64,000 nucleotides of DNA from Symbiopectobacterium purcellii (GTDB taxonomy: Bacteria > Pseudomonadota > Gammaproteobacteria > Enterobacterales > Enterobacteriaceae), in the NCBI RefSeq assembly GCF_019797845.1, contig NZ_CP081864.1:1798001-1862000 (forward strand), given 5' to 3'. The position numbers and the translations under genes were made by a program. Position 1 is the first letter of the stretch, and each line of letters starts with the position of its first letter. Below, piece by piece: positions 1 to 64,000 of the stretch. A model generated the notes under the pieces. It was not told the DNA's origin. It made no database searches and saw only the letters and a list, made by a program, of their open reading frames with translations.

Positions 1-554
1 GGGTAGAATTTGAAATGCGACCCTTTGAAACGGATGGCGGGACGCAGAAGCAAGAAATAGCGTTGCTTAACGAGCAGCAAACGACATTGTTGATTACCTA
101 CATGCGAAACAATGAGGCTGTGCGTGCTTTTAAGAAGCGTCTTGTTGCTGAATTCTTTCGTATGCGTTCAGCACTGGCGAGCAAGAAAATGGATCGCAAT
201 ACCGCCCGACTTGAGTACCGCCCATTGACCGATGCCATCAAACACGAGCGTGAGGCACAGGGAAAAACCATTGCGCCACACCACTTCAGCAACGAGGCCG
301 ATTTAATAAACCGCATTGCGCTGGGTATGACATCCGCAAAATTTCGAGTCCACCATGAAATAGGCAAGAAAGAATCCATCCGTGACTATCTGACGCCAGA
401 GCAAATCCACTGCATTACCGAACTGCAACGCGCCAACACAGTATTCATTGGCATGGGCTGGGACTTTGAACAACGCAAGGCCACGCTGATGGGAATATTC
501 ACCAAAAACCATCGCCAACCACTGATTGAAGAACAACAACGACTGGCAGCCTGA
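1..554 (+). CDS. Rha-family phage regulatory protein, 5' end cut by window
   Basis: The reading frame is open from the left edge and ends at TGA 552-554. The first Met in view is at 15, but codons before it are open, so the true start lies outside the window. The visible part has the Rha-like stretch 'LITYMRNNEAVRAFKKRLV' followed by 'AEFFRMR', which in this family closes the N-terminal domain, and then a basic C-terminal half. Rha proteins are phage-encoded regulators first linked to interference with phage growth in hosts lacking IHF; the mechanism here is unknown. It lies at the left end of the prophage late region. Family assignment is by recognised motif only. Confidence 0.6.
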   Translation, partial: VEFEMRPFETDGGTQKQEIALLNEQQTTLLITYMRNNEAVRAFKKRLVAEFFRMRSALASKKMDRNTARLEYRPLTDAIKHEREAQGKTIAPHHFSNEADLINRIALGMTSAKFRVHHEIGKKESIRDYLTPEQIHCITELQRANTVFIGMGWDFEQRKATLMGIFTKNHRQPLIEEQQRLAA

Positions 555-649
555 AAGTTTTCTCCAAGAATGATCGAGGTCATTGCTACAATTACCTATT
601 TAAAATCAAATGGTTGCAAAAAAATTAAGCACCAAGAAAGGAAATAACC

Positions 650-955
650 ATGGCAAAACCGGACTGGGAGGCCATCGAGTCGGCATACCGGGCCGGAGTG
701 TTGTCCCTCCGTGAAATAGCAGCACAGTACGGCGACGGCATCACCGAGGGAGCCATACGGAAAAAGGCGGCAAAGCTGGATTGGGTACGCAATAAGAAAA
801 ATGGTACGCAAGTACGCAAAAGCGGTACGCAAAAAAACAGCGTGCGTACCACCAAAAGCCCCGTTAAATCTGGCGATGGCGAAATTATCCCGGAATACAC
901 GGGGCTGATCGCGTACTCCGAATCGCTGGATCATGGCTTATTGCAACTTGATTAG
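650..955 (+). CDS. Small phage helix-turn-helix protein
   Basis: A 101-residue protein. Its first 50 residues are a predicted helix-turn-helix: 'LSLREIAAQYGDG' followed by 'ITEGAIRKKAAKLDW', the pattern of phage DNA-binding proteins often found near packaging genes. The rest is basic, with repeated 'GTQ' and 'VRT' segments, then a short tail. A Shine-Dalgarno AAGGAAA precedes ATG 650. It could be a terminase-small-subunit-like protein, but the better TerS candidate is at 1911, next to TerL. I therefore call only a DNA-binding phage protein of unknown role. Confidence 0.55.
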   Translation: MAKPDWEAIESAYRAGVLSLREIAAQYGDGITEGAIRKKAAKLDWVRNKKNGTQVRKSGTQKNSVRTTKSPVKSGDGEIIPEYTGLIAYSESLDHGLLQLD

Positions 956-1019
956 TGGCATTACCCCCTACGGGCGGTTTTTTATTGCCACCATGCGTTA
1001 TCAATGTTCTGGGGGGCAA

Positions 1020-1661
1020 ATGCCAGGGCTAAACGACCTCCTAAACCAGTTAGAACGGGTACGAAAGCAAATCCCGTTTGCTACTGCTCAGGCGCTAACC
1101 AGCGTAGCCAGGCAGATAAAAGACGCACAAACGACAGCCATTAAACGCACGTTCGACAATCCAACCCCGTTCACCGCCAATTCAGTTCGATCACAAGGTG
1201 CCAGAAAAGACACGCTAAAGGCCCGCGTCTTTATCATGGATACCTCAGCGGAATACCTGGAACCGTTTGAAATCGGTGGGCAGCACAAGCTTAACGGCCA
1301 TGCGCTACTGAACCCCAAAAACATTCGCCTCAACAAATACGGCAACCTTGGCAATCGCAAGATGAGCCAGCGCAAAAACAATAATACTTTTGTTGGCGAA
1401 GTGGGCGGTGTCGAGGGGCTATGGCGTCGAAAGAAAACCCGAAAAGGCAAGAAGGCCAAGAAGCGGGCGAAACGATCCCCCAATGGTACGCGCGCCGCAC
1501 GACAGAAACAGCCCGCACCAAAGCTGTTAATCCGGTTTGGTGATGCGCTGCCAGTGCGTCAGCACCTGGGGTATTTTGACCGAGCCAACACCATGGCGGC
1601 GGCGTTGATGCCGTCAGCAATGGCTAGGGCGCTGGATCAGGCTCTGAGGACCGCCAAATGA
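1020..1661 (+). CDS. Phage protein of unknown function, basic, possible morphogenesis factor
   Basis: ATG 1020 is chosen because a G-rich Shine-Dalgarno (GGGGGG) sits 7-12 bases upstream; the frame is open further left but without a ribosome site. The 213-residue product has a helical N-terminus ('LLNQLERVRKQIPFATAQAL'), a central region and a very lysine/arginine-rich stretch around residues 135-165. Its general layout resembles phage virion-morphogenesis or tail-completion proteins, but I do not recognise a family with certainty. It lies just before the packaging site, outside the head gene cluster. Confidence 0.45.
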   Translation: MPGLNDLLNQLERVRKQIPFATAQALTSVARQIKDAQTTAIKRTFDNPTPFTANSVRSQGARKDTLKARVFIMDTSAEYLEPFEIGGQHKLNGHALLNPKNIRLNKYGNLGNRKMSQRKNNNTFVGEVGGVEGLWRRKKTRKGKKAKKRAKRSPNGTRAARQKQPAPKLLIRFGDALPVRQHLGYFDRANTMAAALMPSAMARALDQALRTAK

Positions 1662-1687
1662 CCCGCACCAACCCGGTGCAGGGTTTT

Positions 1688-1760
1688 GGGTCCTTCCTGG
1701 TACTTTTGTAAGGCACGGGCATTGCGAGCCGCGGTGTTTTCCTAGCGACAAATTTTCAAT
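1688..1760 (+). other. Candidate cos site (cosQ-like plus cosN-like)
   Basis: The segment GGGTCCTTCCTGG at 1688-1700 resembles the lambda cosQ motif. It is followed at 1717-1758 by a stretch that aligns by eye with lambda cosN and its downstream flank: GGGC..GCGAGCCGCGG, then a TTTTC run, then AAATTTTC. It sits between late genes and the small terminase gene, the position of cos in lambda, and a binding-site-like repeat array follows it. The comparison is with lambda cos as I remember it. The nick positions and overhang length are not determinable from the sequence alone. Confidence 0.55.
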
Positions 1761-1763
1761 TTG

Positions 1764-1911
1764 TGTCCCATGTCCCACCCTGACGAAAAACGTGCCAGCC
1801 CTTGCCGGTTGCGGGGTGCTGGCGATCTTTACCCTGGGACATTTGGTGTGGGACACAAAAAATGTCCCAGGTAATGTCCCAGCACTGAAAATGTCCCATC
1901 AGGATGTCCCA
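1764..1911 (+). repeat. Array of eight TGTCCCA heptamers, candidate cosB terminase-binding sites
   Basis: Exact TGTCCCA copies on the plus strand start at 1764, 1771, 1863, 1875, 1892 and 1905. Inverted copies (TGGGACA) start at 1835 and 1849. The last copy ends on the A of the TerS start codon. Eight exact 7-mers in 148 bases cannot be chance. The place, between the cos-like nick region and the Nu1-like gene, is that of the lambda R sites bound by the small terminase, although the motif is different. Binding by TerS is an inference. A second possible use is autoregulation of terS, since the copies run into its start codon. Confidence 0.65.
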
Positions 1912-2468
1912 TGACCACAATGACCCAGAGCGCCTACGCGCAACACGCACGCGTCGACCGTAAAACTATTGGCCGCTGGATTAAGTCAGGCAAGTTCATC
2001 GTGATGGATGGTGAGCTGATTGACGTTGAAGCTACCGACGCGGCGCTGGCAAAAAACCGGGATGGCAAAGATCTACGTACGTCCAACGCCAAAAAGAAAA
2101 AAACGGCTGACGTTTCCACCGAACAGCGAATTGAAAATGATGCTCAGGAAATGCTGCTGGTAGAAGGAGCAAGCCTGTCACGGGAAGAAGCCGCCAGGAT
2201 AAAAGAGAACTACCTGGCCATGCTGACCAAATTGGAGTTTGAAAAAGAGAGCGGTCAGTTGATCGATATGGTCAAAGCCGAGGAGGTCCTTTTTATCGCC
2301 TTTCGTCAACAAAGGGATGCATGGCTCAACTGGCCTTCACGAGTCGCGCCGCTGATGGCCGCTGATCTGGATGTGCCAGCGGATAAAATGACAGAGGTGT
2401 TGATCGAACATGTCCACAAACACATTTCTGTCCTCGGAGAACCCGAGTTCAACCCTGGAGAAGATTGA
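1911..2468 (+). CDS. Terminase small subunit, Nu1-like
   Basis: A 185-residue protein with an N-terminal winged helix-turn-helix ('YAQHARVDRKTIGRWIKSGK'), then a charged linker around residues 45-80 and a helical C-terminal half with 'EEVLFIAFRQQRDAWLNWPSR', as in Nu1-type subunits that carry a TerL-interacting C-terminus. It would bind the cos region and recruit the large subunit for genome cutting and packaging. The start codon touches the last TGTCCCA repeat. The gene overlaps terL by 59 bases, as nu1 and A lie close together in lambda. Confidence 0.75.
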   Translation: MTTMTQSAYAQHARVDRKTIGRWIKSGKFIVMDGELIDVEATDAALAKNRDGKDLRTSNAKKKKTADVSTEQRIENDAQEMLLVEGASLSREEAARIKENYLAMLTKLEFEKESGQLIDMVKAEEVLFIAFRQQRDAWLNWPSRVAPLMAADLDVPADKMTEVLIEHVHKHISVLGEPEFNPGED

Positions 2469-4533
2469 TCGCCTTTATTTAAGTGTTCGCAAAGCCTGGA
2501 CACCGCCGCCTCGCATCAGTGTGCCCGAATGGGCAGATCGTTACCGTAAACTGGCACGTGAAGCCGGTAGCACATCAGGCAATTGGGAAACCGAGACGGT
2601 TGAAATAGCCCGTGGCCCTATGCTTGCCGCTACCGAGTCAGGTGTTCATGTGATTACGGTGATGTGCTGTACCCAGTTGATGAAAACCGCGTTGTTAGAA
2701 AACCTGTTTGGCTATTTCGCGCATCTTGATCCGTGCCCTATTTTGTTGCTGCAACCGAAAGAAGAGGCGGCAGAACAATTCTCAAAAGAGCGCATCAGCC
2801 CGCTGGTGCGTGTAACGCCGGTGCTGCGTAAAATCATTGGTGATTCGAAACAGAAAACGTCAAAAGAAACCATACTGTATAAAGCCTTTACCGGTGGTTT
2901 TCTGGCGCTGGCCGGGGCCGGTAGCCCTGATAACCTGGCGCGCCGTCCGATCCGCGTTCTGCTGGCGGACGAAATCGATAAATACCCGAAAACCCGCGAA
3001 GGGGACCCGATTACCCTGGCAGAGGAGCGTACCGCAACCTTTGGCCTGAATTGGTTATCGGTGCGTGCCTGCTCGCCCACGGTGGAAGATGAAAGCCGTA
3101 TCGCAGACAGTTACGCAGAGTCCGATCAACGTCGGGCATCGGTGGTCTGCCCGCATTGTGGTCACCGCCAATTTCTGGATTTCTTCAAACACGTCCAGTG
3201 GCCGAAAGACGGTGATCGGCACATCAGCAAATCCGCGATGATTTATTGCGAATGCTGCGGCGCTGGATGGTCAGAGGGTGAGCGACTGCGTGCGCTGCGT
3301 ACCCTACGCTGGCATCAAACCAAGCCCTTCGAATGCTGCGGTGAGAGGCATGCACCGCTGATGGAATATGAACAGCAATGGCGCGCGGGTGGCGCGGATG
3401 CAGTAGAAAAGGTCTGGCACTGGTCCGAATCTGATCGACATGCCGTTTACCGTGCCTGCTGCCCGGATTGTGGCCGGGAAGCGCTCGACAATCATCACGC
3501 CGGATTTCAGGCATCCAAGCTTTTCAGCCCCTGGCAGAAGGACAAACCGTCCGATATCGCAGAGAAATACCTACGTGCCAAAGGGGACCCCGACAAGGAA
3601 CTGGCATGGTGGAATACTCAGATGGGCTTACCGCATCGGCCTAACCACGGCAAGCAGTTACCGGTAGATATTCTGCTGGCACGCCGTGAAGTTTTCGCGG
3701 CCCCAGTTGCTGACGCTGTGGCGGTACTGACTGCCGGTATTGATACCCAGGATGATCGCTTCGAGATTGAAGTGATTGGCTGGGGCAGAAACGAAGAGTC
3801 CTGGTCGGTGGCGCATGATGTTATTTACGGCGATCTGGAAACTGACGAACCTTGGAAACGCCTTGATGCCTATTTGAAACAGGTCTGGCGCCGTGGGGAT
3901 GGGCGGGGGCTCACCATCATGGCCGCCTGCCATGACTCCGGCGGGCATCATACGCAGAAAGTGTACGAATTTGCCAAAGAGCGCCTTGGCCGCCGCATAT
4001 GGGCGATCAAGGGGGAATCCGCACCAGGCGGCAAGCGTAACCCAGTCTGGCCGACCAAGCGCCCCTCATCGAAAAGTAAGGCGCAATTCAGGCCGATCAT
4101 TATCGGTGTCAATGCCGCGAAAGACGTGATTCGTGGCAGATTGCATCTCGAACCACCTAAACAACAGGAAGCCGCACCGGGCTATATGCATTTCCCTGAT
4201 GATCGGGACGTGGGGTATTTCAATCAACTGCTGGCTGAACGTCTGGTCTATAAAGTGGTTGCTGGTCAGCGTTTCAGTGTCTGGGAGGCTATCGCCGGGC
4301 GCGCTAACGAAGCGTTGGACTGCCGGGTGTATGGCTACGCCGCGCTCTGTGGGTTGATGCATATCGGGTTAAAACTGAATGTTCGCGCCGCGAATCTTGA
4401 GGCCAACCCCGACAAGTTGTTACCCCCCGCCGCGCAACCAGAAGAAAAAGTGAATTACGAGTTACCCGGCGCCGTTGTCGAAGAGCCAGCGCCGCCGCCG
4501 CGTAAGCGTCTGTCAAAACTCCTACCGCAATAA
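2410..4533 (+). CDS. Terminase large subunit, lambda gpA family
   Basis: The 707-residue length is usual for the gpA family (lambda gpA 641). The N-terminus has 'SVPEWADRYRKLAREAGSTSGNWET', a hallmark of this family. The ATPase part includes 'FLALAGAGSPDNLARRPIRV', followed by the acidic 'LLADEID' Walker B-like segment near residue 190. Two CxxC pairs follow ('CPHCGHRQ' and 'CECCGAGW'), then a further cysteine-rich region, and a nuclease part beginning 'AGIDTQDDRFEIEVIGWG' near residue 440. It cuts concatemers at cos and pumps DNA into the prohead. The start lies inside terS; only the overlapping arrangement gives the full N-terminal motif. Confidence 0.9.
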   Translation: MSTNTFLSSENPSSTLEKIDRLYLSVRKAWTPPPRISVPEWADRYRKLAREAGSTSGNWETETVEIARGPMLAATESGVHVITVMCCTQLMKTALLENLFGYFAHLDPCPILLLQPKEEAAEQFSKERISPLVRVTPVLRKIIGDSKQKTSKETILYKAFTGGFLALAGAGSPDNLARRPIRVLLADEIDKYPKTREGDPITLAEERTATFGLNWLSVRACSPTVEDESRIADSYAESDQRRASVVCPHCGHRQFLDFFKHVQWPKDGDRHISKSAMIYCECCGAGWSEGERLRALRTLRWHQTKPFECCGERHAPLMEYEQQWRAGGADAVEKVWHWSESDRHAVYRACCPDCGREALDNHHAGFQASKLFSPWQKDKPSDIAEKYLRAKGDPDKELAWWNTQMGLPHRPNHGKQLPVDILLARREVFAAPVADAVAVLTAGIDTQDDRFEIEVIGWGRNEESWSVAHDVIYGDLETDEPWKRLDAYLKQVWRRGDGRGLTIMAACHDSGGHHTQKVYEFAKERLGRRIWAIKGESAPGGKRNPVWPTKRPSSKSKAQFRPIIIGVNAAKDVIRGRLHLEPPKQQEAAPGYMHFPDDRDVGYFNQLLAERLVYKVVAGQRFSVWEAIAGRANEALDCRVYGYAALCGLMHIGLKLNVRAANLEANPDKLLPPAAQPEEKVNYELPGAVVEEPAPPPRKRLSKLLPQ

Positions 4534-4541
4534 GGATCACC

Positions 4542-4805
4542 ATGTTTAACCGAAACACCAGTTTGCTGGCTGGCGCGATGACGGATGACCAATTAAGAGA
4601 TGCACTCACCAAGGCCCAGCAGGCTTACATTGATTTAGCGACCGGAACCCACGGTGTTTCGTTTTCCTACGGTATGGGGGACGGGACGCGCTCTGTGTCT
4701 TACCAACAGAGCACCTTGGCCGATTTGCTGGCATTGATTCAACTGTTGCAGGCGCAACTGGGGATTGTGGCGCGGCCAAGGCGACCAGCGAGGTTTCGAT
4801 TCTGA
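4542..4805 (+). CDS. Head-to-tail joining protein, gpW family
   Basis: An 87-residue protein close in size to lambda gpW (68 residues), which fills the portal exit after packaging and prepares the head for tail attachment. The segment 'QLRDALTKAQQAYIDLATG' followed by 'VSYQQSTLADLLALIQLLQAQL' is the typical two-helix gpW pattern with a beta hairpin between. It sits between terL and the portal gene, the lambda order A-W-B. Its stop codon TGA overlaps the portal ATG in ATGA, so the two are translationally coupled. Confidence 0.85.
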   Translation: MFNRNTSLLAGAMTDDQLRDALTKAQQAYIDLATGTHGVSFSYGMGDGTRSVSYQQSTLADLLALIQLLQAQLGIVARPRRPARFRF

Positions 4806-6442
4806 TGAATAAAGTACACATTCTCGGGCCGGATGGTAGCCCTTTGCGTCCAGCGCGCCCCAGTATGCTGACCGGTGGTAGCCGTGTTCCTTATGATGCT
4901 GCCGACTCCTTCAGCGATCAATTGGCGAACTGGCAACCGGCATTGTGGTCGCCGGACAATGAGATCAATATTTATCGCGACCGCATTGTATCCCGTGCAC
5001 GTGATCTGGTGCGTAACGATGGCTGGGCCAACGGTGCGGTCACACGATTGTTAGATAATGCGGTCGGGGCCAATTTTCGCCCGATCATGAAGCCTGATTA
5101 CCGTGTGCTCAAAATGATCACCGGCAATAAAAAATTTGATTCCACCTGGGCTGAGGAATACGGCAAAGCGTTGGAGGCACACTGGCGCACCTGGGCTTAT
5201 GACACCGGGCGTTACTGCGATGTGGAACGCAAGCTGACCGTACCACAAATGCTACGCCTGGGTTTTCGCCACAAATTGATTGATGGTGACGCACTGGCGG
5301 TACTTCAGTACCGACTCGATAGGTTGGGGCGGGGTAAGGGGCGCTACGCCACCACGGTGCAAATTGTCGATCCTGACCGGCTCAGCAACCCGCAGCAAAA
5401 TTTTGATATGCCTAATATCCGTGGTGGTGTCGAAATAGACGACGATGGCGCGCCGGTGGCCTATCACATTCGCGAAGCGCATATCGGCGACTGGTGGAGC
5501 GGCAAGAAAACCATGACCTGGAAGCGTATAGCGCGCGAAACCGGTTGGGGCCGTCCGCATGTGGTGCATGACTTTGACCATGAGCGCGGGGCGCAACATC
5601 GGGGTAATGGAATACTGACGCCGGTGATACAGCGCCTGAAAATGTTGGTCAAGTATGATCAAAGCGAGCTGGAGGCGGCGATCCTCAATGCCATCTTTGC
5701 CGCCTATATCGAATCCCCCTATGACGCGGAAATGGTCCAGGCCGCCATGGGGGAAAGCGTTGACGATTCCATCCTTGGCGCTTATCAAGATGGCCGTATT
5801 GAATTTCACAAAGATCGCCGCCTGACGCTGCAAAATGGCGCACGGATGCCCATTCTTTATCCGGGCGAAAAAATCACCACGGTGAATGCCGCTCGACCTT
5901 ACAGTAATTTTGAGGTGTTTGAATCGGCGGTATTACGTAATTTCTCTTCCGGTACCGGCCTTTCACCGCAACAGGTGACACAGGATTGGTCTGATGTGAA
6001 CTACAGTTCGGCGCGATCTTCCTTACTGGAAGCCTGGAAAACGCTGACACGGCGCCGGGATGACTTCTCCATTGGATTTGCTCAGCCGATCCTCACCGCG
6101 TTTGCCGAAGAGGTTCACGACAACGAGGATTTGCCGCTGCCCGCGGGCGCACCGGATTTTGTCGATGCGCGTGCAGCCTATTCTCGTGCGCGTTGGATGG
6201 GGCCGGGACGAGGTTGGGTTGACCCAGTGGCAGAGAAGAAAGGGGCAATTCTTGGCCTGGATGCAGGGCTCTCCACCCTCGAAATTGAGGTGGGGGAAAA
6301 CGTCGGCGAAGACTGGGAAGAGGTGCTGGACCAGCGTCAGCGGGAAATTGAGTCTTGTGTTAAGCGGGGCCTCCCTTTACCCAGTTGGGCGCAGGCCGAC
6401 CAGTTCGCCAGCCAAACGATTACTGATCCGGAGGAAAAGTGA
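4805..6442 (+). CDS. Portal protein, lambda gpB family
   Basis: A 545-residue protein of normal length for lambda-type portals (gpB 533). It includes the N-terminal 'ARDLVRNDGWANGAVTRLLD' and 'ANFRPIMKPDYR' segments and the central 'YSSARSSLLEAW' motif near residue 400, all typical of the family. Twelve copies form the ring through which DNA enters and leaves the head. Start ATG overlaps the gpW stop; the end overlaps the GTG start of the protease gene by four bases, so the head genes form one tightly coupled operon. Confidence 0.9.
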   Translation: MNKVHILGPDGSPLRPARPSMLTGGSRVPYDAADSFSDQLANWQPALWSPDNEINIYRDRIVSRARDLVRNDGWANGAVTRLLDNAVGANFRPIMKPDYRVLKMITGNKKFDSTWAEEYGKALEAHWRTWAYDTGRYCDVERKLTVPQMLRLGFRHKLIDGDALAVLQYRLDRLGRGKGRYATTVQIVDPDRLSNPQQNFDMPNIRGGVEIDDDGAPVAYHIREAHIGDWWSGKKTMTWKRIARETGWGRPHVVHDFDHERGAQHRGNGILTPVIQRLKMLVKYDQSELEAAILNAIFAAYIESPYDAEMVQAAMGESVDDSILGAYQDGRIEFHKDRRLTLQNGARMPILYPGEKITTVNAARPYSNFEVFESAVLRNFSSGTGLSPQQVTQDWSDVNYSSARSSLLEAWKTLTRRRDDFSIGFAQPILTAFAEEVHDNEDLPLPAGAPDFVDARAAYSRARWMGPGRGWVDPVAEKKGAILGLDAGLSTLEIEVGENVGEDWEEVLDQRQREIESCVKRGLPLPSWAQADQFASQTITDPEEK

Positions 6443-7308
6443 ATTTACCCCACCTTGCGCAGCGGATGTTCAATACACCGCTGGCCATTCATCCCAACAA
6501 AGCCGAAGTCATGATGGCGGCGGTTATGGACCGATTCGGCATTTCCAAAATTGAAGCCGCGCTGGCGATGGAGGATGACGACTACTACGGCTATGACGAC
6601 AACCGTGAACGCAATACGCGACGTGACCCAGGCTACGACAACGTAGCGGGGGTGGCAGTCATTCCTATCTGCGGCACGCTGGTTCAAAAGTTGGGCAGCC
6701 TGCGACCCTATAGCGGCATGACTGGCTATGACGGCATTCGTCAATCCTTTCTTACTGCGATGCATGATCCTGATGTTAGCGGCGTTTGCCTGGATATCGA
6801 CTCACCCGGTGGCGAGGTCGCTGGCTGTTTTGATTTGGTGGATGAAATTTATCATGCCAGGGGTGATAAGCCGATCTATTCGATTCTGTCGGAAAACGCC
6901 TATTCGGCGGCCTATGCCATCGCCAGCGCGGCCGACAAGATTTACGTACCGCGCACCGGGGGCGTTGGCTCGATCGGCGTTATCACCATGCACTTGGATT
7001 GGACGCAGCGTATCAAGGACGACGGGCTGAAAGTCACCATTGTGACTTACGGAAAACGCAAGGCAGAGGGCTCGCCCTATCGCGAACTGTCTGCTGAAGC
7101 GTTGGCCGCTATCGAGAGTGATATCAACACCATGGGGGAACTGTTTGTTAACACCGTGGCCCGTAATCGCGGCATTAGCGCAAACATTATCGAAAATACG
7201 CAAGCAGCCTGTTTTATGGCTGCGGGTGGTGTAGAGCTTGGACTGGCTGACGGAGTGATGACCCCAGATGCTGCGTTCAGAAAGTTACTTTCATTAACAG
7301 GAGCCTGA
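6439..7308 (+). CDS. Head maturation protease, S49 (SppA-like) family
   Basis: A 289-residue protein starting at GTG 6439, overlapping the portal stop. It carries the S49 core: 'GVCLDIDSPGGEVAGC', then 'SAAYAIASAADKIYVPRTGGVGSIGVI' with the probable nucleophile Ser in 'NAYSAAYA', and 'YGKRKAEGSPYRELS', which supplies the probable general-base Lys. In lambda the equivalent is the N-terminal part of gpC. It would process the scaffold and portal during prohead assembly. The scaffold-like domain here is encoded by the separate following gene, which begins two bases after the stop codon. Confidence 0.85.
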   Translation: MNLPHLAQRMFNTPLAIHPNKAEVMMAAVMDRFGISKIEAALAMEDDDYYGYDDNRERNTRRDPGYDNVAGVAVIPICGTLVQKLGSLRPYSGMTGYDGIRQSFLTAMHDPDVSGVCLDIDSPGGEVAGCFDLVDEIYHARGDKPIYSILSENAYSAAYAIASAADKIYVPRTGGVGSIGVITMHLDWTQRIKDDGLKVTIVTYGKRKAEGSPYRELSAEALAAIESDINTMGELFVNTVARNRGISANIIENTQAACFMAAGGVELGLADGVMTPDAAFRKLLSLTGA

Positions 7309-7309
7309 T

Positions 7310-7885
7310 ATGGCTAAGACCAAACCCTTTAGTTTTGCTCACCTTTTCGGTGGTGGCGCGAAAGCCGCTGAAGAGGATGAAGATAAAAAATCGCAAAAAG
7401 CCAAAAAGGCCAAAGGTCGCGCGGAAGAAGACGATCGCGACGAGGATGACACTGGCGCCGAAGAAGATGAACACGATGATCCTGACGCAGAAGACGACGA
7501 TCCGGATGCTGAGGATGACGACAACGACACGGATGCCGAAGACGATGACGGTGATGACCGTAAAGACGACAAGGCAAGCCGCCAGGCTCGACTGGGTGAA
7601 CGCCGTCGTTGTGCGCGCATCTTTGGCAGCAAATACGCTGCAGGTAATATTTCCTTGGCGGCATCATTGGCCTTTAACACCGGTATGAGTTCAACTGCGG
7701 CGATTGATGTGTTGAAAGGCAACCGGCAACAGCAACTACAAGGCTCTCGCCGTCGCTCCTTGGATGACCGCATGCAGTCCAGTGAACAGGTACGCCTGGG
7801 GCAGGATGGCACCAAACCAACCGGTAAATCAGCGCTGGTGCAAACCATGACCAGTCTCTACAACTCCACCAAGGGAGATAAATAA
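7310..7885 (+). CDS. Probable head scaffolding protein with acidic repeat region
   Basis: A 191-residue protein placed directly after the protease and before gpD, the position of the scaffold (lambda Nu3). Residues about 20-85 are extremely acidic, with tandem 'DPDAEDDD'-type units, preceded by a lysine/alanine stretch. The C-terminal half is basic and helical ('RQARLGERRRCARIFGSKYA'), as expected for a capsid-binding end. Scaffold proteins are internal, charged and removed by the protease at maturation. Function is inferred from position and composition; sequence families of scaffolds are poorly conserved. The stop overlaps the gpD start. Confidence 0.6.
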   Translation: MAKTKPFSFAHLFGGGAKAAEEDEDKKSQKAKKAKGRAEEDDRDEDDTGAEEDEHDDPDAEDDDPDAEDDDNDTDAEDDDGDDRKDDKASRQARLGERRRCARIFGSKYAAGNISLAASLAFNTGMSSTAAIDVLKGNRQQQLQGSRRRSLDDRMQSSEQVRLGQDGTKPTGKSALVQTMTSLYNSTKGDK

Positions 7886-8289
7886 TGGATCAGTTTGGTC
7901 AAAATCCATTTTCGCCGGGCATGCGCAGTTCGCTATTTGTTCCCGATCAGCTTATTGCCGGTCCGTTACAACTGATCACAGACACGGTGACAGTAACTGG
8001 TGGCGCGTTTAAGCGTGGTACCGTGCTCGGTATGGTCACAGAAAGCGGGAAATACACGGCATGCGTCAAGACGGCTACTGATGGCAGTGAAACGCCAGTG
8101 GCGATCTTGGTAGATAATGTTGATGCCTCCACCACTGATCAAGCTGGAGGTGTGTATCTGATGGGTGAGTTTAACCAAAATCGTATCATCACCGATGATT
8201 CCTGGACACTCGCGAGCATGAAAAGCGCGCTGCGTCCGTTGGCTATTTTCCTGAAAGACAGCATTCAAGCCCCAGTATCTGCTTCCTGA
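7885..8289 (+). CDS. Head decoration protein, lambda gpD-like
   Basis: A 134-residue protein (lambda gpD 110) with 'GAFKRGTVLGMVTESGKY' and 'VAILVDNVDASTTDQAGGVYLMGEFN', the standard gpD-type beta-rich pattern. Trimers of gpD clip onto the expanded head lattice and hold it together once DNA fills it. It begins at the scaffold stop codon and lies directly before the major capsid gene, as in lambda. Confidence 0.85.
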   Translation: MDQFGQNPFSPGMRSSLFVPDQLIAGPLQLITDTVTVTGGAFKRGTVLGMVTESGKYTACVKTATDGSETPVAILVDNVDASTTDQAGGVYLMGEFNQNRIITDDSWTLASMKSALRPLAIFLKDSIQAPVSAS

Positions 8290-8386
8290 TTTAATTCATC
8301 ATCCCGGCACAATGCTTTAATCGGCAGACGTGCGCGCATTTCCAATCCATGCCGGCACCCTTTCCGGCATTACCATGAGACTGACT

Positions 8387-9436
8387 ATGGATAATATTTT
8401 TGATACCAGCGTGTTGGTTCAGGTTGTTCCTAATCTGTTGACCAGCCAGAACTGGCTACTTGATAGCTTCTTCCCAAACGTAGTGACTTCTGATACCGAA
8501 GAAGTTGCCATTGATGTTGATGTCGGCCTGCGTCGTATGGCCCCGTTTGTTTCCCCGCTGGTGGAGGGAAAACTGGTTGAATCCAAAAAATACCAGACCA
8601 ACAGTTTTAAACCTGCCTACGTCAAAGACTTACGTGCTCCCGACCTTCGGAAACCGATTCGTCGCCAGATTGGTGAGCGTATCGGCGGTGAATATACGGC
8701 TGCAGAGCGGGAAATGATCAACCTACAGTTTGAGATGGCCGATCAAATTGACATGATTAACCGTCGCCTAGAGTGGATGGCATCCAGTGCTCTGACCACC
8801 GGTACGGTCACAGTTACCGGAGAAGGGTATGAAACCCAGGTGGTGAACTTTGGGCGCTCTTCTGATCTGACCATTACCCTGAGTGGTTCTGATAAATGGC
8901 CATTGAGTGTCGCTGCAGGCACAACCAACACACAGCCTTCCGACGACATTGAAGAGTGGCAGACCCTGATCCTGAAAAACTCCGGTGCAGTCCCTACGGA
9001 CTTGGTGTTCACCACTAAATCGTGGAAGGCGTTCCGTCTTGATACCACCATCAAAGACAACGCGATCACTTTCCCGAATATGAGTCCATTCGGTAATCAG
9101 ATCAATGCGGGACCTCAGGCAAATAAGGGAGCCGTTTACAAAGGGCGTTGGGGTAACTTTGATCTGTGGCTGTATAACGATTGGTATATTGATCCGCTGG
9201 ACAATATTGAAAAACCCATGATCCCGGACGGTGCCGTCATAATGAGTGGTGCCGACTTGATGGGAACCCGCGCATTTGGCGTTATTTTGGATCCTGAGTT
9301 TAATTACGGCCCCATGGCCTATGCACCTAAATCCTGGGTTGAAAAGAACCCAGCACAGCGACTGATTTTAACGCAGTCCTCCCCTCTGGTAATCCCCAGC
9401 CGAGTAAATGCCTCTCTTTGTGCAAAGGTGGTGTGA
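8387..9436 (+). CDS. Major capsid protein, lambda gpE family
   Basis: A 349-residue protein; lambda gpE is 341. It shows 'SFFPNVVTSDTEEVAIDVDVGLRRMAPFVSP' near the N-terminus, 'GERIGGEYTAAEREMINLQFEMADQIDMINRRLEWMASSAL' in the long-helix region, and a C-terminal 'VEKNPAQRLILTQSSPLVIPSR', all typical of the family. ATG 8387 is preferred because family members begin this close to the 'LLTSQNWLLDSFFP' segment; upstream in-frame ATGs at 8330 and 8375 lack a good ribosome site. It builds the icosahedral head. Confidence 0.88.
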   Translation: MDNIFDTSVLVQVVPNLLTSQNWLLDSFFPNVVTSDTEEVAIDVDVGLRRMAPFVSPLVEGKLVESKKYQTNSFKPAYVKDLRAPDLRKPIRRQIGERIGGEYTAAEREMINLQFEMADQIDMINRRLEWMASSALTTGTVTVTGEGYETQVVNFGRSSDLTITLSGSDKWPLSVAAGTTNTQPSDDIEEWQTLILKNSGAVPTDLVFTTKSWKAFRLDTTIKDNAITFPNMSPFGNQINAGPQANKGAVYKGRWGNFDLWLYNDWYIDPLDNIEKPMIPDGAVIMSGADLMGTRAFGVILDPEFNYGPMAYAPKSWVEKNPAQRLILTQSSPLVIPSRVNASLCAKVV

Positions 9437-9437
9437 A

Positions 9438-9788
9438 ATGGCGAAAACTGACAAAACCCAGGTAGCAGACGAAGACCTGAACGCCGGTGGGGAAACAACG
9501 CCGGTGGCGGCTAACAACAGCGCTGAAACGTCAACCATGGTTGAAGGCAGCAATAGTGATAGCACTGAAACACCGTTAACCAGTGAAGATGTGACTACTC
9601 CACAATATGTTGTGTTGAAGGGTAATCACGTCCGGCATGATGGTGAGGTATACCGTGAGAACGATACCATCCCAGTCAGCGGGTCTGATGCTGTGCGCTT
9701 GATGAACGCTGGGGTGATTGGCGATATCGAGGTGCTACGCCAGCGTACGCTATCGGCTAAGCCAGCAGTCAGTGTTTCGACGGAGTAA
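9438..9788 (+). CDS. Phage protein of unknown function after capsid gene (DUF7210-like)
   Basis: A 116-residue protein. The first 55 residues are low-complexity (Thr, Ser, Asn, Glu). The C-terminal 60 residues, 'YVVLKGNHVRHDGEVYRENDTIPVSGSDAVRLMNAGVIG', form a compact domain seen in many phage proteins encoded between capsid and tail-connector genes; by position it corresponds to lambda FI, which it does not clearly resemble. The first candidate start (9408) lies within the capsid gene; ATG 9438 begins directly after its stop. Confidence 0.55.
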   Translation: MAKTDKTQVADEDLNAGGETTPVAANNSAETSTMVEGSNSDSTETPLTSEDVTTPQYVVLKGNHVRHDGEVYRENDTIPVSGSDAVRLMNAGVIGDIEVLRQRTLSAKPAVSVSTE

Positions 9789-9790
9789 CT

Positions 9791-10150
9791 ATGGGCGTTA
9801 ACTGGGACCTGCATCTTCTTGCACCCCTGCATGGCATTTTCGGCGATGAACACGAGTACCGGCCAAAAGATGGCGTCCCGTTCACAGTGAACGGGATTTT
9901 TGATCGTGGCTATGTTCAGGCTGCGGAAAACCTGGATGGCGACTCGGAAATTAATACCACCAATCCGGCGTTGGGTGTGCGTGATGCCGACTTTATTTCC
10001 TCGGGTTACGCCTTGCCGGTACAGGGTGATCGCGTCTTTATCAATACCGTCGGCGGTGTGCCGGTGAATCAACTTTTTATCGTTGCGGATGTGCAGCCGG
10101 ACAGCCATGGCGGTTCGAAGTTGGTGCTCAACTTGGTGAAAAAACGATGA
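9791..10150 (+). CDS. Head-tail connector protein, gpFII-like
   Basis: A 119-residue protein (lambda FII 117). It has the beta-rich 'FTVNGIFDRGYVQAAENLDGDSEINTTNPALGVRDADF' pattern found in phage head-tail joining proteins. Position between the capsid cluster and the tail terminator gene fits. It overlaps the next gene by four bases (ATGA). Confidence 0.65.
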   Translation: MGVNWDLHLLAPLHGIFGDEHEYRPKDGVPFTVNGIFDRGYVQAAENLDGDSEINTTNPALGVRDADFISSGYALPVQGDRVFINTVGGVPVNQLFIVADVQPDSHGGSKLVLNLVKKR

Positions 10151-10692
10151 ATGCAGCCACGGTTCGCCAACTGGTGGTGGAGGCGCTGCAAGGGGCGACG
10201 GACGCGGCGGATCGCGTGTATTCGCCGCGTGATTTGCCTACCACCCGTGATATGTACCCGATTCTACTGGTGCAAACCCCCTTTGACCTTAAACATTCGC
10301 AGGGACGCAACACCCCGGCATTTACCACCGTCACCACCGTTCGTATTACTGGCCGCGTGCAGGAATATGACGGTGAAACCGAAGACGATGGCGCAATGGA
10401 GGCGGAGTTAGCGTTGGAAGCGTTGCGAGAGCAAGTCGAGCGGGCGGTTATCAACAGTTATGACCTTACCCGGCACATCCAGCAATTTTCCCAAGTGCGT
10501 TCAACGATAGATATCGACGCCAGCGGCGAAGGCCACTTGGCCCAACTGCTGCTGGAGATCGATATTGAATACTACCAGGGGCCGGAAGATTTTTACCCCG
10601 TCGAAACCCATACGCTGCAGGGCGTTGATATCACTATCAAGATGCCGACGGGCACCAACCAACCCATCGTAAACATCGATCTCACGGAGTAA
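10147..10692 (+). CDS. Tail terminator / tail completion protein
   Basis: A 181-residue protein that starts inside the connector stop codon. The N-terminal part 'VRQLVVEALQGATDAADRVYSPRDLPTTRDMYPILLVQTP' and the later 'YPVETHTLQGVDITIKMP' match the pattern of phage tail completion proteins that cap the tail tube and join it to the head. Assigned mainly by position between connector and sheath genes and by pattern. Confidence 0.6.
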   Translation: MNAATVRQLVVEALQGATDAADRVYSPRDLPTTRDMYPILLVQTPFDLKHSQGRNTPAFTTVTTVRITGRVQEYDGETEDDGAMEAELALEALREQVERAVINSYDLTRHIQQFSQVRSTIDIDASGEGHLAQLLLEIDIEYYQGPEDFYPVETHTLQGVDITIKMPTGTNQPIVNIDLTE

Positions 10693-10695
10693 TCC

Positions 10696-10863
10696 ATGAA
10701 AGTCAAACCGACCGCCGGGCGCGCTGTGCGTGATCCGGTTAAAGGCACGCTTTTGCCCGAATCCGGTGCAGACGTGCAGGATTCGCCGTTCTGGCGTCGC
10801 CGTCTGCGTGACGGTGATGTGGAATTGGTGACGACCAAAACCAGTACCAAAGGGGACCAATAA
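10696..10863 (+). CDS. DUF2635 phage protein (Mu-type, upstream of sheath)
   Basis: A short gene of 55 codons, ATG 10696 to TAA 10861-10863. The product starts 'MKVKPTAGRAVRDPVKGTLLPESGADV' in two adjoining blocks and continues with 'SPFWRRRLRDGDVEL', the DUF2635 pattern. This tiny protein is regularly found just before the tail sheath gene in Mu-like phages. Its function is not known. The stop codon shares its last base with the sheath ATG (10863), so expression is coupled. Confidence 0.8.
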   Translation: MKVKPTAGRAVRDPVKGTLLPESGADVQDSPFWRRRLRDGDVELVTTKTSTKGDQ

Positions 10864-12353
10864 TGGTGTCATTCAGCAAAATTCCCAACCAGATTCGGGT
10901 TCCGTTGTTCTATGCCGAGTTTGATAACTCGCAGGCTAATACCGCCACGGCTACCCAGCGCACGCTGATTATTGGGCAACAGTTGGACAGTAGCAGCCAG
11001 GCCGCCAATATTCCGGCGCTAGCGTCTTCTGCGTCTACCGTGGCGGGTTTATACGGCGATGGATCAATGCTCCACTCCCTGATTGCTGCCTATTTGGCTA
11101 ACGATAGCTCGGCGATCATTCATGTTCTGCCGCTGGCAGATGATGCAACGGCCATGACAGCGGCGACCGGCACCCTCACGGTGGCGTCCGCACCCTCCGC
11201 AACGGGCGTCATTTCCCTGTATATCGCTGGGGCGCGCGTCCAGTTAACGGTAACGGCAACGGATTCTGTCAGCGAGATAGCCACGGCACTCGCGGCAAAG
11301 ATCAATGCCAAATCGGGAATGCCGGTAACGGCAATCGCCGCTGCTGCGGTGATTACGCTAACGGCAAAAAACCGGGGCGCGCATGGCAATGATATTGACC
11401 TGCGTTTGAATTATCAGGGCAGCACCGGCGGCGAATCCATGCCTAGCGGTTTGACGCTGACCATTACCGCGATGGCCGGTGGGCTGGGTGCGCCAGAACT
11501 GGATGATGCACTGGCTAACCTGGGGGATACCAGCTACGACTTTATCGTCAACCCCTACACAGACACCACCTCACTGGATGCGGTGAAAAGCTTCCTGGAC
11601 GATTCAACGGGGCGTTGGAGCTATAACCAATTGCTGTATGGTCATGCGTTCGGCTGTGTGGCAGGCAGCTATGGCGTGTTAACCGCCAAGGGGGAGGCCC
11701 GTAACAATCAGCATGAAACCCTGCTGGGTGTTTATGGTTCACCAACCCCCGCCTATGTATGGACTGCCGCGTTGGTGGGTGCCATTGCCCCCTCAGTACG
11801 AAACGATCCGGGCCGACCGACTCAAACGCTGGATATTTCCGGTGTATTGGCACCGCCCAAGGAAAGTCGCTTTCAGTGGGCTGAACGCAATAACTTGCTG
11901 TTCAGTGGTATCTCAACCTTTACCGTAGCGGATGATGACAGTGTGCAGGTGGAAAATATCATTACCACCTACCAGAAAAACAGTTACGGCGCGGAGGATG
12001 ACAGCTATCTGCAGATCGAAACCCTGTATCTGCTGATGTTCGTCACCCGCTATCTGAGAACCCAGATCACCTCCAAATTTCCTCGCATGAAGTTGGCTGC
12101 GGATGGCACACGTTTTGCGCCAGGGCAGGCCATCGTGACGCCCAAAATCATTAAGGCAGAATTGATCGCGCAATACACCACGCTGGAATATAACGGCTAT
12201 GTCCAGGACACCGACGGATTTGCCGATGGGCTACTGGTGGAGCAAGACACTAGCAACCCGAATCGGGTCAATGTGTTGTGGGATGGTGTGCTGATCAACC
12301 AGTTACGCATTTTCGCCGTGCTCAATCAATTCCGCCTGCAAGCGTCGGCTTAA
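10863..12353 (+). CDS. Contractile tail sheath protein, Mu gpL-like
   Basis: A 496-residue protein, matching the length of Mu gpL (495). The start 'FSKIPNQIRVPLFYAEFDNS' and the middle part with 'GALRNDPGRPTQ'-like 'APSVRNDPGRPTQTLDISGV' followed by 'ERNNLLFSGISTFTV' are typical of the Mu-type sheath. Presence of a sheath makes the phage a myovirus in morphology, in contrast to its lambda-type head genes. Subunits stack around the tube and contract on infection. Confidence 0.88.
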   Translation: MVSFSKIPNQIRVPLFYAEFDNSQANTATATQRTLIIGQQLDSSSQAANIPALASSASTVAGLYGDGSMLHSLIAAYLANDSSAIIHVLPLADDATAMTAATGTLTVASAPSATGVISLYIAGARVQLTVTATDSVSEIATALAAKINAKSGMPVTAIAAAAVITLTAKNRGAHGNDIDLRLNYQGSTGGESMPSGLTLTITAMAGGLGAPELDDALANLGDTSYDFIVNPYTDTTSLDAVKSFLDDSTGRWSYNQLLYGHAFGCVAGSYGVLTAKGEARNNQHETLLGVYGSPTPAYVWTAALVGAIAPSVRNDPGRPTQTLDISGVLAPPKESRFQWAERNNLLFSGISTFTVADDDSVQVENIITTYQKNSYGAEDDSYLQIETLYLLMFVTRYLRTQITSKFPRMKLAADGTRFAPGQAIVTPKIIKAELIAQYTTLEYNGYVQDTDGFADGLLVEQDTSNPNRVNVLWDGVLINQLRIFAVLNQFRLQASA

Positions 12354-12362
12354 GGAGTCACC

Positions 12363-12731
12363 ATGGCAGATACATCAAATCGTCTGGCGGGAACGGCGTA
12401 CGTTACCGTGGATGGCCTCAGTATTATGGTTGCTGGCCAGTTTCAATATCGCCCGTCGGGTGTCGAACGCACCACGTTAGTCGGTATGGACGGGATCCAT
12501 GGTTATAGCGAAAAACCCACATCCGGGTTTATTTCGATTCAGGTGCGAGATAGCGGTGGTACCACTGTTTCCGATTTTAATGGCATGACCAACGTCACGG
12601 TCAGCGCTGAACTGGCGAACGGGAAAACTATCCTGGGTACCGCTATGTGGTCGGTAAATACCCAAGACGTTGAATCAGAAAATGCCACGCTTACCCTTCG
12701 TTTCGAAGGTGGTAGCGTCAAGGAGTACTAA
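12363..12731 (+). CDS. Tail tube protein, Mu gpM-like
   Basis: A 122-residue protein (Mu gpM 118) starting ten bases after the sheath stop with GGAGT as ribosome site. 'NRLAGTAYVTVDGLSIMVAGQF' and 'VERTTLVGMDGIHGYSE' are family features. It forms the inner tube through which DNA passes. The order sheath-tube-chaperone-tape measure is the standard one for contractile tails. Confidence 0.88.
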   Translation: MADTSNRLAGTAYVTVDGLSIMVAGQFQYRPSGVERTTLVGMDGIHGYSEKPTSGFISIQVRDSGGTTVSDFNGMTNVTVSAELANGKTILGTAMWSVNTQDVESENATLTLRFEGGSVKEY

Positions 12732-12732
12732 G

Positions 12733-13148
12733 ATGGAAAAAACCAAAATCATTCCATTATCGAAACCGTTAGACGATAAGACGCAGAAAACCGCCTGGGA
12801 ACAGATTGAACTGCGTGAACCTGCTTTGTTGGAAGTTGAGCAGTTCTACGACAAACAGACCAAATCAAGTTCACTGGCTGCGATGCGCTTACTTATCTCT
12901 CTGGTTTCTGGTGTGCCTGAGTCTGCACTGGGGCGAATGGCATTCACCGATTATCGCGAGTGTGAGGGTTTTTTGTTGGGTTTTTTGACCTACGAGAAAT
13001 AGAAGCGTGGCGCGAACTGGCTGCTGATATCACGTTATATTTCCATTGGGAACCTGATGTCGCCTGGGGGATGACCTACACAAAGCTACAATGGTGGGCA
13101 TCCCAGGCAAAACGTATTGCAAAAATAAAGGCGAATAATAATGGCTAA
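12733..13148 (+). CDS. Tail assembly chaperone, made in two forms by -1 frameshift (Mu gp41/gp42-like)
   Basis: Frame 0 runs from ATG 12733 to TAG 13000-13002 and gives an 89-residue protein ('KIIPLSKPLDDKTQKTAWEQIELREPALLEVE'). Near its end are two slippery heptamers, TTTTTTG at 12969 and 12981, in the correct phase (T TTT TTG). After a -1 slip at either, the frame reads 'GFFDLREIEAWRELAADITLYFHWEPDVAWG' and ends with TAA 13146-13148, giving about 138 residues. Such paired products, sharing an N-terminus, guide tape-measure and tube assembly in long-tailed phages. The extended end overlaps the tape measure start at 13141. Confidence 0.8.
12969..12987 (+). promoter_or_regulatory. Two tandem TTTTTTG slippery sites for -1 frameshifting
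   Basis: The heptamer TTTTTTG occurs at 12969-12975 and again at 12981-12987, both with the frame-0 phase T TTT TTG required for tandem tRNA slippage. A -1 slip at either leads into the same open frame, which has no stop until 13146. Having two equivalent sites 12 bases apart is unusual. I did not identify a clear stimulatory hairpin. Confidence 0.75.
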
Positions 13149-15273
13149 TGCATTCGATTTTGAGTTGACAGCTAATGATCAAGCTAGTGCCACGGTTATT
13201 CGCATAGAAGAAGCCATTCGTCGTATTAACCCACAATTAGATAAAACCAAGGATGGTTTAAAACTGGGAGGTAGTGAGTCAGTTGATAGTGTGGCTAAAA
13301 TCAATAAAGTTATGGACGGCTTGGGCCGGTCGGCGAAGGATAGCGTTCAGTTTATCGGCGACATAGTCCCACCGTTGAAGATGATCACCGGTCTGACGGC
13401 CGGGTTGGGTGGTGTGGCTACAGCCATAAATGCAGCGATGAAGGGCATGACCAATTTTGCTAATTATGGGTATCGTATGGATACCACAGCAAAAAATATA
13501 AGTATGTCTACCAGGGCGCTCCAAGAGTTGACCGGTGCGATGGTTGAAAATGGATCGAAGCGTGAGGATGCAGAAAATGCACTGGTAGACCTGTTTAATA
13601 AGGCCGGTGATGCCAAGCGCGGGCAAAACGCTGGGTTTATGGGGTTGTTATTGCAGGAAGGAATAGACATCCATCCCACTAAAGAAGGGCTGGTGGATAT
13701 TGGCCGATTGATTGATGACATTAACCAAAAAATGCAGACCCTGTCTCCCGGAAAACAGGCGTTGTGGAGCCAGAAACTGGCTTTATCTCCCGAATTACTG
13801 AGTTATTTGCGTAATACCACAGAGCAGGTGCAAAAACTTAAGGATCAGGCACAACGTGATGGGCTGATTCTCAGCGATAAAGACGTGCAAAATGCCGTGG
13901 CCTTTCGGCAAAACATTAATGAAATTTCATCCCGTTACGATGGGTTGATTTTAAAATCTCAGGCATGGTTGGGAAAAGAATCAGATAATCCAACCTCGAA
14001 GGCCCTCAGAGAAATGAAAAAACATGATAAGGATGATGAAAATCAGTTTTATCATGGCGATAAACAACAGGACATGATGGCCCGAGCAAGAAGGGATAAA
14101 GAATTTAAAGATGCTTTAACGTTTAAAGAAGGGGTCGAGCTGGCCATTGGGCGCCCAGGTAAACCGTTGCAAGATAAATTGAACCGTAAATATTCAATAG
14201 ATTGGACGGCACAGCAATTGCAAAAGGATATGGCAACGGTTAACCCCCCCAGAGTTTATGAACCTGCCAATCCAGCCAATGGCCCTTTCAACGAACCAAG
14301 CAGTAAGACACTGGGGCTGCGAAATAATAATCCGGGCAATCTGAGAACTGCACCCAATACAACCGGGAGCAATGGCGGTTTTGCCACCTTTGCTTCTCCA
14401 AACGATGGCTTGGCGGCGATGGCGCGCCAACTGATGTTATATGGTGATCGCGGGACCAGCAGGTTAAACGATATTATTTCTACCTACGCCCCCCCTCGTG
14501 AAAATGACACTCGATCTTATATTAGGGCCGTTTCGCAAACAACAGGGTATGAACCGTCACAACCGCTGAACCTGCATGATCCCGCCACGCTACAGACGTT
14601 AATGGCAGCGATGATCAAGCATGAGAATAAAGCTCAGCCATTCAGTGGCCGCGATATAATGAACGGGATCGCTAACGCAACACATGATGCTCGCTGGAGC
14701 GGGTTACGTGATAGCAATAACCTTTACGCTCAGCGTAATCAAAACCTGTCTACGCCAACCGGTAAAGAGCAGGGGCAGCGGGATGAACGCTGGAACGCCT
14801 TGGGTGGGCGTGACACACTGTCGCCTGTGCGTAATCAGAACTTGGATGATCCACAGTGGAGATCACAAAGACAGGTGAGCAACGGGGGAGAAGACCCTCT
14901 GCGTGACACAAATCTTTTCTCCTTGGGTAAACAGAGCCCCGTGCGGTGGGATAACGACGACCACTACCCTGAGCGCAAGCAGCACACCAATGATCCGATA
15001 TTCAGCCCGTCAGTGCCGGAAGATGAACGCCAGGTTGGGCAGTCTGATGCTACAGTGAATCAACAAAATCAACAGAATGCCAGCGATTCCATTTTCAGGC
15101 AGCAAGATCAAGGTCGTGGGGATGTTATCGCTGATAAGGTATCCAATGCGATTCGCTCTGTGCTGGTGGACAACAAGATGCAGATCGAGGTCACGCTGGT
15201 GGATGACAAAACCGGAGAAAAGAAAACGTTCTCCGGCACAGGTCCAAAAATATCAACGGCTATGCAATGGTAA
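13141..15273 (+). CDS. Tail tape measure protein with embedded peptidoglycan-hydrolase-like domain
   Basis: A 710-residue protein following the frameshifted chaperone, the tape measure position. The N-terminus 'FDFELTANDQASATVIRIEEAIRRI' and a hydrophobic segment at residues 78-105 ('IVPPLKMITGLTAGLGGVATAINAAM') are typical. Residues about 395-520 contain 'GLRNNNPGNLR' then 'GFATFASPNDGLAAMARQLMLYGDRGTSRLNDIISTYAPP', the pattern of virion-associated lysozyme-like domains. The part beyond residue 520 is rich in Asn, Gln and Asp and repeats 'RDxxNL' or 'RNQNL' units. The protein likely sets tail length and locally opens the cell wall. The hydrolase call is by motif recognition. Confidence 0.75.
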   Translation: MANAFDFELTANDQASATVIRIEEAIRRINPQLDKTKDGLKLGGSESVDSVAKINKVMDGLGRSAKDSVQFIGDIVPPLKMITGLTAGLGGVATAINAAMKGMTNFANYGYRMDTTAKNISMSTRALQELTGAMVENGSKREDAENALVDLFNKAGDAKRGQNAGFMGLLLQEGIDIHPTKEGLVDIGRLIDDINQKMQTLSPGKQALWSQKLALSPELLSYLRNTTEQVQKLKDQAQRDGLILSDKDVQNAVAFRQNINEISSRYDGLILKSQAWLGKESDNPTSKALREMKKHDKDDENQFYHGDKQQDMMARARRDKEFKDALTFKEGVELAIGRPGKPLQDKLNRKYSIDWTAQQLQKDMATVNPPRVYEPANPANGPFNEPSSKTLGLRNNNPGNLRTAPNTTGSNGGFATFASPNDGLAAMARQLMLYGDRGTSRLNDIISTYAPPRENDTRSYIRAVSQTTGYEPSQPLNLHDPATLQTLMAAMIKHENKAQPFSGRDIMNGIANATHDARWSGLRDSNNLYAQRNQNLSTPTGKEQGQRDERWNALGGRDTLSPVRNQNLDDPQWRSQRQVSNGGEDPLRDTNLFSLGKQSPVRWDNDDHYPERKQHTNDPIFSPSVPEDERQVGQSDATVNQQNQQNASDSIFRQQDQGRGDVIADKVSNAIRSVLVDNKMQIEVTLVDDKTGEKKTFSGTGPKISTAMQW

Positions 15274-15285
15274 TGGTGGTTGAAA

Positions 15286-15762
15286 ATGCGTAAATGGTGT
15301 TTGTTGTTGCTTGCCCTATTATCTACCCAGGCGCTCTCATGGAACATCACGACTAACAAACAAGAACTGAAAGGCAATGAAAACGCCATAATGGTCTTGC
15401 CGGTTAGTGAGAGTAAAATGATCGGTTTCAAATGCAAAGAAGGCCGGTTGTCGTTGACCTATTACTTTTCAGACCAGCGCACACTGCTGAAAAAAGACCT
15501 TTATGGCGCATTGATATTTAAAATAGACGGTGCCGAATTCAGAATGGAAGGACCGCTGACCCGGCAAAATATTCTCTCGATTGGTATTACACTCGATGAT
15601 CATGAAACTTTGTTGACCATTTTGAAACTTCTTGCGAAAAATCCGAAAGGGTTTTATGTACTGGAAGAGTTGGAGTACGCCTATCGCCCTTATAAAATTG
15701 GATTATATGATCCGGTTTCCAGTGTCAAAAAATTTACCAAACTGTGCAATATTGCCCTGTAG
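15286..15762 (+). CDS. Small secreted protein of unknown function, possible moron
   Basis: ATG 15286 begins a 158-residue protein with a classic signal peptide: 'MRKWC', a leucine-rich core, and a probable cut after 'STQALS'. The mature part is mixed alpha/beta and has two cysteines far apart, which could form a disulphide in the periplasm. I do not recognise a family. It lies between tape measure and the gpN gene, where Mu has no such gene, and is followed by an intrinsic terminator. A secreted protein with its own terminator in a tail operon suggests a lysogen-expressed addition (moron), but no promoter was found. Confidence 0.6.
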   Translation: MRKWCLLLLALLSTQALSWNITTNKQELKGNENAIMVLPVSESKMIGFKCKEGRLSLTYYFSDQRTLLKKDLYGALIFKIDGAEFRMEGPLTRQNILSIGITLDDHETLLTILKLLAKNPKGFYVLEELEYAYRPYKIGLYDPVSSVKKFTKLCNIAL

Positions 15763-15785
15763 CGTCAGTTAATTTGCGAAACAAC

Positions 15786-15812
15786 AGCTCCGCGTGTCGG
15801 GGCTTTTTTTTT
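15786..15812 (+). terminator. Intrinsic terminator after the secreted-protein gene
   Basis: AGCTCCG at 15786-15792 pairs with CGGGGCT at 15798-15804 (one G:U), with a 5-base loop, followed by nine T residues. It sits 24 bases after the stop codon at 15762 and before the ribosome site of the gpN gene (CGGAGGAAAG). Late transcription must read through it, so some antitermination or leaky stop is implied. Confidence 0.75.
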
Positions 15813-15828
15813 GCTCGGAGGAAAGTAA

Positions 15829-17232
15829 ATGTCAGTTATTCCATCGCTGCAAAGTCTGGTATCTACTGGTGGTGACAGCTGGGACTGGACCAAAAATTTG
15901 CAAAAAGCGTCGTTCCGTGGGGTACCCTTTGCGGTGATCTCTGCTGATGGTTCCTTTGGCCGCCGTCAGGCTGTGCACGAATACCCATACCGGGATGTAC
16001 CATGGATCGAGGATATGGGGCGTTCCAACCGGAAAATCACTCTCCGGGGCTTTATTGTCCAGAGCAGCAAGCTTTACACCGCATCCGATGTATTCAAGCA
16101 ACGCGATTCGTTGATTGCTGCCTGCGAAACCGGGGAAGCCGGTACCCTGGTTCATCCCACATTGGGAGAGATCATCGTCAGTATTCCCGCTGGTGGGCTT
16201 CGCCTCTCCGAAAGCATGGAACAGGGGCGCATGTTTTCATTCACTCTCTCGGTTATTGAATCAGGTGCAAAAAGATTTGCTATTACTGATGCTGCTAAAG
16301 CGAAGTCATCCGTGACTGAATCCTGGGCGTCCGTTATTTCAAAAACAGCGACCACTTATATTGCGACGGTTAAAGGGGCATTGCGAACCGTTACCCAGGC
16401 AATAAAAACCATAAAGGCCACCCTGTCATACTGGATCAATTCAGTCACGTCATTATCTAATGAAGTCACCAATTTGGGCAATGTGCTATCAAGTACTTTC
16501 GGCAGTGAACGTTATGGTCGTTATAACAGTGGCAGTGTCGGGGGAAATACGTCAGGTGTTGCAGCAACATCGACAACTGAGGGTGATACCACTGATTACG
16601 ATGGGCTGGTTGCGAATAAAATGGCAACGGTGGTGCAGGATCGCGCGGTTATTGCCGCCACAATCAGTGCCCTGCTGGCAACAGAAGAGATTGATAGCCT
16701 AACTGATAACACGCAGCAGACGATCGCTGCGGTAATGGCGGCGGTACCCAATGTTGCCGATTTGCTGCGGGTGTTTGAACGCCTGTCAGCAACAACTGAC
16801 ACCACCCTGTATGGTGATGATCAGGACACCGCCATTCAAACCGCGACATTGAATTATCTTAATATTACCTGTGCCGCCACTATGGCCTATGTGGCCTCGA
16901 CCTATACCCCGACCAGTCGTGATGATGCGACAGCGGTGTTGAGTCGGGTGAGTACTGCGCTGGATGTGGCAGCGGTGACCGCTGCGGATGCGGGATACAT
17001 CGAGGTCTATCAGGCATTGCTGGTACTAAGGACCGACATTACGGATGTGATGCGTGCTGCGGGTGCCGATCTGGCAGAGGTCAAAACGGTGACGCTGCCG
17101 CACCCCATCCCGGCATTGACTCTCTCCAATCAACTCTATCAGGATGCCTCTCGTGCCGGTTCACTGATTAAATCAGCCAATCCAGTGCATCCGGCATTTA
17201 TGCCGACAACGCTTAAGGCGCTGACGTCATGA
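15829..17232 (+). CDS. DNA circularization / tail protein, Mu gpN-like
   Basis: A 467-residue protein (Mu gpN 491). The N-terminus 'WDWTKNLQKASFRGVPFAV' with 'GRRQAVHEYPYRDVPWIEDMGRSNRKITLRGF' is the DNA-circulation N-terminal domain found in Mu gpN. The middle is alanine- and threonine-rich and helical; the end 'DLAEVKTVTLPHPIPALTLSNQLYQDASRAGSLIKSANPVHPAFMP' is also typical. In Mu it is a tail component near the hub. It overlaps the next gene by four bases (ATGA). Confidence 0.85.
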   Translation: MSVIPSLQSLVSTGGDSWDWTKNLQKASFRGVPFAVISADGSFGRRQAVHEYPYRDVPWIEDMGRSNRKITLRGFIVQSSKLYTASDVFKQRDSLIAACETGEAGTLVHPTLGEIIVSIPAGGLRLSESMEQGRMFSFTLSVIESGAKRFAITDAAKAKSSVTESWASVISKTATTYIATVKGALRTVTQAIKTIKATLSYWINSVTSLSNEVTNLGNVLSSTFGSERYGRYNSGSVGGNTSGVAATSTTEGDTTDYDGLVANKMATVVQDRAVIAATISALLATEEIDSLTDNTQQTIAAVMAAVPNVADLLRVFERLSATTDTTLYGDDQDTAIQTATLNYLNITCAATMAYVASTYTPTSRDDATAVLSRVSTALDVAAVTAADAGYIEVYQALLVLRTDITDVMRAAGADLAEVKTVTLPHPIPALTLSNQLYQDASRAGSLIKSANPVHPAFMPTTLKALTS

Positions 17233-18287
17233 ATGATGAATTAATTCTGACCGTTGAAAACCGTGCGATTACCGGCTGGGATCGCGTGCGTGTTACGCGC
17301 AGCATTGAACGCTTGCCGTCCGATTTTGACCTTGGCTTGATGGACTATTACGCCACAGGCGATAAAGAACGGCAGATCGTCAACCCAGGTGATAAATGCA
17401 CGGTAGCGCTTGGCGATGACTTGGTGATCACCGGCTATCTCGACCGCTGGACATCTGGCCTGTTTCGTTCCCAGCATGAGGTTCGTGCCATGGGGCGTAG
17501 CAAATGCCAGGATCTGGTGGACTGCTCTGCCGAATGGCAAAATAACGTCATCAACACCTCGACCGCACTGGACATCGCCAAAAAACTGGCGGCGCCTTAC
17601 GGCATCTCGGTGACCAGCGACGTGACCGATATGGTGACGGTGCCCCAGTTCACAATCAATTTTGGCGAGTCACCACAGGCCATTATCGATAGAATTTCGC
17701 GTTATTCGGCCTTCCTTTATTACGACAAACCTGATGGTAATCTGTACCTGACCCGCGTGGGTGCCAAATCCGCCGCAAGTGGGGTAGAACAGGGCGTCAA
17801 TATTGAACAAGCCTTTTTTCAGTCCAGTGTTGATGAGCGTTTCTCTGATTATGTCGGCTTGTCGTTGTCGTTGAATAAGTTGGAAGGTGATTACAGTTCT
17901 CTCACCCTGGCTACGGCACAAGATCCTGATGTGGCCACCATGCGCTACCGCAAGCACATCACTATTGTCGAAAGCACTATGGCGGCCAACAAACTGGCAG
18001 AACAATGCATTAACTGGGAAATGAACCGCCGCTATGGCCGCTCTAGACAATTGCAGGTCACCATTGACAGTTGGCGGGACAGTTCCGGTGCGCTATGGCA
18101 GCCAAACACCTTAATTCCAATTTCGATCCCAGTCATGGGATTGGAGGATGAAAGCTGGTTGTTGGGCGAGGTCACTTTTACCCGTGATGACAGCGGCACC
18201 CATGCGCAAATGCTGTTGATGCCGCCAGAAGCGTTCATTGTCCAACCCTATCAGTTCTACAGTTTGTTGCAGGAGCTTACCCAATGA
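17229..18287 (+). CDS. Baseplate hub protein, Mu gpP (gp44)-like
   Basis: A 352-residue protein, close to Mu gpP (379). It starts 'LTVENRAITGWDRVRVTRSIERLPSDFDLGL' and contains 'GYLDRW' and 'GRSKCQDLVDCSAEW', the hub domain pattern that forms the trimeric ring at the tube end, similar in fold to T4 gp27. Gene order gpN-gpP-gp45-gp46-gp47-gp48 is the Mu baseplate order. Confidence 0.87.
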   Translation: MNDELILTVENRAITGWDRVRVTRSIERLPSDFDLGLMDYYATGDKERQIVNPGDKCTVALGDDLVITGYLDRWTSGLFRSQHEVRAMGRSKCQDLVDCSAEWQNNVINTSTALDIAKKLAAPYGISVTSDVTDMVTVPQFTINFGESPQAIIDRISRYSAFLYYDKPDGNLYLTRVGAKSAASGVEQGVNIEQAFFQSSVDERFSDYVGLSLSLNKLEGDYSSLTLATAQDPDVATMRYRKHITIVESTMAANKLAEQCINWEMNRRYGRSRQLQVTIDSWRDSSGALWQPNTLIPISIPVMGLEDESWLLGEVTFTRDDSGTHAQMLLMPPEAFIVQPYQFYSLLQELTQ

Positions 18288-18862
18288 ACATGCATGATCT
18301 GTTCCGGCGGGCATTGATGATGCTGGGGATCGGCACCGTTACCGCCTGTTCTGATTCCGGGAAAGTGCAGAAAATTCAGTATCAGGTGCCGTTGGAAATT
18401 CGCGGTGATACGCCGCGCATGGCGGAATTCGGGTTTTCCTCTGGCTTACCTGCAGGCAGTGATGTGCTGCTAGCGTTTCTGGGCGGTGATCGCTCCAATG
18501 CGGTAGTGATTGCCACCAATAATCAGGATTATCGCCATACTGGGCTTAATCCGGGCGAGACGGTTATCTATAACCAGTGGGGCATGCACATCAAGCTGAC
18601 GGAAACCGGCATTGAAGTGGAAGCCAAAAACCAACCGGTAGTGGTCAACAATGCCACTACAGTGACGGTAACGGCATCAGAAAAAATCCGGCTGGAAACC
18701 CCCGAGCTGCAGGTGACCGGAAATATTACGGATAACTGCGATACGCAATCTGCCACGCTAAAACAATTACGGGAAGCCTTTAACCACCACGAACACGCCC
18801 TTTCCGGGGTACAACCAGGTAGCGCCACGTTAACCAGCGATAAGCCCACGGAGTCTGTCTGA
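18284..18862 (+). CDS. Baseplate central spike, Mu gp45-like
   Basis: A 192-residue protein (Mu gp45 197). It has the OB-like N-terminal part with 'RMAEFGFSSGLPAGSDVLLAFLGGDRSNAVVIATNNQDYR', then a beta-helical stretch of valine/threonine-rich strands. The end has 'FNHHEHALSGVQPGSA', whose His-x-His motif in this family holds a metal ion at the spike tip. The trimer pierces the outer membrane on contraction. Confidence 0.88.
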   Translation: MNMHDLFRRALMMLGIGTVTACSDSGKVQKIQYQVPLEIRGDTPRMAEFGFSSGLPAGSDVLLAFLGGDRSNAVVIATNNQDYRHTGLNPGETVIYNQWGMHIKLTETGIEVEAKNQPVVVNNATTVTVTASEKIRLETPELQVTGNITDNCDTQSATLKQLREAFNHHEHALSGVQPGSATLTSDKPTESV

Positions 18863-19311
18863 TGGCTGATATTAAAACCCTATGGGTGGTGGATGAAGCG
18901 CGGGGGGATTGGCAAACCTCAATGGGCGATCTGGCCAGTGGCGATGACCTCCAAACCGCCATTCTGATCAGTTTGTTCACTGACCGCCAGGCGCGCAGTG
19001 ATGACGATTATGATGGCGAAGCGCGGCGCGGTTGGTGGGGCGACACGGGGTCTACTGATAACATTGGCTCCCGGCTGTGGCTACTTAATCGACAAAAACT
19101 AACCACCAACACCGCACAACGGGCAGAAGATTACACCACCGAGGCGTTGCAGTGGCTAATTGATGATGGTGTGGTCTCTGCGTTCAGCGTTGAAGCTCAG
19201 ATTGTCTATCCGGCCAGATTATATCTAACGATCACTTATCAAATGCCTGACCAAACCAGCACATCAATAAAATTCTCATGGGTATGGGAGCAAATCAACA
19301 ATGCCATTTAA
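18862..19311 (+). CDS. Baseplate wedge protein, Mu gp46-like
   Basis: A 149-residue protein (Mu gp46 144) starting on the last base of the spike gene. 'GDLASGDDLQTAILISLFTDRQARSDD' with 'RRGWWGD' and 'GSRLWLLNRQKLT' are the GP46 family signature, comparable to P2 gpW and T4 gp25. It forms part of the baseplate wedge that triggers sheath contraction. Confidence 0.88.
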   Translation: MADIKTLWVVDEARGDWQTSMGDLASGDDLQTAILISLFTDRQARSDDDYDGEARRGWWGDTGSTDNIGSRLWLLNRQKLTTNTAQRAEDYTTEALQWLIDDGVVSAFSVEAQIVYPARLYLTITYQMPDQTSTSIKFSWVWEQINNAI

Positions 19312-20443
19312 CCGCCCGACGTTGACAGAGCTACGTGAACGAAACAAAGCATTTGTCGAATCTGAATTACAGGACATTGGTGCACTACTGCGGTTCTCCA
19401 ATCTGCGGGTACTGTCAGATGCCGACGCGGGTATGGCCTGGTTGCATTACGGTTATCTGGACTGGATTGCCAAACAGGCTGTGCCCTATACCGCCACGGA
19501 TGAATACCTTGCCGCCTGGGGGGCACTGAAAGCTATCTACCGTAAAGCGGCGGTGGCGGCGACCTGCTCATCCGTGGTGTTCACCGGTTCCAAGGGATCA
19601 ACGGTGACTGCCGGCGCCATCCTCAACCGCAGCGATGGCTATCAGTACACCCTGGATAAAGCGATCACTCTGGGCAGTGATGGCACGGCTGGCGGGAGCA
19701 TTACTGCTGTGCTGCTCGACCCGGAAGAAGATGCAACCACCGGTGGCGATAAGGGTAACGCGGATGCCGGTACCTTGCTATCCCTGGATATTTCATGGTT
19801 GGGCATTGACTCCACGGTGACCCTAAACACGGCTGCTACCGGAGGTACGGATATTGAAGATGAAGAGGTTTTCCGCTCCCGCGTACTCTATGCCTACCAA
19901 AACGCCCCCCAAGGTGGGAGCGATGCCGATTATAAAAAATGGGCGCTGGCCGTGTCAGGTGTCACCCGCGCCTGGGTAAAACGGCGTTTGAGCGGTGCGG
20001 GAACCGTAGGGGTCTATATCATGTGTGATGAGAACAACAATGAGGGCTTTCCAGTTGGGACAGACGGTATTTCGCCTTTGGAGGACTGGGGAGCGATCAA
20101 TGCAACGGGTGACCAGCTTACTGTTGCTGATTACATCTACCCGCGCCAGACCGATACCGCGATAGTTTTTGTTTGTGCCCCGGTGAAGCGCATTATTGAT
20201 TTTGAGATTTCGGGTTTAACCAGTGCTGACAGCACCACGGTACAGGCGATCAAGGATGCACTAACGGACGTTTTTTTTGATAATGCCAATCCAGACGGCA
20301 CCGGCAAAGTGTACTTGTCGGATATCAATCAAAGCATCGGTGATGTCACGGGAACCGCGGGATACATTCTCAATGCACCGACCGCCAATATTGTACTGGG
20401 TGTGGGGGAAATCCCGGTCCTAGGCCAGGTAGATTTTATATGA
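19301..20443 (+). CDS. Baseplate J-like wedge protein, Mu gp47-like
   Basis: A 380-residue protein (Mu gp47 360) overlapping gp46 by 11 bases. It has the baseplate J pattern: an N-terminal 'FNRPTLTELRERNKAFVESEL', the central 'EDEEVFRSRVLYAYQNAPQGGSDADYKKWALAVSGVTRAWVKRR', and the C-terminal 'VYLSDINQSIGDVTGTAGYIL'. It connects wedge and tail fibre, like T4 gp6. Confidence 0.9.
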   Translation: MPFNRPTLTELRERNKAFVESELQDIGALLRFSNLRVLSDADAGMAWLHYGYLDWIAKQAVPYTATDEYLAAWGALKAIYRKAAVAATCSSVVFTGSKGSTVTAGAILNRSDGYQYTLDKAITLGSDGTAGGSITAVLLDPEEDATTGGDKGNADAGTLLSLDISWLGIDSTVTLNTAATGGTDIEDEEVFRSRVLYAYQNAPQGGSDADYKKWALAVSGVTRAWVKRRLSGAGTVGVYIMCDENNNEGFPVGTDGISPLEDWGAINATGDQLTVADYIYPRQTDTAIVFVCAPVKRIIDFEISGLTSADSTTVQAIKDALTDVFFDNANPDGTGKVYLSDINQSIGDVTGTAGYILNAPTANIVLGVGEIPVLGQVDFI

Positions 20444-21033
20444 GTCTATTCTCGAAAACAGATTATAGCGGCGCGCTACAAAACCTATTACCGCAGGGGC
20501 GCGCCTGGCCGCGCGAGTCAACAACCGTGCAGGCTGCCGTGATCCGGGCGCTGGCGCGTTCGTTCGCACGTTCAGATGATGATGCTCAGCGATTGCTGGT
20601 GGGCGCATTCCCTTCTGCTGCGACGATCCTGCTCACTGAATGGGAAAATACCTTGGGTCTGCCAGACGATTGCGCAATTGGTGAAATCGGTGGGATCAGC
20701 GATCGCCAACTGGCGGTGGTGTCCAAGTTAATCAGTACCGGAGGGCTCAGCCGTCAATATTATATCCAGGTAGCCGCTGCATTGGGCTACACCATCACTA
20801 TTTCGCAATTTCGGCCTGCCATGTCAGGCATGACGGTATGCGGTGATGCGCTTAATGGCGATGAGTGGCCGTTTACCTGGCGCATCAATTCCCCGCTGAC
20901 CACGATGAAATATGCTGTTGCGGGTGGAGCCTATTGCACTGACCCGTTGGCATCATGGGGAAATAAGCAACTTGAATGTGCGATCACCAAAATAGCCCCC
21001 TCCCATTTACGACTTATTTTTAATTACGAGTAG
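20440..21033 (+). CDS. Baseplate/fibre-attachment protein, Mu gp48-like (DUF2313, YmfQ)
   Basis: A 197-residue protein (Mu gp48 194) overlapping gp47 by four bases. 'YSGALQNLLPQGRAWPRE' at the start, 'LLTEWENTLGLPDD' and 'GLSRQYYIQVAAALGY' are the YmfQ/DUF2313 hallmark. It probably links the baseplate to the tail fibres. The fibre gene follows after a 52-base gap with a ribosome site (GTGAGGATAA). Confidence 0.87.
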   Translation: MSLFSKTDYSGALQNLLPQGRAWPRESTTVQAAVIRALARSFARSDDDAQRLLVGAFPSAATILLTEWENTLGLPDDCAIGEIGGISDRQLAVVSKLISTGGLSRQYYIQVAAALGYTITISQFRPAMSGMTVCGDALNGDEWPFTWRINSPLTTMKYAVAGGAYCTDPLASWGNKQLECAITKIAPSHLRLIFNYE

Positions 21034-21085
21034 TTAACACCACTACGTCACATTTCAATCGCTTATCAATAAGTGAGGATAACCC

Positions 21086-22462
21086 ATGCTGAGAATAGGG
21101 CAGGTAGAGAGTACGGCTCAAGACGGGAAATATACTGACGGCAATGTTGCTAGCGGTATTTCAGCAACACGCTTACGTGCGGCTGCTTTTAATGCAATGC
21201 AGGAAGAACTCGCCAATATCATTGAAGAGGCTGGCAATGAACTTGATGCGTCAGATGATACACAGGTACTGACGGCGTTGAAACAAATATTCAGCACTCT
21301 TTCTACCACCGGTAATGCCGCCACTGCGACCAAGCTGGCAACGGCAAGAACCATTGGCGGTGTATCTTTCGACGGCACAGCTAATATTAACCTCCCTGGT
21401 GTTAATGCGTCTGGCACGCAAGCAACATCGGGTAATGCTGCTACCGCGACTAAACTGGCGACAGCGAGAACGATTAATGGTGTAGCGTTCGACGGTACAG
21501 CAAACATCACTGTTACTGCGACTGCCGATGGTGGGGCGGCAGATACAGCCACCAAGCTGGCAACGGCGCGAACCATTGGTGGCGTATCTTTTGATGGCAC
21601 GGCCAACATTAACCTTCCCGGCGTTAATGCTGCCGGTAGTCAAGCTACCACGGGCAACGCCGCCACTGCAACCAAACTGGCAACGGCGCGAAAGATTAAC
21701 GGCGTGCCGTTTGACGGTTCGGCTGACATTAGTGTCAATACGCTGGTATCCCGTGGCCTGGTTCCGGCATTAAGTGGCAACGATCAGGGTACGCCCGGTA
21801 TCCAGCTGTATGAAGCCTACAACAATGGTTATCCGATCCCTTACGGTAATGTTATCCATCTCAAAGGCGCATCGGCTGGCGGGGAGGGTGAATTGCTGAT
21901 GGGCTGGATCGGCACCAGTGGTGCTCATGCCCCGCTTTATATTCGCAGTCGTCGGGATTTTGGGAGTGCGCCCTGGTCTGCATGGGCGCAGGTATTCACC
22001 GCCAATGAACTGGCGGGTATTCCGCTGCCGTTCCCAGGCGAAGATCCCCCTTCTGGATGGTTGAAATGCAAAGGGCAAATTTTTAACAAAACCACCTATC
22101 CGGTTTTAGCCTCTCTCTACCCCACCGGCAAGCTGCCCGACCTGCGCGGCGAGTTTATTCGTGGCTGGGATGATGGGCGCGGTGTTGATACGGGGCGTTC
22201 ACTGCTCTCGGCGCAGAATGATGCGATGCAACCGATAACAGCAAAATGGGTTCTAGACGATATGGCGGCTGATGGAGCTATCGATTATCCTCCCTCCGGG
22301 GCGTTATACATCGACAGCACCGCGACGGTTAATTTCGACGCGGTATCAACACGTGCGAGAAGTGGCGCACGCGGGGTGTTTGATTCCTCGCTACAAACAC
22401 GAACCGCTAACGAAACCCGCCCGCGCAATATCGCCTTTAACTACATTGTGAGAGCAGCATGA
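21086..22462 (+). CDS. Tail fibre protein with repeats and a collar-type tip
   Basis: A 458-residue protein. Residues 1-70 are the baseplate-binding part. Residues about 76-216 hold four phage-fibre repeats built on 'NAATATKLATARTIGGVSFDGTA'-type units. The later part 'GIPLPFPGEDPPSGWLKCKG' followed by 'LYPTGKLPDLRGEFIRGWDDGRGVD' is the phage tail collar domain, and the end 'ETRPRNIAFNYIVRA' is the common fibre tip. It recognises the host surface; the tip decides host range. Only one fibre gene is visible, with no inversion system around it. Confidence 0.87.
   Translation: MLRIGQVESTAQDGKYTDGNVASGISATRLRAAAFNAMQEELANIIEEAGNELDASDDTQVLTALKQIFSTLSTTGNAATATKLATARTIGGVSFDGTANINLPGVNASGTQATSGNAATATKLATARTINGVAFDGTANITVTATADGGAADTATKLATARTIGGVSFDGTANINLPGVNAAGSQATTGNAATATKLATARKINGVPFDGSADISVNTLVSRGLVPALSGNDQGTPGIQLYEAYNNGYPIPYGNVIHLKGASAGGEGELLMGWIGTSGAHAPLYIRSRRDFGSAPWSAWAQVFTANELAGIPLPFPGEDPPSGWLKCKGQIFNKTTYPVLASLYPTGKLPDLRGEFIRGWDDGRGVDTGRSLLSAQNDAMQPITAKWVLDDMAADGAIDYPPSGALYIDSTATVNFDAVSTRARSGARGVFDSSLQTRTANETRPRNIAFNYIVRAA
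21311..21735 (+). repeat. Four imperfect tandem repeats inside the tail fibre gene
   Basis: Units start near 21311, 21431, 21536 and 21655, each 105-120 bases, beginning with GGTAATGC or a close variant, followed by ACCAAGCTGGCAACGG-like DNA. They encode the fibre repeat residues 76-216. Units one and three are nearly the same over 'TIGGVSFDGTANINLPGVNA', which suggests recent duplication or gene conversion among the repeats. Confidence 0.8.
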
Positions 22463-23124
22463 TGAGCCACTATTCAACGGATATTGAGACTGCCGAATTA
22501 GGCGAAAACGGCCTCAGCAAAAAGGCTGGCTGGATCACGGTCTATCATGTGCATCCGGACACACGGGAATACTTGAGTGCCAGTGATGAATATCTGATGG
22601 CGGACGTAGGTTTACCTGCGCACAGTTACCCCGATAAACCGGTGTTGCCGCCGGCGGGTCAGGCATTACGGCGCAGCCTTGACGGGTTGTCTTGGGAGCA
22701 TGTACCCGATTATCGGGGTAAAACCGTTTACAACACCGGGACACGTGAAGCCTCGACTGTCTCGGAAATGGGTGAGCTCCCCGAAGCGGTAACGCTACTG
22801 TCTCCGGCAACGGAATTTGATACCTGGAACGACAAGAAATGGGTAACAGACAAAGCCGCCCAACACACAGCAGAAGTCCAAGCGGCGCAGCAGGCGGCAA
22901 AGCAGGAATTAGCTTCACGGCTGACCGTTGCGAGTGCGCGTATTCAGCCGCTACAGGATGCAACAGACCTCGATATGGCCACTGAGGCAGAAAGGGCGCA
23001 GCTTGTCGCGTGGAAAACCTACCGCGTGTTGCTAAACCGCCTCGAGTTGGATACAGCGTCGGATATTGAATGGCCGGAAGCGCCTGAAGGTGAAAAAAAC
23101 GGGGAATTAGCGTCGGCACCATAA
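22459..23124 (+). CDS. Tail fibre assembly chaperone
   Basis: A 221-residue protein whose start overlaps the fibre stop. The end, 'ELASRLTVASARIQPLQDATDLDMATEAERAQLVAWKTYRVLLNRLE', is the signature of the caudovirus tail fibre assembly family (lambda Tfa, Mu gpU). The helical middle part 'AAQHTAEVQAAQQAAKQ' leads into it. It acts as a chaperone for fibre folding and may remain on the tip. Confidence 0.85.
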   Translation: MMSHYSTDIETAELGENGLSKKAGWITVYHVHPDTREYLSASDEYLMADVGLPAHSYPDKPVLPPAGQALRRSLDGLSWEHVPDYRGKTVYNTGTREASTVSEMGELPEAVTLLSPATEFDTWNDKKWVTDKAAQHTAEVQAAQQAAKQELASRLTVASARIQPLQDATDLDMATEAERAQLVAWKTYRVLLNRLELDTASDIEWPEAPEGEKNGELASAP

Positions 23125-23156
23125 CTGCCCCGGCCCCCTCAAAGAGCCGGGACAGT
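23124..23156 (+). terminator. Hairpin at the end of the prophage late operon
   Basis: ACTG-CCCCGGC at 23124-23134 pairs with GCCGGGA-CAGT at 23146-23156, directly on the stop codon of the fibre chaperone gene. No T-run follows, so termination strength is uncertain. It marks the last recognisable phage gene. No gene is seen in 23157-23361, an AT-rich stretch without repeats that I can identify. Confidence 0.5.
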
Positions 23157-23361
23157 CATCAGTGCCTCTGCGCGAACTGGCCGAGTTATTTTATCTCACT
23201 TTATTATTTCTATGCCGTTAACACATTTAAAATGTAATTGACTCTGTTGAATGATATTGAATCATACTATTTACCCGAATCTGTTTTAGAAAAATAAGAA
23301 ATGATACATGACAGGAAAACTCAATGGCATATGACTATCTTCTATTATCAAACAATCTGAG

Positions 23362-24474
23362 TCACGATCTAAATTCTTGTATTTTATTTAACTCTTTTCT
23401 TAATGCTTTTATTAGAATTGAAGTATCAAATGATGTTATATCATCCCCTATCTCAGTTTTTAAAAACTGAGTTGTTGTCAATTGAGTGGCTTTGTTACTA
23501 TTAGGCCCCCACACTATATTATTCTCAAAAACAGAATTAAACAAACGATTATTATAAATGCAGAATTGCCGCTTATTCAGCGCACTAGCAAGGTGAACAA
23601 CTGCAGTATCTACTGTAATAACAATGTCTGCATATTGAACAAGAGCGAATGAGCGCTCTGCATCCTCGAAAGGATTAATCTCAATGCTCTTCATCAAACG
23701 ATTATTTATTTCGTTACCTAAATTAAAAACAATAGTTTTATATCCTACCAATGTGTTTAAGTAAGTTAGTATTATATTAATTTGATTAGTCGATAAACTA
23801 CGGTTTCTTTGGGATGCAAATGGATTGAATATAATTATTTTTTCGTTTTTCATTTTAATTTGCTGAGAAAAGATATATGCATCATAAACATAATGTTCAT
23901 TGAATGTGAGGTAAGGTTGGCACTTACTATCAATAGAAAAAAATTTAATGATGCTTATCATTCTTGTTGTAATGTGCTCAGACTTATGCGTGATAATATT
24001 CGTGTCAAATATCGTATTTTGAGGTTGATTAAAACTGATTGCGTGTTTTGGTTTTATATATGATAGCGTTTTAAGTCTGTAATAAGAAAATGTATCAAAG
24101 TCAGCAAGATCAATAACCAAATCAATGTTAAACTTTAATAATTTTCTGATTTTCTTAAAATCATTTTTTTGATATATAAAAAAACCATCAATTTTGATCA
24201 TATCTATGAATAAGAATGATATCTTGGGAGGTATTATTACGTAAACCTTAAAATCATTATCTCTAAGTGCTTTAATTATACCTGATGTTACAATAGCATC
24301 TCCAATGGCCTGAGAATGCATAAATATACATATATTTTTGTAATCATTTTTAATAAACGTGCTTTTTTTTCGATAGAATAGCTTAAGAAAAAAAATTTTT
24401 AGTTTTTTCTTTAATGCTTTTGTTTTAATGTTTCTTTGTCTATTTAATTTTCTTAATTCCAAATAAAAATTCAT
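23362..24474 (-). CDS. Glycosyltransferase family 9 (heptosyltransferase-like)
   Basis: A 370-residue protein with the GT9 layout: near residue 50 'FMHSQAIGDAIVTSGIIKALRD' (nucleotide-sugar side, with the conserved AIGD), and around residue 285 'ADIVITVDTAVVHLASAL', the DTAxxHLA motif that binds the donor. Such enzymes add heptose or related sugars to lipopolysaccharide core or proteins. The DNA is strikingly AT-rich compared with both neighbours, so it was acquired separately. It lies between the last phage gene and a transposon remnant, on the opposite strand, so it may be a lysogenic-conversion gene altering surface sugar or an independent acquisition. Substrate cannot be told. Confidence 0.75.
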   Translation of the reverse strand: MNFYLELRKLNRQRNIKTKALKKKLKIFFLKLFYRKKSTFIKNDYKNICIFMHSQAIGDAIVTSGIIKALRDNDFKVYVIIPPKISFLFIDMIKIDGFFIYQKNDFKKIRKLLKFNIDLVIDLADFDTFSYYRLKTLSYIKPKHAISFNQPQNTIFDTNIITHKSEHITTRMISIIKFFSIDSKCQPYLTFNEHYVYDAYIFSQQIKMKNEKIIIFNPFASQRNRSLSTNQINIILTYLNTLVGYKTIVFNLGNEINNRLMKSIEINPFEDAERSFALVQYADIVITVDTAVVHLASALNKRQFCIYNNRLFNSVFENNIVWGPNSNKATQLTTTQFLKTEIGDDITSFDTSILIKALRKELNKIQEFRS

Positions 24475-25210
24475 TTTTCAAATATTTCTCTAATTAAGTT
24501 GAATATTATCAGTTCTCTGTCCTGTTTTTCCTTGACAGGCTTTGTTGAATAATAGGTAATCATGCTGTTTTGCCAAGCAAGTTTTGGTAGAAAAAGCTCG
24601 TCACCTCAGGTGTACAGTTTTCTCATGAGGCCTAACTGCATGATTTTGCGTTGCGAGGCTCCGTTGTTTCACTGGGCTGCCAGCATAAAATCTGTTTATT
24701 CAACAAAGCCTTGTTAAAGAAGAACCGTGCTTATCGCTTGCCCCTCTCAAGGCTCACCGTTTTTCTCGGCCAATAACTTTATCATGCCCCACACGGGACA
24801 GGAAGCCGGAGGCTTTGTTGATTAATTGTTAAATATAAAGTTAAGCAAAAGCCCACGCTGCTCGGCTATAAGGTCGAGCGATTTTACCTATCAATGAAAC
24901 CAATAGTCAACCGATTCCAACCACTAAGATCTGAGTGCCGTGCACGTGTCGTACTGTGCCAGATTGTGACGTGTGAATGCCAAGGATGGCTATGGGGCAT
25001 ATATGGGACAAAAAATTAGCGCAAAACAACTCACATCAGCACGCTGGCATGGTTCGTCTTGCGCTAACACTCTGCTTTAAACCCGCTTTAAATCTACATC
25101 ATCAAGCTTTCACTTTTTCTCTCCCGTTAAGTACAATCACTGGATAATCCTGCGTCACTCCTCTAGAGTGAACGCGCTTGGAATGTCACACCTGCCGGAG
25201 AAGAAAGAGA
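24475..25210 (+). other. Gene-free junction between accessory DNA and folE
   Basis: No convincing gene is seen in this stretch. It holds a MITE-like remnant (24538-24710) and, near 24814, a single further TTTGTTGATTAATTG sequence resembling one end of an IS5-type element. The last part, before folE, has a folE ribosome site (GGAGAAGAAAGAGA). I looked for a prophage attachment core or tRNA and found none, so the exact prophage end is undefined. Confidence 0.6.
24538..24710. mobile_element. MITE-like remnant with IS5-family (IS903-type) terminal repeats
   Basis: The left end GGCTTTGTTGAATAA (24538-24552) is the exact inverse of the right end TTATTCAACAAAGCC (24696-24710). This terminal sequence is that of IS903-type members of the IS5 family. 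The 173-bp element is far too short for a transposase and has no open frame, so it is either an internally deleted copy or a non-autonomous derivative. The flanks TTGACA and TTGTTA are only partly alike, so a target duplication is not clear. Confidence 0.7.
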
Positions 25211-25879
25211 ATGACCCCCACGTTGAGTCGCGAAGCGGCGCTGGTTCATGAAGCGTTGCTGGCGCGCGGTCTGGAAACCCCGCTGCGCGGCGCGCTGCTG
25301 GATGCCGCCACTCGCAAGGCACGCATCGCCGAACACATGACCGAAATCATGAATCTGCTGAGCCTCGATCTGCAAGATGACAGTTTGGCCGAAACCCCCC
25401 ATCGCATCGCAAAAATGTATGTGGATGAAATTTTCGCCGGGCTGGACTATGCCAATTTCCCTAAAATCACCATCATTGAAAACAAAATGAAAGTGGATGA
25501 AATGGTGACGGTGCGAGATATCACACTGACCAGCACCTGCGAGCACCATTTTGTTACCATCGATGGCAAGGCAACTGTCGCTTATATCCCGAAGGAAGGG
25601 GTGATTGGCCTGTCGAAGATCAACCGTATCGTGCAGTTTTTTGCACAGCGTCCGCAGGTACAGGAGCGTTTGACCCAGCAGATTCTTGTCGCGCTGCAAA
25701 CCCTGCTGGGTACCAGCAATGTTGCAGTATCGATTGATGCTGTGCACTACTGTGTCAAAGCGCGCGGTATTTGTGATGCAACCAGTGCGACCACTACCAC
25801 TTCGCTGGGTGGCCTGTTCAAATCGAGCCAGAATACGCGTCAGGAATTCTTGCGCGCTGTGCGTCACCACCAGCACTGA
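25211..25879 (+). CDS. folE: GTP cyclohydrolase I
   Basis: Converts GTP to dihydroneopterin triphosphate, the first step of folate (and queuosine precursor) synthesis, in the cytoplasm. The 222-residue product from ATG 25211 matches the length of E. coli FolE. Zinc ligands and active site are visible: '[23 protein letters not shown]' and 'VHYCVKARG'. The segment after it reads '[18 protein letters not shown]'; from memory E. coli has 'ARGIRDATSAT', so an Arg to Cys change (CGC to TGC type) is present in a conserved loop near the substrate site. The human enzyme differs here too, so activity may remain. Located directly upstream of yeiB, as in E. coli. Confidence 0.93.
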
Positions 25880-25947
25880 TCGTTGTGCCGCAGCCACCGG
25901 GTGTGGCTGTTGGCGGCATGCGGCCCTTTGGATTGGCACAAACGCCT

Positions 25948-27114
25948 ATGAAGCCTCTCTCTCCGTCATCGTCTCGCCGTATCGCCACGTTGGATTTTGT
26001 GCGCGGCGTTGCCGTATTGGGCATTTTATTGCTCAATATCACCGCATTCGGCCTGCCCAAGGCCGCTTATCTCAATCCCGCTTATGCCGGTTACCCTGCA
26101 TTGCATGATGCCCTGACCTGGGCTGTGATGGATCTGCTGGCGCAGGCGAAGTTTCTGACCGTGTTCGCTCTGTTGTTTGGTGCAGGCTTACAGTTGCTGC
26201 TGCCGCGCGGTACGCGGTGGGTGCATGCTCGTCTGTTCTGGTTGATGCTTATTGGGTTGTTGCACGGTATTTTCCTGTGGGATGGCGATATCTTGCTGGA
26301 TTACGGCCTGATCGGACTGCTTTGCTTTACCCTGATCCGACAGGCGGACAGTAGCCGCATGCTGATGCGTATGGGCGTGGTGATGTACGCCGTAGGCGTT
26401 GGCATGCTGGTGGTGTTAAGCCAGATTCTCAGCCCGGAGCCGGGGCGTTACTGGTTGCCAGGTGACGCTGACATGGCGTATGAAGCCTATTGGCTCCAAC
26501 TGGGTGGCGTTGAAGCGTGGCGCAATCGTGTGGATCTGCTGGTCGAGAGTTTATTGTCGCTGGGTGTGCAATATGGCTGGATGCTGGCAGGCTCATTGCT
26601 GCTGGGTGCGGGGTTAATGCGCAGCGGTTGGCTACGTGGTGAATTCAGCACGGCACATTATCGCAAGGTTGCGCTGTGGTTCATCGCTGGGGGACTGCTG
26701 ATTGACGCTGTCGGCATAGTGTTACAGTGGCATCTTGCCTGGGAGTATCGCTGGAGTGGGCTGTTGCTGCAAATTCCTCGCGATATTGCCGCGCCCATTC
26801 AGGGCATCGGTTATCTGGCGCTCTGCTACGGGTATTGGTCAACGCTGCGGCAATGGCGAGTGTCCTCCTGGATAGGTGACATCGGACGGATGGCGTTAAG
26901 CAGCTATCTGTTGCAGACGCTGATCTGTACACGGTTCTTTTATCACTGGGGCGGTTTTATGCAGTTCGACCGTTTGCAATTGCTGGGTATCGTGCCGTTT
27001 ATCTGGCTGATTAACGGTGTAGTGGCGCACTACTGGCTGCGTAATTTTGAACAAGGCCCACTGGAATGGGGATGGCGGCGTTTAACCAGGCTGATTGCCG
27101 GGCCTTCGCGTTAA
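25948..27114 (+). CDS. yeiB: YeiB family inner-membrane protein (DUF418)
   Basis: A 388-residue polytopic membrane protein from ATG 25948, chosen because homologues begin shortly before 'RIATLDFVRGVAVLGILLLNITAFGLP'. It has about ten hydrophobic segments and the DUF418 C-terminal part 'GRMALSSYLLQTLICTRFFYHWGGFMQFDR'. Function is not known; related proteins are acyltransferase-like or transporters. Lies 68 bases after folE in the same direction, so probably co-transcribed, as in E. coli. Confidence 0.88.
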   Translation: MKPLSPSSSRRIATLDFVRGVAVLGILLLNITAFGLPKAAYLNPAYAGYPALHDALTWAVMDLLAQAKFLTVFALLFGAGLQLLLPRGTRWVHARLFWLMLIGLLHGIFLWDGDILLDYGLIGLLCFTLIRQADSSRMLMRMGVVMYAVGVGMLVVLSQILSPEPGRYWLPGDADMAYEAYWLQLGGVEAWRNRVDLLVESLLSLGVQYGWMLAGSLLLGAGLMRSGWLRGEFSTAHYRKVALWFIAGGLLIDAVGIVLQWHLAWEYRWSGLLLQIPRDIAAPIQGIGYLALCYGYWSTLRQWRVSSWIGDIGRMALSSYLLQTLICTRFFYHWGGFMQFDRLQLLGIVPFIWLINGVVAHYWLRNFEQGPLEWGWRRLTRLIAGPSR

Positions 27115-27154
27115 TCTGGCCCGATAACGTCGTCTGCTAGCGTTGGCACCGGTA

Positions 27155-28021
<867 letters not shown>

Positions 28022-28060
28022 TTATTGATTGATTGTTGTGCGATTGCGCGAAAAGCAGGC

Positions 28061-28088
28061 AAAAAAAACCGGCCAACGGGCCGGTTTG
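28061..28088 (-). terminator. Intrinsic terminator after rimO
   Basis: On the minus strand AACCGGCC, loop CGTT, GGCCGGTT is followed by an unbroken run of eight T residues (plus-strand A run at 28062-28069). It lies 18 bases beyond the rimO stop and separates rimO from sanA, which is read in the same direction. Confidence 0.85.
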
Positions 28089-28105
28089 TGCGGTGTGAGA
28101 TCCGG

Positions 28106-29443
28106 TTAGCTTACCCGGCTGCCCCACAGATCGTATTCATCGGCGTGTTCGATAAGCACCTGCACAACATCACCCACTTTGACGCTGGTTTCGCCGTTAA
28201 GGTAGACGCTGCCATCGATTTCCGGTGCGTCGGCCATGCTGCGTCCAATCGCGCCTTCGTCATCCACTTCATCGATCAGCACGCGCACTGTGCGGCCGAT
28301 TTTCTCCTGCAAGCGTTCTGCGGAGATACGCTGTTGCAGTGCCATAAAGCGGTGGAAACGGTCTTCTTTGACAGCGTCCGGCACTTGATCCGGCAGGGCG
28401 TTTGCAGTTGCGCCTTCTACCGGGCTGTATTGGAAGCAGCCCACGCGATCCAGCCGCGCTTCGCTCAGAAAATCGAGCAGCATTTGGAAATCGTCTTCGG
28501 TTTCACCGGGAAAGCCGACAATAAAGGTGGAGCGCAGTGTCAGCTCGGGACAGATCGCACGCCACTGTTTGATGCGCTCCAGCGTACGTTCTACCGCACC
28601 GGGGCGTTTCATCAGCTTGAGAATTTTTGGGCTGGCGTGCTGCAACGGAATATCCAGATAGGGCAGGATCTTGCCCTCGGCCATCAACGGAATCACGTCA
28701 TCCACATGTGGATAGGGGTAAACATAGTGCAACCGCACCCACACACCCAGTGAGGCAAGCTGTTCACACAGACTGACCATGCTGGTTTTTACCGGTTGTC
28801 CGTTCCAAAATCCAGTGCGCTGCTTCACATCAGCACCGTAGGCCGAGGTATCCTGCGAAATCACCAGCAGCTCTTTTACACCGGCTTCGACCAGACGTTT
28901 GGCTTCATCCAGCACGCTACCAATGGGGCGGCTATCTAAATCGCCACGCATCGACGGGATGATACAGAAGGTGCAGCGATGGTTGCAGCCTTCAGAAATT
29001 TTCAGATAGGCATAGTGCTTGGGGGTCAGTTTGACGCCCTGCGCCGGTACCAGACTGGTAAAGGGATCGTGCGCCGGTTTGGGAACATAATGATGCACAT
29101 GCGAGATCACCTGCTCATAGCTGTGCGGCCCAGAGATTTCCAACACTTTTGGATGCACTTCGCGGATTTGGTTCTCTTTGGCACCAAGGCAACCGGTAAC
29201 GATCACTTTGCCGTTTTCGTTCAGCGCTTCGCCAATGGCTTCCAGCGACTCTTGCACCGCGCTGTCGATAAAACCACAGGTATTGACGATAACCACTTCG
29301 GCGTCATCGTAGGTTGGCACAACCTGATAGCCCTCATTACGCAATTCGGTCAGGATACGCTCGGAATCGACCAGGTTTTTCGGGCAACCGAGACTGACAA
29401 AACCGACTTTCGGCGCGGCGGCAGGTGTTTTTGTGTGGGACAT
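28106..29443 (-). CDS. rimO: Ribosomal protein S12 methylthiotransferase
   Basis: A radical-SAM enzyme that adds a methylthio group to Asp88 (E. coli number 89) of ribosomal protein S12. The 445 residues carry the N-terminal UPF0004 domain with cysteines in '[10 protein letters not shown]', 'NTCGFID' and 'VTGCLGA' (second 4Fe-4S cluster), then the radical-SAM motif CNHRCTFC near residue 150, and a C-terminal TRAM domain ending '[13 protein letters not shown]'. All cluster cysteines are present. It is divergent from yliI, the E. coli arrangement. Confidence 0.95.
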
Positions 29444-29674
29444 TCAACGTTACTCACTTTGCATCAATGGCGCGGGATTTTAATGACAATACGACAAACA
29501 TTATACAGCTAAGTGTGGGGGTAATGCGAGAACGTGGCGACATGCGCTATCTGGCGCGTGTTTTGCGTATTCTGGTCGCGCTAACGTCAAGAAAAGTAAA
29601 ACGCCCCCGCTTTTTTTGCGTGCCGTGACCGTGCTGCCTACAGTTAGTGAAATGCCTTGCCAAGGAGCCCTACC

Positions 29675-30808
29675 ATGCTGTTTTCATTGACCCTCATCGT
29701 TACTGCCTTTGCTCGCGGTTTGCTGCTGCTTGCACTTACTGTTGCCACGCCGTTGCTGGCGGCGCAGCCTGCGGTGACCGAGTTGCAAGATAAACTGAAC
29801 CACCCCTGGTCACTGGCTTTTTTACCGGGAAATAACGGCATGCTGATCACCGAACGCGCCGGACAATTGCGGCACTGGCAGGAGGGAAAAGGGCTTTCCG
29901 CACCGATTGAGGGCGTACCGGCGGTATTTGCCAAATCTCAGGGGGGCTTGCTGGAGGTCGCTCTGGCCCCGGATTTTGCGCAAAGTCGGCGTATCTACCT
30001 GAGTTTTGCCGAAGTGGGCGATGACGGTAACGCCGGCACTGCCGTGGGCTATGGGCGTTTATCTGAGGATTATCGTCGTTTGGATCAGTTCACCGTGTTC
30101 TTCCGCCAACAGCCCAAACTCTCCAGCGGCAATCACTTTGGCGGCAAGTTGGCTTTCGATAAAAACGGTATGCTGTTTATCTCGCTCGGTGAAAATAACC
30201 AACGCCCCACCGCGCAGGATCTGGATAAGCTGCAAGGGAAGATTGTGCGGTTGACGGCCGAAGGCAAAGTCCCAGCCGATAATCCCTTTGTGAACAAGGC
30301 CGGGGCGCGACCGGAAATATGGTCTTACGGCCATCGAAATCCGCAGGGGCTGGCCTTTAACCCGGTTACCGGAACGCTGTGGGAGCACGAGCATGGTCCG
30401 CGCGGTGGTGATGAAATCAACTTTCCCGCCGCCGGTAAAAACTACGGTTGGCCGCTGGCGACGCACGGTATCAACTACTCTGGGCTGAAAATTCCGGAAG
30501 CGAAGGGAACCCGCGTGCCGGGCATGGCCGATCCGGTGCACGTGTGGGAAAAATCACCCGGTATCAGCGGTATGGCATTTTATCAGGGCGAGCGCTTCCC
30601 GCAGTGGAGAAATTCTGTGTTTATCGGCGCGTTGGCAGAACGCAATCTGATCCGTTTAACGCTGGAAGGCGATCGAATCCTGTCTGAGGAGCGCTTGCTG
30701 ACGGATCGTAATGAACGTATCCGCGACGTCAGGGTGGGACCGGATGGTTACCTGTACCTGCTGACCGATGACAGCGATGGCAAATTACTACGTGTCGGGC
30801 TGCAATAA
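29675..30808 (+). CDS. yliI: PQQ-dependent aldose sugar dehydrogenase
   Basis: A periplasmic six-bladed propeller enzyme oxidising aldose sugars with pyrroloquinoline quinone and calcium. ATG 29675 follows AAGGAG at a good distance and gives a signal peptide ending '...LLAAQP'. The body shows 'LNHPWSLAFLPGN', 'GGLLEVALAPDFA', 'SSGNHFGGKLAFDKNGMLFISLGE', 'WSYGHRNPQGLAFNP' and 'EHEHGPRGGDEIN', the family signature with the PQQ-contacting His. 377 residues, as E. coli YliI (371). Also called Asd. Confidence 0.92.
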   Translation: MLFSLTLIVTAFARGLLLLALTVATPLLAAQPAVTELQDKLNHPWSLAFLPGNNGMLITERAGQLRHWQEGKGLSAPIEGVPAVFAKSQGGLLEVALAPDFAQSRRIYLSFAEVGDDGNAGTAVGYGRLSEDYRRLDQFTVFFRQQPKLSSGNHFGGKLAFDKNGMLFISLGENNQRPTAQDLDKLQGKIVRLTAEGKVPADNPFVNKAGARPEIWSYGHRNPQGLAFNPVTGTLWEHEHGPRGGDEINFPAAGKNYGWPLATHGINYSGLKIPEAKGTRVPGMADPVHVWEKSPGISGMAFYQGERFPQWRNSVFIGALAERNLIRLTLEGDRILSEERLLTDRNERIRDVRVGPDGYLYLLTDDSDGKLLRVGLQ

Positions 30809-30849
30809 CCGGCGCACATCCGTTAAAGAATGACGCCGGATAAATCGCA

Positions 30850-31467
30850 TCAAGTTAACGGTAGCATGACCGTGTCGCGGAAGGCGGGGCGCGCGGTCAA
30901 CTGCTGATACCAGCGTTCCAGATGTGGCAATGACGGGCGTTCGATGTCCATGTTAAACCAGCCATATGCGATACATCCCAGAGGAATATCGCCAATACCG
31001 AATGCCGGCCCGGACAGCCAGGGTTGACGGGAGAGCGCATCGTCAGCGATAGCCAGCAGGCGTTCGCACTCTGCTTTCTGTTTGGCAATCAGGGCAACAT
31101 CACGCTGTTCAGGCGCAGTGCGCACCAGGCCAATAAATACGCTGCCAAACGGTACGGCCAACGATATTGCCCAGTCCATCCACTTTTCTGCATTGGCGCG
31201 CTGACCATGATCGGCCAGATACAGGCTCTGCTGACCGTATTTTGCGGCCAGATAACGAACGATGGTGTTGGATTCCCACAACACCAGGTCATCGTCTTGC
31301 AGGCAGGGGATTAGCCCTTTGGGGTTCATGGCCAGATAATCCGTCTCGCGATTACGGCCAAACTGACCGCCTGCTGGAATGTGCTGATAACTCAACCCCA
31401 GTTCTGCGGCGAGCCAGCGGACTTTTTTGACATTACTCGAATTCTCTCGGCCCCATAAAGTAAGCAT
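30850..31467 (-). CDS. gstB: Glutathione S-transferase GstB
   Basis: A 205-residue cytosolic GST (E. coli GstB, YliJ, 208). ATG 31467 starts 'MLTLWGRENSSNVKKVRWLAAELGL', the thioredoxin-fold N-domain, with 'NPKGLIPCLQDDDLVLWESNTIVRYLAAKYG' (glutathione-binding cis-Pro and ES motif), and a helical C-domain with 'FGIGDIPLG'. The frame continues upstream but without likeness. E. coli GstB conjugates and dehalogenates small electrophiles such as bromoacetate. It converges on yliI. Confidence 0.9.
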   Translation of the reverse strand: MLTLWGRENSSNVKKVRWLAAELGLSYQHIPAGGQFGRNRETDYLAMNPKGLIPCLQDDDLVLWESNTIVRYLAAKYGQQSLYLADHGQRANAEKWMDWAISLAVPFGSVFIGLVRTAPEQRDVALIAKQKAECERLLAIADDALSRQPWLSGPAFGIGDIPLGCIAYGWFNMDIERPSLPHLERWYQQLTARPAFRDTVMLPLT

Positions 31468-31717
31468 GATAACCCTCTGATGACGAATGGGAGGACGCGC
31501 CTTCACGCCCCGGCAGCAACAGCACTGACCACTATACCGTTTTTTCAACGGCGCGGGAGATAAGAAAAGGGAATTATCGTCCTGATTAGCATGCTGTTTT
31601 GATCCTGCCTTGCCTGTGCTAACGTGTCGCCGACATAAAGATATGCCAATTTAATCTTTATCATCCCAAAGCGGATTTTTCATAATGCAGTACACAATAT
31701 AAAACAGGGAAACCACA

Positions 31718-32569
31718 ATGACTTTGACCCATCGTTTTCGCGCGTTGCTGGGCGCGGCGCTTCTTTCCGCACTGCCGTTTGTGGCGGGCACTTCCACGGC
31801 ATTGGCCAGCACCGATCCGCAGACGCTGACGTTTGGTGTGGCACCCGGTCCTTATGGCGACATGGTAAATCAGACCATCAAACCGCAGCTCGAGAAAAAG
31901 GGCTATAAAGTGGTGGTACGTGAGTTTAGCGACTACGTGCAGCCCAACCTGGCGCTGGCGAACGGCAGTATCGATGCCAACCTGTTCCAGCACTCACTCT
32001 ATCTGGAAAAGTTTGCAGCTGACAAAGGCTTGAAGCTGGAGAAACTGATCATCGTGCCGACGGCGAGCATGGGGTTCTACTCTAAAAAAATCCACTCGTT
32101 GGACGAATTGAAAAAAGGCGATGTGATTACCCTGTCCAACGATGCGACCAATCTGGCACGCGGACTGCGTTTTTTGCAATCGCTTGGGTTGATCACCATC
32201 AAACCGGAGCTTGATGCCACCAAAGCATCAGAAAAAGATATTGTTGATAACCCACGTGGTCTGGTATTCAAACCGCTGGAAGCAGCCCAACTGCCGCGCA
32301 CGCTGGATAGCGTAACCGCATCGTTGGTTAACGGTAACTTTGCGTTTGCCGCCGGACTGAAACTGTCTACTGCTCTCAAGCTGGAAACGTTGGACGAAAA
32401 CCTGAAAAACGTGATTGCCGTGCGTGCGGACGATATTGATAAACCGTTTGCCAAAGATATCAAAGCCGCCGTGGAATCCGAGGAGTATGCTGCTGCGATC
32501 AACGCACCGGGCAGCGTGTTCAGTGAATTCCAGAAGCCAGAATGGATGAAGGCGCGTGCCGCACAGTAA
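31718..32569 (+). CDS. NlpA/MetQ-family substrate-binding protein, not a lipoprotein
   Basis: A 283-residue periplasmic binding protein with 'LTFGVAPGPYGDMVNQTIKPQLEKKGYKVVVREFSDYVQPNLALANGSIDANLFQH', typical of the NlpA family that binds methionine or related compounds. The signal peptide ends '...STALAST' with no lipobox cysteine, unlike MetQ and NlpA, which are lipid anchored. The gene is followed by a strong terminator and then by ATPase and permease genes of the matching family, so they form one transporter. Located between gstB and dacC, where E. coli has no such gene. Ligand unknown; methionine is only the family default. Confidence 0.82.
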   Translation: MTLTHRFRALLGAALLSALPFVAGTSTALASTDPQTLTFGVAPGPYGDMVNQTIKPQLEKKGYKVVVREFSDYVQPNLALANGSIDANLFQHSLYLEKFAADKGLKLEKLIIVPTASMGFYSKKIHSLDELKKGDVITLSNDATNLARGLRFLQSLGLITIKPELDATKASEKDIVDNPRGLVFKPLEAAQLPRTLDSVTASLVNGNFAFAAGLKLSTALKLETLDENLKNVIAVRADDIDKPFAKDIKAAVESEEYAAAINAPGSVFSEFQKPEWMKARAAQ

Positions 32570-32598
32570 GTCGGTATAAGCGACTGCGACAGCGTGCT

Positions 32599-32631
32599 AT
32601 TATCCCGGCCTTTGGCCGGGATAATATTTTT
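32599..32631 (+). terminator. Strong hairpin between binding-protein and ATPase genes
   Basis: ATTATCCCGGCC at 32599-32610 pairs perfectly over 12 bases with GGCCGGGATAAT at 32614-32625, loop TTT, followed by ATTTTT. It lies 30 bases after the binding-protein stop and 27 before the ATPase start, with no promoter obvious in between. It likely reduces ATPase/permease expression relative to the binding protein. Confidence 0.8.
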
Positions 32632-32657
32632 GGCTGGGATAAAACAGAGAATAGGTG

Positions 32658-33674
32658 ATGATAGAACTCAACGCGATTAGCGTGAATTTTTCGCAGGGCA
32701 AAGCGGGCGCAACGGCGGCGGTGGATAACGTCAGTTTGCGTATCCAGCAGGGTGAAATTTTCGGGATTGTGGGCACCAGCGGTGCGGGAAAAAGTACCCT
32801 GTTGCGTACCATTAACCTGTTGCAACGCCCGACGAGCGGCAGTGTCACGGTGAATGGTGTCACGATCAGTGATTTAAGCGGCAGTGAGCTGCGTCGTGCC
32901 CGTCAGGGCATTGGCATGATTTTTCAGCATTTCAACCTGATGCAAACGCGTACTGTAGCGGAAAACGTCGCGTTCAGTTTGAAAGCAGCGGGCAAATCTG
33001 CGCAGGAAATAGCCCAGCGCGTGCCTGAAATGCTGAGCCTTGTCGGATTGTGTGATAAGGCCGATGTTTATCCTTCCCGCCTGAGCGGTGGGCAGAAACA
33101 GCGCGTCGGTATTGCACGCGCGATTGCCAACCATCCCGAAGTGCTGCTGTGCGATGAGCCAACCTCGGCGCTCGATCTGGAAACCTCCGCCGCCATTCTG
33201 GTGCTGCTCAAAGAGATTAATCAGCGCCTGGGCATCACCATTGTGCTGATTTCTCATGAAATGAGCGTCATCAAAACCGTATGCGATCGCATGGCGGTGA
33301 TGACGCAAGGCCGCGTAGTGGAAGAGGGTGATGTGTTCGATGTGTTTGCTGCACCCCAACATCCGTTCACGCAACAACTGGTCTCCCACACGCTGAATCT
33401 GGAATTGCCCGCGCGTCTGAAAGAGGAACTGCAAGGCACGTTGCTGAAAATTCTGTTTATCGGCGATTCCGCCGAGCAGCCCGTGTTATCCGATGTGGCG
33501 GTGCGTTATGGCGTTTCGGTCAATATTTTGCACGGTAAGATTGAGTATATCGGCAACCGTGCATTAGGTATTCTGGTGGTGTTGCTGACCCACCCGACGG
33601 ACAGCGAACAACTGGCCGCCGCTATCCATTATGTTCAGACCCGCACCGCGCGCGTGGAGGTGTTACATGGGTGA
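32658..33674 (+). CDS. ABC transporter ATPase, MetN family
   Basis: A 338-residue ATPase with Walker A 'GTSGAGKST', Q-loop 'FQHFNLM', signature 'LSGGQKQR', Walker B 'VLLCDEP' and switch 'LISHEMSVIK', then a C-terminal NIL-type domain (from about residue 265), as in MetN, where it senses the intracellular ligand. The D-loop reads 'SALDLETSAAIL'; relatives usually have Pro where Leu stands (SALDPET), a C to T type change. GTG 32655 and ATG 32658 are both possible starts. Overlaps the permease gene by eight bases. Confidence 0.88.
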   Translation: MIELNAISVNFSQGKAGATAAVDNVSLRIQQGEIFGIVGTSGAGKSTLLRTINLLQRPTSGSVTVNGVTISDLSGSELRRARQGIGMIFQHFNLMQTRTVAENVAFSLKAAGKSAQEIAQRVPEMLSLVGLCDKADVYPSRLSGGQKQRVGIARAIANHPEVLLCDEPTSALDLETSAAILVLLKEINQRLGITIVLISHEMSVIKTVCDRMAVMTQGRVVEEGDVFDVFAAPQHPFTQQLVSHTLNLELPARLKEELQGTLLKILFIGDSAEQPVLSDVAVRYGVSVNILHGKIEYIGNRALGILVVLLTHPTDSEQLAAAIHYVQTRTARVEVLHG

Positions 33675-34326
33675 TTTTTGGCTCGACCTGACCGTTGCGT
33701 TTGGTGAAACCTTCCAGATGGTCAGCATTGCAACGCTGTGCGCCATTGTCGGTGGCCTGCCGTTGGGCCTGTTGATTTTTGTCACCGACAGAAACCTGTT
33801 TTGGCAAAACCGTGCGGTGTATTTGTCTAGCACCATTTTGGTCAACATCATCCGCTCTATCCCGTTTGTCATCCTGCTGGTGCTGCTGTTGCCGCTTACC
33901 CAAATTCTGCTGGGTAACACCATCGGCCCGGTGGCGGCATCGGTGCCGATGTCGGTGGCTGCGATGGCGTTTTATGCGCGTCTGGTGGACAGCGCCCTGC
34001 GCGAAGTCGATCCCGGCATTGTTGAAGCAGCGGAAGCGTTTGGCGCCAGCCCAATGCGCATTATTGCGACCGTACTGTTGCCGGAAGCCAAGGCAGGTTT
34101 GCTGCGTGGACTGACCATCACGCTGGTCAGCCTGATTGGCTACTCTGCGATGGCAGGCATTTTGGGCGGTGGTGGCGTCGGTGATTTAGCGATCCGCTTT
34201 GGTTATTACCGCTATGAAACGCAGGTGATGGTGGTGACCGTGGTAGCGCTGGTTATTCTGGTGCAAGTCGTGCAGATGCTGGGTGACTGGTTTGCCAAGC
34301 GCGCGGATAAACGCGATCGTCGCTAA
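33667..34326 (+). CDS. ABC transporter permease, MetI family
   Basis: A 219-residue inner-membrane permease with five hydrophobic segments, same size as MetI (217). ATG 33667 is inside the ATPase gene. 'FYARLVDSALREVDPGIVEAAEAFGASPMRIIATVLLPEAKAGLLRG' is the EAA loop that contacts the ATPase. With the preceding genes it makes an importer of the methionine uptake (MUT) family. Gene order binding protein-ATPase-permease differs from the E. coli metNIQ order. Confidence 0.9.
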   Translation: MGDFWLDLTVAFGETFQMVSIATLCAIVGGLPLGLLIFVTDRNLFWQNRAVYLSSTILVNIIRSIPFVILLVLLLPLTQILLGNTIGPVAASVPMSVAAMAFYARLVDSALREVDPGIVEAAEAFGASPMRIIATVLLPEAKAGLLRGLTITLVSLIGYSAMAGILGGGGVGDLAIRFGYYRYETQVMVVTVVALVILVQVVQMLGDWFAKRADKRDRR

Positions 34327-34697
34327 CAGTCTGTTACCGGCGAGCGGTCCGTACCGCTTGCCGGTTTTCCCTACCTTCCATGAGAAAACTCTCATAACGT
34401 ATTTATAAATCAGCGTATTTTCTAGACGTTTGCATTTCTTTGAGTATCTTTACAGAGTAGGGCGTTTTAATGTCGGGCGGCGGACGGTAACGTCTATACC
34501 CGTCATACTTCAAGTTACAGGTGCGTTGGCGACGCGCGTTCACCCGAATCACTTACTTATGTAAGCTCATTGGGATTAGCTCCCTTGTCGCCTTCCTGTA
34601 ACTCGACGTATTTAGGGTACACAGCTTATTGCCATTCGTTGCAAAAAATATCGAAATCTGATCAGATTAACTGCACGACTTACGACATGGAGGACGC
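34327..34697 (+). other. Intergenic region before dacC holding a palindromic repeat
   Basis: No gene is present. The stretch contains the repeat described at 34495-34620 and, around 34640-34690, the likely dacC leader with a GGAGG ribosome site. GCGAGCGGTCCGTACCGCTTGCC near 34339 forms a small hairpin that may terminate the permease transcript, but no T-run follows. Confidence 0.5.
34495..34620. repeat. Palindromic intergenic repeat, about 125 bp
   Basis: The left arm TACCCGTCATACTTCAAGTT (from 34497) followed by ACAGG is mirrored by the right arm CCTGTAACTCGACG followed by TATTTAGGGTA (to 34619), with a central CTTAC-TTAT-GTAAG hairpin. This is a known kind of dispersed repeat in Serratia, Yersinia and Pectobacterium-type genomes, as I remember it. 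It would fold into a long imperfect stem. It is the best taxonomic hint in the window. Confidence 0.7.
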
Positions 34698-35927
34698 ATG
34701 AACACTACGGCCCATTTCCCCCAGGCTCGATTTCCCAAGGCCGCATGCTCCCGCTTGATGCTATGCAGCGCAACGCTGCTGTGGCTGACGCTAACCCCAC
34801 ACGTATATGCCGAACAGGCACCTGCTGCACCGCAGATTGAGGCCAAAGCCTTTATTCTCATGGATTACCACAGTGGCGTGGTGCTGGCGGAACAGCGAGC
34901 GGATGAGCGACTGGACCCCGCGAGCCTGACGAAAATGATGGCAAGCTACGTTATCGGTCAGGCGATAAAAACGGAAAAAATTAAACCCGACGATCTGGTT
35001 ACCGTCGGTAAAGATGCCTGGGCAACGGGTAATCCGGCGCTGCGAGGATCGTCGCTGATGTTTTTGAAACCCGGCGATAAAATTCCGGTGTTGGAACTGA
35101 ATAAAGGCATCGTTATTCAATCGGGCAACGATGCCAGCATTGCGTTGGCCGACTACGTGGCTGGCAGTCAGGATGCGTTTGTCAGCCTGATGAACTATTA
35201 CGTCAAATCACTTAACCTCACCAATACCCATTTCCTCACCGTGCACGGATTGGATGCCGCCGGCCAATACAGTACGGCGCGTGATATGGCACTGTTGGGG
35301 CAGGCGTTGATTCGCGATGTACCGGAAGAGTACGCCCTGCATAAAGAAAAAGAGTTCACTTTTAATAACATCAAACAGCCCAATCGCAACCGTTTGTTGT
35401 GGAGCAGCAACCTGAATGTTGATGGCATCAAAACCGGACATACCAACGGTGCGGGACATAATCTGGTGGCTTCCGCAACGGAAGGCAATATGCGGTTAAT
35501 TTCTGTGGTACTGGGCGCACCGACGGATGCCATTCGTTTTCGCGATAGTGAAAAGCTGCTGACCTGGGGTTTCCGCTTCTTCGAAACGGTCACGCCGGTT
35601 GAGGCCAATACCACGTTTACCACCCAGCGTGTCTGGTACGGCGCGCGGAGTGAAGCGCGGTTAGGAGTTGCAGACGATGTTGCACTCACGGTGCCTAAAG
35701 GGCAAATGCGCAATCTGAAAGCCAGTTTTACTCTGACATCGCCACATTTACAGGCCCCGTTGGCAAAAAATCAGGCCGTCGGTACTGTGGATTTCCAATT
35801 GGATGGCAAAGTGATCGCCCAGCGACCGCTGGTGGTGCTGGATGAAGTGCCTGAGGCCGGTTTGTTCGGGCGGCTATGGGATGCCATTTGGTTAACCCTG
35901 ACCAAATGGTTTGGTGGCTGGTTTTAA
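34698..35927 (+). CDS. dacC: D-alanyl-D-alanine carboxypeptidase (PBP6)
   Basis: Trims the terminal D-alanine from peptidoglycan pentapeptides in the periplasm. The 409 residues have a long signal peptide ending '...PHVYAEQ', catalytic motifs SxxK ('PASLTKMM'), SxN ('IQSGNDAS') and KTG ('[12 protein letters not shown]'), a PBP5-type C-terminal beta domain, and an amphipathic membrane anchor '[21 protein letters not shown]'. All catalytic residues are present. It converges with deoR, overlapping by four bases, as E. coli has dacC next to deoR. Confidence 0.93.
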
Positions 35928-36697
35928 CAACCGGGATAGATCAGCATAATGCCATTGTCTAGCGTGAAATCCTGATAGGTGCCTTGCGGAGCGCAGTTGG
36001 TCACCAGCGTATCGAACTGCGTCAATGCGCCGATAGCGGCAGGCTGTATTCGGCCAAACTTGCTGCTGTCGGCCACCAGAATAGCGCGCTGCGATAGCGC
36101 CATCGCCCGGTGTTTGATATCCAGTTCGGCAAAATTAAAACAGGTCGCTCCCCGCTTGAGATCGACCCCTGCCGCAGAGATAAAGGCTTTGTTGGTGCAG
36201 ATCGGGTCCAATTCGCTCTGCCGCGTCAGCGGCGTGAAAATGGCATTATCGGGGTGGAATTCTCCGCCGCATAAAATGACTTTGGCAGCGGGTTTGGCTT
36301 GCAGCGCCAGGAAGGTGTTCAGGGAATAGCAGACCGCGGTAAAAGGCAGATCTTCGTCGATAGCATCGATAACAAAGGGCAGGGTGGTGCCACAGTCAAA
36401 AAAAACGGTATCACCCGCCTCGACCAGTTGCGCCGCCAGACGGCCCGCCACACGTTTCTCCTGCACCTGCTGGTTCTGCTGATCGGACACAAAATAGTGA
36501 CCGATAGCGCTGCTCTGTGGATCGTTGACCACATAGCCGCCCAACAGAATCACACTGGCTGACGTGGCGTTCAGATCGCGGCGCACGGTCATTTCGGATA
36601 CGCCCAGCAATTCTGCCGCTTGTTTCAAGTGCAGCCGATCGCCATTTTTCAATGCCTGAGTCAGTTTGTTAATCCGTGCTGCGCGCCGTGTTTCCAT
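35924..36697 (-). CDS. deoR: Deoxyribonucleoside operon repressor DeoR
   Basis: A 257-residue regulator. ATG 36697 gives '[16 protein letters not shown]' as in E. coli DeoR (252). The DNA-binding part '[22 protein letters not shown]' is followed by a sugar-phosphate-sensing domain with '[35 protein letters not shown]' and 'VILCGGEFH'. It represses nucleoside catabolism and uptake genes until deoxyribose-5-phosphate is present. Confidence 0.92.
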
Positions 36698-36784
36698 CGT
36701 GTGGTTATCCCCTGTGAGTCCGGCGTAAATAGTACCATCCAATAGAATCGGGTCGCAAAGAGAAGTCTGGTCGGTAAGAAAAGA

Positions 36785-36838
36785 AAAGGCCCATCATTCT
36801 TGAACCTAAAAAGGCGGGAACGACGGGCTCCTCAATAA
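36785..36838 (-). terminator. Possible hairpin after ybjL
   Basis: GCCCATCATTCTTG near 36790 can pair, with G:U pairs, with GGGAACGACGGGC ending near 36832. It lies about 105 bases beyond the ybjL stop on the same strand and before deoR. No clear T-run is seen in the minus direction, apart from plus-strand AAAAGAAAAGG, so it is only a weak call. Confidence 0.35.
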
Positions 36839-36936
36839 GGGGATTTCAAAGAAAAGCAGCAGCACTTATTCAGACGCTCTGCATGCGAAAAAGTTCGGTT
36901 TTATTTAAAGAATAGTGACAATTTTTTTCAAACCGC

Positions 36937-38625
36937 TTAAAACGGCAGTTCAGGCCAGATAATGACAATCAACGAACCGGCCAATGTCAGCAACACGTTG
37001 GCGATGGCATAAGTGCCCGCATAGCCGAGCGCCGGGATATTACTGCGTGCGGTATCGCTGATGATATCCATGGCGGGCGCACAGGTACGCGCGCCCATAA
37101 TGGCGCCAAACAACAACGCTCGATTCATGCGTAGTACATAGGCGCCAAACAGGAAACAGATAACTACCGGTATCAGGCTGATCGCCAGCCCGGCAAACAA
37201 CATTTGTATCCCCACCGAGCCAAAACTGGTGCCGATGGTGCTGCCAGCGCTCAGGCCAACACCTGCCATAAACACCATCAGACCGAATTCTTTTACCATA
37301 TTCAGCGCACCCTGTGGGATATAGCCAAAGGTCGGGTGGTTGGCGCGTAAGAAGCCCAGCATGATCCCGGCAAACAGCAACCCGGCTGCGCTGCCAATCG
37401 CAAAATTGAAGTTACGGAACTGGAAGGTGATAAGCCCGACCATGATGCCGATGATAAAGAAAGCGCAGAACGCGAGCAGGTCGGTAACCTGACTGTGGAT
37501 GGAAATAAATCCGATGCGATCGGCGATGCTTTTCACCCGCCGCGCATCGCCGCTCACCTGTAGCACATCCCCTTTGTTCAGCACCACGCCGTCATCGATC
37601 GGCATTTCAATCTGGTTGCGCACGATGCGATTTAAAAAGCAGCCATGGTCGGTCAGTTTCAACTGGCTAAGGCGTTTGCCGACGCCGTTGTTGTTTTTGA
37701 CCACAATTTCTTCGGTAACGATACGCATATCAAGCAGATCGCGATCGAACACTTCTTTGCCGTCACGGAAATTGGAGTTGAGGCGCGCATGGGCATCGGG
37801 ATAACCCACCAGCGCAATTTCATCGCCCAGTTGCAAGGTCGCGTCCCCATCGGGCGTGGCGAGAATGCCGTTACGGCGCAAACGCTCTATGGAGCAGCCG
37901 GTTTTCCGGTAAATGCCCAGTTCGCGCAGGTTTTTCCCGTCAGCCCAGGCCACCAGCTCTGGCCCGACGCGATAAGCACGGATAATGGGCAGATACACTT
38001 TACGTTGGCTGTCCGGGTCGAGACCGCGTTCACGCGCGATTTGTTGCGCGCTGGTTGGCAAATCCTGATGTTGCAGTTTTGGCAGGTAGCGTGCGCCAAA
38101 GATCAAGCTCACCAACCCGACCAGATAGGTAAGCGCATAGCCAAGGCTCAGGTGATCCAACTCGACACTGAGCTGCGGATTGACGCTGTTGGCATTGCGC
38201 AGCGCATCGCCCGCCCCGACCAGTACGGGTGTTGAGGTCATTGCCCCAGCCAGCATGCCTGCCGTCAGCCCTATATCCCAGCCGAAAAGCTTACCCAACA
38301 GCAGTGCCAGCACCAACGCTGAACTGACCAACACTAATGCCAGGGCGAAATAGTTTTTACCGTCACGAAAAAAAATAGAGAAAAAATTGGGCCCTGCTTC
38401 GATGCCAACGCAAAAAATAAACAGCATAAAACCAAGATTCAGCGCATCGGTATTTATGGCAAAGTGTTGCTGCCCCAATAATAACGACACCACTAAAACA
38501 CCAATAGAATTAACCAGTTGAACGCTGCCTAGCCGTATTTTCCCCAGGCATAGCCCCAACGAAAGCACCACAAATAACAGCAGTATGTAATTCCCGTTTA
38601 ACAACTCAGCGACGTTTATATTCAT
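36937..38625 (-). CDS. ybjL: YbjL aspartate:alanine exchanger-family transporter
   Basis: A 562-residue inner-membrane protein (E. coli 561). ATG 38625 starts '[29 protein letters not shown]', identical in layout to E. coli; the 23 residues upstream in frame are not conserved. Two blocks of hydrophobic segments flank two TrkA-C domains ('[22 protein letters not shown]' and '[18 protein letters not shown]'). In E. coli YbjL has been linked to glutamate export. One conserved stretch reads '[10 protein letters not shown]' where I recall 'IQLGNSIGVL', a Gly to Val change (GGT to GTT type). Confidence 0.92.
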
Positions 38626-38986
38626 GACCTGTAACGTGTTGTTTACTAGTAAGTTCTTGATATTAATGAAGGTAAGGGCTAAATTTATTGCCATTCACTC
38701 AGAATACTCACTGTAGGGCAATAGTGGAACAGGGCGTGAAGAATCCGGCAAGGAAAATGCGTGATTCGGCACAGGTGTCACCCGTTTTCTAAAAATAAAT
38801 TGCCCGACGCGTAGCAAGAGTGCTGCCATTTTAGTTGGGTGTTTGTGTTACAGCCAGCCTTTATTTTATAAAAAGTGATGCCGCCTTGCTTGTTGTTATA
38901 TCAGGGATATTCCGATGTTGTTCCGATTAAATACGCCTCACTCGACCTCGTCTTGCGACGTGGGTGTGGGGCAAAGAGAGGCGAAT
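38626..38986 (+). other. Divergent intergenic region between ybjL and ybjM
   Basis: 361 bases holding the upstream regions of both genes. No gene, repeat or clear operator was seen. The ybjM frame is open back to 38915 but the piece before ATG 38987 shows no likeness to YbjM. Confidence 0.5.
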
Positions 38987-39355
38987 ATGGGAAGCAATAA
39001 GGGGTGTGTCGGTGCAACCTGCTGTTTTTTGTTGTTTACCGTGGTGTTTTTGAGTCAAAAAATGGATGTCTTTTCCGCAACGGAAACGGGATTTCGGGGA
39101 GAGCCTGGAATGCTGTTATTTTTGTTGCCCGGCATTGTAGCCAGCGGTTTATCAGCGCGTGGTCGTTTGCGTTATCCCTTTCTCGGCGCACTGATGGCCA
39201 TGCCGCTATGCCTGATTATCCTGCACTTTTGGCGCACGCCGATGAACGCGTTCTGGCAGGAACTGGCTTACGTGATGAGTGCGGTGTTCTGGAGTCTGAT
39301 GGGCGCGCTGGGCTTTTTGTTCGTCTATGTTTCGTGCCAGCGCTATTTTCGCTAA
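38987..39355 (+). CDS. ybjM: YbjM inner-membrane protein
   Basis: A 122-residue protein with four hydrophobic segments, matching E. coli YbjM (125). Start ATG 38987 has GAGAGGCG just upstream. 'GATCCFLLFTVVFL', 'LLFLLPGIVASG' and 'FWQELAYVMSAVFWSLMGALGFLFV' are shared with the E. coli protein. Function is not known. It converges on grxA. Confidence 0.85.
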   Translation: MGSNKGCVGATCCFLLFTVVFLSQKMDVFSATETGFRGEPGMLLFLLPGIVASGLSARGRLRYPFLGALMAMPLCLIILHFWRTPMNAFWQELAYVMSAVFWSLMGALGFLFVYVSCQRYFR

Positions 39356-39363
39356 AGATAAAA

Positions 39364-39397
39364 ACACCAAAGGCGCAGAGTGCGCCTTTGGTCAGGG
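39364..39397. terminator. Bidirectional hairpin between ybjM and grxA
   Basis: CCAAAGGCGCA at 39367-39377, loop GAG, TGCGCCTTTGG at 39381-39391: a perfect 11-base stem, with A-rich DNA on the left (serving grxA) and GTCAGGGTGTTG on the right. Likely stops both convergent transcripts. Confidence 0.7.
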
Positions 39398-39418
39398 TGT
39401 TGTCGAGGCGTTGCCGTT

Positions 39419-39682
39419 TTACTGAAACAGGTTCAGATTCGCTTTGGCATAGGCTTCGAAATCGGTGCAACCGCCGATGTGTTTTTCGTCCAAAAAGATC
39501 TGTGGAACCGTCTCAACGGGCTTACCCACGGTTTTAGACAGGTCATCTTTAGTGATCCCTTCTGCGTGAATATCAACGTAGCGGAAACTGAAGTCGTCAC
39601 GTTGTTCAGTCAGTTTTTCTGCCAGCGCTTTGGCGCGAACACAGTAAGGGCAGCCAGGGCGGCCAAAAATAACAGCAAACAT
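39419..39682 (-). CDS. grxA: Glutaredoxin 1
   Basis: An 87-residue thiol-disulphide reductant using glutathione; it reduces ribonucleotide reductase and OxyR. The active site is CPYC ('FGRPGCPYCVRAKALAEKL'), with the cis-Pro 'VETVPQIFLDEKHIGGCTDFEAY' glutathione-binding part. Length equals E. coli Grx1 (85). Upstream there is space for a promoter (39683-39720); an OxyR site was not identified. Confidence 0.94.
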   Translation of the reverse strand: MFAVIFGRPGCPYCVRAKALAEKLTEQRDDFSFRYVDIHAEGITKDDLSKTVGKPVETVPQIFLDEKHIGGCTDFEAYAKANLNLFQ

Positions 39683-39945
39683 GTTAACTCCTTATCAAAA
39701 CAAAAGGCTGTAAACGATAGTATTCTCGTCTTTCTGTGTGGGTACTATGCCCCCATCCGCTATGAAAAAAAAGCAGTAAATTCCTGTTACATTAATATGT
39801 GATGGCTATCAAGCCGCATAACATACGCTGAGCAGCATTGGTCAGTTGCGACGGCTGGCTTATACTGCCTGTTAAGCGCCTGGCTATCTGGTTCACAGAA
39901 CCTATCCCGCTGCCTTCAGGACATACCATCATAAGGACACGAAGT

Positions 39946-40657
39946 GTGACGCCAACTATCGATTTGCTGCAAAACCATCGCTCCATTCGTGCTTTTAGCA
40001 CACAGCCTATTGCGCCGGAGGCGCGCGGCGCCATTATTGCCGCTGCCCAGAGCGCATCCAGCTCGAGTTTTTTACAATGCAGCTCCATTATTCGCATTAC
40101 CGATCCCACGCTGCGCCAGACGTTAGCCCATTACTGTGGCGATCAGCAGCATGTGGCCGACGCCGCCGAGTTTTGGGTATTTTGCGCCGATTTCCATCGT
40201 CACTTGGACATTTTTCCGCAGGCGCAAATCGGGATGGCAGAGCAATTGTTGCTGGGATGCGTGGATACGGCGTTGATGGGGCAGAACGCACTGATTGCGG
40301 CGGAATCTCTGGGGCTGGGTGGCGTGTTCATTGGCGGTATTCGTAATCACATTGCCGATGTCACTACGCTGTTGTCGTTACCACAGCAGGTGCTGCCGCT
40401 GTTTGGTCTCTGTCTGGGCTACCCTGCGGCGATGCCTGACCTCAAACCGCGCCTGCCCGCTTCGCTGGTGGTGCATGAGAATGGCTATCAACCCTTAGAT
40501 AAGGCCGCGCTGGCACAGTATGACCAGCAATTGGGCGATTACTACCAACAGCGTGGCAGTAATCGTCGCCGCGATACCTGGAGTGCGCACGCTGCAAAAA
40601 GAGCTGAGGCCCTTTATTCTGGACTATTTGCATCAGCAAGGTTGGGCAATCCGCTAA
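39946..40657 (+). pseudogene. nfsA: NADPH-dependent nitroreductase NfsA, frameshifted near the C-terminus
   Basis: GTG 39946, with AAGGA upstream, begins 'VTPTIDLLQNHRSIRAFSTQPI'. The FMN reductase body continues without lesion to 'QRGSNRRRDTWSAH' (40590). From there the original frame runs on as an unrelated tail to 40668, while another frame resumes 'LQKELRPFILDYLHQQGWAIR' and stops at 40655-40657, the expected NfsA end. Comparison with remembered E. coli NfsA ('SDHIRRTIIKESRPF') suggests an 11-base deletion, perhaps between short CGCAC repeats. About 215 of 240 residues are unaffected, so partial activity is possible, though the C-terminal arm is part of the dimer. Confidence 0.75.
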
Positions 40658-40675
40658 AGCGTGGGTGAGGAACTG

Positions 40676-41572
40676 ATGAAGATCGCCATTTTATCTCGGG
40701 ACGGCAGTCTGTACTCCTGCATGCGGCTGCGTGAGGCCGCAGAGGCGCGCAAGCACGTTGTCGATATTATTGACCCGCTCTCGTGCTACATGAACATCAA
40801 CTCTGCTGCGCCCACGGTGCATTATCGCGGCCGCCAGTTGGTAAAATACGATGCGGTAATTCCACGCATCGGCTCGCAAATTACCTTTTAAGGCACCGCA
40901 GTGTTGCGCCAGTTTGAAATGCTGGGAAGCTTTGCGTTGAACAATGCGCTCTCAATCACCCGTGCGCGCGACAAGTTGCATTCGCTGCAACTGCTGGCGC
41001 GCGAGGGTATCGATTTGCCTATTACCGGTTTTGCGCATTCACCGGACGATACCAGCGACTTGATCGATATGGTGGGCGGTGCACCGCTGGTGGTTAAACT
41101 GGTGGAGGGCACTCAGGGGATTGGTGTGGTGTTGGCGGAAACGCGTCAGGCGGCTGAGAGCGTGATTGATGCGTTTCGCGGCCTGAATGCACACATTCTG
41201 GTTCAGGAGTATGTGCGCGAGGCGCAGGGGAGAGATATCCGCTGTCTGGTGATTGGCGATAAAGTGGTCGCGGCCATCGAACGTCAGGCCAAAGAAGGGG
41301 ATTTCCGTTCCAGTTTGCACCGCGGCGGCACCGCGCGCCCAGTCATTATCACTGAGCGTGAGCGTGCCATTGCGGTGAAAGCGACGCAAACGCTGGGGTT
41401 GAGCGTGGCGGGCGTGGATATTTTGCGCGCAACGCGTGGGCCGCTGGTGATGGAGGTAAACGCCTCTCCCGGTCTGGAAGGGATTGAACGAACCACCCAA
41501 CTGGATATTGCCGACATGATGATGGCGTTCATTGAGCAGCATGCATGCAACGGAGTATCGCCAGCAAGATAG
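40676..41572 (+). pseudogene. rimK: RimK (S6 glutamate ligase) interrupted by an in-frame stop
   Basis: RimK is an ATP-grasp enzyme that adds glutamate residues to ribosomal protein S6. ATG 40676 starts '[25 protein letters not shown]'. At 40889-40891 TAA replaces a codon, in '[29 protein letters not shown]', where E. coli has Tyr ('ITFYGTA'). The frame is unchanged after the stop, and the rest is complete: '[18 protein letters not shown]', '[30 protein letters not shown]' and '[15 protein letters not shown]'. One base change (TAT or TAC to TAA) explains it. The first fragment has only 71 residues. It could be a sequencing error; the neighbours nfsA and potH also have lesions. Confidence 0.85.
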
Positions 41573-41658
41573 GCAATCCCGCTTTTCTATTGGTATCGCG
41601 CGCAAATTTTACGTAAGCTAGTAAGGTTTTTACGTTACAGGTGCAAATGAGGCAAACT

Positions 41659-42141
41659 ATGATGGATTCACTCATCGTTCCGGATCTGAATCTGCTGCGG
41701 CGGTGGTTGGATCAACTCAATATTCTCTATTTTGAATGTGACTCCTGTCAGGCGTTGCATTTGCCCCATATGCAGAATTTCGATGGCATTTTCGATGCCA
41801 AGGTCGATCTGGTAGACGGCGTTGTTTTATTTTCTGCATTGGCCGAGGTGAAGCCCAGCGCCTTGATTTCGCTGGCGGGTAACCTGAGCCAAATTAATGC
41901 CAGTTCATTGACGGTGAAAGCCTTTCTTGATGTGCAAGACGATAATCTGCCAAAGCTTATCGTTTGTCAGACTCTCGATGTGGCGGCCGGCGTGGTCATT
42001 GAGCAGTTCCGCCACTTTATGCAGCAATCAGAAGAGCAGATCTCCATGGTTATTCTGGAAGCCTGTGCTAACAATATGCTGTTTCTCGGTGAAGAAGAAG
42101 AGACCTCTCCTGCGCGCACTCTGTCACACAGTCTGCATTGA
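41659..42141 (+). CDS. ybjN: YbjN, sensory-transduction-type chaperone-fold protein
   Basis: A 160-residue protein (E. coli YbjN 158). ATG 41659 has GAGG six bases upstream. 'LNILYFECDSCQALHLPHMQNFDGIFDAKVDL' and 'LTVKAFLDVQDDNLPKLIVCQ' followed by 'QSEEQISMVILEA' are the conserved core. YbjN has a fold like type III secretion chaperones; in E. coli and Erwinia its level affects motility, exopolysaccharide and stress. It ends at a terminator. Confidence 0.9.
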   Translation: MMDSLIVPDLNLLRRWLDQLNILYFECDSCQALHLPHMQNFDGIFDAKVDLVDGVVLFSALAEVKPSALISLAGNLSQINASSLTVKAFLDVQDDNLPKLIVCQTLDVAAGVVIEQFRHFMQQSEEQISMVILEACANNMLFLGEEEETSPARTLSHSLH

Positions 42142-42146
42142 TTCTG

Positions 42147-42178
42147 TTGCTGCCTGTGGGCAGCAATCATTTTTTCTT
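42147..42178 (+). terminator. Intrinsic terminator after ybjN
   Basis: TTGCTGCC at 42147-42154 pairs with GGCAGCAA at 42159-42166, followed by TCATTTTTTC. It starts six bases after the ybjN stop. The stretch 42179-42525 before potF holds no gene; I see no clear operator there, only the GGAGGAAGG ribosome site at its end. Confidence 0.88.
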
Positions 42179-42525
42179 ATTTTTCCGTTACCTTTGGTTT
42201 ATTCTGCTAAAAATCTTTTTCTCGATATATTCCACCGCCCAGAGTAAAGACTTCCCGCTCACCGCGCCAACTCCTGCATAATTAATCGATAAAAGCCGTT
42301 TTTTACGTTGTACATATAGCACCGCGAACACGAGGCGGTTATGCTAACTTCCTGTGACCGTCAGGCGATGACAATGCATTTATGTCTGTGTGTACTATGA
42401 TTATTTTTAGTGCATAGCCATTCAACATCCCCGTCCGTCGGCGCGAAAAATTCAGGTATGTGTCCGGTATCGTCCTGATACGGATTTTATTCCATGATTC
42501 ACCCCTGGTATGGAGGAAGGAACGG

Positions 42526-43635
42526 ATGTTCACCCAACGTAAAACATGGCTCTCGGGTGTTGTTGCCGGCTTGATGATGGCCGCGTCCGTCACCGCATCT
42601 GCGGAAGAAAAAACGCTGCATGTGTATAACTGGTCAGATTACATTGCGCCGGACACCCTGAGCAATTTCCAGAAAGAAACAGGCATCAAAGTCGTTTATG
42701 ACGTGTTTGACTCCAACGAAGTGTTGGAAGGCAAATTGATGGCAGGCAGCACCGGTTTTGACCTGGTCGTGCCTTCTGCCAGCTTTCTTGAGCGCCAACT
42801 TGCCGCCGGCGTTTTCCAGCCGCTGGATAAAAGCAAGCTGCCTAACTACAAAAACCTCGATCCTGAGCTGATGAAGCTGATTGCTCAGCACGATCCTGAC
42901 AACAAATATGCGATTCCCTATCTGTGGGCCACCACGGGGATCGGTTTTAACATCGATAAAGTCAAAGCTGCGTTGGGTGCAGATGCGCCAATCGATAATT
43001 GGGATCTGGTGTTGAAGCCGGAGAATCTTGAAAAACTGAAAAGCTGTGGCGTGGCTTTCCTGGATGCACCAGAAGAGATTTTCGCGACGGTGCTGAATTA
43101 TCAGGGGAAAGATCCGAACAGCACCAAGGCTGATGATTACAGCAAAGGTGCGACTGACCTGTTGCTGAAATTGCGCCCGAGCATCCGCTATTTTCACTCT
43201 TCGCAGTACATTAACGATCTGGCCAACGGCGACATTTGCGTTGCTATCGGCTGGGCCGGAGACGTGAAACAGGCGGCTAACCGCGCCAAAGAAGCAAATA
43301 ACGGTGTGAACATCGGCTACAGCATTCCGAAGCAAGGCGCTCTGGCATTTTTTGACGTGCTCGCCATGCCAACAGATGCCAAAAACAAAGAGGAAGCTTA
43401 CCAATTCCTTAACTACCTAATGAAACTGGAAGTGATTGCCAATATCAGCAATTACGTCTTCTATGCCAACGGTAACAAAGCTTCCGTTCCGCTGGTTGAT
43501 GAAGCGGTGCGTAACGATCCGGGCATCTTCCCGCCGGATGACGTGCGTGCCAAGCTGTTTACGCTCAAAGTGCAATCACCGCAGATTGATCGCGCGCGTA
43601 CACGTGCCTGGACCAAGGTAAAAAGCGGTAAGTAA
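42526..43635 (+). CDS. potF: Putrescine-binding periplasmic protein
   Basis: Binding protein of the PotFGHI putrescine importer. 369 residues from ATG 42526 (GGAGGAAGG upstream), with a signal peptide ending 'SVTASAEE'. Ligand-binding residues recognised from E. coli PotF are present: 'YNWSDYIAPDT', 'VVPSASFLERQ' and 'GWAGDV'. Late in the protein 'LNYLMKLEVIANISNYVFYANGN' has Leu where relatives usually carry Pro ('RPDV' or 'KPEV'), a CCG to CTG type change. First gene of an operon whose third gene, potH, is frameshifted. Confidence 0.93.
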   Translation: MFTQRKTWLSGVVAGLMMAASVTASAEEKTLHVYNWSDYIAPDTLSNFQKETGIKVVYDVFDSNEVLEGKLMAGSTGFDLVVPSASFLERQLAAGVFQPLDKSKLPNYKNLDPELMKLIAQHDPDNKYAIPYLWATTGIGFNIDKVKAALGADAPIDNWDLVLKPENLEKLKSCGVAFLDAPEEIFATVLNYQGKDPNSTKADDYSKGATDLLLKLRPSIRYFHSSQYINDLANGDICVAIGWAGDVKQAANRAKEANNGVNIGYSIPKQGALAFFDVLAMPTDAKNKEEAYQFLNYLMKLEVIANISNYVFYANGNKASVPLVDEAVRNDPGIFPPDDVRAKLFTLKVQSPQIDRARTRAWTKVKSGK

Positions 43636-43795
43636 CTGTTTTTGTACATTGAGATTATGTGATAATCCGCAGGCGGCTAATCCCCGCCTGTTTGTGCTGT
43701 ATGTGGTGTAACGCACGGAGAGAGGGTGGCTGTCGCAGGCCCTTCTCCACCGTGGGTTATTCGTTTGTTCTGCTTTTGCCGGAGAGCAATGCTAA

Positions 43796-44929
43796 GTGAA
43801 TGATGCAATTTCCCGTCCCCAGCCTAAAACGCAAAAGGCCGTAACGCCACTGTTGGAAGTGCGCAATTTGACCAAATCCTTTGACGGTCAGGCGGCAGTG
43901 GATGATGTGAGTCTGACAATCTACAAAGGTGAAATTTTCGCGCTGCTGGGGGCTTCCGGCTGCGGTAAATCCACCTTATTGCGTATGTTGGCCGGTTTTG
44001 AACACCCCACTCAGGGGCAGATTGTGCTGGATGGACAGGATCTGTCGCTGGTGCCGCCCTATCAGCGCCCCATCAATATGATGTTTCAGTCCTATGCCCT
44101 GTTTCCGCATATGACGGTTGAGAAGAATATTGCCTTTGGTTTGAAGCAGGACAAGCTGTCGCGTGCTGAAATTAAAGACCGTGTGGAAGAGATGCTGACG
44201 CTGGTGCATATGCAGGAGTTTGCCGGACGCAAACCCCATCAGCTATCCGGTGGTCAGCGCCAGCGCGTGGCACTGGCACGCAGTTTGGCGAAACGCCCGA
44301 AACTGCTGCTGCTGGATGAACCGATGGGCGCACTGGACAAAAAGCTGCGCGACCGTATGCAACTGGAAGTGGTGGATATTCTTGAACGTGTCGGCGTGAC
44401 CTGCGTGATGGTGACCCACGATCAGGAAGAAGCGATGACCATGGCCGGGCGCATTGCCATCATGAATCGCGGAAAGTTTGTACAAATCGGTGAGCCGGAA
44501 GAGATTTACGAACACCCGACCACGCGTTTCAGTGCCGAATTTATCGGCTCGGTCAATATGTTTGAAGGGTTGCTGAAAGAGCGCCAGGACGATGCGTTGA
44601 TCATTCAGAGCCCTGGGCTGGTACATCCGCTGAAAGTGAATACCGATGTGTCTGTGGTGGATGGCGTTCCGGTGCATGTTGCATTGCGCCCCGAAAAAAT
44701 CATGCTGTGTGAAGAGGTGCCCGAAGACGGCTGTAACTTCGCTGTCGGTGAAGTGGTGCATATCGCTTATCTGGGCGATTTGTCGATTTACCATGTGCGT
44801 CTCAACAGTGGGCAGATCATCAGTGCCCAGTTGCAAAATGCTTACCGCTATCGCAAAGGCGCACCCACCTGGGGTGATGAAGTGCGCTTGTGTTGGGAAG
44901 CGGACAGCTGTGTGGTGTTGACGGTGTGA
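43796..44929 (+). CDS. potG: Putrescine ABC transporter ATPase
   Basis: 377 residues, same as E. coli PotG. GTG 43796 start ('VNDAISRPQPKTQKAVTPLLEVRNLTKSFDG'). Walker A 'GASGCGKST', signature 'LSGGQRQR', Walker B 'LLLLDEP', D-loop 'GALDKKLR', switch 'VTHDQ', and a C-terminal OB-type regulatory domain ('VHVALRPEKIMLCEEVPEDGCNFAVGEV'). It drives putrescine uptake with PotH and PotI. The gene lies 160 bases after potF, and 12 before potH. Confidence 0.95.
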   Translation: MNDAISRPQPKTQKAVTPLLEVRNLTKSFDGQAAVDDVSLTIYKGEIFALLGASGCGKSTLLRMLAGFEHPTQGQIVLDGQDLSLVPPYQRPINMMFQSYALFPHMTVEKNIAFGLKQDKLSRAEIKDRVEEMLTLVHMQEFAGRKPHQLSGGQRQRVALARSLAKRPKLLLLDEPMGALDKKLRDRMQLEVVDILERVGVTCVMVTHDQEEAMTMAGRIAIMNRGKFVQIGEPEEIYEHPTTRFSAEFIGSVNMFEGLLKERQDDALIIQSPGLVHPLKVNTDVSVVDGVPVHVALRPEKIMLCEEVPEDGCNFAVGEVVHIAYLGDLSIYHVRLNSGQIISAQLQNAYRYRKGAPTWGDEVRLCWEADSCVVLTV

Positions 44930-44941
44930 TAGGGCGAGATA

Positions 44942-45920
44942 ATGACCATGTTTCCTGAACATAACCTTTCGGATGGCAAAGCGGCGGAACCACCGGATGT
45001 GCCGCGCAGTCCTCTGCGCCAGTTGTTGACACAGTGGCACCTGAAATACGGGCGCAAACTGGTGATTGCGCTGCCGTATATCTGGCTTATCTTGCTGTTT
45101 ATGCTGCCGTTCCTGATTGTTTTCAAAATCAGTCTGGCAGAAATGGCGCGCGGTGCCACCCTATACCGATTTGCTCTCCTGGGCGGATGATAAGCTCGAT
45201 ATCACCCTCAATCTGGGCAACTATCTTCATCTGCTCGATGACCCGCTCTATTTCGAAGCCTATTTGCAGTCGCTGAAAGTCGCTGCGGTGTCGACGGTGC
45301 TCTGCCTGATCATTGGCTATCCACTGGCATGGGCGGTCGCGCACAGCCAGCCCTCTACGCGCAACATTTTGCTGCTGTTAGTTATACTGCCTTCCTGGAC
45401 CTCGTTTCTTATCCGCGTATATGCCTGGATGGGAATACTGAAGAACAACGGGATATTGAATAATTTTCTGCTGTGGTTGGGCGTCATTGATGAGCCGTTG
45501 ATCATCCTCCATACCAATCTGGCGGTGTATATCGGTATCGTCTACTCCTATCTGCCGTTTATGGTGTTGCCCATATATACCGCCTTGACCCGACTGGATT
45601 ATTCGCTGGTGGAAGCCTCACTGGATTTGGGCGCGCGTCCGTTGAAAACCTTTTTCCACGTAATTGTGCCGCTGACCAAGGGCGGTATTATCGCCGGTTC
45701 CATGCTGGTGTTTATCCCGGCGGTGGGGGAGTACGTGATCCCTGAGCTGTTAGGTGGTCCAGACAGCATCATGATTGGCCGTATCCTGTGGCAGGAGTTC
45801 TTTAACAACCGTGACTGGCCGGTAGCGTCTGCGGTAGCGACCATTATGCTATTGCTGCTGATTGTGCCCATCATGTGGTTCCACAAGCATCAGAACAAAA
45901 GTGCGGGAGATCAGGCATGA
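44942..45920 (+). pseudogene. potH: Putrescine permease PotH, frameshifted
   Basis: The first frame (ATG 44942) reads '...KYGRKLVIALPYIWLILLFMLPFLIVFKISLAEMAR' and then leaves the PotH sequence, stopping at 45190. A second frame continues 'AVPPYTDLLSWADDKLDITLNLGNYLH' to the true end at 45918-45920 ('MWFHKHQNKSAGDQA'). The switch is in the run GCGCGCG at 45146-45152; one GC unit fewer than 'ATG GCG CGC GCG GTG' explains it, so a 2-base deletion in a dinucleotide run. The rest, including the EAA loop, is complete. Without PotH the importer should not assemble. The short run is also a place where sequencing errors occur. Confidence 0.88.
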
Positions 45921-46762
45921 ATAATTTACCTGTGGTTCGTTCTCCGTGGCGTACCCTGATTCTGGTTATCGGCTTTACCTTTCTGTATGCGCCGATGCTG
46001 ATGCTGGTGATTTACTCTTTCAACAGTTCCAAATTGGTGACGGTGTGGGCGGGGTGGTCGACCCAATGGTACAGCGCACTGTTCCATGACAGCGCCATGA
46101 TGACTGCCGTGGCATTAAGTCTGACTATTGCTGCCGCCTCCGCCACCATGGCGGTGGTGCTCGGCACGCTGGCGGCGGTGGTGATGGTGCGTTTTGGCAG
46201 TTTTCGCGGCTCTAACGGCTTTGCGTTTATGCTGACGGCGCCGCTGGTAATGCCTGATGTGATCACTGGTTTGTCGTTGCTGCTGCTGTTTGTTGCCTTG
46301 GGACATGCTATCGGCTGGCCCTCCGAGCGCGGCATGCTGACCATCTGGTTGGCCCATGTGACCTTCTGTACCGCCTATGTCACCGTAGTAATTAGTGCAC
46401 GGCTGCGCGAACTGGATCGCTCCATTGAGGAGGCCGCAATGGACTTGGGGGCGGCGCCGCTCAAAGTGTTTTTCATCATCACCGTGCCGATGATTGCGCC
46501 AGCGCTGGTTTCCGGCTGGCTGCTGGCGTTTACGCTGTCGCTGGACGATCTGGTGATCGCCAGTTTCGTTTCCGGACCGGGGGCTACCACGCTGCCGATG
46601 CTGGTGTTCTCCAGTGTGCGAATGGGCGTTAATCCACAAATTAACGCGCTGGCATCGCTGATATTATTGGTGGTAGGTGTGATTGGCTTGATTGCCTGGT
46701 GGTTTATGGCACGCGCGGAGAAGCAGCGCATTCGTGATATGCAGCGAGCCAGACACGGTTGA
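45917..46762 (+). CDS. potI: Putrescine permease PotI
   Basis: 281 residues, same length as E. coli PotI. ATG 45917 overlaps the potH stop (ATGA). Six hydrophobic segments; 'ELDRSIEEAAMDLGAAPLKVFFIITVP' is the EAA loop for PotG. It ends 'RAEKQRIRDMQRARHG'. Intact, in contrast to its partner PotH, with which it forms the membrane channel. Confidence 0.94.
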   Translation: MNNLPVVRSPWRTLILVIGFTFLYAPMLMLVIYSFNSSKLVTVWAGWSTQWYSALFHDSAMMTAVALSLTIAAASATMAVVLGTLAAVVMVRFGSFRGSNGFAFMLTAPLVMPDVITGLSLLLLFVALGHAIGWPSERGMLTIWLAHVTFCTAYVTVVISARLRELDRSIEEAAMDLGAAPLKVFFIITVPMIAPALVSGWLLAFTLSLDDLVIASFVSGPGATTLPMLVFSSVRMGVNPQINALASLILLVVGVIGLIAWWFMARAEKQRIRDMQRARHG

Positions 46763-46841
46763 GTGAAGTGGTAAGGATATAAACTGCACAGCGCCACCCC
46801 TTCGGTGTCGCTGTTGTCTCTGTAAAGGAAACCGATTAACG

Positions 46842-47318
46842 ATGCTGCCAAGCAAGAAGACACTGGTTGCTCAAGGCAATTATGCCCCTGTCGCTGTGAC
46901 AGTCGCGGGCATCGGTATTATTGCCACTTGTGTACTGAGCCTGGTGATGCTGCTGTGGGATCTGGGATTAAGCAGTTTTGGTGGCTGGATTGGCAGTAGT
47001 GCCGAGTCTTGGGATTCAACGCTGGTGCTATTGGCCGCATTGGTGATTCTCTGCTTTGAAGTGCGCTGCGGGGTGGCGGTGATGGCAGGGAAAAACTGGG
47101 GGCGTTGGGGCTACCTTATTGCTCAGGGGGCGATCTCTGGCTACATGTTGCTGGCCTCCTTTAGCGATTTTTTGCCTGATATTTTCCACTTTAGTGGAGA
47201 GACCAACTGGGACGTTCTGCACCAGTTCGCCACACAGCGTCTGCCCGACGTATTGGTGGTTTTTTTGCTTTTTGTACCTCATCGCAGCCGCCGCTATTTT
47301 CAACGTCGCGCCGCATAG
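46842..47318 (+). CDS. ybjO: YbjO inner-membrane protein (DUF2593)
   Basis: A 158-residue protein with four hydrophobic segments, E. coli YbjO 162. 'PVAVTVAGIGIIATCVLSLVMLLWDLGLSSFG' and 'VAVMAGKNWGRWGYLIAQ' are conserved features. Function unknown. It sits after potI as in E. coli, with its own ribosome site (AAAGGAAA). Confidence 0.88.
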   Translation: MLPSKKTLVAQGNYAPVAVTVAGIGIIATCVLSLVMLLWDLGLSSFGGWIGSSAESWDSTLVLLAALVILCFEVRCGVAVMAGKNWGRWGYLIAQGAISGYMLLASFSDFLPDIFHFSGETNWDVLHQFATQRLPDVLVVFLLFVPHRSRRYFQRRAA

Positions 47319-47392
47319 TTCTGTGGCACTATAAGACATCGTGCCTGACGGTGCTATAATGCCGCCCCGACTTTATTGACTCCTCTTCTCCT

Positions 47393-48520
47393 ATGCAGTG
47401 TGCACGATATACCGAAGGCAGTTGCCGCTCCTGCCAGTGGCTGGAAAAACCTTATACGCAGCAGCTTTCTGACAAGCAGCAACAATTGGCTGAACTGCTA
47501 GACCAACAGACGGTGGGCACCTGGCTGCCCGTGGTTCCCTCGCCGCAGCAGGCCTTTCGCAACAAGGCCAAAATGGTGGTGAGCGGTAGCGTTGAACGCC
47601 CGGTGTTCGGTATCCTGCGTCAAGACGGCAGCGCGGTCGATTTGTGTGACTGTTCACTCTATCCGGCATCGTTCGCGCCGGTGTTTTCTGTGCTCAAGAC
47701 CTTCATTGCGCGCGCCGGGCTGACGCCCTACCAGGTGGCCCGGCGACGTGGTGAATTAAAATATCTGCTGCTGACGGAAAGTCGCCTGCGCGGTGAGTTT
47801 ATGCTGCGCTTCGTGTTGCGCTCAAAAACCAAACTGGTGCAGTTACAACAAGCGCTTCCCTGGTTACAGCAGCAGTTACCGCAGTTGGCGGTGATTTCAG
47901 CCAATATCCAGCCGGTTCATCAGGCGATTCTGGAAGGGGAAGAGGAGATTGCGCTGACGGAAAACCAAATGCTGGAAGAGGCATTCAATCAGGTGCCCCT
48001 TTTCCTACGTCCGCGCGGTTTCTTTCAAACCAACCCGCACGTCGCTGCGACACTCTACGCCACGGCGCGTGACTGGGTTGCTGCGTTGCCGGTGACCAGC
48101 ATGTGGGATCTGTTTTGCGGCGTCTGTGGTTTTGGGTTGCACTGTGCCACGCCAGACATGCCCCTGACCGGGATTGAAATCAGCGCCGAGGCTATCGCCT
48201 GTGCGCAGCGTTCCGCCACACAGCTCGGGCTGACGCAGGTGACATTTCAGGCGCTGGACTCCACACAATTTGCCACTGGCAAAGCCAGTGCGCCGGATCT
48301 GGTGCTGGTGAATCCGCCCCGACGCGGCATTGGGCGAGAACTGTGTGCCTATCTGAGCCAGATGGCCCCGGCGTATATCCTCTACTCAAGCTGTAATGCG
48401 CAGACCATGGCGAGTGATATCAGCCTGTTGCCGGGATACCAGATTGTCCAGGTGCAGCTGTTCGATATGTTCCCGCATACTGCGCACTATGAGGTGTTGA
48501 CGCTGTTGCGGCGTGAGTAA
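47393..48520 (+). CDS. rlmC: 23S rRNA (uracil-747) methyltransferase
   Basis: Adds a methyl group to U747 of 23S rRNA (also known as RumB). 375 residues, as in E. coli. The 4Fe-4S cysteines are seen in '[14 protein letters not shown]' and 'DLCDC'; the catalytic part '[12 protein letters not shown]' and 'YSSCNAQTM' with the nucleophile Cys is present. The SAM-binding motif I reads '[14 protein letters not shown]'; from memory E. coli has 'DLFCGVGGFGLHCA', so an invariant Gly is replaced by Cys (GGT to TGT). This would be expected to harm SAM binding. Confidence 0.93.
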
Positions 48521-48540
48521 CTCTGGGGGGATTCGGGCAA

Positions 48541-48567
48541 AAAAAAAGCGCCCGAGGGCGCTTTTTG
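48541..48567. terminator. Bidirectional terminator between rlmC and artJ
   Basis: AGCGCC-CGAG-GGCGCT with an A-run on the left (48539-48547) and a T-run on the right (48562-48566), so it serves both convergent genes. It lies about 20 bases from the rlmC stop and 14 from the artJ stop. Confidence 0.9.
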
Positions 48568-48580
48568 ACCAGACGCTGAC

Positions 48581-49312
48581 TTACTGCGGGAAACATTTGT
48601 CGTTAATGGCCTTATAGGTGCCATCTGCTTTGATGGCTTCCAGCGCGCCGTTCAATTTTGCCAGCAGGGCTTTGTCATCAGGGCGAACGGCGATACCGAG
48701 ACCGGTACCGAAATATTCCGCGTCAGTCACGTGTTCGCCAACGGTTGCCAGCTCCGGATTGTTCTTGATCCATTCATTGACCACCGCCGTATCACCGAAA
48801 ACGCCGTCGATGCGTCCGTTTTTCAAATCCAGCACCGCATTTTGATAGCTGTCGTAGGACACGGTCTGCACTTCCGGGTGCTTGTCATTCATAAATTTCT
48901 GGTGTGTGGTACCGTTTTCCATCCCGATGCGCTTGCCCTTCATGGCGGCAAAATCACTGAATTTGCCTTTCTGCGCGATAACCACGGCCGAGTTGGCATA
49001 ATAGGGTTGGGTAAACGCCACTTGCTTGCTGCGTTCTGGCGTGATGTCCATTTCGGAGATCACGGCATCGTAACGACGGAATTTCAGCGCCGGGATCAGA
49101 CTGTCGAAAGCCTGGTTGGTGAAGGTGCAGTTAGCTTGCATCTGTTTGCACAGGGCTTTCGCCAGATCCATATCGAAGCCGACGATCTCGTTGTTGGCAT
49201 CGAGAGATTCAAACGGTGGATAGGTGGCGGAGGCGGCGAAACGGATAGTGTCTGCGGCGTTAGCGCCGAATGCCATACCTGCCAGTAACGTGGCGACCAC
49301 GAATTTTTTCAT
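48581..49312 (-). CDS. artJ: Arginine-binding periplasmic protein ArtJ
   Basis: L-arginine-specific binding protein of the Art ABC transporter. 243 residues from ATG 49312, signal peptide 'MKKFVVATLLAGMAFGANA'. 'AASATYPPFESLDANNEIVGFDMDLAKALCKQM' and 'GTTHQKF' are family features. Two changes stand out: 'DAVISEMDITPERSK', where ArtJ and ArtI normally read 'GMDITPER' (Gly to Glu), and the end 'NDKCFPQ', where 'KWFPQ' is usual (Trp to Cys). The neighbour ArtI in this window keeps 'GMDITPER' and 'KWFQQ'. Twin ARG boxes lie upstream. Transcribed alone, ending in the shared terminator. Confidence 0.93.
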   Translation of the reverse strand: MKKFVVATLLAGMAFGANAADTIRFAASATYPPFESLDANNEIVGFDMDLAKALCKQMQANCTFTNQAFDSLIPALKFRRYDAVISEMDITPERSKQVAFTQPYYANSAVVIAQKGKFSDFAAMKGKRIGMENGTTHQKFMNDKHPEVQTVSYDSYQNAVLDLKNGRIDGVFGDTAVVNEWIKNNPELATVGEHVTDAEYFGTGLGIAVRPDDKALLAKLNGALEAIKADGTYKAINDKCFPQ

Positions 49313-49385
49313 GTTGTGCTCCAATGATTTTTTTTAATTTTTCCTGCGGCATGCTTCCCGCTCAACGGCAATTACATTGCCATTA

Positions 49386-49424
49386 AGTGAATTGGTATGC
49401 AAATAAAATGATTAAAAATACATT
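49386..49424 (-). promoter_or_regulatory. Twin ARG boxes (ArgR operator) upstream of artJ
   Basis: Two 18-base ArgR-type palindromes separated by exactly three bases, the standard operator layout. Box one, 49407-49424 (minus strand AATGTATTTTTAATCATT), matches the consensus AATGAATAATTATTCATT at 14 of 18 positions. Box two, 49386-49403 (TTTGCATACCAATTCACT), matches at 11. The operator lies about 75-110 bases upstream of the artJ start, over the likely promoter. In E. coli artJ is repressed by ArgR with arginine. Confidence 0.75.
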
Positions 49425-49442
49425 TGAGTGATGATAAAACAG

Positions 49443-49477
49443 ACAAAAAAAACAGGCCGAAGCCTGCTTTTTATCGT
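49443..49477 (-). terminator. Terminator after artM (end of artPIQM operon)
   Basis: AGGC-CGAA-GCCT stem (extended CAGGC/GCCTG) with A-rich DNA on the left, which is a T-run for minus-strand transcripts, and CTTTTT on the right. Located 11-45 bases beyond the artM stop, between artM and the artJ promoter. Confidence 0.8.
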
Positions 49478-49487
49478 ACAAACTGGA

Positions 49488-50156
49488 TCAGTTACGGTGT
49501 TCAAACGCCAGTGCGCGTCGTTCGATAAGTCGCATCAGTAATGTCAGCAAGCCATTGACACACAAATAAATAATCCCTGCGGTGCCGAACACGGCCACAT
49601 CATAGGTACGGCCATACATCAGTTGACTATACCCCATCACCTCCATCAGCGTGATGGTGTAAGCCAGTGAGGTGCTTTTAAACACCAACATCACTTCGTT
49701 TGAATAGGACGACAGAGCACGTTTAAAGGCATAGGGCAGCAAAATACGCAACGTTTGTGCAGGCGACATACCCAGCGCCGCGCAGGATTGCCACTGCCCG
49801 GAAGGGATGGCGCGCAACGCACCGTAAAACAGTTGCGTAGTGTAGGCCGCGCTGTTCAATGCCAGCGCAATCATGGCGCACAGCCAGGGCTGGGAGAGTA
49901 AGTGCCACAACCACGGGATCTGCTGGATTGCCGGAAACTGGCCCGGACCATAGTAGATCAGGAATATTTGCACCAGCAGCGGTGTACCAGTAAACAGGGT
50001 GATGTACGCCCGAGACAGCAGGGACAACACCGGTGTTTTTAACGCCAGCACTGCCGTCAACACCAAAGAGATAACCAGTGCAGCAATCAGCGCCACCAGC
50101 GTAAGGCTCAGACTGGTGTGCAACCCTTTGAGCAATTCAGGTAAGTAGGCGAGCAT
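49488..50156 (-). CDS. artM: Arginine ABC transporter permease ArtM
   Basis: 222 residues, same as E. coli ArtM. Polytopic; 'RAIPSGQWQSCAALGMSPAQTLRILLPYAFKRALSSYSNEV' is the EAA-type loop contacting ArtP. Pairs with ArtQ in the membrane. Its start shares a base with the ArtQ stop, so it is coupled in the artPIQM operon. Confidence 0.94.
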   Translation of the reverse strand: MLAYLPELLKGLHTSLSLTLVALIAALVISLVLTAVLALKTPVLSLLSRAYITLFTGTPLLVQIFLIYYGPGQFPAIQQIPWLWHLLSQPWLCAMIALALNSAAYTTQLFYGALRAIPSGQWQSCAALGMSPAQTLRILLPYAFKRALSSYSNEVMLVFKSTSLAYTITLMEVMGYSQLMYGRTYDVAVFGTAGIIYLCVNGLLTLLMRLIERRALAFEHRN

Positions 50157-50872
50157 CAGGACGGCCTCCGTTCAAAGCGCGTAGTACGCAGTTCGATACG
50201 TTTGAGGACGTATTGACTCAACAAGGTAATTACCAGATAAATCGCTGCCGCAATCACATACCAGGTAAAAGGCTCCTGGGTGCGTGTGGCGATGCTCTTG
50301 GTTTGCAGCATCAGATCGTTCACGCTAATCAATGACACCAATGCGGTATCTTTCAGTAACACCAGCCATTGGTTGCCGAGGCCGGGCAGGGCATGACGCC
50401 ACATTTGCGGCATGATCAGGCGAAAGAAGATGGCTGCTTTACTCAAGCCCAAGGCTTGCCCTGATTCGCGCTGCCCTTGAGGAACCGCTTTCAGCGCGCC
50501 GCGCAGCGTTTGTGACGCATAGGCTGCATACAACAGCGCCAACGCAATCACACCGCACAGAAATGGGCTGACTTCAAACGTCTCAATGTTTAACCTGATG
50601 GTAAGCTCTGTACCACCAACACTCAGCGTAAAGCCATCCGCCAGGATCAGCAGCAACTGTGATGAACCAAAATAGATAAACAGCACCACCAGAATTTCCG
50701 GCAGACCGCGTAGCAGCGTCACTAGCGCTGTGCCACTCCAGGCAACGGGTTTCCAACGTGCCATTTCCCAGACGGCAAACAGCATCGCCAGAATCAAACC
50801 GAGTACCAGTGCACAAACGGCAAGGCCGACGGTCATGCCGGCGGCGCTTGCAAGAGGATGAAATTCAATCAT
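50156..50872 (-). CDS. artQ: Arginine ABC transporter permease ArtQ
   Basis: 238 residues, same as E. coli ArtQ. '[27 protein letters not shown]' opens the protein; the EAA loop is '[52 protein letters not shown]'. Nine bases after the artI stop. Confidence 0.94.
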
Positions 50873-50881
50873 TGAGCGAGA

Positions 50882-51613
50882 TTACTGCTGAAACCATTTG
50901 TTGTAGATGGACTGATAAGTGCCATCCTGTTTGACTTTGTCCAGTGCATCATTGAAGCGTTTGACCAGCGCATCGTTACCCTGACGCACCGCAATGCCCA
51001 AACCGATACCAAAGTAGTTTTTATCCGTCACGCTAGTGCCTACGGTAGTCAACTGGTCGTTCTGTTTCAGCCACTCATTCACCACGGCGGTGTCACCGAA
51101 TACCGCGTCCAGACGGCCGCTTTTCAGATCCAAAATGGCATTCTGATAGCTGTCATAAGGCACTGTCGTCACATCTTTGTGTTGGTCCAGCAGGTATTTT
51201 TGGTGAGTAGTACCGTTCTGCACGCCGACGCGTTTACCTTTCAGGGCACTGATATCGGCCACTTTGCCTTTCTGTGCGATAAACAGCGCTGAGTTGTCGT
51301 AGTAAGGCTGGCTAAAGGTCACCTGTTGCTGGCGTTCCGGGGTAATATCCATCCCGGCCATAACGGCTTCATAACGACGGAATTTAAGCCCTGGGATCAA
51401 GCTGTCAAAGGCCTGGTTGCTGAATGTACAGGTCGCGTTCATCTCTTTGCACAGCGCGTTAGCAAGATCGACGTCAAACCCTTGGATCTTGTTATCATCG
51501 CCCACGAATTCGAACGGAGGGTAAGAGGCTTCAGTCGCGAAACGGATGGTTTCTGCGGCGCTGGCGGCAACGCTGGCGCTGGCGAGGAGTGCTGCAACGA
51601 GTAATTTTTTCAT
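50882..51613 (-). CDS. artI: Amino-acid-binding periplasmic protein ArtI
   Basis: 243 residues from ATG 51613, signal peptide 'MKKLLVAALLASASVAASA'. 'TEASYPPFEFVGDDNKIQGFDVDLANALCKEM', 'GMDITPERQQQVTFSQPYYDNSA' and 'GVQNGTTHQKY' are typical of ArtI/ArtJ. Encoded between ATPase and permeases, it is the second binding protein for the Art system; in E. coli its ligand is less certain than that of ArtJ. A further Met pair upstream (51637) overlaps artP and is unlikely to be used. Confidence 0.92.
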   Translation of the reverse strand: MKKLLVAALLASASVAASAAETIRFATEASYPPFEFVGDDNKIQGFDVDLANALCKEMNATCTFSNQAFDSLIPGLKFRRYEAVMAGMDITPERQQQVTFSQPYYDNSALFIAQKGKVADISALKGKRVGVQNGTTHQKYLLDQHKDVTTVPYDSYQNAILDLKSGRLDAVFGDTAVVNEWLKQNDQLTTVGTSVTDKNYFGIGLGIAVRQGNDALVKRFNDALDKVKQDGTYQSIYNKWFQQ

Positions 51614-51633
51614 TGTCATTTCCATCTTGTTCA

Positions 51634-52362
51634 TCAATGAGAAAGATAACTGGCGAATTCAGCGGTTTGCGGCGCGGTAAAGTGGCTCGCATCACCCTGT
51701 TCGACAATACGGCCATTTTCCATGTACACCACACGGCTGGCTGTTTTACGTGCAAAATCCACTTCGTGCGTGACGATAACCTGAGTGATGCCGGTTTGCG
51801 CCAGTTCCTGAATAATACCGACCACCTGTGCTGTGATTTCAGGATCGAGGGCAGCCGTAGGTTCATCGAACAGCAGTACCTGAGGTTCCATCATCAGTGC
51901 GCGGGCAATCGCTACGCGCTGCTGTTGCCCACCGGACAAATGCAGGGGGAAACGATCGGCAAAATCGCGCAGGCGTAAACGTGTTAACAGTTTGTCGGCA
52001 CGTACCAACGCCTCGTCTTTGCTCAACCCCAATACCCGACAAGGTGCTTCGGTAAGGTTTTGTGTGACAGTCAGGTGTGGCCAGAGATTGTATTGCTGAA
52101 ACACCATGCCGACATTGCGGCGCAGCTCGCGAATGGCTCCGTCACTCGGCGGTTGCGCAAACGTAAACTGGTTGCCTGAGATGGCAAGCGTGCCTGAACG
52201 CGGCATTTCCAGCAAGTTCAATACGCGCAGCAGCGAGCTTTTCCCCGCGCCGCTGGGACCCAATAACACCAGCGTTTCGCCAGCTGGACAATCAAGGGTG
52301 ACATCGAATAGCGCCTGATGCGCGCCATAGAAACAGTTAATGCTGTTTAGTTGAATACTCAT
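51634..52362 (-). CDS. artP: Arginine ABC transporter ATPase ArtP
   Basis: 242 residues, same as E. coli ArtP, from ATG 52362 ('[23 protein letters not shown]'). Walker A 'GPSGAGKSS', signature 'LSGGQQQR', Walker B 'VLLFDEP', D-loop 'AALDPEITA', switch 'VTHE'. First gene of artPIQM. An ARG-box-like sequence lies just upstream. Confidence 0.94.
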
Positions 52363-52370
52363 GCGCAAGA

Positions 52371-52388
52371 ATTGAATATACATTGATG
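52371..52388 (-). promoter_or_regulatory. Possible single ARG box before artP
   Basis: The plus strand ATTGAATATACATTGATG matches the ArgR consensus at 12 of 18 positions and lies 9-26 bases before the artP start. No good second box at three-base spacing was found, so it is weaker than the artJ operator. The remaining gap 52389-52755 holds the divergent upstream regions of artP and the deacetylase gene; nothing else was recognised. Confidence 0.4.
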
Positions 52389-52755
52389 CCGCGAATGTTA
52401 ACGTCGGCAGGATACTTATGCAATCGCCGTGGGTTAAAATTTGCTGATTAGCGGACTAATGGATAAATAATAGCACAAAATATCGGTTAAGCGGCGGGGT
52501 GGCTGTAATTGTCGGGACCGAAGGATAACAGACAGCAAATCTACCCGTAGCGGCGACTATCATGCTGCGGTTTAGCGCCGATAGCATCAAAAATCACAGG
52601 TTATGAATGCGTTGTAGTGATGAATTGTTGAAGTTGTTTGTGGCAGGATTAATAGTTTTTATATTTTTGGTTATGACGTTGGCGCTTCGAGAGTGGCAGC
52701 AAGCTGCGCCTGTGAACAAGCGCATACAGAAAAGAGCGTAAAAGAGCGTAATAGA

Positions 52756-53568
52756 ATGAATGCCAGTGCAATTCCTATCCTGATGTATCACCACGTAGGC
52801 CCTAAACCTGGGTTGGTGACACTGTCGCCTGACACCTTTATTGAACAGATGACCTGGCTGGCGCGTGCCGGGTGGAAAACCGTGACCGCGGCGGAATTGG
52901 AAGGATTTTACCGTGGAGAGCCTTTGCCACGTAAAAGTGTGATGATCACCTTTGACGACGGTTATTTAGACAATTGGGTTTATGCGTTTCCGGTGCTAAA
53001 ACGTCTTGGGCTGCAGGCGCATATTTTTCTGATTACCGGCCAGATTGGCGATGGACCCGTACGCGAACTTACGGAGATTTCTTTCTCTCACAAAGCCTGT
53101 GAGGAAAAAGTCGCTACAGGCCATGCCGACGATGTCATGCTGCGCTGGTCTGAAATTGAAGAGATGCAAGCCAGTGGGGTCGTCGAGTTTCACGCGCATA
53201 CCCATACGCATCAGCGCTGGGACTGGCAAATCACCGATCCTGCCGAGCGCCATCGCGCATTGGAAACCGATCTGCGCCTGTGTCGTGAAACGCTGCTTGC
53301 GCGACTGGGGTCGTGCAGCCGCCATTTTTGCTGGCCTATGGGTTTTTATAACCACGATTACGCAGCCATTGCTCAAGCGCAAGGGTTTGACTATCTCTAT
53401 ACCACAGAGCGCCGCATGAACATGCCGCAGCATCTCACCTGGCGTTTGGGACGAATCAGTACCAAAGAGCGAGAAGACACCTCCTGGCTTAAGTGGCGAC
53501 TGTTTATGTATACCACACCGGTTATTTCTTCATTATTTGCTTTACATAAAGGTCAGCGTTATACCTGA
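52756..53568 (+). CDS. Polysaccharide deacetylase (NodB-homology, CE4)
   Basis: A 270-residue protein from ATG 52756 ('MNASAIPILMYHHVGP'). The CE4 catalytic motifs are visible: 'VMITFDDGYLDNW' (first motif with the base Asp and metal Asp) and 'VEFHAHTHTHQ' (metal His pair), then 'FCWPMGFYNHDY', which stands for the third motif. No signal peptide, so it acts on an intracellular or lipid-linked glycan. The next gene is a glycosyltransferase, suggesting the pair modifies one surface glycan. E. coli has no such pair at this place. Confidence 0.85.
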   Translation: MNASAIPILMYHHVGPKPGLVTLSPDTFIEQMTWLARAGWKTVTAAELEGFYRGEPLPRKSVMITFDDGYLDNWVYAFPVLKRLGLQAHIFLITGQIGDGPVRELTEISFSHKACEEKVATGHADDVMLRWSEIEEMQASGVVEFHAHTHTHQRWDWQITDPAERHRALETDLRLCRETLLARLGSCSRHFCWPMGFYNHDYAAIAQAQGFDYLYTTERRMNMPQHLTWRLGRISTKEREDTSWLKWRLFMYTTPVISSLFALHKGQRYT

Positions 53569-53769
53569 GATGCTTTTGATGGAATCACAACGTGCCCAGA
53601 ATAATGTTCCTGGGCATTTTATGTATTTATTTACCGAAAATACGCTTCTGTATAAAAAGTATTTACCATCCGTTTAGTTTCGCTCTCATAAAATTACGCC
53701 AGACATTATACGCACCGTGCATATCCTCGTTTGAGGGTAAGGTGTTGCTTGTTTTTATTAGGTTTATTT

Positions 53770-54888
53770 ATGAGAAAACGCATTCTCTACACGGAATCCT
53801 CTAAGCATGTAGGCGGGCAGGAATTGCAGGCGATGATGCAATTACATGCCTTGCAACATTTAGGCTTTGAGGTGCTATTGGCATGTCGTCCGGAAAGTGA
53901 AGTTGCCACACTTGCCGCTGAAAAACATATTCCAATATACCCGATTACATTTAGAAATAGTTATCATTTTCCCTCGCTGTGGCGTTTCAGACAGCTTATT
54001 AATGAATATCATCCCTTATTTGTCGTCAGCCACAGTGGGCATGATGCAAATATTGCAGAGCTGGCAACCAAGTTGGCCTGGAGCAAACCAACGCTCGTGC
54101 GGCAAAAAACTTATTTGACCAGCAGGATTAAACCGTTTAGCACCAATTATCTGGCGGATCAGGTGGTGGTGCCCAGCAGTGGCATGAAGCGCGCGATGGT
54201 GGCGGGTGGCTGTCGAGATGAAAAAATTGAGGTGGTCGCACCCGGGTTTGACTTTGCTACCTTACATGCCCAAAGCGAACGACCCTTGCCTGTATCTGTG
54301 CAATGTTGGTTGGAGGCCAGTACGTCGCCAGTTATTGTTCAGGTTGGTATGCTGCGCGGTGAAAAAGGGCATGATACTGCGCTGGCCGCGTTGGCTGCGC
54401 TCAAGCAGTCAGGTCATGCGTTTCGTTACCTGATCGTCGGTGATGGCCCGGAATACAAGGTTATCAACACGATGATCGCGCGCTATGGCTTGCAAGATAA
54501 CGTAATGATGGCGGGTAAGCTGTTTCCGGCAGCGGCCGTCTACCGGCATGCAGATCTGGTGTTGATGCCTTCACGTAATGAGTCATTTGGGATGGCGCTG
54601 GTTGAGGCGATGTATTTTGGCGTCCCGGTGATGGCGAGCGACGTGGGAGGCATCCCGGATGTTATCCGCCATCAGGAAAACGGCGTATTGTTGCCGTGCG
54701 ATGATGTTGCGGCCTGGCAGAACGCGATTGCTGATTTCCTTGTACATCCTGAATCTTACCGGCAGAGGGCCAGCCACGCCTGCGATGACGTGGTGTTGCG
54801 CTACTCTATCGATGCCTGCGTCAAAAAAATTATCGCATTGGCCTATAAGGAGCCCACACCCACGGTTGCGGGTGTGGCTACACCTTAG
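53770..54888 (+). CDS. Glycosyltransferase family 4
   Basis: A 372-residue protein from ATG 53770 ('MRKRILYTESSKHVGGQELQAMMQLHAL'). N-terminal acceptor domain with 'GGQELQ', C-terminal GT-B domain with 'VIVQVGMLRGEKGHDTALAALAAL' and the EX7E motif in 'PSRNESFGMALVEAMYFGVPVMASDVGGIPDVI'. Acts at the cytoplasmic face of the inner membrane on a lipopolysaccharide- or exopolysaccharide-type acceptor. It follows the deacetylase by 200 bases in the same direction and converges on hcr with one base between the stops. Confidence 0.87.
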   Translation: MRKRILYTESSKHVGGQELQAMMQLHALQHLGFEVLLACRPESEVATLAAEKHIPIYPITFRNSYHFPSLWRFRQLINEYHPLFVVSHSGHDANIAELATKLAWSKPTLVRQKTYLTSRIKPFSTNYLADQVVVPSSGMKRAMVAGGCRDEKIEVVAPGFDFATLHAQSERPLPVSVQCWLEASTSPVIVQVGMLRGEKGHDTALAALAALKQSGHAFRYLIVGDGPEYKVINTMIARYGLQDNVMMAGKLFPAAAVYRHADLVLMPSRNESFGMALVEAMYFGVPVMASDVGGIPDVIRHQENGVLLPCDDVAAWQNAIADFLVHPESYRQRASHACDDVVLRYSIDACVKKIIALAYKEPTPTVAGVATP

Positions 54889-54889
54889 G

Positions 54890-55906
54890 TTACGCCAGTA
54901 CCGTATCGCCGTGCAGTTGGCAATTGCACGCCAGCACATAGCCTTGAGCAATCTCGTCCGCTGTCAGTGTCATGGTGCTACTGGTAGTGTAATCACCGGA
55001 AAGCACTTTGGTTTTGCAACTGCCGCATACACCGGCACGGCAGGCGGCATTAACCGGTATTTTATGGCTTTCCAGCGCGGCTAACAGGCTGATGCCCACT
55101 GGAACTCGCAGCGTATTGAGCGGCTGACGGATGGTCAACGTCAACTGCTCGCCGTCTTCTTCCAGTGATTCAGCGCCAATCTGGAACTGCTCTTTGTAAA
55201 AACGCGTTGCGGGGACACCTGCGTCAGCGACCAATGCGGCAACGTGCTGCATATAAGGGGCCGGACCGCAGGTCATCACAATGCGCTGTGCCAGATCCGG
55301 CACCGCCTGTTTCAGTAGCTCAGGGGTTAACCTTCCGGCGAGAAAACTGGGCTCGGCGTCAAACTCGGCGACCAACGTCAGCGTTAACTGTGATGGATAG
55401 TGCTCTGCAAGGTGCTGCCACTCTGCGGCGAAAATCACCTGCTGTGGGTTACGAACATTAAAGATCACCTGCAAATAAGTGTCAGGACGCTGTGCCAGTA
55501 ACCAGCGGCTCATCGACATGATGGGCGTAACGCCACAGCCTGCGGCCAGCATCAGATAACGTTCCTGTTCGCCATGACCCGCATCGACGCAGGTGAATTC
55601 GCCCTGCGCATCGGAAAGCCACAGGTAGTCACCGGGTTTGACCTGCTGCGTCAGCCAGCCTGAGCCTGTGCCCTGTTCTAACCGCCGCACCGTCAGCGTG
55701 ATGAACGGGCTTAAGCCTGGCGTTGAGGAGAGGGTATAGGCGCGCAGGGTGTCGGGGTCGTTGGCAATGCACACCAGCGCATACTGCCCCGGACGATAGG
55801 GGTAGAAATCGTGATTAATCAGCGAAAGTGTCCAGACGTCAGGGGTTTCCTGATGAATGGAGTGAACTTGCATGCGGTTCGGGCATGCGGCGGTTGGTTG
55901 TGTCAT
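54890..55906 (-). CDS. hcr: NADH oxidoreductase for Hcp
   Basis: A 338-residue reductase (E. coli Hcr 322) that passes electrons from NADH to Hcp. N-terminal FAD domain with 'YRPGQYALV' and 'LRAYTLSSTPG', NAD-binding 'LMLAAGCGVTPIMSM' and 'IVMTCGPAPYMQHV', and a C-terminal plant-type ferredoxin with 'CRAGVCGSCKTKV' and 'LACNC' cysteines, complete. Directly downstream of hcp in the same direction. Confidence 0.93.
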   Translation of the reverse strand: MTQPTAACPNRMQVHSIHQETPDVWTLSLINHDFYPYRPGQYALVCIANDPDTLRAYTLSSTPGLSPFITLTVRRLEQGTGSGWLTQQVKPGDYLWLSDAQGEFTCVDAGHGEQERYLMLAAGCGVTPIMSMSRWLLAQRPDTYLQVIFNVRNPQQVIFAAEWQHLAEHYPSQLTLTLVAEFDAEPSFLAGRLTPELLKQAVPDLAQRIVMTCGPAPYMQHVAALVADAGVPATRFYKEQFQIGAESLEEDGEQLTLTIRQPLNTLRVPVGISLLAALESHKIPVNAACRAGVCGSCKTKVLSGDYTTSSTMTLTADEIAQGYVLACNCQLHGDTVLA

Positions 55907-55965
55907 GTGTGCTCTCCAAACAGCACAAGCGACGCGTTGCCGCGCCGCTTGTTATCCTATTGCTC

Positions 55966-57618
55966 TCAAGCGGACAGAATGGTGTTGATGTCTTCTTCTA
56001 CGGTGGTAATCGAGCGCATACCGAATTTTTCGTTCAGCACGGCCAGCAGGTTATCCGTTAGGAAGCCGGGGGCAGTAGGGCCGGTTCTGATGTTTTTCAC
56101 GCCCAGCGACAGCAGTGTGAGCAGAATGACGATGGCTTTTTGCTCAAACCAGGAGAGTATCAGGCTCAATGGCAGATCGTTCACGCCACAGCCCAGTTTT
56201 TCCGCCAGTTTCACGGCCAGAATGATGGCTGAGTAGGCATCGTTACACTGACCGACATCGAGCAGACGCGGTAACCCTTCCAGTGTGCCAAAATCCAACT
56301 TGTTAAAGCGATATTTACCGCATGCCAGCGTCATGATCAGGCAGTCATCCGGAACACTAAGGGTGAAATCGGTGAAATAGCTGCGTTCGCTGCGGCTACC
56401 GTCACATCCCCCCACCAGGAACACATGACGCAACTTACCTGCAGCCACCAAGTCGATCACGGTATCTGCCGCGCTGAGCAGGGTCTCACGCCCTAAACCG
56501 ACGGTGATGTTGTGCTCAATTTCATTGTACGGGAAACCGGCCAGGCCTTGTGCCTGAGCAATAATCTGGCTGAAATCATCGCCTTCCAGGTGGTTGACGC
56601 CCGGCCAGCCGACAATGCTGCGCGTCCAGATTCGATCGCCGTAGTTCCCGACATTCGGGTCGATGATGCAGTTGGAGGTCATCACGATAGGGCCTGGGAA
56701 CTTGGCAAATTCAACCTGCTGGTTCTGCCAGCCGCTGCCGTAGTTACCCACCAGATGCGAGAATTTTTTCAACTCGGGATAGCCGTGCGCAGGTAACATT
56801 TCACCGTGGGTGTAAATATTAACGCCAGTGCCTTCGGTCTGTTCCAACAGCATCCGCAGGTCTTTCAAATCGTGACCGGAAATCAGAATAGCCTTGCCTG
56901 CCACCGGGCGCACGTTGACCTGGGTCGGGTGGGGATGGCCGTAGGCGTCGGTTTCACCTTTATCGAGGATCGCCATCACGTTAAAGTTCATTTTGCCAAT
57001 CGCCATGGCGTTGTTCAGCAGCGTATCCATGTCGCTCGGCTGTGTACCCAGCCAGGCCATTAACGCGTGGAACTCGGCATAAATAGTGTCATCGTATTGG
57101 CCGAGTACGTGAGCATGCTCCATATAGGCGGCGGCCCCTTTCAGGCCGTACAGGCACAGCATACGCAAACCGTGCAGGTCAGCACCGATCGTGGCTTTAT
57201 CATGATCCAACGCGAATTGACTCGCCTGCTGTACCAGCGTTGGAATATCGCTGCCCGCCAGTTGCAGTTCAGACAGCGGGTGATCAACGCAGGCATCCGC
57301 TTCGAGCAGACGGCAGCGTGTTTTCAGTCCGTGACGCAGTTGGATTGCCTCTTGTGCGTAACCGATAATTCTCTGCGAATCAAAGTTGACGTTGGTCAGC
57401 GTGGCGAAGAAGGCGCGAGGGACGAAGTTATCGACCGTATGATCGATGATATCCAGTGAACGGGCTTTCAGTGCCCAGGCAGATAGCCCCTGTAATACGG
57501 CGACCAGCAGGTCTTGCAAATCGGAGGTTTCGGCGGTTTTACCGCACATGCCTTGCGCATAGGCGAAACCGTTTCCAGCCGGGGTACGGATGGTTTGCTC
57601 ACATTGCACACAAAACAT
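55966..57618 (-). CDS. hcp: Hybrid cluster protein (NO reductase), one N-terminal cluster cysteine missing
   Basis: A 550-residue protein from ATG 57618 (AAAGGAT upstream), same length as E. coli Hcp. It reduces NO to N2O and is needed for NO-signalling S-nitrosylation in anaerobic cells. Class II Hcp ligate the N-terminal cluster by C-x2-C-x11-C-x6-C. Here the start reads '[25 protein letters not shown]': Cys3, Cys6 and Cys25 are present but residue 18 is Phe (TTC), where E. coli has Cys (TGC). Hybrid-cluster ligands such as 'GCGVN', 'LACGKYRFN' and 'GQCNDAYSA' are kept. The cluster at the N-terminus is probably lost or altered. The region upstream has NsrR- and FNR-like sites. Confidence 0.93.
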
Positions 57619-57635
57619 AACGTTATCCTTTTTTA

Positions 57636-57658
57636 AAGTTGCATTTATAATGCTTGTT
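57636..57658 (-). promoter_or_regulatory. NsrR-like box, proximal, in hcp leader
   Basis: The 23-base plus-strand stretch AAGTTGCATTT-A-TAATGCTTGTT follows the 11-1-11 inverted repeat of the NsrR consensus (AANATGCATTT...), agreeing at 17 of 20 defined positions by eye. It lies 18-40 bases upstream of the hcp start, and downstream of the expected transcription start. NsrR is the NO-sensing repressor of hcp-hcr in E. coli. Confidence 0.65.
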
Positions 57659-57687
57659 TTGAAGCATAGTGACTTACCCTTCAGTAA

Positions 57688-57710
57688 AAAAGGCTTTTTA
57701 CATGCAACTT
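57688..57710 (-). promoter_or_regulatory. NsrR-like box, distal, overlapping likely hcp -10
   Basis: Minus strand AAGTTGCATGT-A-AAAAGCCTTTT agrees with the NsrR consensus at 16 of 20 defined positions and starts with the same AAGTTGCAT as the proximal box. It overlaps GCATGTAAA, a plausible -10 for a promoter activated from the FNR-like site at 57720. Two boxes 52 bases apart are more than I would expect by chance. Confidence 0.55.
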
Positions 57711-57719
57711 CAGGTAAAT

Positions 57720-57733
57720 TTGATGTAGCGCAA
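57720..57733 (-). promoter_or_regulatory. FNR-like site upstream of hcp
   Basis: TTGAT-GTAG-CGCAA on the plus strand agrees with TTGAT-N4-ATCAA at 8 of 10 positions. A class II FNR site would sit about 41 bases before the transcription start, consistent with a -10 near 57690. E. coli hcp-hcr is FNR-activated. The stretch 57734-57971 holds no further site I can name. Confidence 0.55.
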
Positions 57734-57971
57734 TTTTCATCTTGGCGGATGAAAATACGTCTCAATTCAGTCTGTTTGCGCAGGAGCGCGCGCGCACGGA
57801 GAGTAACGCCTACTTTATGAAAGGGGGGGTTACCGCTTTCACGTAGAGTAGCTGCCTCTAAATAATCTGTGGTAGAGGAGTTCTGTTGCCTATGCGAGAT
57901 GTTAGCGCTGAGGGGAACCGCGTTTGCAAGCAGTTTGAAGATCTTGCGATGCCCTGATATCGATAAATAGC

Positions 57972-58502
57972 ATGCACAACGCGTTGGCTGAAAAACCTCA
58001 CTATGGTGCACAAGGCGCATTCTACAAAATTTGTGCAGAGGCTAAACACCTTGAGGCCCGGTGTCACAGATTGACTGAGAGTGAAATTGACACGTTACTC
58101 AACATACGCGTGCGACCATACTCTACGCATGGCAGGACTATCTCGGTTCAGTACCAATACCCGATAGACGATTTGACGTTAAACGATGGCATCATGGAGA
58201 TCGTAGAGGCATTTTGTAAGAAACTGACGGCGATGACCATGCGCCAGGAACCGTCATCGTGCCCGACGCTGTGCTACCGGTACCAATACAATATCTGCAT
58301 TGAGCTGCGCTCGTTTGATGCGCAAGCCGAAGTGATTTTTCAGGCGAGTAACCTTTGCACATTATCCCAGCTCAGTGATTTTTATGCCTGTGCGTACCAA
58401 CTCTATAATGAACTAGCGATTCCGCAACGCATTTACCTGACCACCATGATGGTCAAATTACACCGGTTTTGGCGCGCGCATCCGCCCGCCAACCTTGATT
58501 GA
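57972..58502 (+). CDS. Protein of unknown function
   Basis: An open frame of 176 codons from ATG 57972. I do not recognise it. It has no signal peptide or membrane segment, eight cysteines and many tyrosines, and segments like '[20 protein letters not shown]' and '[29 protein letters not shown]' that suggest a mixed alpha/beta soluble protein. It is divergent from hcp, sharing the upstream region that holds NO- and oxygen-responsive sites. E. coli has no gene of this kind between hcp and ybjD. The absence of a strong ribosome site lowers confidence. Confidence 0.5.
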
Positions 58503-58744
58503 CAGGCAGGAGGTCGATAACACCATTCGATCTTATGTGACGCTGCTGCGTTCAGGCACTGATGTGCTGGCGTACTGTAAGGCTGCGAAGAGAAACTCGT
58601 GTGGTGAAGCAAGTTCGAACCCGTAAGGGATCACAGAAAAGGTATCTGCCGGATGACACTGGCGTCGGGGTAAAGCACGCTGGTTAAGGTATACAATGAA
58701 AACAGCGCTGTGCAGTTGTACAGCCCAAACATCAGGAGGTGTGC

Positions 58745-60412
58745 ATGTACCTTGAAAGCGTGGAGGTTGTTGGATTCCGCGGCATCAATCGTCTGTCACT
58801 GGTACTGGAGCACAATACGGTCTTGATTGGGGAAAATGCCTGGGGCAAGTCGAGTCTGTTGGATGCCTTGTCTCTGCTGCTGTCGCCGGCATTGCCGCTG
58901 TATCACTTTTCGTTGCAGGATTTCCACTTTACGCCCGGCGATGAAGCGAGTCGGGAACATCACTTGCAGGTTATCTTCACCTTCTGTGAAAGTGGCGTCG
59001 GGCATCACCTTGGGCCGCGTTACCGTGGCCTGGCACCGGTTTGGGTCAGGGGCGAGGGGCGATTACAGCGTATTTTTTACCGTCTGGAAGGTGAAGTGGA
59101 TGACAGCGGTGCGGTGTGTACCTGGCGCAGTTTTCTTGACGCGGATGGGCAGCCGCTGGCGCTGGAAAACATTGATGCGTTGGCGCGTGAACTCATTCGT
59201 TTGCACCCGGTTTTGCGGCTGCGCGATGCGCGTTTCACCCGGCGCAAGCGGGTCGATGTCATACCGCTGCCGGTGCGGGACAGTAACAGCGACGACCTGA
59301 CTCAACACCTCAACCAACTGATGCAGGAACTGACTCGCAACCCGCAGCGGCTGACCGATCAGGATCTGCGTCAAGGGATTGTGGCGATGCGTCAACTGCT
59401 GGAGCATTACTTTTCCGAACAGGACGATGACGGTTTCACGCCGCGCCATCCCCGCCATGCGCGTGCGCACAACGGAAAATCCTGGCGCTCACTGGATAAT
59501 ATCAACCGGATGCTAAGCGATCCCAATAGTCGCAGTCGCCGTATCATTCTTCTTGAACTGTTTTCGACGCTGTTGCAGGCGAAAGGCGCAGTATCACTGG
59601 ATACGGAATCGCGTCCACTGTTGCTGGTAGAAGATCCTGAAACACGATTGCACCCGATCATGCTGTCGGTTGCCTGGGAGTTGCTGATGCACTTGCCCTT
59701 GCAAAAAGTCACCACCACCAATTCCGGCGATCTGCTGTCGCTGGTGCCGGTGGAGCAAGTGTGCCGCCTGGTGCGGGAGTCCTCGCGGGTGGCGACTTAC
59801 CGTATCGGCAAGCAAGGGATGAGCCCTGAAGACAGCCGCCGTATCGCGTTTCATATCCGCTTTAATCGCCCCTCACCGCTGTTTGCGCGCTGTTGGCTGC
59901 TGGTCGAAGGCGAAACGGAAGTGTGGATGCTCAGCGAACTCGGCCGTCAATGTGGACATCACTTCGAGGCAGAAGGGGTGCGCGTCATTGAATTTGCTCA
60001 ATCAGGGCTACGACCATTGTTGAAGTTTGCACACCGCGTGGGCATCGAGTGGCATGTACTGGTAGACGGCGATGATGCGGGTAAAAAGTATGCTGCCACG
60101 GCGCGTAGCCTGTTGACCCAACAGGGGGAAACTGACCGAGACCACATCACAATGCTTTCTGCCCCTGATATGGAACATTTTATGTATCGCAATGGCTATA
60201 AGGACGTTTTCCACCGCATTGCACAACTGCCGGAAAATGTGCCGCTCTCGGCCGCGAAAGTGATTGTCAAAGCGATTCACCGCGCCTCAAAACCGGACCT
60301 GGCCATCGAAGTGGCAATGGCTGCGGCCGAACGCGGCAATGACGCTATTCCTGTGTTGATTCGCACGCTTTTTTCACGCGTCCTCTGGTTGGCGCGTGGT
60401 CGCGCAGATTGA
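58745..60412 (+). CDS. ybjD: OLD-family ATP-dependent nuclease YbjD
   Basis: A 555-residue protein (E. coli YbjD 552). ATG 58745 follows AGGAGG. N-terminal AAA-type ATPase with Walker A 'LIGENAWGKSSLLDAL' and a later 'LLLVEDPETRLHPIMLSVAWELL' with Walker B; the C-terminal Toprim domain shows 'RCWLLVEGETEVWMLSELGRQ' (conserved Glu) and 'HVLVDGDDAGKKY' (DxD). OLD nucleases act in DNA repair or phage defence; YbjD itself is poorly studied. Normal gene, at its E. coli-like position after hcp. The mobile-element cluster begins 50 bases downstream. Confidence 0.92.
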   Translation: MYLESVEVVGFRGINRLSLVLEHNTVLIGENAWGKSSLLDALSLLLSPALPLYHFSLQDFHFTPGDEASREHHLQVIFTFCESGVGHHLGPRYRGLAPVWVRGEGRLQRIFYRLEGEVDDSGAVCTWRSFLDADGQPLALENIDALARELIRLHPVLRLRDARFTRRKRVDVIPLPVRDSNSDDLTQHLNQLMQELTRNPQRLTDQDLRQGIVAMRQLLEHYFSEQDDDGFTPRHPRHARAHNGKSWRSLDNINRMLSDPNSRSRRIILLELFSTLLQAKGAVSLDTESRPLLLVEDPETRLHPIMLSVAWELLMHLPLQKVTTTNSGDLLSLVPVEQVCRLVRESSRVATYRIGKQGMSPEDSRRIAFHIRFNRPSPLFARCWLLVEGETEVWMLSELGRQCGHHFEAEGVRVIEFAQSGLRPLLKFAHRVGIEWHVLVDGDDAGKKYAATARSLLTQQGETDRDHITMLSAPDMEHFMYRNGYKDVFHRIAQLPENVPLSAAKVIVKAIHRASKPDLAIEVAMAAAERGNDAIPVLIRTLFSRVLWLARGRAD

Positions 60413-60461
60413 GCCGATTCGCGCGCAGAGAGAGAGGTCAAAATAAAAATGCCGGTTCTAG

Positions 60462-61306
60462 GGCCTGTTGACAATCATCGCCAAGAACCTGTTTTTTTGT
60501 AAAAGAATCTGTTTACATTCTGTCTTTTTTGGAAAAGCAGAATGCCAAGATTGATGCTCAGTGATGACCAATACGAACGGATTAGCCCGTTTTTGCCGGG
60601 AAAGGATTCGGATCCGGGACGAACAGCAGCAGATAATCGGCTTTTTGTCGAAGCGGTTTTATGGATCGCCCGAACTGGAAGCCCATGGAGAGATTTACCA
60701 CCCGATTTCGGACTCTGGAACTGTGTGTACAAACGCTTTGCCAGATGGTCACGGGCAGAAATATGGCATTCCGTTTTTGCTGAACTTGCGGGCGATGCCG
60801 ATTTCGAGGAAATCTTCATCGACAGCACTATCGTACGGGTTCATCAGCATGCAGCGGGCGCTCCCAAAAAAACGGTGACCAGTCGATTGGTCGTTCTCGC
60901 GGGGGATTGACAACCAAGATTCACGCTCTGGTTGATGGGCTGGGCATGCTTGCCCGTTTTAGTTTGACTGGTGGTCAAAAGAGCGACACCAGAGAAGCAT
61001 TGCCTTTACTTGGTGAATTGAAACCTTCAAGCTTGGCTGCAGACAAAGCCTACGATACGAATGTGATCCTACAATATCTGGAGTCGGTAGGCATTCAGGC
61101 TGTCATCCCCAGCAAAGAGAATCGCCGTGAGCAACGCCCACTGGACAAACATCTTTACGCTTCACGCAATTTGATCGAACGTTTCTTTTGCCGTATCAAG
61201 CAATTTCGACGCGTAGCTACACGCTTCGACAAACTCTCAAAACGCTTCGCATCATTCGTTGCGCTCGCTGCTGCATTCGTCTGGCTGTGTTAATTGTCAA
61301 CAGCCC
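60462..61306 (+). mobile_element. IS5-family insertion sequence (IS427-like), complete
   Basis: An 845-bp element with terminal inverted repeats GGCCTGTTGACAAT (60462) and ATTGTCAACAGCCC (to 61306), one mismatch. It is flanked by CTAG at 60458-60461 and 61307-61310, a probable 4-base target duplication. The transposase is encoded in two overlapping frames. Repeats, duplication and open frames are in order, so the element looks recently active. Confidence 0.88.
60542..61293 (+). CDS. IS5-family transposase, two frames joined by -1 frameshift
   Basis: Frame A (ATG 60542 to TGA 60908-60910) gives 'LSDDQYERISPFLPGKDSDPGRTAADNRLFVEAVLWIARTGSPWRDLPPDFG', with 'FIDSTIVRVHQHAAGAPKK' holding the first catalytic Asp. 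Frame B carries 'GRSRGGLTTKIHALVDGLGM', 'AADKAYDTN' (second Asp) and 'ASRNLIERFFCRIKQFRRVATRFDK' (Glu), ending at 61293. The AAAAAAA run at 60866-60872 allows a -1 slip from frame A directly into frame B (AAA AAC GGT GAC CAG), as used in other IS427-like elements. The DDE residues are then complete. Confidence 0.85.
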
Positions 61307-61483
61307 CTAGATTTTGCGCAACAATATTTAAAATCTGTGTGAAATCTTTCAGATAGCGCCCGGTATGGGCGAAGCGCTGACTCAGAAAGATGCGGTGGTG
61401 TAGTTGTAAGCATCCCGGTAAACCGAACCATTCACTTTTAGAGATCTTCCGACATACTGATTATGTCCTCTGAGGAGATCGCC

Positions 61484-61750
61484 ATGCGTAAAGCCCGATT
61501 CACCGAACACCAGATCATTGCCGTTCTGAAGTCCGTCGAAGCCGGACGTACCGTTAAGGATGTCTGTCGTGAAGCCGGTATTTCTGAAGCCAGCTATTAC
61601 AACTGGAAAGCGAAGTTTGGCGGTATGGAAACGTCTGATATCAAGAAGATGAAAGACCTGGAGGATGAAAATCGGCGATTAAAACAGATGTTTGCTGATC
61701 TCAGCCTTGAATGCCGGGCACTGAAAGACGTTATCGAAAAAAAGCTTTAA
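61484..61750 (+). CDS. IS3-family transposase OrfA
   Basis: An 88-residue protein from ATG 61484 ('MRKARFTEHQIIAVLKSVEAGRTVKDVCREAGISEASYYNWKAKFGG'), the helix-turn-helix part, then a leucine-zipper-like 'MKDLEDENRRLKQMFADLSLECRALKDVIEKK'. Near the end A AAA AAG (61738-61744) is the slippery site for the OrfAB fusion in this family; a -1 slip reads 'KKALKPAIKREL' into orfB. Confidence 0.87.
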   Translation: MRKARFTEHQIIAVLKSVEAGRTVKDVCREAGISEASYYNWKAKFGGMETSDIKKMKDLEDENRRLKQMFADLSLECRALKDVIEKKL

Positions 61751-62581
61751 AACCAGCGATAAAGCGGGAGCTCGTCAGCTATCTGACGGCACAATTTGCC
61801 ATGAGCATCCGCCAGGCCTGCAGGACATTATCGCTGAGCAGGACGGTGTATTTTTACCAGCCAGATACCCGGCGCGATGAACCGGTGATCCAGTTGCTGA
61901 CTGAGCTGGCAGAGCGCTACCCGCGATACGGTTTTAAGAAGTTGTTCCAGTTGCTGCGCAGGCAGGGTAACACCTGGAACCATAAACGCGTTCACCGGAT
62001 TTATTGCCTGCTGAAACTGAATTTTCGCCGCAAGGCCGGTACGTAACCCGGCGCCACTGGTGACACCTGAGGCACTTAACCAGAGCTGGTCGATAGACTT
62101 TATGCATGATGCGCTGGTCTGCGGCAGGCGTTTCCGGACTTTCAATGTGGTGGATGACTTTAACCGCGAAGCCCTCGCAATAGAAATTGATCTGAATATC
62201 CCGGCGCAGCGGGTGGTCAGAGTGCTGGACAGGATAGTGGCGAACCGGGGGTATCCGCTGAAACTGAGGATGGACAACGGCCCGGAACTGGTCTCACTGA
62301 CACTTGCGCAGTGGGCTGAAGAACATGGTGTGGCACTGGAATTTATCAAGCCGGGTAAGCCGACGCAGAATGCGTTTATCGAACGTTTTAACAGGACGTA
62401 CCGGACAGAAATACTGGATTTTTACCTGTTCAGAACACTGAATGAAGCACGGGAAATTACGGCACGCTGGCTGAATGAATACAACAGCGAGCGTCCCCAT
62501 GAATCCCTGAATAACCTGACGCCGGAAGAATACCGGCTGATGGCTGAAAAACCGGAACTCTCAAAAAGTGCGTGGAACTAA
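61711..62581 (+). pseudogene. IS3-family transposase OrfB, broken by small deletion
   Basis: The first part reads 'PAIKRELVSYLTAQFAMSIRQACRTLSLSRTVYF' to 'VHRIYCLLKLNFRRK', then 'AGT' and stop TAA 62044-62046. The catalytic integrase core follows in another frame from about 62040: 'TPEALNQSWSIDFMHDALVCGRRFRTFNVVDDFNREALAIEID' (DDE Asp residues), 'LRMDNGPEL' and 'GKPTQNAFIERFNRTYRTEILD'. Relatives have several more residues here ('RRKGKQRLPVRNPAP'), so a deletion of around 14 bases near 62036 is likely. The element can no longer make its own full transposase. Confidence 0.8.
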
Positions 62582-62601
62582 AACAGGTGTGCTTACATAG
62601 T

Positions 62602-63287
62602 CACTGGCGGGGTGAACAGGTGCTGTGGGGCAATCATCGTGAGGAGCGCCGGCCCATCGCGTTGCGGCGCTATCTGGGCGATGCGTCGAACGAAGAGGTA
62701 TACTGCGAACTGCGCTATCAGGGGCAGTTGTACGACGCGGAGACAGGGCTTTACTACAACCGGCATCGTTACTATGATGCGGATAGTGGGTAGTATCTCT
62801 CGCCGGACCCGATAGGGCTGTTGGGAGGGCTGAGGCCACAGGGATATGTGCATAATCCGCTGGAGTGGGTTGATCCGTTTGGGCTGGATAAGAAAAATAA
62901 ACGTTGGACGGCCAAATAGGTTAATGGCCGAAAAGTTTATCAGCTTGATGACCTTTTTGATCCAAACCGTGTCGATAAATTTGGAGATAGTAATATAGTA
63001 ATATTGAAAGAATGCGACAGGGTAATGCGCCAATAGGACATGACGGCAAAGAAATAAACTTGCATCATCTTACTCAAGATGAACCGGGGTCAATGGCAGA
63101 AATATCAAGTACTTTCCATAGTGAAAACGATCGTGCCCTTCATATGTATTCAAATCAGTGGGATAAAACGTGGATTGATTCTGACGGAGTAAGGAGAACA
63201 TATAATAGTGCTCCTCCGTCAATGAATCGTGGTCCTTTTAATCAATGGAAAAAATCGTACTGGAAAACAAGATCACTTGATTTTTAG
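62602..63287 (+). pseudogene. Rhs core end with LHH-nuclease toxin tip, inactivated
   Basis: After the IS3 insertion the DNA reads as the end of an Rhs protein: '[27 protein letters not shown]', stop TAG (62791-62793), '[31 protein letters not shown]', the core-closing motif before the variable tip. The tip starts '[10 protein letters not shown]', has stop TAG (62917-62919), then 'VNGRKVYQLDDLFDPNRVDKFGDSN', a frameshift at an 8-base duplication (62989-63004), and 'IERMRQGNAPIGHDGKEINLHHLTQDEPGSMAEISSTFH' to 63287, the LHH nuclease family with its Leu-His-His motif. The rest of the Rhs gene is missing upstream. Three lesions rule out a working toxin. Confidence 0.85.
62989..63004 (+). repeat. 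8-bp tandem duplication AGTAATAT in the toxin gene
   Basis: AGTAATAT at 62989-62996 is repeated directly at 62997-63004. Removing one copy joins 'VDKFGDSN' to 'IERMRQGNAPIGHDGK' in one frame, the continuous LHH toxin pattern, so the duplication is the frameshift cause. Confidence 0.85.
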
Positions 63288-63296
63288 GAGAAAGAT

Positions 63297-63761
63297 ATGA
63301 ATTTTCTTGCTGAAGCAGAAGAAAAAATGAAAGAGAGCGGTGAGCGGATTCGGTTTACTGGTGGTGTTAGTGAGGAAGAAATAAAAGAGTTTGAAACTTT
63401 GCTTGGTGTCGCTTTCCCTGAGTCCTATAAGCTTTTTTTGAAAAAATATGGGGCATTATCTTTTAGTGGTGATACATATTATGGAATTACACGAGATGGT
63501 AAAGATGCTAATGAGGTTCCTTGTGTTTATTTTTCAACAAAAGATGCGAGAGAACAGGGTGATATCAGTAATGCAATGATAAAAATCAAATCATCGGGTT
63601 ATGGACCTTCTTATTCTATAGATACTGATGTAACGGGAAAGGCAGGTGAGCCAGTGGTAGTAGAAACATCTTTAGCTTTTAAAATACATGGTGAAAAAAC
63701 TATTATTGCGGATAACTTCGGTGAATTTTTCCTCAATCAAATAGAAGAATCTCTAACTTGA
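63297..63761 (+). CDS. SMI1/KNR4 family immunity protein
   Basis: A 154-residue protein from ATG 63297 with AGGAGAAAG upstream, nine bases after the toxin stop. The fold signature 'EEEIKEFETLLGVAFPESYKLFLKKYGALSFSGDTYYGIT' is that of SMI1/KNR4 (SUKH) proteins, which protect against Rhs and CDI toxins, often nucleases, by binding them. It is acidic and AT-rich like other such pairs. It is intact although the linked toxin is dead. It may still protect against related toxins of neighbours. Confidence 0.88.
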   Translation: MNFLAEAEEKMKESGERIRFTGGVSEEEIKEFETLLGVAFPESYKLFLKKYGALSFSGDTYYGITRDGKDANEVPCVYFSTKDAREQGDISNAMIKIKSSGYGPSYSIDTDVTGKAGEPVVVETSLAFKIHGEKTIIADNFGEFFLNQIEESLT

Positions 63762-63775
63762 TTTTTTTGATGTAA

Positions 63776-63813
63776 AAAGCCGGAAGAGATCTTATGAGCC
63801 TTCTGGCTATTGC
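63776..63813. terminator. Hairpin between immunity gene and SymE-like gene
   Basis: AGCCGGAAG near 63778 pairs with CTTCTGGCT ending near 63808 (one G:U), with a loop of about 13 bases. T-rich DNA lies left, not right, of the stem (minus-strand A). A shared stop for two convergent genes is likely but not certain. Confidence 0.45.
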
Positions 63814-64000
63814 TTACCTGCCGCAGTCCCATGCGGCGGCTGCCTCGTTCGCCATCCGCTTAACCGCTTGCTGCGTCTGCTGTAGCTGCTTGCGCAGCTG
63901 CTGTATCTCATCGCTGTCGGGTATCAGCACGATACAGCCATCGGTAACCCGCACGGTGACGCCAGTGCCGGTGTCAAATCCCCCTCTCTCAGCCACTTGC
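63814..64000 (-). CDS. SymE-like protein, cut by window end and possibly frameshifted
   Basis: The visible part reads 'GGFDTGTGVTVRVTDGCIVLIPDSDEIQQLRKQLQQTQQAVKRMANEAAAAWDCGR', the C-terminal part of the SymE family (AbrB-like fold; E. coli SymE is an SOS-induced, RNA-linked toxin). Family members have 'GxWLxxAGF' before this. Here 'KWLRE' (63998 back to 63984) is in a different frame from 'GGFDTGTG', separated by the GGGGG run at 63980-63976, so a one-base loss is possible. SymE-like genes often accompany Rhs loci. Only the end is seen; the N-terminus lies beyond 64000. Confidence 0.5.
   Translation of the reverse strand, partial: QVAERGGFDTGTGVTVRVTDGCIVLIPDSDEIQQLRKQLQQTQQAVKRMANEAAAAWDCGR

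Follow-up and report, generated by a model that had tools for sequence, protein, structure and literature searches.

The window analysed here, a stretch of 64,000 nucleotides of Symbiopectobacterium purcellii DNA, contains a probable prophage packaging site in which eight copies of the heptamer TGTCCCA lie between a cosQ/cosN segment and the gene for the small terminase subunit (terS). We consider it very probable (roughly 0.88) that this array is the cosB of a lambda-type cos, and that the repeated word and the DNA-binding half of TerS make up an exchangeable cassette. From sequence comparison there is good support for a cosB of the lambda type, in a variant that is modular and has multiple copies. 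The sequence-only reading of this DNA had spoken of a cosB of unfamiliar specificity, a view strengthened by the arrays of 79 out of 79 relatives (among the best 80 of 202), by the virion ends of Serratia phage BZS1 and by the co-variation of word and TerS.

Organization of the probable packaging site

TGTCCCA occurs twelve times in the 64 kb window, both strands counted, and eight of these copies fall within 148 bp (1764-1911). Since shuffled sequences contain a mean of 7.77 copies per 64 kb, about 0.02 would be expected in a segment of this length. Our recount agrees with the earlier one, eight exact copies of which six are direct and two inverted, and the layout described at that time (a tandem near the nick, an inverted pair in the middle and four distal direct copies) has coordinates that agree with lambda-like stations. 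The first station, in an R3-like position, consists of two tandem copies on the plus strand, one at 1764..1770, which is bp 46 from the left cohesive end, and the other at 1771..1777. The middle station, R2-like in position, has its inverted copies on the minus strand at 1835..1841 and 1849..1855, while the distal, R1-like station has four plus-strand copies at 1863..1869, 1875..1881, 1892..1898 and 1905..1911, correctly given before as spaced by 12, 17 and 13 bases. The last of these had been noted as touching the terS start codon; its final A is common to the ATG at 1911, an overlap of one base.

Upstream of the array the cosQ-like GGGTCCTTCC (1688..1697, plus strand) is separated by 18 bases from CGGGCATTGCG further downstream. 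The 12 bp of cosN (1719..1730, plus strand), assigned from the sequence, the BZS1 ends (PMC7556043) and the BZS1 cosL feature, equal the 5' overhang GCATTGCGCGCC of BZS1 at 11 of 12 positions, the sole mismatch being A for C at 1727. A 12 bp stagger of the nicks, as in lambda, is indicated by the sequence together with the BZS1 virion ends (PMC7556043), and the order direct-inverted-direct is found at lambda-like distances in the window and in the TGTCCCA class. The placing of the array between a cosQ/cosN-like segment and terS is borne out by the sequence and by the profile match of TerS. The cosQ/cosN pattern occurs once in the host genome.

No Rfam family matched between 1400 and 2400 up to an E value of 0.1. 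None of 47 and none of 51 distinct segments contains the exact IHF consensus WATCAANNNNTTR, a scan that the lambda control also fails (best 8 of 9); a match at 8 of 9 positions is present in 3 of 47 and 2 of 51, lambda itself being no better. Phage N15 is described as being without an IHF site (PMC9026076).

Terminase and neighbouring genes

The terS gene (1911..2468, plus strand) specifies a protein of 185 amino acids, assigned from phrog_57 and an AlphaFold2 model, with a predicted winged helix-turn-helix (HTH) at residues 1-50, a low-confidence linker at 52-68 and a helical C-terminal part. In a profile search it matches phrog_57, "terminase small subunit", with an E value of 1.4e-29, and the same family is the best one for lambda Nu1 (1.3e-76). 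No Pfam family was matched by the window TerS, Phage_Nu1 (PF07471) included, which lambda Nu1 does match as a control. The AlphaFold2 model has a mean pLDDT of 72 and a pTM of 0.30. With Foldseek this model recovers the DNA-binding domains of terminase small subunits 7lwr (probability 0.98, E 0.31) and 7lw0 (0.96, E 0.59); nothing reaches an E value of 0.001, and BldC and MarR-like regulators rank beside these two. Profile comparison with Nu1 aligned the HTH with an E value of 7e-4 at a probability of only 26%, and no terminase was found when the PDB was searched by sequence, either with the window TerS or with alignment A1.

On the plus strand terS is followed by terL (2410..4533; 707 amino acids with GpA_ATPase and GpA_nuclease domains), a gpW-like head-tail joining protein (4542..4805) and a portal protein of the lambda family (4805..6442), all recognized through Pfam. 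Downstream of the portal gene lie an S49 peptidase, capsid protein E, a tail sheath and Mu-like baseplate proteins. Based upon the sheath and baseplate genes, the prophage looks like a contractile-tailed phage with lambda-type packaging genes.

The ORF just before cos (933-1661) matches phrog_1924 (minor tail protein). The BZS1 paper describes a minor-tail-like gene, p72, that precedes the gene for the small terminase and is conserved in position (PMC7556043). Further upstream (650-955) is a shortened ORF which resembles the N-terminal end of a different TerS family (phrog_1206) and contains GTACGCA at 785, 804, 812, 825 and 843. Of 290 viral relatives the best 80 were compared; in 57 of their 65 distinct 1-kb stretches the commonest 7-mer is GTACGCA or GCGTACC, with 4-9 copies that lie inside the gene in most of the stretches displayed. 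Judged by its sequences, phrog_1206-like TerS is a second TerS family with a putative array within the gene.

Conservation of the array

The sequence-only reading had proposed looking for TGTCCCA arrays before the terS genes of close relatives. Viral contigs were scanned with the window TerS protein and the best 80 of 202 relatives, 68-77% identical, were kept; the 80th (L085), which begins at terS, was left out, and the other 79 have enough upstream DNA. Counted over 175 bp upstream of terS, all 79 possess at least five exact heptamers, and in 76 of them cosQ-cosN lies no more than 260 bp from terS. After removal of duplicates 44 different upstream sequences remain, each with 5-9 copies. In 50 distinct cos-to-terS segments the mean major-allele frequency is 0.879 in heptamer columns versus 0.595 in the spacers within the array (Mann-Whitney p 2e-15, with columns treated as independent). 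The cosQ motif GGGTCCTTCC is invariant in 50 distinct segments of the TGTCCCA class, but it also formed part of the pattern or filter used to select them. In one locus (L075) cosQ/cosN and the first station are replaced by unrelated DNA upstream of terS, and the middle and distal heptamers are kept.

Nothing in 50,697 phage records matched window positions 1688-1913 at the DNA level, and a tblastn search with TerS gave 18 phage records, every one below 60% identity. Among relatives of the host, the TerS protein was found in 5 of 197 genomes and cosQ-cosN in 4 of 295, its own genome included in both counts.

Virion ends and the position of the array

BZS1 has the same cosQ and cosN as the window, and its left end is annotated as a cosL feature. 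Its 5' cohesive ends, GCATTGCGCGCC, were predicted by PhageTerm from phage reads and checked by PCR across the cos of a lysogen in comparison with the DNA ends of phage particles (PMC7556043). The expectation that virion ends would map to this cosN therefore holds for a phage other than the window prophage, one with the same cosQ/cosN (PMC7556043). Since the BZS1 ends map to cosN, the first TGTCCCA copies (bp 46-59) fall at the place of lambda R3, which occupies bp 50-65 (PMC9026076); the R3 of N15 occupies bp 48-59 (PMC4669245). The lambda core CGTTTCC was located at 53+, 114- and 155+.

This position is shared by loci with nine different words, as described below: of the 127 loci to which a word was assigned, 124 have the first exact copy of the interval bp 36-60 beginning at bp 46-49. 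Two TGTCCCA loci (L099 and L162) start at bp 56 and have a first-station copy with one mismatch, and in L215 this interval is devoid of exact copies; four loci (L095, L230, L247 and L266) carry an additional copy before bp 36. Among TGTCCCA loci the window order ++--++++ is more frequent than any other (19 of 52). Of the 53 GGTAACA loci, 5 have it and 14 start with ++--. Their commonest upstream pattern, in 28 of 53, is +++ alone before bp 210, and a middle and a distal station ahead of terS are therefore no general feature.

Nine words on one cos frame

Scans with the cosQ-cosN pattern gave at least 120 viral stretches and 53 stretches in a species-genome collection; together with seven Escherichia coli loci, BZS1, phiNP and the window they make up 183 loci, 137 of them distinct. 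Two of these, L224 and L234, are probably chance matches to the pattern. The commonest 6-mer in 600 bp beat all 60 shuffles in 108 of 137 distinct loci, a test with little power in GC-rich loci, whose words were identified by position. At the fixed position TGTCCCA was found in 52 of the 137 and GGTAACA in 53. The rarer words are CGTTACAC (9), TTCACACT, TTGACACT and GTCCGCA (3 each) and GTTCGCA (2), while GGTTAAC (also read as GTTAACA) and TTTACACT occur in one locus each and ten loci have no word assigned. In the titles and abstract openings searched, with most subscription journals outside their scope, no description of these arrays was recognised.

The N-terminus of each TerS was typed by a search blind to the word, its seeds being drawn from the same classes. 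Word and N-terminal type correspond in 123 of the 123 loci typed on both sides; the other 14 of 137 are typed on neither side (8) or on one only (6). The nearest approach to a counterexample, L258, has two copies of GTCCGCA and a TerS N-terminus that fits best with the related GTTCGCA seed. Much of this agreement reflects common descent, because word and TerS N-terminus adjoin, and only swaps break that linkage.

Exchange of word and TerS half

Such swaps are seen between near-identical prophages. The prophage of E. coli HS (L097, TGTCCCA) and that of 20KM2222 (L093, GGTAACA) agree at 97% in the bin that contains cosN. Their identity drops to 18-57% across the array and the N-terminal half of TerS, and recovers to 63-95% in the C-terminal half; from terL into the portal gene 60-base bins are 95-100% identical except for one at 85%, and the two share an identical gpW accession. 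L125 and L092 show the same swap with terL DNA that is 97.6% alike. In the other C-terminal type of TerS it recurs between L099 (TGTCCCA) and both L161 and L194 (GGTAACA), whose terL DNA is 97.1% and 96.3% alike to that of L099. Among 113 cross-word pairs with a match of at least 600 bp in the TerL region only three (L125/L092, L099/L161 and L099/L194) reach 95%.

Since single-linkage clustering of C-termini gave no useful split, C-terminal types were assigned by a motif, the first version of which was too narrow and was later widened. Among 119 TerS proteins all four combinations occur: TGTCCCA with C1 (40) or C2 (9), and GGTAACA with C1 (15) or C2 (31), the remaining 24 being short or of other types. 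On these alignments the word evidently varies together with the DNA-binding half of TerS and not with cosN or TerL.

Satellite-like islands

Two E. coli islands, one in strain EC12 (L095/L360) and the other in numer 3 (L356), are located at different tRNA genes and have integrases which are 24.6% alike over 142 residues; the stretches that they share are mostly 93-96% alike. Neither has a capsid gene in its annotation or a TerL detectable by tblastn, and each has two cos sites (at 6694 and 11978 in L095; at 12001 and 16917 in L356). The first carries the word TTTACACT, followed by two TerS-like genes (PHROG 57 was tested in L095, and the same accessions are present in numer 3). In L095, an island without a TerL match, these genes adjoin at 7000-7410 and 7410-7943, the match of one being confined to the C-terminal part of PHROG 57 and that of the other covering nearly all of it. 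The second cos, some 5 kb on, has nine copies of TGTCCC, seven of them exact TGTCCCA, and in the 2.5 kb after it no TerS-like N-terminus was found. The second cos sites of the two islands are 99.7% alike and therefore count as one observation; they are 81.8% alike to the cos of L099. This prophage, with a TGTCCCA cos, TerS and TerL, also resides in numer 3 and is a possible helper of its island. Two cos sites have been described in EcCICFT073 (PMC6739421).

In the TTCACACT and TTGACACT loci the encoded protein is TerS-like at its N-terminus, and its C-terminal end is not covered by the PHROG 57 match. No downstream TerL was found in L094, L226, L215, L241 and L357; in L094, L226, L241 and L357 a putative TerS-like HTH protein is encoded directly after cos, the place where a winged-HTH redirection protein of the Rpp kind would be looked for in a satellite. 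The L094 protein matches phrog_57 in its N-terminal part and, as the one protein examined for a relation to RppC (6hlk), gave no PDB sequence match at E 0.1. L215 has what by eye appears to be a capsid-gene fragment, and may be a damaged prophage. Between its TTGACACT cos and this fragment (1446-3461 from its cosQ), where terL would be expected, lies an ORF for a 671-amino acid ATPase-like protein, which we would guess to be of the OLD type.

Function of the array

The array could be mainly an operator, in that TerS bound to the copies at its own start codon would repress terS, with packaging a secondary matter. The overlap of the eighth heptamer with the ATG in the window fits this, as does TGTCCCATG, which 37 of 51 TGTCCCA-class loci have where TerS begins, but exact contact with the start codon is absent in the other 14. 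In BZS1-like loci the GGTAACA copies run on into terS, where they encode a Gly-Asn-rich linker between the halves, and in GTTCGCA loci and in L151, L191 and L253 the majority of copies lie within terS. Such in-gene copies, present also in GTCCGCA loci, speak against a pure operator. The two islands, moreover, retain the TGTCCC array of their second cos with no terS found, no sigma-70-like promoter was found between 1500 and 2600 of the window, and an operator leaves the fixed distance from cosN unexplained. We regard this explanation as improbable. The milder suggestion of the sequence-only reading, that TerS might also repress its gene at the last copy, is neither favoured nor disfavoured by these loci, and the cosB reading does not require it.

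Still less credible is that the co-variation of word and TerS is linkage only, an inert repeat travelling with its neighbour gene. The array does adjoin the N-terminus of terS, and the members of a class are kin by descent. Against this, heptamers persist while the intervening spacers diverge, GTTCGCA and GTCCGCA loci have copies both at bp 46-47 and within terS, and the same position, partly with the same ++--++++ order, recurs with different words. Replication iterons are typically dense direct repeats of a short word, but there is hardly any likelihood that the heptamers are iterons, or sites of some other regulator, lying beside cos by chance: none of the seven ORFs searched between 15 and 6442 matches a replication family, and the word varies with the TerS N-terminus and sits at a fixed distance from cosN.

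Under the reading as a cosB, the winged-HTH half of TerS would bind TGTCCCA. The tandem copies at bp 46-59 would hold TerS at a set distance from cosN, at the place of lambda R3; the inverted pair at bp 117-137 and the four direct copies at bp 145-193 would correspond approximately to the places of R2 and R1. The cosQ, cosN, TerL and C-terminal half of TerS would constitute a common frame into which a cassette of word and DNA-binding half could be exchanged by recombination, giving rise to lineages that differ in packaging specificity. That TerS binds the array, what each of the three stations does and that different words exclude each other are steps which we infer.

A broader proposal, which we favour with appreciably less assurance than the cosB itself, is that this single cosQ/cosN/TerL frame is used with a natural lexicon of words (TGTCCCA, GGTAACA, CGTTACAC, TTCACACT, TTGACACT, TTTACACT, GTTCGCA, GTCCGCA and GTTAACA), some of them single-base neighbours and each recognised by a matching TerS or TerS-like DNA-binding half which recombines jointly with its array, and with two satellite uses, a first cos in the satellite's own word accompanied by TerS-like proteins and a second in that of the helper. 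The neighbours (TTC/TTG/TTTACACT; GTTCGCA/GTCCGCA; GGTAACA/GTTAACA) occur mostly beside related recognition helices and, if the proposal is true, would allow a base-by-base reading of the TerS-DNA code. Lambda-like packaging specificity is known from few phages, namely lambda, 21 and N15 (PMC4669245). Many natural pairs of word and TerS half on one frame make the relation of recognition-helix residue to base directly testable, and likewise the redirection of a helper terminase by satellites. The fixed distance from cosN provides a sequence rule for locating cosB in unannotated prophages and islands.

Comparison with known systems

With lambda the window shares the order cosQ-cosN-cosB-terS-terL and direct-inverted-direct stations at similar distances, and 12-nucleotide 5' ends, as in lambda, are found in the relative BZS1. 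The proteins correspond to gpNu1 and gpA, in that the window TerS also belongs to PHROG 57 and is predicted to form a winged HTH at its N-terminus, and TerL also has GpA domains. Lambda differs in having three 16-bp R sites, whereas the TGTCCCA class has 5-9 short copies of another word, and its cohesive-end sequence is not that of the window and BZS1. It possesses an IHF site between R3 and R2, while the window class has no clear one by a scan consensus that missed lambda too. The phage of the window, with its sheath and Mu-like baseplate, would be contractile-tailed, unlike lambda.

The described packaging specificity groups are lambda, 21 and N15/Monarch, and N15 has an additional inverted site within its terS gene (PMC4669245). 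Unlike these groups, the loci compared here combine a single cosQ/cosN frame with nine words, among them the single-base neighbours TT(C/G/T)ACACT. The PICI cos/Rpp system likewise has a satellite with the cosQ/cosN of its helper and another cosB (PMC6739421, PMC9026076), and the cos of PICI-A is described as being without repeated R sequences (PMC9026076). The islands analysed here differ from PICI-A in having dense arrays, TerS-like proteins and a second cos in the word of the putative helper. Phage P1, which packages by headful and has an unrelated terminase, resembles the window in employing a dense array of a short word as its packaging signal, the repeated hexamers of pac being located within pacA.
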